34,974 nucleotides of DNA from Pseudomonadota bacterium (GTDB taxonomy: Bacteria > Pseudomonadota > Alphaproteobacteria > Micropepsales > Micropepsaceae), in the NCBI GenBank assembly GCA_029778105.1, contig JAKOQZ010000015.1, positions 1-34,974 of the forward strand, written 5' to 3'. Under the pieces are notes generated by a model that did no database searches, had not been told where the DNA came from, and was given only the letters and a program-made list of their open reading frames with translations. Below are positions 1 to 34,974 of this stretch, piece by piece. The number at the start of each line of letters is the position of its first letter. The first letter of the stretch is position 1. The position numbers and the translations under genes are program-made.

Positions 1-2
1 AC

Positions 3-260
3 AAGCTGGACGCCGTCGCCGCGCCGACGATGGTGCCGGTGGAATATCCCAATGGCCGCGTGCCCACCTCGTATCTGATGAACGACTTCTTCAATCCGCT
101 GCGCAAGGAGCCGCTGCTGTGGCGGATCTTCGCAGCCAAGGGGCTGGCGCAGTACTGGCTTGCGTCAGGGGTGTGGCCCGATTTCTGCGCCGAGATCGGC
201 GGCGCGGAAGCCTGCAAGGCCGAGGCGGAAAAAGCGGTCGCCGCCGAGAAGACGAACTGA
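3..260 (+). CDS. C-terminal fragment of a CDS that begins upstream of the window; hypothetical, resembles the tail of TPR-type regulatory proteins
   Basis: Open frame runs from the window edge (KLDAVAAPTMVPVEYPNG...) to TGA at 258-260; C-terminal pattern 'LRKEPLLWRIFAAKGLAQYWLASGVWPDFC' resembles ends of TPR-containing proteins from memory. Confidence 0.5.
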   Translation, partial: KLDAVAAPTMVPVEYPNGRVPTSYLMNDFFNPLRKEPLLWRIFAAKGLAQYWLASGVWPDFCAEIGGAEACKAEAEKAVAAEKTN

Positions 261-264
261 CGGC

Positions 265-723
265 TCAGCCCCGGCCGCGATAGGCCGGGACGCCCTGGTC
301 GGGAATCCAGAGGCCCCTGGGGGCCGTGCCGGTCTGCCAGAAGACGTCGATGGGCATGCCGCCGCGCGGATACCAGTAGCCGCCGATGCGCAGCCATTTC
401 GGCTTGATCGCCGCCACGATGCGCTTGCCGATCGTCACCGTGCAGTCCTCGTGGAAAGCGCCGTGATTGCGGAAGCTGCCCAGAAAGAGCTTGAGCGACT
501 TGCTTTCGACGATCGTCTTCGCCGGCGCGTAGTCGATGACGATGTGCGCGAAGTCGGGCTGGCCGGTCATCGGGCAGAGCGAAGTGAATTCCGGCGCGGT
601 GAATCGGATGAGGTAGTCCGTGCCGATCTGGGGATTGGGCGCGGCCTCCAGCACCGCCTCGTCCGGCGAGGCCGGGAGCGCGGTCTGCCTGCCGAGCTGG
701 GTGAGGCCTTTGACCTTCGCCAT
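265..723 (-). CDS. queF: NADPH-dependent 7-cyano-7-deazaguanine reductase QueF
   Basis: Translation from ATG at 723 ([17 protein letters not shown]...) contains '[47 protein letters not shown]', the QueF catalytic Cys region and ESKSLKLYL-type motif; the track ORF to 822 is over-extended. Confidence 0.95.
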
Positions 724-1085
724 CACGCGCTCCTGTAGGTGCAGCTCTGTCCCAGAGACGGGCGGCGGATCGTGACGGCCACGATTTCCGGCAGCCCCGG
801 CTTGAGGCGGTCGAAAATCCACTGGCAGAGCATTTCCATGGTCGGCCGGGCCAGCCCCTCAACCTCGTTGAGCAGGCGGTGGTCCAGCGCATCGCGCACG
901 CCCGCAATGGCGGTTTCGACGTCGTCGAGATTGCGGATCATGCCGTGGACGGGGTCGGGCGTGCCGCTGAGCGTCACCTCGGCCAGAAAGCTGTGCCCAT
1001 GCATGCGCGCGTTGGGGTGCCCGGCCGGCGCGTTCGGCTGGAAATGGGCGGCCTCAAAGGCGAAGGTCTTGGTGATCTCAAGCAT
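723..1085 (-). CDS. queD: 6-carboxy-5,6,7,8-tetrahydropterin synthase QueD
   Basis: [15 protein letters not shown]...[20 protein letters not shown]...LDHRLLNEV: zinc-binding His pattern and DHxxLN motif; stop TGA overlaps queF ATG (TGATG). Confidence 0.93.
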
Positions 1086-1253
1086 GGGAGGCGGGCGTAT
1101 ACAGGCCCGCCAGCCGGAGATCAAACCCGCAACGGCCGGCGCCGCCCCCGGCCGGGCGGCGAAAATCCGCGCCGGATGCGACGCCGGACGCTTTCCTCCG
1201 GGCCCCGGATGTCGGATCAAGCGCCGGAGAACGGCCATTCCTGAGAGACGGCG

Positions 1254-1682
1254 ATGCTGCTCAATCTGATCCTGGCTTCGGTGATGGCCGCAATTTCGGT
1301 CCTCATCCATTTCGGCGGACTGAGCGGGATCACCGTGCTGAGCCGGCGCTATCTCCGCCCCCTGCACGCGCACCACAAGCTGCGCCCGCAGGCCTTTGTG
1401 GTGCTGGCGACGGTGACGGCGATGATCGCCCTGCATTCGGCCGAAATCTGGGCCTATGCCTTCGCCTATGAATGGCTGAACCCCGATCTGAGCTTCAACG
1501 AGGCGCTGTATTTCAGCATCTCGACCTATACGACGCTGGGCTATGGCGACATCGTGCTGAGCCACGAATGGCGCATCTTCGGCGCGACGGAAGCGATGAT
1601 CGGTCTGCTGCTGATCGGCTGGTCGACGGCGTTCCTGGTCGCGGTGAGCGGGCGGCTGCGCGTCTTTGCGTCCGGCGCCTAG
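1254..1682 (+). CDS. Two-TM potassium channel family protein
   Basis: Hydrophobic N-terminus, pore helix and selectivity filter 'STYTTLGYGDIVL', followed by a second TM segment. Confidence 0.85.
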   Translation: MLLNLILASVMAAISVLIHFGGLSGITVLSRRYLRPLHAHHKLRPQAFVVLATVTAMIALHSAEIWAYAFAYEWLNPDLSFNEALYFSISTYTTLGYGDIVLSHEWRIFGATEAMIGLLLIGWSTAFLVAVSGRLRVFASGA

Positions 1683-2314
1683 GGTATCCCGGTAATCTTG
1701 TGGGTCTGCAGGCTCAAGCGCCATTGCGGGTGGGCCAGACACCAGGCGATGGCCGCCTGGGTATTGGCGGCGCGGTCGGGGCCATCCATCGGCTGAAGGA
1801 AGAAGTGACGGAACGCGAGGCCGGTGAAGCGGTCCGGCATCGCCTTTGCCTGCGGGAAGACGAGCTTCAGCTCGTCGCCCGCAGTGAGGACGATCCCGGC
1901 GTCGGCCTTGGGTGAGACGCAGATCCAGTCGATGCCGGGCGGCGGCTCGAGCGTGCCGTTGGTCTCTACGGCGATCTCGAAGCCTTCGGCGTGGAAAGCG
2001 TCGATCAGCGCTGGATCGAGCTGGAGGATCGGTTCGCCGCCGGTGCAGACGACATAGGGCTGGCCGCCCTGCCCCTTTGGCCAGAGCGCGGCGACGGCGC
2101 GCGCGAGATCGGCGGCTGTCCTGAACTTGCCGCCGCCAGCGCCGTCGGTGCCGACGAAGTCGGTATCGCAGAACGTGCAGACGGCCGTGGCGCGGTCGCG
2201 CTCCAGCCCGCTCCAGAGGTTGCAGCCGGCGAAGCGGCAGAAGACGGCCGGGCGGCCGGCCTGCGCGCCCTCGCCCTGCAGCGTGTAGAAGATTTCCTTG
2301 ACCGAATAGGTCAT
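1679..2314 (-). CDS. queE: 7-carboxy-7-deazaguanine synthase QueE (radical SAM)
   Basis: From ATG at 2314: [55 protein letters not shown]14CX2C cluster loop; '[11 protein letters not shown]'. Confidence 0.93.
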
Positions 2315-3015
2315 GGCGCGGCGGCGGTGAATTTCGCCCAGCCATTGGCGCGCAGCTCGCACGCGGGGCACGTGCCGCAGCCATAGCCCCACGCGTGCCG
2401 GTGGGTCCGGTCGCCCAGATAGCAGGTGTGGGTTTCCTCGATGATGAGGTCCAGGAAGGCGTCGCCGCCGAGCGCCTGGGCGGTGGCGAAGGTCGCCGCC
2501 TTGTCGAGCCACATCAGCGGCGTCTCGATGACGAAGCGGGTCTCCATGCCGAGATTGAGCGTGACCTGAAGGCTTTTCAGCGTGTCGTCGCGGCAGTCGG
2601 GATAGCCCGAATAGTCGGTTTCGCACATGCCGCCGACCAGATGCTTGAGCCCGCGCCGGTAGGCGACGGCGGCGGCGGCGGTGAAGAACAGCAGATTGCG
2701 GCCCGGCACGAAGGTGGTGGGCAGACCCGTCTTGCCCATTTCGATGGCGGTGTCCTCGGTGAGCGAGGTGCCGCCGATCTCCTTCAGAAGGTCGAGCCGG
2801 AGCATGTGATCGTCGCCCAGCCGCTCGCCCCAGAGGGGGTTTCCCGCCCTGAGCCGGGCGAGGATTTTGGGGCGGGTCTCAAGCTCGACGGCGTGACGCT
2901 GGCCATAGTGAAACCCGACCGTTTCGACATGGTCGAAGCGATCGAGCGCCCAGGCGAGGCAGGTGGTGGAATCCTGCCCGCCGGAAAAGAGGACGAGGGC
3001 CGTATGGTCGGTCAT
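2311..3015 (-). CDS. queC: 7-cyano-7-deazaguanine synthase QueC
   Basis: [24 protein letters not shown] (PP-loop SGGxDS) and C-terminal Cys cluster '[33 protein letters not shown]'; ATGA overlap with queE. Confidence 0.95.
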
Positions 3016-3138
3016 CCCCTCCCCTTAACCCATACCGCAGTGCGGGAAAACGCCCCGCTTCCCGGCCCCGCGCGATTGGCGTAAACCAAAGCCATCCGGC
3101 AGCCCCCAGGGGCCGCGAATTCATTCAGGATCAATCGC

Positions 3139-4266
3139 TTGACCGCCAGCGTCGCTATTTCGGGCACCGGGCTCTACACCCCGCCCCATTCGATTTCGAA
3201 CGAAGAACTGGTCGCCTCGTTCAACAGCTTCGTCAAACTTCACAACGAACAGCACGCCGCCGAGATCGCGGCGGGCACGATGCCGATGCTGACGGAGTCC
3301 AGCGTCGAGTTCATCGTGAAGGCGAGCGGCATCAAAAGCCGCTATGTCATCGACAAGACCGGGACGCTGGACCCCACGGTGATGACGCCGCGCATCCCCG
3401 AGCGCCCCAACGACGAATTGTCGGTGCTGGCCGAGATCGGCGTCGCCGCCGCCAAGGAAGCCATGGCCAAGGCCGGACGCACCGCCGCCGATATCGACGG
3501 CGTGATCTGCGCCGCCTCGAACATGCAGCGTGCCTATCCCGCCATGGCGGTGGAGATGCAGTTCGCGCTGGGCATCCAGGGCTTCGGCTTCGACATGAAT
3601 GTCGCGTGCTCGTCGGCGACGTTCGGCATTCAGGCGGCGGCGGACATGATCCGCGCCGGGCACGCGCGCAGCCTGCTGGTGATCAACCCGGAGATTTGTT
3701 CAGGCCATCTCAACTGGCGCGACCGCGACAGCCATTTCATCTTCGGCGACGTGGCGACGGCGATCCTGCTGGAGGCGGCTGACGCCAGCGAGGCGACGAA
3801 CAGCTGGGAAATCGTGGACACGCGGCTGAAGACGCAGTTCTCGAACAATATCCGCAATAATTTCGGCTTCCTGAACCGCACCGCGCCGGAGGGCGTGGGG
3901 AAGCCGGACAAGCTGTTCGTGCAGGAGGGCCGCAAGGTCTTCAAGGAAGTCGTGCCGATGGTGGCCGACATGATCCTGGCGCACACGGCCGATCGCGACA
4001 TCGCGCCCGCGCAGCTGAAGCGGCTGTGGCTGCACCAGGCGAACATCAACATGAACGATTTCATCGCGCGCAAGGTGCTGGGCCGCGACCCGGAGCCCGG
4101 CGAAAGCCCGGTGATCCTGGACGAATACGCCAACACCTCGTCGGCCGGCTCGATCATCGCGTTCCACAAATATTCGGCCGATCTGAACCCCGGCGATCTG
4201 GGCATCATCTGCTCGTTCGGCGCGGGCTATTCGGCCGGTACGGTGATCGTGCGGAAGCTGGCCTGA
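3139..4266 (+). CDS. Beta-ketoacyl-ACP synthase III family protein
   Basis: TTG start; 'MNVACSSATFGIQAAADMI' active-site Cys region, 'LWLHQANINMNDFI' and 'ILDEYANTSSAGSI' (His/Asn regions) typical of KAS III. Confidence 0.9.
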   Translation: MTASVAISGTGLYTPPHSISNEELVASFNSFVKLHNEQHAAEIAAGTMPMLTESSVEFIVKASGIKSRYVIDKTGTLDPTVMTPRIPERPNDELSVLAEIGVAAAKEAMAKAGRTAADIDGVICAASNMQRAYPAMAVEMQFALGIQGFGFDMNVACSSATFGIQAAADMIRAGHARSLLVINPEICSGHLNWRDRDSHFIFGDVATAILLEAADASEATNSWEIVDTRLKTQFSNNIRNNFGFLNRTAPEGVGKPDKLFVQEGRKVFKEVVPMVADMILAHTADRDIAPAQLKRLWLHQANINMNDFIARKVLGRDPEPGESPVILDEYANTSSAGSIIAFHKYSADLNPGDLGIICSFGAGYSAGTVIVRKLA

Positions 4267-4271
4267 GCCGC

Positions 4272-4880
4272 ATGACGCTGAGCCTGTTCGCGACCGACAT
4301 CTATCGCGCGAAGCTGGGCGGTCCGGCGGTGGCGGCGCTGCTGGGTGATCTGGCGGCGACGATCCGCCAGCTCGCGCGCGACGACGGCGCCGGCCGGCGC
4401 TGGAGCGCCGAGAACGGCTATGGCGGCTATACCTCGTATGCCTCGCTGGACGATCTGGCCTGGCGGGACAGCGCGGTCGCCGAACTGCAGACGCGGCTGG
4501 ACAAGCATGTGGCGGTGTTCGCGCGGCAGCTGGCCTTTGACCTGAAGGGCCGCAAGCTGACCTGCGACAGCCTGTGGGTGAACCTGCTGAAGCCGGGGGC
4601 GCAGCACACCGCGCACATCCACCCGGGGAGCGCGGTCAGCGGGACGGTCTATATCGAAGTGCCGCCCGGCGCTTCGGCGATCCGTTACGAAGACCCGCGC
4701 CTGGGGCTGATGATGGCCGCCCCGCAGGTGAAGCCGGGCGCCCCGCCCGCGCGGCAGCGTTTCGTCTCGGTCGCGCCCAAGGCCGGCGAGGTGCTGCTGT
4801 GGGAAAGCTGGCTGCGCCACGACGTGCCGCGCAACGCCGCCAAAAGCGAGCGGCTGTCGATCAGCTTCAACTATCGCTGA
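4272..4880 (+). CDS. Putative 2OG-Fe(II) oxygenase (TIGR02466-like)
   Basis: MTLSLFATDIYRAKLGG...SLWVNLLKPGAQHTAHIHPGSAVSGTVYIEVPPGASAIRYEDPR...LLWESWLRHDVPRNAAKSERLSISFNYR; proximal and distal His layout of the family; 5 nt after KAS III stop. Confidence 0.75.
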   Translation: MTLSLFATDIYRAKLGGPAVAALLGDLAATIRQLARDDGAGRRWSAENGYGGYTSYASLDDLAWRDSAVAELQTRLDKHVAVFARQLAFDLKGRKLTCDSLWVNLLKPGAQHTAHIHPGSAVSGTVYIEVPPGASAIRYEDPRLGLMMAAPQVKPGAPPARQRFVSVAPKAGEVLLWESWLRHDVPRNAAKSERLSISFNYR

Positions 4881-4888
4881 GCGCCCGT

Positions 4889-5104
4889 TCAGGGCCGCAT
4901 GAAGGTGAAGTCTTCGTCCGGGTCGGCGTGATCGGCGGCGTCGCGCAGTTCGCGCTGCACCTCGGCGAGGGACTTTTTCTCCAGGAAGGCGTGGACGACT
5001 TCCGAGAGGATCGCGCGGATGGTGGCGTCGCGGTCGACGGGCGTGGCGTCGGCCTCGGCCAGCGCTGCGGCGACGTGTTTCTTGGCGAGTTGGGACGGGG
5101 TCAT
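4889..5104 (-). CDS. Small conserved hypothetical protein (C-terminal DPDEDFTFMRP)
   Basis: 71-aa ORF in a gap between convergent genes, helical composition, distinctive acidic/aromatic C-terminus. Confidence 0.6.
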   Translation of the reverse strand: MTPSQLAKKHVAAALAEADATPVDRDATIRAILSEVVHAFLEKKSLAEVQRELRDAADHADPDEDFTFMRP

Positions 5105-5338
5105 GGCGGTATCCTGTATGCGCTTTCGGCAGGCAAGGTAACCGGCGCGCCGCGCGCTTCATTGATCCAGATCAGCCCGGATCGCGGCTTGCCAGCACCG
5201 GGGCGCTTGCGTAAGAAGAGCGCGTCCGTTCGCGGTCCGTAAGCGTCTCACGTCAGGCAACGCATCCAACCCGTCCTTGTACGGGCATGCCGGGTTTTCC
5301 GGCGGATGCACTGTCAGGACATTCGTGTGAGAGCTTCA

Positions 5339-5599
5339 ATGACGTCCAAAAAAGCAACCCTGCCCCGCCTGCCCGCCTCTTCGGCCTGGCTGGTGATGCC
5401 CTTCCTGCTTTCGATCCTCATGACCTTCGTGGTGTCCGGCGTTTCGACGGTGCGCAGCATCGGACTGTCGCCGATCTTCCTGGAGCGCTGGATGTCGGCC
5501 TGGGTGATCTCGTGGTTCATCGCCTTCCCGACGCTGCTGTTCGCGCTGCCGATCGTGAGGCGGGCCACGGCGGCCCTCGTCGCGCCGCCGGTGCGCTGA
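5339..5599 (+). CDS. DUF2798-like small two-TM membrane protein
   Basis: [42 protein letters not shown]...[25 protein letters not shown], resembles DUF2798. Confidence 0.7.
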
Positions 5600-5610
5600 A
5601 CGGGAAACGA

Positions 5611-5636
5611 AAAGGGCGGCCCGTGGGCCGCCCTTT
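5611..5636. terminator. Perfect hairpin between convergent DUF2798-like gene and rpoD; candidate bidirectional terminator
   Basis: aaagggcggccc / gggccgccctttt-type inverted repeat: AAAGGGCGGCC-CGTG-GGCCGCCCTTT, A-rich left and T-rich right flank. Confidence 0.75.
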
Positions 5637-5642
5637 CCGGTC

Positions 5643-7898
<2,256 letters not shown>

Positions 7899-7948
7899 CA
7901 ATCTCAATCGCCTATACCTTGCCGCACCACAGGGGATGCGGAATGCCG

Positions 7949-9880
7949 TCAGAGTTCGGTGTCGTTTTCACCGGACAAAGCCTGAAGTCCGCTTAAGAAA
8001 GCCGCCTCTGCCTCATCCAGTGAACGCCTGGCGCCCTCGCTATGGTCCCGTGCCCATTCGCCGCGCGCGCGCCGAACCGCCGGCCGCAACGCCATGAGGG
8101 TCCTGTGCGCCGCCGCAGCTTCCCGCCAGCGCCCCAGAACCTCATCCGGCGAAATTTCGGCCGCCGGGCTCCGGTCTAGCGCAAAAGACGCCTGTTTTTC
8201 CAGTCCGGAAAGGATTTCCGCCAATCCCTGAGCGTCCAGATGGGCTTTCAGGGCCGATTCATCAAGCACTTCGCATTCGACGGCGAAGTGGAGGATTTCC
8301 ATGCGCAGCGATTCCAGCTCCGCCGATTCGAAGGCCAGAAGTTCCACGGCCTCGTAGTCCTGCAGCAAAATCCCCGGAAACCGGCAAAGCAGCCACGCGA
8401 GTTCCGACTCGCGGCGGCGGATCTGAGCCCCCGTTTCGCCGCGCGCAGCCGGGCTGTTGCGCAGCGAGGGCGGGTTTTGCCCATAAACCGGCGGGGGCGC
8501 GGCCCCGAATCGCGACTTGGGCGGCGGCGGCCGGCGCAGCGAGGGTCTTTGCGTCTGGGGCCCGAGCTGCCGTAACGGCACGAACTGCGCGCCCGCCCGG
8601 ACCGGACGGGCCGGACGCAGCAGCCCCCAGAGACGATCTTTCAGCTCGCGGCGGTAATGCTCGCGCACGATGGGGTCTTCGATGGTCCCCGAAAGGTCTT
8701 CGACGCGGCGCTGAAGCGCGGCGCGGCGTTCGGGCGTGGAGAGGTCGGCGGCGTCGCGCTCGCGCTCCCAGAAGACCTCGATCATCGGCCGCGCCTCGGC
8801 GATGACCTTCTGCATCGCCGCCGCGCCGTCGCGCTTGACCAGATCGTCGGGGTCGAGCCCGTCGGGCAGGAAGGCGAAGCGCAGCGACTGGCCGGGCTTG
8901 AGCATCGGCAGGGCGCGATCGAGCGCCTTGTAGGCGGCGCGCTTGCCCGCCCCGTCGCCATCGAAGCAAAGCACGGGCTCGGACGCGATTTTCCAGAGCA
9001 TGGCGATCTGGTCTTCGGTGAGCGCGGTGCCCAGCGGCGCGACGGCATTGGCGATGCCGGCCTTGGCGAGCGCGATGACGTCGAGATAGCCCTCGGCGAC
9101 GATGATGGACTGCGCGTCGAACGCCGGTTTGCGCGCCCGGTCCAGATTGTAGAGCGTGCGGCCCTTGTGAAAGAGCGGCGTCTCGCCGGTGTTGATGTAT
9201 TTCGGCTTGCCGTCGGGCAGCAGCGTGCGCGCGCCGAAGGCGATGACCCGACCGCGATTGTCGGCGATGGGGATGGTGAGGCGGTTGCGGAAAAAGTCGA
9301 TGGGCTCGTTCTGCCCTTCCGGCCTGACAGCAAGCCCGGCCTCGACGATCTCAGCGAGCGGAATGCCCTTGGCCGTCAAATGCTGGATGAGCGTGGTGCG
9401 GCCTTCCGGCGCGAAGCCCAGGCCGAAACGCTCAACCATGCCGGCATCGAGCTCGCGCCGCGCGAGATAGGCGCGCGCCGCGACGCCGCCGGGGCCAGCG
9501 AGGCGCTCACGATAGAAGGCCTGGGCTGCGGCGACCACATCGTAGAGCGTGCGGCGATGTTCCTCGCGCTCGCGCTGCATGGGGGTGTCGACCGGCACTT
9601 CCATGCCGGCTTCGGCGGCGAGCCGCTCGACCGCTTCACGAAAGCCAAGGCCTTCGGTCTCGCAGACGAACTTGATGGCGTCGCCATGCGCGCCGCAGCC
9701 GAAGCAGTGGTAGAAGCCCTTTTGCTCGTTGACCGAGAACGAGGGCGATTTCTCGGAGTGAAAGGGGCAAAGCCCCATGAATTCACGGCCTTTGCGGACG
9801 AGCTTCACCCGGCGTCCGACCACGTCGGCCACCCGGATGCGGGTTTTCAGCTCGTCCAGAAAGGCTTCGTTGAACGCCAA
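7949..9880 (-). CDS. dnaG: DNA primase DnaG
   Basis: '[37 protein letters not shown]' zinc-binding domain; '[18 protein letters not shown]' toprim motif; '[14 protein letters not shown]'. Confidence 0.97.
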
Positions 9881-9910
9881 GTGGTTTCCGCCGCCGCCTC
9901 AGTTTCACCT

Positions 9911-9945
9911 GTCATGCCCGGTCCGGCTGGAAGGCCGGGCATGAC
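9911..9945. repeat. Intergenic palindrome GTCATGCCCGG-N13-CCGGGCATGAC
   Basis: 11-bp perfect inverted repeat (9911-9921 with 9935-9945) between dnaG and yqeY; shares 'aaggccggg(c)atgac' with 12514-12540. Confidence 0.75.
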
Positions 9946-9954
9946 ACCGGAATG

Positions 9955-10410
9955 TCAGCCCGCCGTCAGCAGTTCCTTCACGACGCCGTTGGCCTTGGAG
10001 AAGTCCATCGTGCCGGCATATTTCGCCTTCAGCGCGCCCATGACCTTGCCCATGTCCTTCATGCCGGCCGCGCCGGTTTCGGCGATGGCGGCGGCGATGG
10101 CGGCGCGGGTTTCCTCCGCCCCCATCTGCTGGGGCAGGAAGCTCTCGATCACGGCCTTTTCCGCGGCTTCCTTGTCGACCAGATCGGTGCGACCGGCGAC
10201 GGTGAAAGCCTCAATAGAGTCAGCGCGTTGCTTGGCCATCTTCTGAAGAAGCTGGAGCAGCTGATCGTCGGTCGCGGTCTCGGCCCCGTCGCCCCGGGCC
10301 TGAATATCCCGGTCCTTGATGGCGGCTATGATGAGGCGGATCGTGCTGAGCCGGGCCTTGTCTCCCGACTTCATGGCCTCTTTCATGGCGTCGTTGAATT
10401 GCTGACGCAT
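9955..10410 (-). CDS. GatB/YqeY domain-containing protein
   Basis: MRQQFNDAMKEAMKSGDKARLSTIRLIIAAIKDRDIQARG...KMAKQRADSIEAF...ESFLPQQM...MGKVMGALKAKYAGTMDFSKANGVVKELL. Confidence 0.93.
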   Translation of the reverse strand: MRQQFNDAMKEAMKSGDKARLSTIRLIIAAIKDRDIQARGDGAETATDDQLLQLLQKMAKQRADSIEAFTVAGRTDLVDKEAAEKAVIESFLPQQMGAEETRAAIAAAIAETGAAGMKDMGKVMGALKAKYAGTMDFSKANGVVKELLTAG

Positions 10411-10569
10411 AACTCTCTCTTCAAGTCACTGAACGTGGAGGGGTCTTAGCACCCTTCCCGCATCCGTCCCATGCCATCTTGACGCGGGACGCCGCGTCGC
10501 CTCTTACAGCATAAAAATCGGGGGGAAAGTTCAGGCGGCGGCTCGGCGTTTTCGAGACTGAGGTCATGC

Positions 10570-11181
10570 ATGCCCGCCCCGCCCCCTGCCCTGGAGCACA
10601 GCCTGGCCGAAGACGCCCACGCGATCTTCATGGGCTGTCTGTTCATTTTCGTCGGCATCCTGCTGCTGCAGGCGGCCGGGCTGACGACCGGCGGCGTCGC
10701 AGGCCTCGCCCTGCTGGCGCATCACCTGACCGGAATCGCCACCCAGCTCGCCTTTTTCCTGATCAACCTGCCGTTCTATGTCTTCTCGTGGATCACCATG
10801 GGGCGCGAGTTCACGCTGAAGAGCGTGCTGGTGAACCTGATTCTGCTGGGCGCGGGCTATCTGGGACCGCTGGTGTTCCACGACCTAGTGATCGATCCCG
10901 CCTTCGCAGCCATGGGCGGGGGCACGATGCTGGGCATGGGCGTGCTGGCGCTGGCGCGGCATCAGGCCAGCGTCGGCGGCTTCACGGCCGTCTCGCTGTT
11001 CGCGCAGAAGCGCTATGGCATTTCGGCCGGCAAGGTGCAGATCGCGACGGATGTGGCGATCCTGGGCGCGGCGGCGTTCGTGATGCCGCTGCAGAGCTTT
11101 TTGCTGTCGGTGGTGAGCGCGGTGGCGATCAGCGCGGTGCTGTATTTCAACCACCGGCCGGGGCGTTACACGGGGTATTAG
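10570..11181 (+). CDS. YitT family membrane protein
   Basis: Hydrophobic multi-TM protein with 'FIFVGILLLQAAGLTTGGVAGLALLAHHLTGI...FFLINLPFYVFSW...GGGTMLGMGVLALARHQASVGGF'. Confidence 0.85.
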   Translation: MPAPPPALEHSLAEDAHAIFMGCLFIFVGILLLQAAGLTTGGVAGLALLAHHLTGIATQLAFFLINLPFYVFSWITMGREFTLKSVLVNLILLGAGYLGPLVFHDLVIDPAFAAMGGGTMLGMGVLALARHQASVGGFTAVSLFAQKRYGISAGKVQIATDVAILGAAAFVMPLQSFLLSVVSAVAISAVLYFNHRPGRYTGY

Positions 11182-11199
11182 CCGGCTGTCCCTAATTTC

Positions 11200-11228
11200 T
11201 TGACGCGTGCCACTGCGGCGCTTAGACA
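11200..11228 (+). promoter_or_regulatory. Candidate sigma70-type promoter for carA
   Basis: TTGACG-N17-TAGACA, about 70 nt upstream of carA ATG. Confidence 0.5.
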
Positions 11229-11300
11229 CCCCGAAATTCCACGCGCGTTGGCTTCGACAGCGGTTTTCCGCCTCGGAGGCTTGCGGCCCGGAGATCTGAC

Positions 11301-12494
11301 ATGAGCGACGCCCCTGCCAAAACGCCCGCATCCGACGCGGGCGAGGGATTCGCGCGCAAGCCGACCGGCGTTCTGGTGCTGGCTTCGGGCGAGGTGTTCT
11401 ACGGCGAGGGCTTCGGTGCGGTCGGCGCCCAAGTCGCCGAGGTGTGCTTCAACACCGCCATGACGGGCTATCAGGAGATCCTGACAGACCCGTCCTATGC
11501 CGGGCAGATCGTCTGCTTCACCTTCCCGCATATCGGCAATGTCGGCGCAAACGGCGACGACATGGAAGCCAAGAACACCGCCGTGCGCGGCCTCATCGTG
11601 AAGGCGCGGCCGACGGCGCCATCCAACTATCGCAGCGCCACGCCCCTGCCCGACTGGCTGGCGGCGCGCGGGATCGTGGGCCTCGCCGGGATCGACACGC
11701 GGCGGCTGGCGCGGATGATCCGCGAGAACGGGATGCCGAACGGCGTGATTGCGCACGCGCCCGACGGCGTGTTCGACATCGACGCGCTGAAGGCCGAGGC
11801 CAGGGCATGGCCGGGGCTTGAGGGCATGGACCTCGCCAAGGACGTGACCACCACGCAGACCCATGGCTGGGACGAAACGCCGTGGCACTGGAACGAAGGC
11901 TATGCGGCGCGCGAGGGCGCGGCGAAGTTCAAGGTCGTGGCGATGGATTTCGGCATCAAGTCGAACATCCTGCGCGAGCTGGCAGGCATCGGCGCGGATG
12001 TCGTGGTGGTTCCTGCGAACGCGACCGCCGACGAAGTGCTGCTGCACAATCCGGACGGCGTGTTTTTGTCGAACGGCCCGGGCGACCCGGCGGCGACGGG
12101 TGAATATGCGGTGCCGGCGATCAAGGCGCTGATCGAGGCGGGCAAGCCGGTGTTCGGCATCTGCCTCGGCCATCAGATGCTGGGTCTCGCGGCGGGCGCC
12201 ACGACCAAGAAGATGGCGCAGGGCCATCACGGCGCGAACCACCCGGTGAAGGACACGACCACCGGCAAGGTGGAGATCACCTCGATGAACCACGGATTCA
12301 CCGTGGATGCGGCGAGCCTGCCCGCCAATGTGGTGGAGACGCATGTGTCGCTGTTCGACGGATCGAATTGCGGCATCGCGTGGACCGACAAGCCGGTATT
12401 TGGCGTGCAGTATCACCCGGAAGCCTCGCCCGGACCGCATGACAGCCATTACCTGTTCCAGCGCTTTGCGAAGCTGATGGCGAAGGGCAGCTAG
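11301..12494 (+). CDS. carA: Carbamoyl-phosphate synthase small subunit CarA
   Basis: 'GVLVLASGEVFYGEGFGAVG...CFNTAMTGYQEILTDPSYAGQIVCFTFPHIGN'; amidotransferase 'VFGICLGHQMLGLA'; 'GVQYHPEASPGPHD'. Confidence 0.97.
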   Translation: MSDAPAKTPASDAGEGFARKPTGVLVLASGEVFYGEGFGAVGAQVAEVCFNTAMTGYQEILTDPSYAGQIVCFTFPHIGNVGANGDDMEAKNTAVRGLIVKARPTAPSNYRSATPLPDWLAARGIVGLAGIDTRRLARMIRENGMPNGVIAHAPDGVFDIDALKAEARAWPGLEGMDLAKDVTTTQTHGWDETPWHWNEGYAAREGAAKFKVVAMDFGIKSNILRELAGIGADVVVVPANATADEVLLHNPDGVFLSNGPGDPAATGEYAVPAIKALIEAGKPVFGICLGHQMLGLAAGATTKKMAQGHHGANHPVKDTTTGKVEITSMNHGFTVDAASLPANVVETHVSLFDGSNCGIAWTDKPVFGVQYHPEASPGPHDSHYLFQRFAKLMAKGS

Positions 12495-12513
12495 CGCTGC
12501 GTCGGCGGCCCTC

Positions 12514-12540
12514 TGGATTCCGGCTCAAGGCCGGGATGAC
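12514..12540. repeat. Degenerate copy of a dispersed palindromic element (tggattccggctcaaggccgggatgac)
   Basis: Resembles the GGATTCC..GGCCGGGATGAC type of dispersed intergenic elements common in Alphaproteobacteria; shares a core with 9931-9945. Confidence 0.5.
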
Positions 12541-12570
12541 AGACGTGGCGCGGCTGGGGACAGCGAAGTT

Positions 12571-12900
12571 CTAGCGCCGCGCGAGCGCCTCGTTCACGCC
12601 GGCGAGAAAGTCGTCGGCTTTCTCGGACGCCGTCTTCTGCGGCTTGGGCGGTTTCGGGGCGCGGGGCGCGCGCTCCTTCGCCGCTTTCTCGGGGCGCGGC
12701 GTTTCGGCCTTTTCCGGCTTCTCGACCGTTCGTTTCTTGCCGTCGCGGCGGGCGGCGATTTCGGTTTCGAGCAGCGGCAGCAATTCGAGCGCCTGATCGC
12801 GCTGTTTGCCGGGCGCGCCCGCCGCCAGCCGCGCGGCGTTATCGTGCAGGCGCGTCAGTTCGGGCAGCGTCATCGATGGCAGGCGGGCGGCGATGGACAT
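12571..12900 (-). CDS. Hypothetical protein with K/A/P-rich central linker
   Basis: MSIAARLPSMTLPELTRLHDNAARLAAGAPGKQRDQALELLPLLETEIAARRDGKKRT..., clean ORF between carA and the RHH gene. Confidence 0.7.
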   Translation of the reverse strand: MSIAARLPSMTLPELTRLHDNAARLAAGAPGKQRDQALELLPLLETEIAARRDGKKRTVEKPEKAETPRPEKAAKERAPRAPKPPKPQKTASEKADDFLAGVNEALARR

Positions 12901-12988
12901 GGCGTCTCCAATGGCGTGCGCCTCGTTAGGAGAGTCGCCGCACGGATGCCAGAGCCATGACGGGCCGCGCGGCGCAACAGAGCGCGCG

Positions 12989-13180
12989 TCAGGCGGACGG
13001 ATCGTCTTCCTGAACGGGATCGGCGGGGCGCGCTTTCAGCCGCCCCGCCCGCCTCAGCGCGTCGCGCAGGACATATTCCACCTGACCATTGACGCTGCGC
13101 AGTTCGTCATCCGCCCAGCGCTGGAGCGCCTCCATCACGTCGGCGCCCAGGCGGAGGGCGAATGGCTTTTTCTCGGCCAC
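12989..13180 (-). CDS. Arc/MetJ-type ribbon-helix-helix DNA-binding protein
   Basis: GTG start 6 nt after the SPFH stop; 'KKPFALRLGADVMEALQRWADDELRSVNGQVEYVLRDALRRAGR' has the RHH beta-strand plus two-helix pattern. Confidence 0.8.
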   Translation of the reverse strand: MAEKKPFALRLGADVMEALQRWADDELRSVNGQVEYVLRDALRRAGRLKARPADPVQEDDPSA

Positions 13181-13186
13181 CCTGCC

Positions 13187-14053
13187 CTAGCCGTAAATGC
13201 TGCCGGTGTTGACGACCGGCTGCGTGCCGCGGTCGCCGCAGAGCACGACGAGAAGGTTGGAGACCATCGCCGCCTTGCGTTCGTCGTCGAGCGTGACGAC
13301 ATCGCGCTCGGCGAGCTGCTGCAGCGCCATCTCGACCATCGAGACCGCGCCTTCCACGATGCGCGTGCGGGCCGAGATGATGGCGCTGGCCTGCTGGCGC
13401 TGAAGCATGGCCTGGGCCACCTCGGGCGCGAAGGCGAGATGGGTGATGCGAGCCTCGATCACCTTGACGCCCGCGCTGGCGAGGCGCTCCTGCACCTCTT
13501 CGCGCAGCCGCTCGGCGATCTCTGCATGATGGCTGCGCAGCGAGACCGCGCCCGTGTCGTGCGAGTCGTAGGGGAAGGACTGCGCCATCTGGCGGAGCGC
13601 CGATTCCGACTGGATCTTCACGAAGTCCACATAGTCGTCGACCAGGAACAGCGCCTCGGCCGTATCGACCACCTGCCAGACGACGACCGCGGCGATCTCG
13701 ATGGGATTGCCCTCAAGATCGTTCACCTTGAGCTTGGAGGATTCGAAATTGCGCACGCGCACCGAGACCGCCTTTTTCGTGTAGAACGGATTGACGTAGC
13801 GCGGGCCGGCATCGTGAACCGTGCCGACATAGCGCCCGAAGAACTGAAGCACCTTGGCTTCGTTGGGCGCGACCGTGAAGAAGCCCACCATCGCGGCCGC
13901 CGCCGTCGCGAAGATGAGCGCCGCCGGCACAATCTGCGCCGGCGATTTGAGCTTGATGCCGTAAACGAGCCAGGCGAGCGCCGCGAGCGCGACGACGGCC
14001 AGGCCGAGAAGCGCCGGGATGCCGGGCGCTGCGGTGTAGGTGCGTTCTTTCAT
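13187..14053 (-). CDS. SPFH (stomatin/prohibitin/flotillin) domain-containing protein
   Basis: Two N-terminal TM segments then '[76 protein letters not shown]'; GGAGGGG RBS supports the start at 14053 rather than 14065. Confidence 0.9.
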
Positions 14054-14075
14054 GATCCCCTCCATCGAATTACGG

Positions 14076-14094
14076 TGATATCGCTATGATATCA
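14076..14094. promoter_or_regulatory. Candidate operator: tandem TGATATC sites 11 bp apart upstream of the SPFH-RHH pair
   Basis: 14076-14082 TGATATC and 14087-14094 TGATATCA, start-to-start spacing 11 bp; ATGATATCAT palindrome at 14086-14095. Confidence 0.55.
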
Positions 14095-14217
14095 TTTCAA
14101 CGGAGTCGAGTGAGGTCGGTCACAGGTTGGCGCGCGATCTGGCTGCGCAGTCATTCGCCGCCACGAACGTCAAAATTCGGCACGGTTTGCCCCGGAACCC
14201 CATTTCTTTTTCCGCGC

Positions 14218-14246
14218 TTGCGAAAGGCGGCCCGTCGCTCTAGACG
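14218..14246 (+). promoter_or_regulatory. Candidate sigma70-type promoter for carB
   Basis: TTGCGA-N17-TAGACG, about 75 nt upstream of carB ATG, same layout as the carA candidate. Confidence 0.4.
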
Positions 14247-14322
14247 ATCCGCTTAACCCACATTCCGGATTCCCCCGCCGCGCGCTCCGGCCGCGCGACG
14301 TGGCGCGCGCGCGAGGACTGCC

Positions 14323-17300
14323 ATGCCCAAACGGACCGACCTTGAGGCGATCCTGATCATCGGAGCTGGCCCTATCGTCATCGGGCAGGCCTGCGAATTC
14401 GACTATTCCGGCGTTCAGGCGTGCAAGGCGCTGCGGGCCGAGGGCTATCGCATCATCCTGGTGAATTCGAACCCGGCGACGATCATGACGGACCCGGACG
14501 TCGCTGACGCCACCTATATCGAGCCGATCACGCCGGAGTTCGTCGAGAAGATCATCGCGCGCGAGCGTCCGCTTGTGAAAGGCGGCTTCGCCGTGCTGCC
14601 GACCATGGGCGGGCAGACGGCGCTGAACTGCGCGCTGGCGCTCGACAAGTCGGGCGTGCTGACGAAATACGATGTCGAGCTGATCGGCGCGAAGGCCGAG
14701 GCCATCGACAAGGCGGAAGACCGCCTGAAATTCCGCGAGGCGATGGACAAGATCGGGCTGGAGAGTCCGCGTTCGGCCATCGCAACCTCGCGTCAGGAAG
14801 CGCTGGATGCGCTGGGTCATGTGGGCCTGCCCGCGATCATCCGCCCGAGCTTCACGCTGGGCGGCATGGGCGGCGGCATCGCCTATAACAAGGAAGAGTT
14901 CATCGAGATCATCGACCGCGGTCTCGACGCCTCGCCCGTGGGTGAGGTGCTGGTCGAGGAAAGCGTGCTCGGCTGGAAGGAGTATGAGATGGAGGTCGTC
15001 CGCGACAAGGCGGACAACTGCATCATCATCTGCTCGATCGAGAACGTCGACCCGATGGGCGTGCATACCGGCGACAGCATCACCGTCGCCCCTGCCCTGA
15101 CGCTGACCGACAAGGAATACCAGATCATGCGCAACGCCTCGATCGCGGTGCTGCGCGAGATCGGCGTGGAGACCGGCGGCTCGAACGTGCAGTTCGCGGT
15201 GAACCCGCGCGACGGCCGTCTGGTCGTCATCGAGATGAACCCGCGCGTGTCGCGCTCGTCGGCGCTGGCCTCCAAAGCGACGGGCTTTCCCATCGCCAAG
15301 GTCGCGGCGCGGCTGGCGGTCGGCTACACGCTGGATGAGCTGGAGAACGACATCACCGGCGCGACGCCGGCGGCGTTCGAGCCGACCATCGACTATATCG
15401 TCACCAAGATCCCGCGCTTCGCGTTCGAGAAATTCCCCGGCGCCGAGCCGCTGCTCTCGACCTCGATGAAGAGCGTCGGCGAAGTGATGGCGATCGGCCG
15501 CACCTTCCACGAGAGCCTGCAGAAGGCGCTGCGCGGGCTGGAGACCGGGCTTTGCGGCCTGGACGAAATCGACATTCCGGGTCTGGGCCGCGGCGACGAC
15601 AAGAACGCGATCCGCGCCGAACTGTCGCGCGCGACGCCCGACCGGCTGCGCGTGGTGGCGCAGGCGATCCGGCACGGCCTGACGACCGACGAGATCAACG
15701 CGGCCTGCCATTTCGATCCCTGGTTCATCGAGCGCCTGCGCGAGATCGTCGACGCGGAGAAGCAGGTGCGCTCGCACGGCCTGCCCGAGAGCGCCGGCGA
15801 TATCCGCGCCCTGAAGGCGATGGGCTTTTCCGACAAGCGGCTGGCGCAGCTTGTCGGGGCGACGGAAGACGCGGTGGCGCAGCGCCGCCGGGCGCTGGGC
15901 GTGACGCCGGTCTTCAAGCGCATCGACACCTGCGCGGCCGAGTTCCGCGCCAAGACGCCCTATATGTATTCGACCTATGAGGCGCCGGCCTTCGGCGCGG
16001 CGGAATGCGAGAGCGAACCGTCGGGCGCGAAGAAGGTGATCATCCTGGGCGGCGGGCCGAACCGCATCGGCCAGGGGATCGAGTTCGATTATTGCTGCGT
16101 TCATGCCGCCTTCGCGATGCGCGATGCGGGCCTTGAATCCATCATGGTCAACTGCAACCCGGAGACCGTCTCCACCGACTACGACACGTCGGACCGGCTC
16201 TATTTCGAGCCGCTGACCGCCGAAGATGTGATCGAGCTGGTGCGCAAGGAGCAGTCGAACGGCGAAGTGCTGGGGCTCATCGTCCAGTTCGGCGGGCAGA
16301 CGCCGCTGAAGCTGGCGCGCGCGCTGGAAGCGGCCGGCATTCCCATTCTGGGCACCTCTCCCGACGCCATCGACGCTGCCGAGGATCGCAAGCGCTTCCA
16401 GGCTCTGCTTGAGGAGCTGAACCTGAAACAGCCGCGCAACGGCACGGCGATGACCGACGCAGGCGTTCTGCAGGTGGCGCGCGAGATCGGCTATCCGGTG
16501 GTGATCCGCCCCTCCTATGTTCTGGGCGGGCGCGGCATGGCCATCGTGCGCGACGAAGAGCACATGCACGAGACGCTGACGGGCAGCGACATCTTCCAGA
16601 TCGGCGGCGATGCGCCGGTGCTGATCGACGGCTATCTGTCGCGCGCCGTGGAAGTGGACGTCGACTGCATCGCCGACGACAGGGACGTCTATATCGCTGG
16701 CGTCATGGAGCATATCGAGGAAGCCGGCATCCATTCCGGCGACAGCGCCTGCTCGCTGCCGACCAATACGCTGAAGGGCGACATGGTAGCCGAGCTGGAG
16801 CGCCAGACGGCGGCCATGGCCAAAGCGTTGGGCGTGCGCGGCCTGATGAACGTGCAGTTCGCGATCCAGGACGGCGTCGTCTATGTGCTGGAAGTGAACC
16901 CCCGCGCCAGCCGCACAGTGCCGTTCGTCGCCAAGACCATCGGCTATCAGATCGCCAAGATCGCGGCGCGGGTGATGGCGGGCGAAAGCCTCGCCTCGTT
17001 CGGCCTGAAGAAGAAGGCGCTGAAGCATATCGCGGTGAAGGAAGCGGTCTTCCCGTTCGCCCGCTTCCCCGGCGTCGACACGATCCTGGGGCCGGAGATG
17101 CGCTCGACCGGCGAGGTGATGGGGCTGGACACCGCGTTCGACCGCGCCTTCGCCAAGTCGCAGATCGCGGGCGGCACGATCGTTCCCTCGGAAGGCACGG
17201 CCTTTGTCAGCGTGCGCGAGGACGACAAGCCGTTCATCGTTGAGCCGGTGAAGCGGCTGCTGGAGATGGGCTTCAAAGTGATCGCGACCGGCGGCACGCA

Positions 17301-17583
17301 GAGCTATCTGGCCGAGCGCGGACTGCAGGTGGAGCGCATCAACAAGGTGCTGGAAGGCCGCCCGCATATCGTCGATGCGATGAAGAACGGCGACGTGCAG
17401 CTGGTGTTCAACACCACCGAGGGCGCGCAGGCGCTGAAAGACAGCTTTACGCTGCGCCGGACGGCGCTGCTGATGAAGATCCCCTACTACACCACCGTCG
17501 CCGGCGCGGCGGCGGCGACTTTGGGGATCGCCTCGGTGAAGGCCGGGGCGCTGGATGTGGCGCCGTTGCAGAGCTACGGCTGA
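14323..17583 (+). CDS. carB: Carbamoyl-phosphate synthase large subunit CarB
   Basis: [58 protein letters not shown]...; duplicated ATP-grasp halves and C-terminal MGS-like domain. Confidence 0.98.
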
Positions 17584-17712
17584 GCCCCGCGCGACGGGCC
17601 TGCGCGCGGCGCAAAGGAACAATTATAGAATCTCGGCTTTCGCGCCGGGGGCGCGGCCTTGCTAATAAAATGTCGCAAAATCAGAGATTTAGTTCGCCTT
17701 TGCGCAAGACTC

Positions 17713-17741
17713 TTGCAGTCGCCCCAAGGCGGCACTAGCTT
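17713..17741 (+). promoter_or_regulatory. Candidate sigma70-type promoter for greA
   Basis: TTGCAG-N17-TAGCTT; same TTGnnn-N17-TAGnnn layout; implies a long (~160 nt) leader. Confidence 0.35.
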
Positions 17742-17911
17742 TTCGCGCCTGTGCTGCGCCGGTTCCGGGGCAGCAGATGACACGAGTATCGGCCCGGCCG
17801 TTCGCCATTTTCACGAGCCCTGACCGCCCTTCGCGAGGCCCGCGCCGCGCGAAAGAGCGGTTTTGACGCTCCGAAGGCGGCCTGACCGGGCATTTGGAGT
17901 CGAGGAGTGCC

Positions 17912-18385
17912 ATGGAACGCGTACCCATGACGGCGTCGGGGCTGGTAAAGCTGGAAGACGAGGTCAAGAACCTGAAGCATGTGGAGCGCCCGGCCGTGAT
18001 CCGCGCGATCGCGGAAGCGCGCGCGCATGGCGACCTGTCCGAAAACGCCGAATATCACGCCGCCAAGGAACGCCAGGGCTTCATCGAAGGCCGCATCCAG
18101 GAGCTGGAAGACATCATCGGCCGCGCCCAGGTGATCGACCCCGCCAAGCTGAGCGGCAACACCGTGAAGTTCGGCGCCACCGTCACGGTGGTGGATGAGG
18201 ACACCGACAAGGAAGCGACCTATCAGATCGTCGGCGACATGGAAGCCGACCTGAAGCTGAAGCGGATCTCGCTGTCTTCGCCCATCGCGCGCGCCCTGAT
18301 CGGCAAGAGCGTGGGCGACAGCGTCGAGGTCGCGGCCCCCGGCGGCGCGAAGAGCTACGAGATCGTCAAGGTCAAGTACGTCTGA
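17912..18385 (+). CDS. greA: Transcription elongation factor GreA
   Basis: [82 protein letters not shown] before the ATG. Confidence 0.97.
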
Positions 18386-18401
18386 GACGCGGCCGGCTTC
18401 G

Positions 18402-19469
18402 ATGACCGCGGCCGACCTTCGCCAGATCGCGGCCGTCGCGCCCAACCTTCACTATCGCTATTCGGGCGTGACGGCGTCGATCGTCGCCATCGTGCCGGAG
18501 CAGGCCAAGACGCTGGCCATCGCCAGCGTCGGCCCGCATCTGCCCGCGCAGGTGCCGCGCATTGCGTTTCGCCAGATCCTGACGCGCGGCTGGTCGCGGC
18601 CGCCGGGCGGGCGCAAGAAGCGCATCTGGCACGCCCGCCGGAATGACGAAATGCTGATCGGCGTGGCGCTGCGCTATATCCTGCGCCAGCCTTGGATTCT
18701 GGTGTTCTCCAGCGTCGCGCAGCGCAAGCGCACCGGACTGACCAAATGGCTGATGCGCCGCATGGATGCGATCGTCAGCCCGTCGGAATACTCGGCCGCC
18801 TTCTGCGAAGGGCCGGTCGATATCGTCCATCACGGCGTCGATACGGCGAAGTTCAACCCCGCACCGGATCGCGCGGCGGCATGGGCGGAGACGGGGCTGC
18901 CGGGCAAATATGGCGTCGGCGTCTTCGGGCGCGTCCGCCATCAGAAGGGTTCCGACCTCTTCATCGAGGCGATGATCCGTCTGTTGCCCAACTATCCCGC
19001 ATGGACCGCCGTGGTGACGGGGCTGATGGCGCCGGAGGAAACCGGCTTCATCGCAGGCCTCAAGGCGCGCATCGCCGAGGCGGGGCTGGAGAATCGCATC
19101 GCCCTGCTGGGCGAGCGGCCGCAGGAGGAAGTGCCGCTCTGGTTCAGGCGGGTCTCGCTCTATGTCGCTCCCATGCGCAATGAAGGCTTCGGCCTGACGC
19201 CGCTGGAGGCGATGTCGTCCGGGGCGGCGGTGGTCGCGACACGAACCGGCGCCGCGCCCTATCTGGTGGCCGAAGGCGTCACCGGCACCATCGTGCCGAC
19301 GGGCGACCTCGAGGCGCTTGTGGCGGCGATCGAGCCGTTTCTCGCCGACCCCGAAAAGGCGGCCGCGTTCGGCCGCGCGGGCCGCGAAAAAGCCGTCGCG
19401 CACCATTCGATCGCCACCGAGGCGGCCGAGATGAATGCCGTGTATGAACGGCTCTGGAGAGAAGCGTAA
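18402..19469 (+). CDS. GT4-family glycosyltransferase (LPS-core mannosyltransferase-like)
   Basis: 'IVSPSEYSAAF...HHGVDTAKFNP...GVFGRVRHQKGSDLFIEAM...NEGFGLTPLEAMSSGAAVVATRTGAAPYLV' (GT-B EX7E motif); 17 nt after greA. Confidence 0.88.
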   Translation: MTAADLRQIAAVAPNLHYRYSGVTASIVAIVPEQAKTLAIASVGPHLPAQVPRIAFRQILTRGWSRPPGGRKKRIWHARRNDEMLIGVALRYILRQPWILVFSSVAQRKRTGLTKWLMRRMDAIVSPSEYSAAFCEGPVDIVHHGVDTAKFNPAPDRAAAWAETGLPGKYGVGVFGRVRHQKGSDLFIEAMIRLLPNYPAWTAVVTGLMAPEETGFIAGLKARIAEAGLENRIALLGERPQEEVPLWFRRVSLYVAPMRNEGFGLTPLEAMSSGAAVVATRTGAAPYLVAEGVTGTIVPTGDLEALVAAIEPFLADPEKAAAFGRAGREKAVAHHSIATEAAEMNAVYERLWREA

Positions 19470-19476
19470 GCCTCAC

Positions 19477-20727
19477 ATGACAGACGCGCCTGCAACCGCC
19501 GTGCGCCGCCAGGCCGCCGTCATCTTCGTCTTTGTCACCATCGTCATCGACGTGCTGGCGATGGGCATCATCATTCCGGTTCTGCCGCATCTGGTGCTGG
19601 ATTTCGAAGGCGGCAACGATGCGTCGGCCGCTGCGATCTACGGCTATTTCGGGCTGGTCTTCGCGGCGGCGCAGTTTTTCTTCGCGCCGGTGCTCGGCTC
19701 TCTTTCCGACCGCTTCGGACGGAGGCCGGTGCTGCTGATCTCGGTGTTCGGGCACGGTCTCGACTTCATCCTGATGGCGCTGGCGCCCTCGCTCGCCTGG
19801 CTCTTTGTCGGACGCATGATCTCGGGGATCACGGCCGCAAGCTTTTCGACGGCCAACGCCTATATCGCCGACATCACGCCGCCGGAAAAACGCGCGCAGT
19901 CTTTCGGACTGGTCGGCGCGGCGTTCGGACTGGGTTTCGTCATCGGGCCGGCGATCGGCGGGATAGCGGGCGAGATCGACCCTCGCCTGCCCTTCTGGAT
20001 CGCGGCGGCGCTGTGTCTGGTGAATGCGGCCTACGGCTATTTCGTGCTGCCGGAATCGCTGCCGCCGGAACGCCGTTCGCCCTTCGATCCGCGCAAGGCC
20101 AACCCCGTCGGCTCGCTCGGATTCCTGCGTCAGCACGGCGAGGTGGCGTGGCTGGCCTGTGTGTCCGTGATCTTCAACACCGCGTTCTGGGTGATCCCGA
20201 CAACGTCGGTGCTGTACGCGGGATATCGCTATGGCTGGACCGAAGGGGATGTCGGCGTGATGCTGGCCGTGATCGGCATCTGCAACATCGTCGTGCAGAT
20301 GGTTCTGGTGAAGCCGGCGGTCAAACTGTTCGGCGAGCCTTTGGCGCTGCGCGTCGGGCTCGGTTCGGCCATCGTCGGAATGGTGATCTATGGCCTCGCG
20401 CCCTCGGGATGGATTTTCCTGATCGGCATCGTCTTCCAGTCGATGGCCGGGATCATGGGGCCGTCGCTGCAGGCGCTGATGACGCGGCGCGTGGGGACGA
20501 ACGAGCAAGGCAAGCTGCAGGGGGCGCTGGCCAGCGCCATCGGCATTGCGGGAATGATCGGACCGATCCTGTTCAGCCAGGTCTATGCCTGGGCGATCAG
20601 CGAAGGCGCGCACCTGCACGTCCCCGGCGCGGCGTTTCTGGTTGCGGCGCTGCTGAATCTGATCGCGCTCGGCGTCGCGTGGCTTGCGACGCGCGGCGAA
20701 CGGCCGATCGCCGACGGACCGCCCTAA
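19477..20727 (+). CDS. MFS transporter, TCR/Tet-like
   Basis: 'GSLSDRFGRRPVLLISVFGHGLDFILMALAPSLAWLFVGRMISGITAASFSTANAYIADITPPEKRAQSFGLVGAAFGLGFVIGPAIGG' as in the TetA-like MFS subfamily. Confidence 0.9.
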   Translation: MTDAPATAVRRQAAVIFVFVTIVIDVLAMGIIIPVLPHLVLDFEGGNDASAAAIYGYFGLVFAAAQFFFAPVLGSLSDRFGRRPVLLISVFGHGLDFILMALAPSLAWLFVGRMISGITAASFSTANAYIADITPPEKRAQSFGLVGAAFGLGFVIGPAIGGIAGEIDPRLPFWIAAALCLVNAAYGYFVLPESLPPERRSPFDPRKANPVGSLGFLRQHGEVAWLACVSVIFNTAFWVIPTTSVLYAGYRYGWTEGDVGVMLAVIGICNIVVQMVLVKPAVKLFGEPLALRVGLGSAIVGMVIYGLAPSGWIFLIGIVFQSMAGIMGPSLQALMTRRVGTNEQGKLQGALASAIGIAGMIGPILFSQVYAWAISEGAHLHVPGAAFLVAALLNLIALGVAWLATRGERPIADGPP

Positions 20728-21566
20728 TGCGCCATCAGCACCGGCACGCTCGTGTGCCGGAGCATGTGCCGCGTCACGCCGCCGAAAACCAGTTGCCGCA
20801 GCCGCGAGTGGCCATAACCGCCCATGACGATGAGGTCGGCCCCGGTTTCGGTCGCAGCGGCCAGAAGCCTCGCGCCGTCGGCTGAAGATGCATGATCGAC
20901 GGCGCGCATAGCTGCCGTCAGGCCCCGGATCGACAGCGCATCGTTCAGATCGTCGAGCAGCGCGGGGGCCGTTTCGTCGTCCGAGGCCATGGTGATGACC
21001 TCGACCGCGCCGGCGCGCTTGATGAACGGCAGGGCTGCGATGAACGCGGCGGCGGCCGACGTGCCGCCATCCCACAGAATGACGATGCGCTCGCCGATCG
21101 CGGTCAACGGCGTCGGCGGCGCGATGAGGATCGGGCGGCGCGCGCCCAGCAGGGTGTGCTCCGCCAGCGAACGGTCGGGGAAGGCGCTGTCGGCCGGATC
21201 GCGCGCATAGACCACGATGTCGGCAAGACGGCTCGCGGCGGCGACCTCGTCCTCGATCACGCCCTCAAGAACGCGGATCGAGATCGCGCTTTCCGCAGCG
21301 CCTGCGGATTTCAACGCCGCAGCGACGTGGGCATTGGCGGCGGTGAGGGAGTCATCGGACGCCTTAGACGCCGCCTGGACGATGTTGTCGATAACGCTGC
21401 CGGTCAGGCCCTCGCCCAGATAGGGGATCGCCGCCGTCACGCTGGACCGCACGAAGAGCGCGCGCACATGGGCCCCGAAGCGCTGGCCCAGGTGCAGGGC
21501 TGCCGCGAGCGCGGGGCCGTCCTCGGCACCGCCGGTCACCGGACACAGGATATATTTCAACGCCAT
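20724..21566 (-). CDS. Universal stress protein (UspA family, tandem-domain length)
   Basis: MALKYILCPVTGGAEDGPALAAALHLGQRFGAHVRALFV ... 'ETGADLIVMGGYGHSRLRQLVFGGVTRHMLRHTSVPVLMAH' C-terminal nucleotide-binding motif. Confidence 0.92.
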   Translation of the reverse strand: MALKYILCPVTGGAEDGPALAAALHLGQRFGAHVRALFVRSSVTAAIPYLGEGLTGSVIDNIVQAASKASDDSLTAANAHVAAALKSAGAAESAISIRVLEGVIEDEVAAASRLADIVVYARDPADSAFPDRSLAEHTLLGARRPILIAPPTPLTAIGERIVILWDGGTSAAAAFIAALPFIKRAGAVEVITMASDDETAPALLDDLNDALSIRGLTAAMRAVDHASSADGARLLAAATETGADLIVMGGYGHSRLRQLVFGGVTRHMLRHTSVPVLMAH

Positions 21567-21659
21567 GACGCCGCCTCCTTCGCCTGTGGACAGATCCGCC
21601 GGCAGCCTTGCGCCGCCGCCCGGCCTTCGCCAAGACATGAAGCCACAGAGGACACATCC

Positions 21660-22256
21660 ATGCCTTCAGCCAAACCGCCCGCCGGCGCGTGGCAGCGTAT
21701 GCTCTCCGGCCGCCGGCTCAACCTTCTCGAACCCTCCCCGCTCGATATCGAGATCGAGGACATCGCCCACGGGCTTGCGCGCGTCGCACGCTGGAACGGG
21801 CAGACCAAGGGGCCGCATGCCTTTTCCGTAGCCCAGCATTGCATGCTGGTCGAGCGTCTGGCGATCCAGCTCAAGCCGGCGCTGAGCCGCGAGGGACGGC
21901 TGGCGGCCCTGCTGCACGACGCCCCGGAATACGTGATCGGCGACCTCATCTCTCCGTTCAAACGCGCCGTCGGCTTCAACTACAAGGACATGGAGAACCG
22001 CCTGCTGGAAGCGATCCATGTCCGCTTCGGAGTAACGCCCAAGGTTCCCGATACGTTGCACAAACTGATCAAGAAGGCCGACGCCGGCGCCGCCTATTTC
22101 GAGGCCACCCAGCTCGCGGGATTCGACGAGGCTGAGGCAAAACGCTTCTTCGGCGAGCCCAAGGGAATGGCCTATAAGAGGCTGATCCCCTGGGAGACAA
22201 CCGAGGCCCAGGCGCGCTTCGTCAAACGATTCAAGGAGCTGGCCGGATCGGCCTGA
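21660..22256 (+). CDS. HD-domain phosphohydrolase (YfbR-like)
   Basis: MPSAKPPAGAWQRMLSGRRLNLLEPSPLDIEIEDIAHGLARVARWNGQTKGPHAFSVAQHCMLVERL...LLHDAPEYVIGDLISPFK: H...HD...D metal ligands. Confidence 0.88.
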   Translation: MPSAKPPAGAWQRMLSGRRLNLLEPSPLDIEIEDIAHGLARVARWNGQTKGPHAFSVAQHCMLVERLAIQLKPALSREGRLAALLHDAPEYVIGDLISPFKRAVGFNYKDMENRLLEAIHVRFGVTPKVPDTLHKLIKKADAGAAYFEATQLAGFDEAEAKRFFGEPKGMAYKRLIPWETTEAQARFVKRFKELAGSA

Positions 22257-22260
22257 CCCC

Positions 22261-22800
22261 ATGAGCCGCATCATCGTCTGCCCGCTGTCCCATATCGACG
22301 ACGTGATCCGCCTGGAGCAGGCATCGCATCTGCTGACGCTGCTGGGGCCGGACTACATGATCGAAGCGCATGGCGCGATCGCCGCCGACCGGCATCTGCG
22401 GCTGAAGGTGCACGATATCGACGAAACGCAGCCGGGCCAGATCGCGCCGCAGCGCGATCACGCCGCGAGCGTGCTGGCGTTCGCGGACGCCTGGGATCGC
22501 ACCAGCCCGATGGTCATCCATTGCTGGGCCGGCATCAGCCGGTCGACGGCGGCCATGTGGATGACGATGTGCAAGCTCAACCCCGAACGCGACGAACTTG
22601 AAATCCTGCAGGCGATGCGCGCGCGCGCGCCGCATATCGCGCCCAACCGTCTGCTCGTCGCGCATGCCGACGCGCTGTTGGGCCGTGACGGGCGCATGGT
22701 CGACGCGCTCGATGCCGTCGGCCCCGCCATCGGCCGCAGCGAAGGATATCCGTTCTTCCTGCCTGCCGATTTCGCGCAGACCGTCAACGACGTCGCGTGA
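22261..22800 (+). CDS. Tyrosine phosphatase superfamily protein
   Basis: 'PMVIHCWAGISRSTAAMWMTM': HCX5RS/T phosphatase loop; 4 nt after the HD stop. Confidence 0.85.
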   Translation: MSRIIVCPLSHIDDVIRLEQASHLLTLLGPDYMIEAHGAIAADRHLRLKVHDIDETQPGQIAPQRDHAASVLAFADAWDRTSPMVIHCWAGISRSTAAMWMTMCKLNPERDELEILQAMRARAPHIAPNRLLVAHADALLGRDGRMVDALDAVGPAIGRSEGYPFFLPADFAQTVNDVA

Positions 22801-23777
22801 GCTTTCCGACCGATCATCAGGCCGTCGTCATCGGCCTCAACGCGGCGATCGTCGCCATGATCGGCGATGCGCCCCATGTTCTGGCGGTGCGCCACGTGGT
22901 GCCGGACCCCGCCAAGGGCGTGAGACCGGAGCGCGACGGCCTGCCCTTCGGCCCGTTCGAGCCCTTCGAGCACCGGACGCTGGAGGCCGGCGTACGCTCG
23001 TGGGTGAAGGGACAGACCGGCATGGAGATGGGCTATGCCGAGCAGCTTTACACATTCGGCGACCGCGGCCGCCACGAGGTGAAGGCCGGCGAAGGGCCGC
23101 GCGTCGTCTCGGTCGGCTATCTGGCGCTGGTGCGGGCGCAGGATCACCCCCCTGCCCCCGATTCACACTGGCGCGACTGGTATGGCTATTTCCCGTGGGA
23201 GGATTGGCGCGACGCGCGTCCGGCGGTGATCGACGAAGTGATCCAGCCACACCTGAAGGCCTGGGCCGCCGGCAACGCCCAGAGATGGGAAAGATCGCGC
23301 CTTTGCTTCGCCTTCGACGGCCTGCCGTGGGACGAGGAGAAGACTCTGGAGCGCTATGAGCTGCTCTATGAGGCCGGCCTTGTGGCGGAGGCGCGGCAGG
23401 ACGGGCGTGCCACGGCGCAGGATACGCCCGCCGGGCTCGGCAAACCGATGATCTTCGATCACCGCCGCATTCTGGCGACCGCCATCGGGCGGCTGCGCGG
23501 CAAGCTGAAATACCGGCCGGTGGTGTTCGAGCTGATGCCGGCGGAGTTCACGCTGCTGGAATTGCAGCGGACTGTGGAAGCCATAACAGGCGGGCTGGTC
23601 CACAAGCAGAATTTCCGCCGTCTCGTCGAATCCGGTGGCCTTGTGGAAGGCACGGGCCGAATGTCGGCCCCTGCCAAGGGACGCCCTGCGGAGAAATTCC
23701 GTTTCCGCCGCGACGTCCTGCGGGAACGACCGGCGCCCGGCGTGAAGCTGACCGCGGCGCGAGGGAGGAAATCATGA
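22797..23777 (+). CDS. NrtR-like Nudix-related transcriptional regulator (NAD regulator)
   Basis: GTG start overlapping the upstream TGA; degenerate Nudix domain 'FEHRTLEAGVRSWVKGQTGMEMGYAEQLYTFGD' plus C-terminal winged-helix 'MPAEFTLLELQRTVEAITGGLVHKQNFRRLVESGGLVEGTG'; located beside nadABC. Confidence 0.8.
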   Translation: MSFPTDHQAVVIGLNAAIVAMIGDAPHVLAVRHVVPDPAKGVRPERDGLPFGPFEPFEHRTLEAGVRSWVKGQTGMEMGYAEQLYTFGDRGRHEVKAGEGPRVVSVGYLALVRAQDHPPAPDSHWRDWYGYFPWEDWRDARPAVIDEVIQPHLKAWAAGNAQRWERSRLCFAFDGLPWDEEKTLERYELLYEAGLVAEARQDGRATAQDTPAGLGKPMIFDHRRILATAIGRLRGKLKYRPVVFELMPAEFTLLELQRTVEAITGGLVHKQNFRRLVESGGLVEGTGRMSAPAKGRPAEKFRFRRDVLRERPAPGVKLTAARGRKS

Positions 23778-24733
23778 AGCGCATGATCGCCGCCGCCCTG
23801 ACCCTTCTGTCGCTGGCCGGCGGCGCCGCCGCGAGCGAACCGAAATGGGTGGAGAACGAGGTCTCCATCGGCGAAGGCGACGGCACGCTGCACGGCACGC
23901 TGCTGACGCCCGGCGCCTATAACGACAGCTTCGATGCGGTGCTGATCATTTCAGGCTCAGGCCCGACCGACCGCGACGGCAACCAGCCCAGTATGAAGAA
24001 TGACAGCCTGAAGCTGCTGGCGCATGCGCTGGGCGAAGCGGGCATCGCCTCGCTGCGCGTCGACAAGCGCGGCATCGCCGCCAGCGCCAAGGCCGCGCCG
24101 CGCGAGGAGGATCTGCGTTTCGAGACTTATATCGACGACGCCCGTTCATGGATCGGCTTTCTGAAGGCGCAACCCGGCGTGAAGCGCATATTCGTCATCG
24201 GGCACTCGGAGGGCGCGCTGATCGGTTCGGTGGTCGCACAAAACGACGAGATCGCGGGCTTCGTGAGCCTCGCCGGCGCAGGCGAGCCGGCCGCGGATAT
24301 TCTGCGCCGCCAGATCAAGGCGAGCCCCAACGGCGAGCAGGTACTGGCTCTGGCCGAACCGACACTGCAGAAGCTGGAGAAGGGCGAGACCGATCCGGCG
24401 CCCTCGCCGATGCTCTACTCGCTGTTCCGCCTCAGCGTGCAGCCCTATCTGATTTCCTGGTTCCGCCACGATCCGCGTGTGGAAATCGCCAAGATCCCGG
24501 GCCGCGTCGCGATCGTCCAGGGCACGACCGATATCCAGGTCCTCCCTTCCGACGCGGAGAGCCTGAAAGCGGCGCGCCCCGACGCGACGTTCACGCTGAT
24601 CGACGGCATGAACCATGTGCTGAAAGCGGCGCCGGCTGAGCGCGCGGCGAATGTCGCGACCTACGGAAATCCCGATCTGCCGCTCGCGCCGGGCCTGCTG
24701 GACGCGATTATCCAATTCGTCCAGCTGCACTGA
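23774..24733 (+). CDS. Alpha/beta hydrolase, predicted secreted
   Basis: Signal-peptide-like MKRMIAAALTLLSLAGGAAASEP; 'LIISGSGPTDRDGN', nucleophile elbow 'VIGHSEGALIGS', late His 'DGMNHVLK'. Confidence 0.9.
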   Translation: MKRMIAAALTLLSLAGGAAASEPKWVENEVSIGEGDGTLHGTLLTPGAYNDSFDAVLIISGSGPTDRDGNQPSMKNDSLKLLAHALGEAGIASLRVDKRGIAASAKAAPREEDLRFETYIDDARSWIGFLKAQPGVKRIFVIGHSEGALIGSVVAQNDEIAGFVSLAGAGEPAADILRRQIKASPNGEQVLALAEPTLQKLEKGETDPAPSPMLYSLFRLSVQPYLISWFRHDPRVEIAKIPGRVAIVQGTTDIQVLPSDAESLKAARPDATFTLIDGMNHVLKAAPAERAANVATYGNPDLPLAPGLLDAIIQFVQLH

Positions 24734-24763
24734 AGTCCTTGCGAGACAGTCATTCTCCACATA

Positions 24764-24782
24764 TATACTCGCTCAGAGTATA
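24764..24782. promoter_or_regulatory. Candidate NrtR operator upstream of nadA: TATACTC-GCTCA-GAGTATA
   Basis: Perfect 7-bp inverted repeat with 5-bp spacer, 16 bp before the probable nadA start. Confidence 0.7.
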
Positions 24783-24798
24783 AATGGCGGAGGTTGCC

Positions 24799-25824
24799 AT
24801 GGCTGAAGTGCTTGCGTTCACCCCTGCCGTCGCCCGCGAAACGGACGCGCTGTACGAGCGCGTGAAAACCGTGATCCCCCGCTTCGAGTGGGAGATGCAC
24901 GCGCCCTATATCGCCGAGATCAACCGGCTGAAGCGCGAGATCGGCGCGGTGGTGCTGGCCCACAACTACCAGACGCCCGAGATCTTCCACTGCGTGGCCG
25001 ACTTCTCGGGCGACTCGCTGCAGCTGGCGCGCGAAGCGGCCAAGACCGACGCCAAGATCATCGTGCAAGCCGGCGTGCATTTCATGGCCGAGACCTCGAA
25101 GATCCTGAGCCCGGAAAAGACCGTGCTGATCCCCGACATGGAAGCCGGATGCTCGCTGGCCTCTTCGATCACCGGCGCGGATGTGCGGCTGCTGCGCGAA
25201 CGCTTTCCCGGTGTGCCCATCGTCACCTATGTGAACACCTCCGCTGACGTGAAGGCCGAGAGCGATATCTGCTGCACCTCGTCGAATGCCGTCGATGTGG
25301 TGGAATCGCTGGGCGTGAAGCGCGTGTTCATGATCCCCGACCAGTATCTGGCTGCGAATGTCGCGCGGCAGACGGATGTGGAAGTCCTCACCTGGGCGGG
25401 CTCGTGCGAGGTGCATGAGCGCTTCACCGCCGACGACGTGAAGGCGTTCCGTAAATCGCACCCCGGCGTGATCGTGCTGGCGCATCCCGAATGCCCGCCG
25501 GAGGTGATCGCCGAAGCCGACTTCGCCGGCTCGACCAGCGCCATGATCGGCTACGTCACCGACAAGCGCCCGAAGCGCGTGGTGATGGTGACGGAATGCT
25601 CCATGAGCGACAACGTCGCCGCCTCGCTGCCGGATGTGGAGTTCGTGCGTCCGTGCAATCTGTGCCCGCACATGAAGCGCATCACACTGCCCAAGATCCT
25701 GCATTCGCTGCAGACGATGACGCATGAGGTTCTGGTCGACGAGAAGGTCGCCGCCCGCGCCCGTCAGGCGGTGGAGAACATGCTGAAGGTCGGGCCACCC
25801 AAGCCGCGCGTGAAGGCGGCGTGA
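24799..25824 (+). CDS. nadA: Quinolinate synthase NadA
   Basis: '[75 protein letters not shown]', 'HPECPPEV', '[12 protein letters not shown]'; RBS GGAGG at 24789-24793 favours the start at 24799 over 24784. Confidence 0.97.
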
Positions 25825-25825
25825 G

Positions 25826-27394
25826 ATGCGCGACATCGAGATCATCGACGCCGGGCCGGCGCTCGTCGTCGGCGCCGGATTGGCCGGGCTGTTCGCCGCG
25901 CTGAAGTTTCAGGTGCGCCCGGTGACGATCCTGGCCGGTTCGCCCATCGGCTCGGGGGCGTCGTCGTTCTGGGCGCAGGGCGGCATCGCCGCGGCGATGG
26001 GCGACGACGACTCTGCGGCGCTTCATGTCGCCGATACGCTGGTCGCGGGCGCGGGCATCGTCGATGAGGCGATCGCGAAGATCGTGACCGAAGAAGCCGC
26101 GCCCCGGATCGAAGACCTGGTGCGGCTGGGCGCGCCGTTCGACCGCGACGCCGCCGGCAAGCTGGTGTTCGGACGCGAGGCCGCGCACAGCCGCAAACGC
26201 ATCGTGCGCGTGAAGGGCGATCAGGCCGGGGCGGCGATCATGGAGACGCTGGCGAAGGCGGTGCGCGCGCGCGACGACATCCGCGTTATCGAAGGTCTGC
26301 GCGCGACCCAGCTGCTGATGATCGACGGACGCGTGCGCGGCGTGTGGGCGCGCGATCCCGCAGGAAAGCTGTTCACCATCGTGGCCGACGCGGTGCTGTT
26401 CGCGCTGGGCGGAGCCGGCGGGCTTTACGCCGTGACCACCAATCCGGTGACGGCGCGCGGCCAGGGCATCGCCATGGCCGCCAATGCTGGCGCGGTGATC
26501 GCCGACCCGGAATTCGTGCAGTTCCACCCGACCGCTCTGGACGTCGGACGCGACCCTGCCCCTCTGGCGACCGAAGCGTTGCGGGGCGAAGGCGCGGTGC
26601 TGCTGAACGACAAGGGCGAGCGCTTCATGCTGAGCGTCCATCCCGATGCGGAACTGGCGCCGCGCGATGTCGTCGCGCGCGGCATCTTCCGCGAGATCAA
26701 GGCCGGACGACGGGTCGTTCTGGATGCGACCAAGGCTGTGGGCGAGGCGTTCCCCGTTCGCTTTCCGACCGTCTATTCCAGCTGCATCGCCGCCGGGATC
26801 GACCCACGCGTTGAAGGAATCCCCGTCGCGCCGGCGGCGCATTATCACATGGGCGGCATCGCCTCGGACGCGCATGGCCGCTCCACCCTGCCGGGTCTGT
26901 GGGTCGCGGGTGAGTGCGCCTCGACCGGTCTCCACGGCGCGAACCGTCTGGCGTCGAACTCGCTGCTGGAGGCGATTGTGTTCGGCGCGCGGACGGCGGC
27001 CGACATGGATGCGACGCCGATCGGCCGCACGCCTGTCGATCTGCCCGAGCCGCCGACCATCGTGGTCGCCGACGAGGCGGAAGGCATGGCGCAGCTGCGG
27101 CGGACCATGACCGCGAACGTGGGCGTCGAGCGCGATGCGGATTCGCTGGCCGACGCGATTGCGGAAATCGGCGTGATCCGGGGCGAGGCCGAGGGCGAGA
27201 CGCTGATCGCCGCGACAGACACGGCGCTGCTGATCGCCGCCTCTGCCTGGGCGCGCACCGAAAGCCGGGGCGGGCATTTCCGAACCGATTATCCCGAGAC
27301 CAACCCGGATTGGGCGCGGCGCACCTGCACGACGCTGTCGGCGGCCGAAGCGGTGGCGGCCGAGGCGCTCGGCGCGACGGCGCGCGCGGCATAG
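25826..27394 (+). CDS. nadB: L-aspartate oxidase NadB
   Basis: 'ALVVGAGLAGLFAALKF', 'SSFWAQGGIAAAMGDDDSAALHVADTLVAGAGI', 'AAHYHMGGIASDAHGRSTLPGLWVAGECASTGLHGANRLASNSLLEAIVFG'. Confidence 0.97.
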   Translation: MRDIEIIDAGPALVVGAGLAGLFAALKFQVRPVTILAGSPIGSGASSFWAQGGIAAAMGDDDSAALHVADTLVAGAGIVDEAIAKIVTEEAAPRIEDLVRLGAPFDRDAAGKLVFGREAAHSRKRIVRVKGDQAGAAIMETLAKAVRARDDIRVIEGLRATQLLMIDGRVRGVWARDPAGKLFTIVADAVLFALGGAGGLYAVTTNPVTARGQGIAMAANAGAVIADPEFVQFHPTALDVGRDPAPLATEALRGEGAVLLNDKGERFMLSVHPDAELAPRDVVARGIFREIKAGRRVVLDATKAVGEAFPVRFPTVYSSCIAAGIDPRVEGIPVAPAAHYHMGGIASDAHGRSTLPGLWVAGECASTGLHGANRLASNSLLEAIVFGARTAADMDATPIGRTPVDLPEPPTIVVADEAEGMAQLRRTMTANVGVERDADSLADAIAEIGVIRGEAEGETLIAATDTALLIAASAWARTESRGGHFRTDYPETNPDWARRTCTTLSAAEAVAAEALGATARAA

Positions 27395-27403
27395 GATCGC
27401 ACG

Positions 27404-28279
27404 ATGACCGACACGTCGAAGCCTGCGCTGGAGCCCCTGCCCGATCTGATCGTGGAGCCTGCGGTGCGGGCGGCGCTTATCGAGGATCTGGGCCGGGCCG
27501 GCGATATCACGACCAATGCGACGATCGGCGCGGATGATCGCGCGCGGGTGGTGATCGCAGCGCGCAAGGCCGGCCATGTCGCCGGCCTCTCATTTGCGCG
27601 GCATGCGTTTCGGGCGCTCGATCCCGAAGCCGTGTTCGAAACGCGGATCGCCGACGGGCATCCCTGCGCGCCGGGCGCGGTGATCGCGGCGATCACGGCA
27701 AAGACGCGCGCGTTGTTGTCGGCCGAGCGCGTGGCGCTGAACTTCGCTGGGCGGTTGTCGGGGATTGCGACCCTGACGGCGGCGTTTGCGGCGGAGGTGG
27801 CGCATACCAGGGCGAAGGTCGTCGATACGCGCAAGACGACGCCGGGTTGGCGGGCGTTCGAAAAATACGCCGTGCGTTGCGGCGGCGGGGCGAACCATCG
27901 CTTCGGTCTGGATGACGCCATCCTGATCAAGGACAACCATGTCGCCGCGGCGGGCGGCATCGCCGAAGCGATCAAACGCGCGCGGGCCTATTCCGGGCAC
28001 ATGGTGAAGCTGGAATGCGAGGTGGACAGCCTGGACCAGCTGCGCGAGGCGCTGGCGGCGAAGGCGGATATCGTGCTGCTGGACAATATGTCGAACGATC
28101 AGCTGCGCGAGGCGGTGGCGATCAATGCCCGGCGCGCGACGCTGGAGGCTTCGGGCAATGTCACGCTGAAGACGGTGCGCGGGATCGCCGAAACCGGCGT
28201 CGACCTGATCTCGTCGGGCGCACTGACCCACAGCGCGCCGGTGCTGGATATCGGGTTGGATTTCGAAGCCGCGCTCTGA
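27404..28279 (+). CDS. nadC: Nicotinate-nucleotide pyrophosphorylase (carboxylating) NadC
   Basis: 'LIEDLGRAGDITTNATIG', 'DTRKTTPGWRAFEKYAVRCGGGANHRFGLDDAILIKDNHV', 'ASGNVTLKTVRGIAETGVDLISSGALTHSAPVLDIGLDF'. Confidence 0.97.
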   Translation: MTDTSKPALEPLPDLIVEPAVRAALIEDLGRAGDITTNATIGADDRARVVIAARKAGHVAGLSFARHAFRALDPEAVFETRIADGHPCAPGAVIAAITAKTRALLSAERVALNFAGRLSGIATLTAAFAAEVAHTRAKVVDTRKTTPGWRAFEKYAVRCGGGANHRFGLDDAILIKDNHVAAAGGIAEAIKRARAYSGHMVKLECEVDSLDQLREALAAKADIVLLDNMSNDQLREAVAINARRATLEASGNVTLKTVRGIAETGVDLISSGALTHSAPVLDIGLDFEAAL

Positions 28280-28284
28280 GCCTG

Positions 28285-28581
28285 TTACCAGGGCGGCTCG
28301 GGGCTTTTCAGTGTCCAGCCGGGCCGTCCGAGCGCGGCCACGTCCGCTTCGGTGACCTCGGCGAGCGCCTTGTAGAGCTTGAACTTCACGGGCCTGCGCC
28401 CCTCCGGCAGCAGCGCGATGACGGTTTCGAGCGGCGGGCAGCCGGGCTGTCCGCAGACGATCTCGTTGACCATCACTACATCGTTGTCGCCGGGCGCGAA
28501 GCGCGCTTCGGCCCAGCCCTGCACCCGCATCTGCAACTCGACCGTATCGGCGAGGCCGAAATTGCGGAGGCGTTGGATCAT
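28285..28581 (-). CDS. Conserved hypothetical protein with CGQPGCPP motif
   Basis: ATG overlaps the upstream transporter stop (ATGA); 'NDVVMVNEIVCGQPGCPPLETVIALLPEGRRPVKFKLYKALAEVTEADV'. Confidence 0.75.
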   Translation of the reverse strand: MIQRLRNFGLADTVELQMRVQGWAEARFAPGDNDVVMVNEIVCGQPGCPPLETVIALLPEGRRPVKFKLYKALAEVTEADVAALGRPGWTLKSPEPPW

Positions 28582-30251
28582 GCGCGGTAGTCGTGCAGGC
28601 TGCGCCGGAAGGTCTCGGGCGTCAGGAGAGCGCCGATCACGAAGCAGATGGCGGCGACGGCGATGGGGTACCAGAGGCCTGCGAAGATATCGCCCGTCGC
28701 CGTGATGATCGCGAACGAGACGAACGGCTGGAAGCCGCCGATCAACCCGTTGGAGATGTTGTAGGGCAGCGAGAGTGAGGTGTAGCGGATGCGCGTCGGG
28801 AACAGCTCCACCAGGAAGGCGGCGATGGGGCCGTAGATCATCGCGGCGATGAGGACGAGCCAGGTGAGCACCGCGACGGCAAGCGGCCAGTTCATCTTCG
28901 CCGGGTCGGCCTTGATGGGGTAGCCGGCGGCGTCGAGCGCTTCGGTGACGCGCTTCTTGTCGGCATCGGCGAAGGCCTGCGAGACAGGAACCTCTGTGCC
29001 GGTTCCGGCCCGGGTGTCGGCGATCGCGACGACCACCATGCCTTCGGACACCCCCGTCTGCGGCCCGCTGGTCACGCCGTCGAAGCGCGTCTCGAATACG
29101 ACACCCCGCTTGGCGAGCAGCGCCCGCGCCTTCTGACAGGCCGTGACGGCGTCGGCGAAGATGACCGTGCCGCAGTCATCGAGATCGGCGACCAGCGTCA
29201 CGACGCGCGTGTGGTTCGCCTCCATCAGCTGCGGGTTCACCGCGCGGGCGAGGATGTGGAAGGCGGGCTGGAAGGTGAGCGCGCCGAGAAGGCAGGCGCC
29301 CATCATCAGCCATTTACGCCCCACGCGGTCGGACAGCCAGCCGAAGAAGATGACGAGGCCCATGCCGACGACGAGGGCGAACGCGAGCAGCATGTAGGTG
29401 TCGAGATAGCCGACGCCCAGCACGTTCTGCATGTAGAGCATCGCGTAGAAATTGCCGGTGTACCAAAGCACGCCCTGCCCTATGCAGGCGCCGGCGAAGG
29501 CGATGAGGACGATCTTGAGGTTCGCCCATTTGCCGAAACTGTCGCGAATGGGCCGTTTGGAGCCTCGTCCTTCCTCCTTCATTGCGCGGAAGACGGGGGA
29601 TTCGTTCAGCTTCATGCGGATGTAGATCGAGATCGCCAGCAGCACGAGCGAGATGAGAAACGGGATGCGCCAGCCCCATTCCCTGAACGCCTCTTCGCTC
29701 ATCGAGGTGCGACAGGCCGCCACGACGGCGAGCGACAGGAACAGGCCGATGGTCGCTGTCGCTTGGATGTAGGAGGTGAAGTAGCCGCGCCGCTTCTGGG
29801 GCGCGTGTTCGGCGACATAAGTGGCCGCGCCGCCATATTCGCCGCCGATGGCGAGGCCCTGAAGCAGGCGGAGAATGAGGAGAAGATAGGCGGCGGCGAT
29901 GCCGATATCGTTGAAGGTCGGCAGGAAGCCGATGCCTGCCGTAGCGACACCCATCAGCGAGATGGTGACGAGGAAGGTGTATTTGCGGCCGACCAGATCG
30001 CCCAGCATGCCGAAGACCAGCGCCCCGAGCGGACGGACCATGAAGCCGGCGCCGAACGTCGCAAGGCTGAGCAAGAAGGCCGCGGTCTCGTTGCCGGCCG
30101 GAAAGAAGAGCTGGCCGAGCAGCACGGCCAGCGTGCCGTAGACGAAAAAGTCGTACCACTCGAAAACCGTGCCCAGCGAGGCCGCCGTCACGACCAGCCG
30201 GAGCTCGCCCGGAGGCACCTCATGCACGTTATCCGCAGCAGACTCGCTCAT
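28578..30251 (-). CDS. MFS transporter, MHS (metabolite:H+ symporter)-type with extended loop
   Basis: 'ASLGTVFEWYDFFVYGTLAVLLGQLFFP', 'GFMVRPLGALVFGMLGDLVGRKYTFLVTI', 'RLLQGLAIGGEYGGAATYVAEHAPQKRRGYFTS' and 'FLVELFPTRIRYTSLSLPYNISNGLIGGFQPFV'. Confidence 0.92.
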   Translation of the reverse strand: MSESAADNVHEVPPGELRLVVTAASLGTVFEWYDFFVYGTLAVLLGQLFFPAGNETAAFLLSLATFGAGFMVRPLGALVFGMLGDLVGRKYTFLVTISLMGVATAGIGFLPTFNDIGIAAAYLLLILRLLQGLAIGGEYGGAATYVAEHAPQKRRGYFTSYIQATATIGLFLSLAVVAACRTSMSEEAFREWGWRIPFLISLVLLAISIYIRMKLNESPVFRAMKEEGRGSKRPIRDSFGKWANLKIVLIAFAGACIGQGVLWYTGNFYAMLYMQNVLGVGYLDTYMLLAFALVVGMGLVIFFGWLSDRVGRKWLMMGACLLGALTFQPAFHILARAVNPQLMEANHTRVVTLVADLDDCGTVIFADAVTACQKARALLAKRGVVFETRFDGVTSGPQTGVSEGMVVVAIADTRAGTGTEVPVSQAFADADKKRVTEALDAAGYPIKADPAKMNWPLAVAVLTWLVLIAAMIYGPIAAFLVELFPTRIRYTSLSLPYNISNGLIGGFQPFVSFAIITATGDIFAGLWYPIAVAAICFVIGALLTPETFRRSLHDYRA

Positions 30252-30333
30252 GCCCCGTTCCAACCCTTTGATTTTTGCCCCGCCCGCATGGTCTAAGCAG
30301 GCCGGATTCTGACTTTTGCCGGAGAGTGGCGGC

Positions 30334-31245
30334 ATGAACGCGGCGCTGCAAGAACTGCTTGAACAGCTCGATCTGGAGCGGATCGAGGACAACATCTTTC
30401 GCGGCTGGTCGCCCGTCGACCGGGAGACCCGCGTGTTCGGCGGCCATGTGATGGCGCAAGCCCTGATGGCCGCGTGCCGGACGGTCGGCGACGACCGCCT
30501 GTGCCATTCCTTCCACGCCTACTTCCTGCTCGGCGGCGACCCCAAGGCGCCCATCGTCTGTGACGTGGACCGCACGCGCGACGGCGGCAGCTTCACGACC
30601 CGGCGCATCGTCGCCATCCAGCACGGCAAGCCGATCTTCCACATGGAAGCCTCGTTCCATGTCCACGAGGACGGCTGGGAGCATCAGTTCGATGCGCCGG
30701 ACGTGCCCGATCCCGAAACGCTGATGCCCGAGGACGCGTGGCGCGAACAGCAGGCCAAGACCATGCCGCCCGCGATGGCGCCGCACTTCCTGCGCGAGCG
30801 GCCGATCGAGCAGCGCGAGGTCGACGCGGTGGACGAGATGAACCCGCCCAAGCGGCCGCCCTACAAGAATGTGTGGATCCGCTCGAACGGGAAGCTGCCC
30901 GACGATCCCAGGCTGCATCAGTGCCTGCTGGCCTATGCCTCGGACCATTCGCTGATGGACACCGCCACCCTGCCCCACGGGCTTTCGTGGATGAGCGGCG
31001 TGATGATGGGCGCGAGCCTGGACCACGCGATGTGGTTCCACCACGATTTCCGCCTGGACGACTGGCTGCTCTATACCCATGACGCGCCGGTCGCGGCCGG
31101 GGCGCGCGGCTTCAATCGCGGGCTGATCTACACCCGCGAAGGCAAGCTGATCGCCAGCGTCGTGCAGGAGGGCCTGATGCGCCCCCGCAAGCGCCGGGCC
31201 GAGCGGGAAGCCGGGAAGAAAGACGGCGACAAGCCGCAGGGCTGA
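30334..31245 (+). CDS. tesB: Acyl-CoA thioesterase II (TesB-like)
   Basis: 'RVFGGHVMAQALMAACRTV...CHSFHAYFLLGGDPKAPIVCDVDRTRDGGSFTTRRIVAIQHGKPIFHMEASFH...SLMDTATLPHG...MWFHHDFRLDDWLLYTHDAP'. Confidence 0.93.
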   Translation: MNAALQELLEQLDLERIEDNIFRGWSPVDRETRVFGGHVMAQALMAACRTVGDDRLCHSFHAYFLLGGDPKAPIVCDVDRTRDGGSFTTRRIVAIQHGKPIFHMEASFHVHEDGWEHQFDAPDVPDPETLMPEDAWREQQAKTMPPAMAPHFLRERPIEQREVDAVDEMNPPKRPPYKNVWIRSNGKLPDDPRLHQCLLAYASDHSLMDTATLPHGLSWMSGVMMGASLDHAMWFHHDFRLDDWLLYTHDAPVAAGARGFNRGLIYTREGKLIASVVQEGLMRPRKRRAEREAGKKDGDKPQG

Positions 31246-31249
31246 CCGG

Positions 31250-31903
31250 CTAGGCCGTCTTGAACGCCAGCAGATAGGCGTAGCCGCGGGCGACCTCGCG
31301 ATAGGCGAGCGTGCCCTTGCCGGCGGCGGCGAGGCTTTCGAAATGGGCCTTCACTTCCGGGCGGAAGCGCACGTGGAACTGGTGCAGCCACTTGCCCAGC
31401 ACCCATTTGAACCAGCGCGGCAGGCCCTTCTGATCGCCGAAATCGACGACATGAAGCGTGCCGCCGGGCTTGAGCTGCGTCAGCGCATGGTCGGCGGCGG
31501 CCTGCCAGTCGTCCATGATGGACAGGGCGTAGGAGAAGAAGATGCGGTCGAACTTGTCCGGCAGACCGAAAAGCTGGGGCGAGAAATCCTGCGCCAGCGC
31601 GACCTCCAGCGGGATCTTGCCCTTGAGGCCGGCCTTTTCGACCGAGGCGCTGGCGGTTTTCAGCATCTCGGCGGAGGCGTCGAAGCCGACGAACTGCGCC
31701 TGCGGATAGCGTTTCGCCATCAGGATGAGGTTGCGGGCGGTGCCGCAGCCGGCTTCGCAGACCACCTCGCCCGGCTTCGCCCCGATCTCGCCGATCAGGG
31801 CATCGCGGCCCAGCAGGTAATACTTGCGCGAGGCGTCGTAGACGTGACGCGTCCAGCGATACATCCGGTCCATCGCCGGACGGGCATCCTGCGCAGTGGT
31901 CAC
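31250..31903 (-). CDS. btaB: SAM-dependent methyltransferase, BtaB-like
   Basis: GTG start overlapping the btaA stop; 'GEVVCEAGCGTARNLILMAKRYPQAQFVGFDASAEML' SAM-binding motif; adjacency to BtaA. Confidence 0.83.
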   Translation of the reverse strand: MTTAQDARPAMDRMYRWTRHVYDASRKYYLLGRDALIGEIGAKPGEVVCEAGCGTARNLILMAKRYPQAQFVGFDASAEMLKTASASVEKAGLKGKIPLEVALAQDFSPQLFGLPDKFDRIFFSYALSIMDDWQAAADHALTQLKPGGTLHVVDFGDQKGLPRWFKWVLGKWLHQFHVRFRPEVKAHFESLAAAGKGTLAYREVARGYAYLLAFKTA

Positions 31904-33123
31904 GTGATCTTCTCGTAGATGTGGAAGCCGCCATAGATCGAGGAGCGGTCCTGGCGGTGGAAGTCGCGGCTCTCTTCCGGCTCGTAGCGCCACTGACTGA
32001 GGATGTCGGCGGGGAGCTTGCGCTCCAGCGGCGAGATTTCGCCGGCGGTGCGGAAGATGACGCGCGCGCCCGGGCCGGCGACGCGGGTGATCTCGCGCCA
32101 GAGTTCGGTGATCTGCTGCTCGTTCATCCAGTCCTGCGCGTCGAGGAGGACGAAGCGGTCGAAGCTGTTCTCCGGCTTCTCGCTGAGGAAGTCGGTCATG
32201 ATGACGTGGTTGACGTCGATCCGGTCGGTGCGGTCGCGCAGCAGGGCGAAGGTGTCGGCCTTGAGGTAATCTGGCACCGCGTCGCGCTTTTCGGTGTCGT
32301 AATGGCGCGAGAAGGCCTGCCAGGCGAAGTAGTTGTGGGTGATGGGGAAGTCGCACGCCATCTTTTCGATGCGGCCGCGCAGCATGGCGGCGGTCTGGCC
32401 GCCCTCGGCCGAGCCGGCCAGCTCGTCGAATTGCTGGGGCGGGATGCCGAGCATGTAATAGACGGTGGGGCGGTTGGCGACCCAGCGCACGAACCACGAT
32501 TTGAAGACCGGGGCCCAGTCGCGCTCGAAGATGGCGCGCTGTTCGTCCTGGGTTTTGGCCTTCAGGATCCTGGTGGTGTCGAGACCGTACAGCCGCGACA
32601 TGGTGCGCATCATGCCGATGAACTTGCCCAGCAGGCTGAAGCGGTAAAAGCCGCGGGCGAACATGCCGATGCGTTTGCGCAGGCGCAGCGCGCCCATGCG
32701 GCCGTTCCAGTATTTACGAGTCTCTTCATCGAGATGCGGCTCGATCTTCGCGCGGTACATGTCGACGTTCGCGCTGCTGTCGCCGATGGCGAACATGCGG
32801 AAAAAGGACTCATAGTCGGGCGCATGCTTGACCGCCGCGATCTTGAGGCGGGTGAGCGCGAGATGATTGGGGTTGAGATCGACCGCGGTGATCGACTTTG
32901 GCCCCACGGCCAGATAGTTGAGGATGTTACAGCCGCCGGACGCGATCGTGATGATCCGTGTTTCGGGGCCGATCCGCATGGCCCGGATGTCGACATCCGG
33001 GTCTTCCCAAATCTGATTGTAGACGAACCCCTGGAACATGAACGTGAACAGCCGCTCGAGCATCCCACGCTTGGTGGACCGCGGAGAGGTCTCGGCAGCC
33101 TTTTTCAGAAGTTCGTTGGCCAT
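31900..33123 (-). CDS. btaA: BtaA-like S-adenosylmethionine:diacylglycerol 3-amino-3-carboxypropyltransferase (DUF3419)
   Basis: 'FVYNQIWEDPDVDIRAMRIGPETRIITIASGGCNILNYLAVGPKSITAVDLNPNHLALTRLKIAAV' and 'RFVLLDAQDWMNEQQITELWREITRVAGPGARVIFRTAG' as in BtaA/DUF3419. Confidence 0.88.
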   Translation of the reverse strand: MANELLKKAAETSPRSTKRGMLERLFTFMFQGFVYNQIWEDPDVDIRAMRIGPETRIITIASGGCNILNYLAVGPKSITAVDLNPNHLALTRLKIAAVKHAPDYESFFRMFAIGDSSANVDMYRAKIEPHLDEETRKYWNGRMGALRLRKRIGMFARGFYRFSLLGKFIGMMRTMSRLYGLDTTRILKAKTQDEQRAIFERDWAPVFKSWFVRWVANRPTVYYMLGIPPQQFDELAGSAEGGQTAAMLRGRIEKMACDFPITHNYFAWQAFSRHYDTEKRDAVPDYLKADTFALLRDRTDRIDVNHVIMTDFLSEKPENSFDRFVLLDAQDWMNEQQITELWREITRVAGPGARVIFRTAGEISPLERKLPADILSQWRYEPEESRDFHRQDRSSIYGGFHIYEKIT

Positions 33124-33174
33124 CAGCTCGCATTCGGGCGGGATTCGGAGCGCGTGTTCTAAGGGCGGCGTTTC

Positions 33175-34587
33175 GTGAAGGAAAGGCGAAATAAGGCGGC
33201 CAAGCGGCCCGCCCATCTGGAAAAGAACGGCCGCAAGCGGCCCGGGCACGCGGAACTGTCGACGCGCAACCCGCGCGAAGCCGCGCCCAAGCCGAAGGTC
33301 GAGCGCGGCCCGGTGAACGACGACCTGCTGCGGGCGCTGAGGGCCTGGGGCTCGGCCCGTCAGGGCGGCGAACAATCCGCCGACGACGCCCTGTCGACGA
33401 CGGGCAAGGCCGGGCGCTGGGAACTGAAAGGGGCGCTGGACCGGGTGTTCCGGCACTATGCGCGGCTGGCCTGGCTGATCCGCCGGCAGGGCGTGGAACC
33501 GACCCCGGACTGGATCTGGGCCGCCGCCAGCGTGGTGCTGGACGGCGCCCCGCTGGAAGAGGTGGCGCGGCGGCTGGCGGTCACGGCCGCCGATATCTCG
33601 CCCTTCGCCGGCAGGCTGGGCCGGATGGGCAAGGAAGGGATCGCCAGCGCGGCGATGCCGAATCCTGTTCGCGCCGAATGCCCGGACGATATTTATGAAT
33701 ATCTTTCAGTTGCTTACGGCGCAGAACTGACGCCGGAACTGAAGGCCTTAAACCATTCTCCCCCGCTGGATATCCGGGTCAACACACTCAAGGGCAGCGT
33801 CGACGAGCTGCTGACCCTGCTGAACGTGGGCGACACCGAACTGCGCCGCACGCCCTATGCGCCGCTGGGTCTCAGAGCCCGGGGCAAGCCCGATCTTGCC
33901 GTTACGGAAGCCTTCACGGCCGGCCGGTTCGACATGCAGGACGAGGGCTCGCAGATCGTCGCGGCGCTGGTGGACGCCGCGCCGGGGCAGCAGGTGGTCG
34001 ACTTCTGCGCGGGCGCGGGCGGCAAGTCGCTGGCGCTGGGCGCGGCGATGGCGAACCGGGGGCATCTGGTGGCGGCCGACACCAGCGCGAAGCGGCTGGC
34101 CCGGGCCAAGCTGCGCATGAAGCGCGCCGGGGTGGAGAACGCCGAGCGGGTGCTGCTGACCGGCACCGACACCGACCCCTTCCTGAAGCGCAAGGCCGGG
34201 CAGATCGACCGGGTTCTGGTGGACGCCCCCTGCTCCGGCACCGGCGCCTGGCGGCGCCACCCCGAGGCCAAGTGGAGCGGCGTGACCGACCTGGCCCGGC
34301 TGACCGCCCTGCAGGATGCGATCCTCGCCCGGGCGGCCCGGCTGGTGAAGCGCGGGGGGCGCCTGATCTATGCCACCTGCTCGATGCTGCCCGCCGAGAA
34401 CGCCGAGCGGGCCGCCGCCTTTCTGGCCGCCCACCCCAACTTCCGGCGGATCGACGCGGCCGAGGTGTGGGCCCGGGCGATCCCCGCCGTGCCCTATCCC
34501 GGCCGCGACCGCGCCATGCTGCAGCTGACGCCCTTCCAGCACGGCACGGACGGGTTTTTCGCTGCGATCTTCGAGCGGACGGCCTGA
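33175..34587 (+). CDS. RsmB/NOP family RNA (cytosine-5) methyltransferase
   Basis: 'VVDFCAGAGGKSLALGAAMANRGHLVAADTSAKRLARAKLRMKRAGVEN', 'RVLVDAPCSGTGAWRRHPEAKW', 'LIYATCSMLPAENAE' (PCSGxG and TCS catalytic motifs). Confidence 0.95.
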   Translation: MKERRNKAAKRPAHLEKNGRKRPGHAELSTRNPREAAPKPKVERGPVNDDLLRALRAWGSARQGGEQSADDALSTTGKAGRWELKGALDRVFRHYARLAWLIRRQGVEPTPDWIWAAASVVLDGAPLEEVARRLAVTAADISPFAGRLGRMGKEGIASAAMPNPVRAECPDDIYEYLSVAYGAELTPELKALNHSPPLDIRVNTLKGSVDELLTLLNVGDTELRRTPYAPLGLRARGKPDLAVTEAFTAGRFDMQDEGSQIVAALVDAAPGQQVVDFCAGAGGKSLALGAAMANRGHLVAADTSAKRLARAKLRMKRAGVENAERVLLTGTDTDPFLKRKAGQIDRVLVDAPCSGTGAWRRHPEAKWSGVTDLARLTALQDAILARAARLVKRGGRLIYATCSMLPAENAERAAAFLAAHPNFRRIDAAEVWARAIPAVPYPGRDRAMLQLTPFQHGTDGFFAAIFERTA

Positions 34588-34965
34588 GGCCGCGCGCCGG
34601 GACGCGGCGCGGGCCGGGCCCGCCGCCGGTTCGGCGAGGCGGCAGACGGCGTTCGCCAGCGCGACCAGCTGCCTGACCTCGCGCATCTCGGCCCGCCATG
34701 CGGCGCGGAGCGCCCTCGCCTCGGCCGTGCGCCGGCCATGCTTGAGCGCATTGCGGTTGCCCGGCTGCCCGCCGCGCCGCCGGCGGGGCGGGCATTCGTT
34801 TGTCGGTTTTTGCGAGGCCGGGCGGGTGGCCACGTATTCGTTTGTCGCTTTTTGCGAATTCCCGGCGGGACGCGCGTCTTCGTTTGTCGCTTTTCGCGAA
34901 TCCGGATGGGCGCGCGGGTCTTCGTTTGTCGCCGAAGACGACGATGTCGCGATTTTGCCCTGCAT
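33748..34965 (-). CDS. Repeat-containing hypothetical protein ((K)ATNE repeats + GNRNALKHGRRTAEARALR domain); only the part outside rsmB (about 34588-34965) is credible
   Basis: MQGKIATSSSSATNEDPRAHPDSRKATNEDARPAGNSQKATNEYVATRPASQKPTNECPPRRRRGGQPGNRNALKHGRRTAEARALRAAWRAEMREVRQL; the downstream open frame is antisense to rsmB and likely spurious; the start may lie beyond the window. Confidence 0.45.
   Translation of the reverse strand: MQGKIATSSSSATNEDPRAHPDSRKATNEDARPAGNSQKATNEYVATRPASQKPTNECPPRRRRGGQPGNRNALKHGRRTAEARALRAAWRAEMREVRQLVALANAVCRLAEPAAGPARAASRRAASGRPLEDRSEKPVRAVLEGRQLQHGAVAAGIGHGGDRPGPHLGRVDPPEVGVGGQKGGGPLGVLGGQHRAGGIDQAPPALHQPGRPGEDRILQGGQPGQVGHAAPLGLGVAPPGAGAGAGGVHQNPVDLPGLALQEGVGVGAGQQHPLGVLHPGALHAQLGPGQPLRAGVGRHQMPPVRHRRAQRQRLAARARAEVDHLLPRRGVHQRRDDLRALVLHVEPAGREGFRNGKIGLAPGSETQRRIGRAAQFGVAHVQQGQQLVDAALECVDPDIQRGRMV
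34795..34942. repeat. Four-copy tandem repeat, exact 42-bp period, core TTCGTTTGTCGCTTTTTGCGAA
   Basis: Core starts at 34795, 34837, 34879 and 34921; 'ttcgtttgtcg' identical in all four; the fourth copy is partial. Confidence 0.9.
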
Positions 34966-34974
34966 GATGCCGCC

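Follow-up and report, generated by a model that had tools for sequence, protein, structure and literature searches.

Arrays of a short A-rich word in a Micropepsaceae genome: a genome-wide, co-oriented sequence family that may provide binding sites

A tandem repeat that lies in an open reading frame raises a key question: is it kept for the peptide that it encodes, or is it a signal in the DNA or RNA itself? One end of the window, that is, the whole analyzed stretch of 34,974 nucleotides (contig JAKOQZ010000015.1, Micropepsaceae), poses this question. The 11-mer TTCGTTTGTCG occurs there at 34795, 34837, 34879 and 34921, in steps of 42 bp and with diverged, GC-rich linkers, and the minus-strand span 34793-34932 carries four CGACAAACGAA copies with the same period. 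Tandem repeats finder (TRF) assigned its top score in the window, 158, to 34795-34932 (3.3 copies, 81% match), while in the shuffled window the 11-mer occurred 0.04 times on average and at most once. Sequence inspection, TRF and shuffling thus bear out the preliminary description, which had placed four copies at these positions. Its term "exact tandem repeat" is appropriate for the core and not for the rest, since the linkers diverge, one of the four copies (at 34921) has lost the A-run and GAAT is replaced by GAAG in two. All four core sites, identified from their sequence, are on the minus strand and belong to a genome-wide family: site 1 (AAAAACCGACAAACGAATG, 34793..34811), site 2 (AAAAAGCGACAAACGAATA, 34835..34853), site 3 (AAAAGCGACAAACGAA, 34879..34894, followed by GA instead of TR) and site 4 (CGACAAACGAA, 34921..34931, without the A-run), which is probably a decayed copy. 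The array stops approximately 40 bp short of the contig end.

In the list of open reading frames, the array occupies the first part of a 405-aa frame (33748..34965, minus strand), and it is directly followed by a domain, GGQPGNRNALKHG, at 34627..34791 on the same strand. Substitutions in the GGQPGNRNALKHG region relative to two relatives amount to 10/8/25 and 14/10/19 at codon positions 1/2/3, and this third-position excess indicates that the region is coding. The 3' extent of the frame is probably not real coding sequence, because its part at 33748-34587 runs antisense through most of an rsmB-like gene (33175..34587, plus strand; a 16S rRNA m5C methyltransferase, named from sequence); a stop-free frame of this kind is typical of the antisense strand of GC-rich genes. 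No array was found downstream of the rsmB orthologues in four congeners (G001, G002, G003 and G004), and the window array is therefore a local gain. Its place is the 5' portion of a gene encoding a GGQPGNxNALKHG protein, and there it is probably translated as a tolerated linker.

The idea that the repeat belongs specifically to the window gene was not supported; this gene is one location among many. On the minus strand, the word (hereafter the A word) reads AAAAnCGACAAACGAATR, an A-rich sequence of approximately 20 letters whose middle triplet AAA may be replaced by GTT, GAA or ATT. Besides the window array, approximately 13 loci in the genome of the window (G000) carry it. TTCGTTTGTCG was counted 22 times in G000 and 27 times in its congener G001 (MAG SJ623, JADZAI01), compared with 1 and 0 for reversed-pattern controls, and the 13-mer CGACAAACGAATR was counted 19 and 24 times, with 0 in both reversed controls. 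In most family genomes, counts of this 13-base core are close to background, with 4 matches each in the congener G002 and in G012, a member of another genus, and 0-3 in the remaining family genomes. When the A-run was combined with a free middle triplet, nearly all matches in the genus had AAA, GAA, GTT or ATT, and the GTT type was also present in G003. The word is the top over-represented one in the intergenic DNA of G000 and G001, although not in that of G003. The mismatch spectrum is sharp, with 18 exact matches, 6 with one mismatch and then background, in a data set in which several contigs had been chosen for carrying the word; most of the genomes are MAGs, gene calling relied on a simple codon model, and several data sets were selected by the word.

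A related longer word, CGAAAAACGCGAAAACGAGTCGTTGTGG (hereafter the C word), was found in G000 and G002. It contains a GANTC site (GAGTC), part of which the search patterns demanded, and the A word has no GANTC; the CcrM-type methylase domain PF01555 is encoded in all five genus genomes. Approximately 12-20 nt after the C word, L019, L026, L029, L242, L246 and other loci share another word, CCACAACATCT or CCACCAGATCT. The congener G003 (first 400 kb, L178-L197) lacks the A word and has a dispersed intergenic word of its own, CACTGTCATGCCCG.

Nearly all word loci are intergenic. Among 31 loci, 18 are in the same sense as the next gene, 5 oppose both neighbors, 4 lie between convergent genes and 3 are intragenic according to the gene calls (one of them owing to an over-extended start); the last has no assignment. 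Neighboring sites within arrays share the same orientation without exception (34:0). The spacing of sites over all arrays ranges from 20 to 117 bp, which contradicts the fixed 42-bp geometry of four helical turns initially suggested from the window; a CRISPR-like array, in which repeat and spacer lengths are constant, was rejected on the same spacings. The spacings cluster near multiples of 10.5-11 bp, a phase that cannot be separated from a three-nucleotide periodicity or from repetition inside the arrays.

Can the open frame of the window nevertheless be explained by its peptide? The GGQPGNxNALKHG domain makes it possible to address this issue, being present in 50 of the 96 family genomes, often in several copies. 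Up to 11 matches per family genome were recorded (the window at 34627-34791 on the minus strand, L022, L129, L130, L198-L213 and others), and the domain is often fused to or overlaps a helical partner protein; neither it nor its partners had a match above the cut-off in Pfam or NCBIfam. A GTT/AAA-CGAATR form of the word, [AG][AT][AT]CGAAT[AG], occurs within 300 nt upstream of the domain in the sense orientation at 20 of 38 loci and in antisense at none (shuffle mean 0.75), and the same holds for other genera (9 of 20). Within the open frames before the domain, the sites are spaced by multiples of three, as translation would require. The phase of the word relative to the domain is, however, spread over the three frames (10, 11 and 5 cases), and related genes read the same DNA as KATNEC, KSTFEY, KIDVRM, KSDVRI or KTEKRI. 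The occurrence of the word in all three frames indicates that the peptide reading is incidental and that DNA or RNA is what is constrained.

Selection at the protein level on a K(A/P)TNE repeat, with codons frozen by recent duplication, would fit the stop-free, in-frame 42-bp spacing of the window and the KxTNE frames also seen at C124 of G000 and C189 of G002. Yet most copies are intergenic, stops often follow directly (GAATAG, GAATAA) and the frames are mixed, so that this explanation is largely refuted already and we consider it extremely improbable; the suggestion that a peptide motif had been spread by duplication was not supported. The argument from the AT-rich codons of the core holds in part. 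ACA represents 3% of threonine codons, and four co-placed ACA codons are thus not expected from codon choice; the effect is mild for AAA (18%), while AAC (71%) and GAA (39%) are ordinary. The alternative in the preliminary description, constraint at the DNA or RNA level, is upheld by the many stand-alone non-coding copies and by the retention of the word across reading frames in related genes; for the recombination site that it also named, the analysis gave no direct evidence. The search beyond the gene and among the codons of homologues that it had proposed yielded copies elsewhere, instead of ordinary GC-rich codons and a core confined to this gene. A 29-aa frame at L047, considered as a leader peptide across both the A and the C word, was also discarded, as the frames differ between loci.

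Thus, the word has the appearance of a DNA or RNA recognition site rather than of a peptide. Our preferred reading, proposed from sequence data and given a probability of only about 0.4, is that the arrays consist of asymmetric binding sites for a putative regulator that would tune downstream genes. A sequence-specific regulator or nucleoid-type protein would bind the tandem sites on the DNA of promoter and leader regions and, once bound, might tune the downstream gene or the array's own small transcription unit.

Orthologous promoters provide one line of evidence. The word is common to G000 and G001 at the promoters of purL, an SDR gene and a MoxR-type ATPase gene, and to G000 and G002 at those of a VOC gene and chaC (all named from sequence). 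Across four pairs of G000/G002 loci, 101 of 113 motif columns are identical (89%) compared with 496 of 853 elsewhere (58%), in alignments that were anchored on the motif; at one orthologous locus, the A site has decayed in G002. Many arrays lie approximately 40-190 nt downstream of TATATTCC, a sigma70-like promoter preceded at 16-17 bp by a TTGCCC/TTGAAC-like hexamer. The association was found in 8 of 8 cases in word-selected contigs, yet only 11 of the 31 TATATTCC sites genome-wide have an A or C word within approximately 200 nt downstream; TATATTCC was therefore rejected as an element-specific sequence in favor of a general promoter type, and the remaining sites are ordinary promoters or chance occurrences. 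At the VOC and MoxR genes, some sites precede the -35 box of the gene next to them.

Several other sequences were observed next to these arrays. Just upstream of the VOC gene (L021, L049), a conserved GTTCCCTATTTGTTC / GTTCCCTGTTTGTTC, which has the form of an alphaproteobacterial SOS (LexA) box, stands beside the core word. At purL in two species (L028, L043), the DnaA-box-like TTATCCACAG directly adjoins the word, and a similar TCATCCACAGG is present at L241. Following arrays or promoter-like sites, L019, L020 and L225 have in common a module that is first G-rich and later C-rich, GGGGAGG...GAAACAACCCC.

Another important question is whether the word acts in DNA or in RNA. The main functional rival is an unstructured, A-rich sense element in leaders and short stand-alone transcripts that would serve as the target of a small RNA or of an RNA-binding protein. 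This possibility, which we regard as rather unlikely, draws on the sense bias toward downstream genes (18 vs 5) and GGQPGN domains (20:0), on the position of arrays, often just 3' of a promoter-like site and also between convergent genes, and on the prediction that most A sites are more unpaired than average. The sites located 5' of an adjacent -35 box (VOC, MoxR) do not fit it, nor does any structural signal speak for it: Rfam searches with 20 loci gave no gathering-score match and, for the window, nothing beyond a hit by chance, and the folding of 17 loci revealed no excess structure (mean z 0.04). A structured small RNA was ruled out on these two results.

The main non-functional rival is a selfish or neutral dispersed short repeat, non-autonomous like REP, CIR or RPE. 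It would have expanded within this lineage, with insertions between genes or in tolerant coding linkers. Such an origin, to which we give the same low credence as to an RNA signal, is suggested by bursts restricted to the lineage, by near-identical copies in both coding and non-coding DNA and by the absence of the window array at rsmB in the four congeners. It is opposed by the strict orientation, by a unit of only approximately 20 bp with unrelated linkers, by the retention of the word at orthologous promoters despite diverged flanks and by the fact that no terminal inverted repeats were seen. Moreover, the RAYT transposase domain Y1_Tnp was found in none of the five genus genomes, while control genomes gave matches in the same search, so that mobilization by REP/RAYT was rejected. 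A phage or plasmid origin was likewise rejected because the array had no DNA match in plasmids or phages; viral contigs contain 18 matches to the word, single and scattered.

Searches of the literature by sequence and by topic found no description of the word, and it can be compared with known systems. The nearest described kind is the CIR (Caulobacter CcrM-associated intergenic) repeat (Chen and Shapiro 2003, reviewed in PMC2229807), whose unit of ~110 bp has two inverted-repeat arms and is absent from gene interiors (PMC2229807). Both are dispersed intergenic repeats of Alphaproteobacteria, the C word contains a GAGTC (in part demanded by the search patterns) and the genus encodes a CcrM-type methylase domain; the word is, however, ~20 bp long, non-palindromic and without excess folding, GANTC is absent from the A word in the window, and open frames before GGQPGN domains also carry copies, whereas CIR repeats are strictly intergenic. 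REP/REPIN sequences are similarly short, dispersed, mostly intergenic and sometimes arrayed, but the core CGACAAACGAAT is no palindrome, neighboring sites are co-oriented and Y1_Tnp is lacking in the genus. Rickettsia palindromic elements (RPE) are palindromes of 105-146 bp. They resemble the word in that the same DNA occurs both between genes and in open frames, and differ from it in that the word is short and asymmetric and its genic copies occur solely ahead of one domain. Direct-repeat operator arrays share the tandem, co-oriented AT-rich cores near promoters, a spacing near helical multiples and sites kept above their flanks at orthologous promoters (in the motif-anchored comparison given above), and are distinguished by less invariant sites, while here the linked genes have diverse functions and the regulator is putative.

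The binding-site reading is thus supported by near-invariant copies, intergenic placement, a single orientation, retention at orthologous promoters, promoter proximity, the sense-only occurrence before GGQPGN domains, the lack of excess RNA structure and spacings near helical multiples. It is weakened by the functional mixture of downstream genes, an uncommon trait in a simple regulon, by sites stricter than most operators, which recently copied DNA would fit too, and by arrays that lie between convergent genes or oppose both neighbors, as well as by the word-selected contigs, the confounded spacing phase and the A site decayed in G002. Protein binding, action on DNA in preference to RNA and a regulatory effect are what we infer from this balance. 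It is also conceivable, albeit very unlikely, that the GGQPGNxNALKHG family itself reads the word, its genes carrying their own site in any frame and the site having spread to ordinary promoters in one lineage.

A near-invariant asymmetric word that is kept as DNA across three reading frames falls outside the definitions of REP, CIR and MITE elements, and the window array is a clear case of an open-frame repeat liable to be misread as a peptide repeat. If a protein reads the word, a regulatory network specific to the lineage, together with a protein family not described so far, would become directly testable; if GGQPGNxNALKHG proteins were the reader, they would represent a self-disseminating regulator with its operators.
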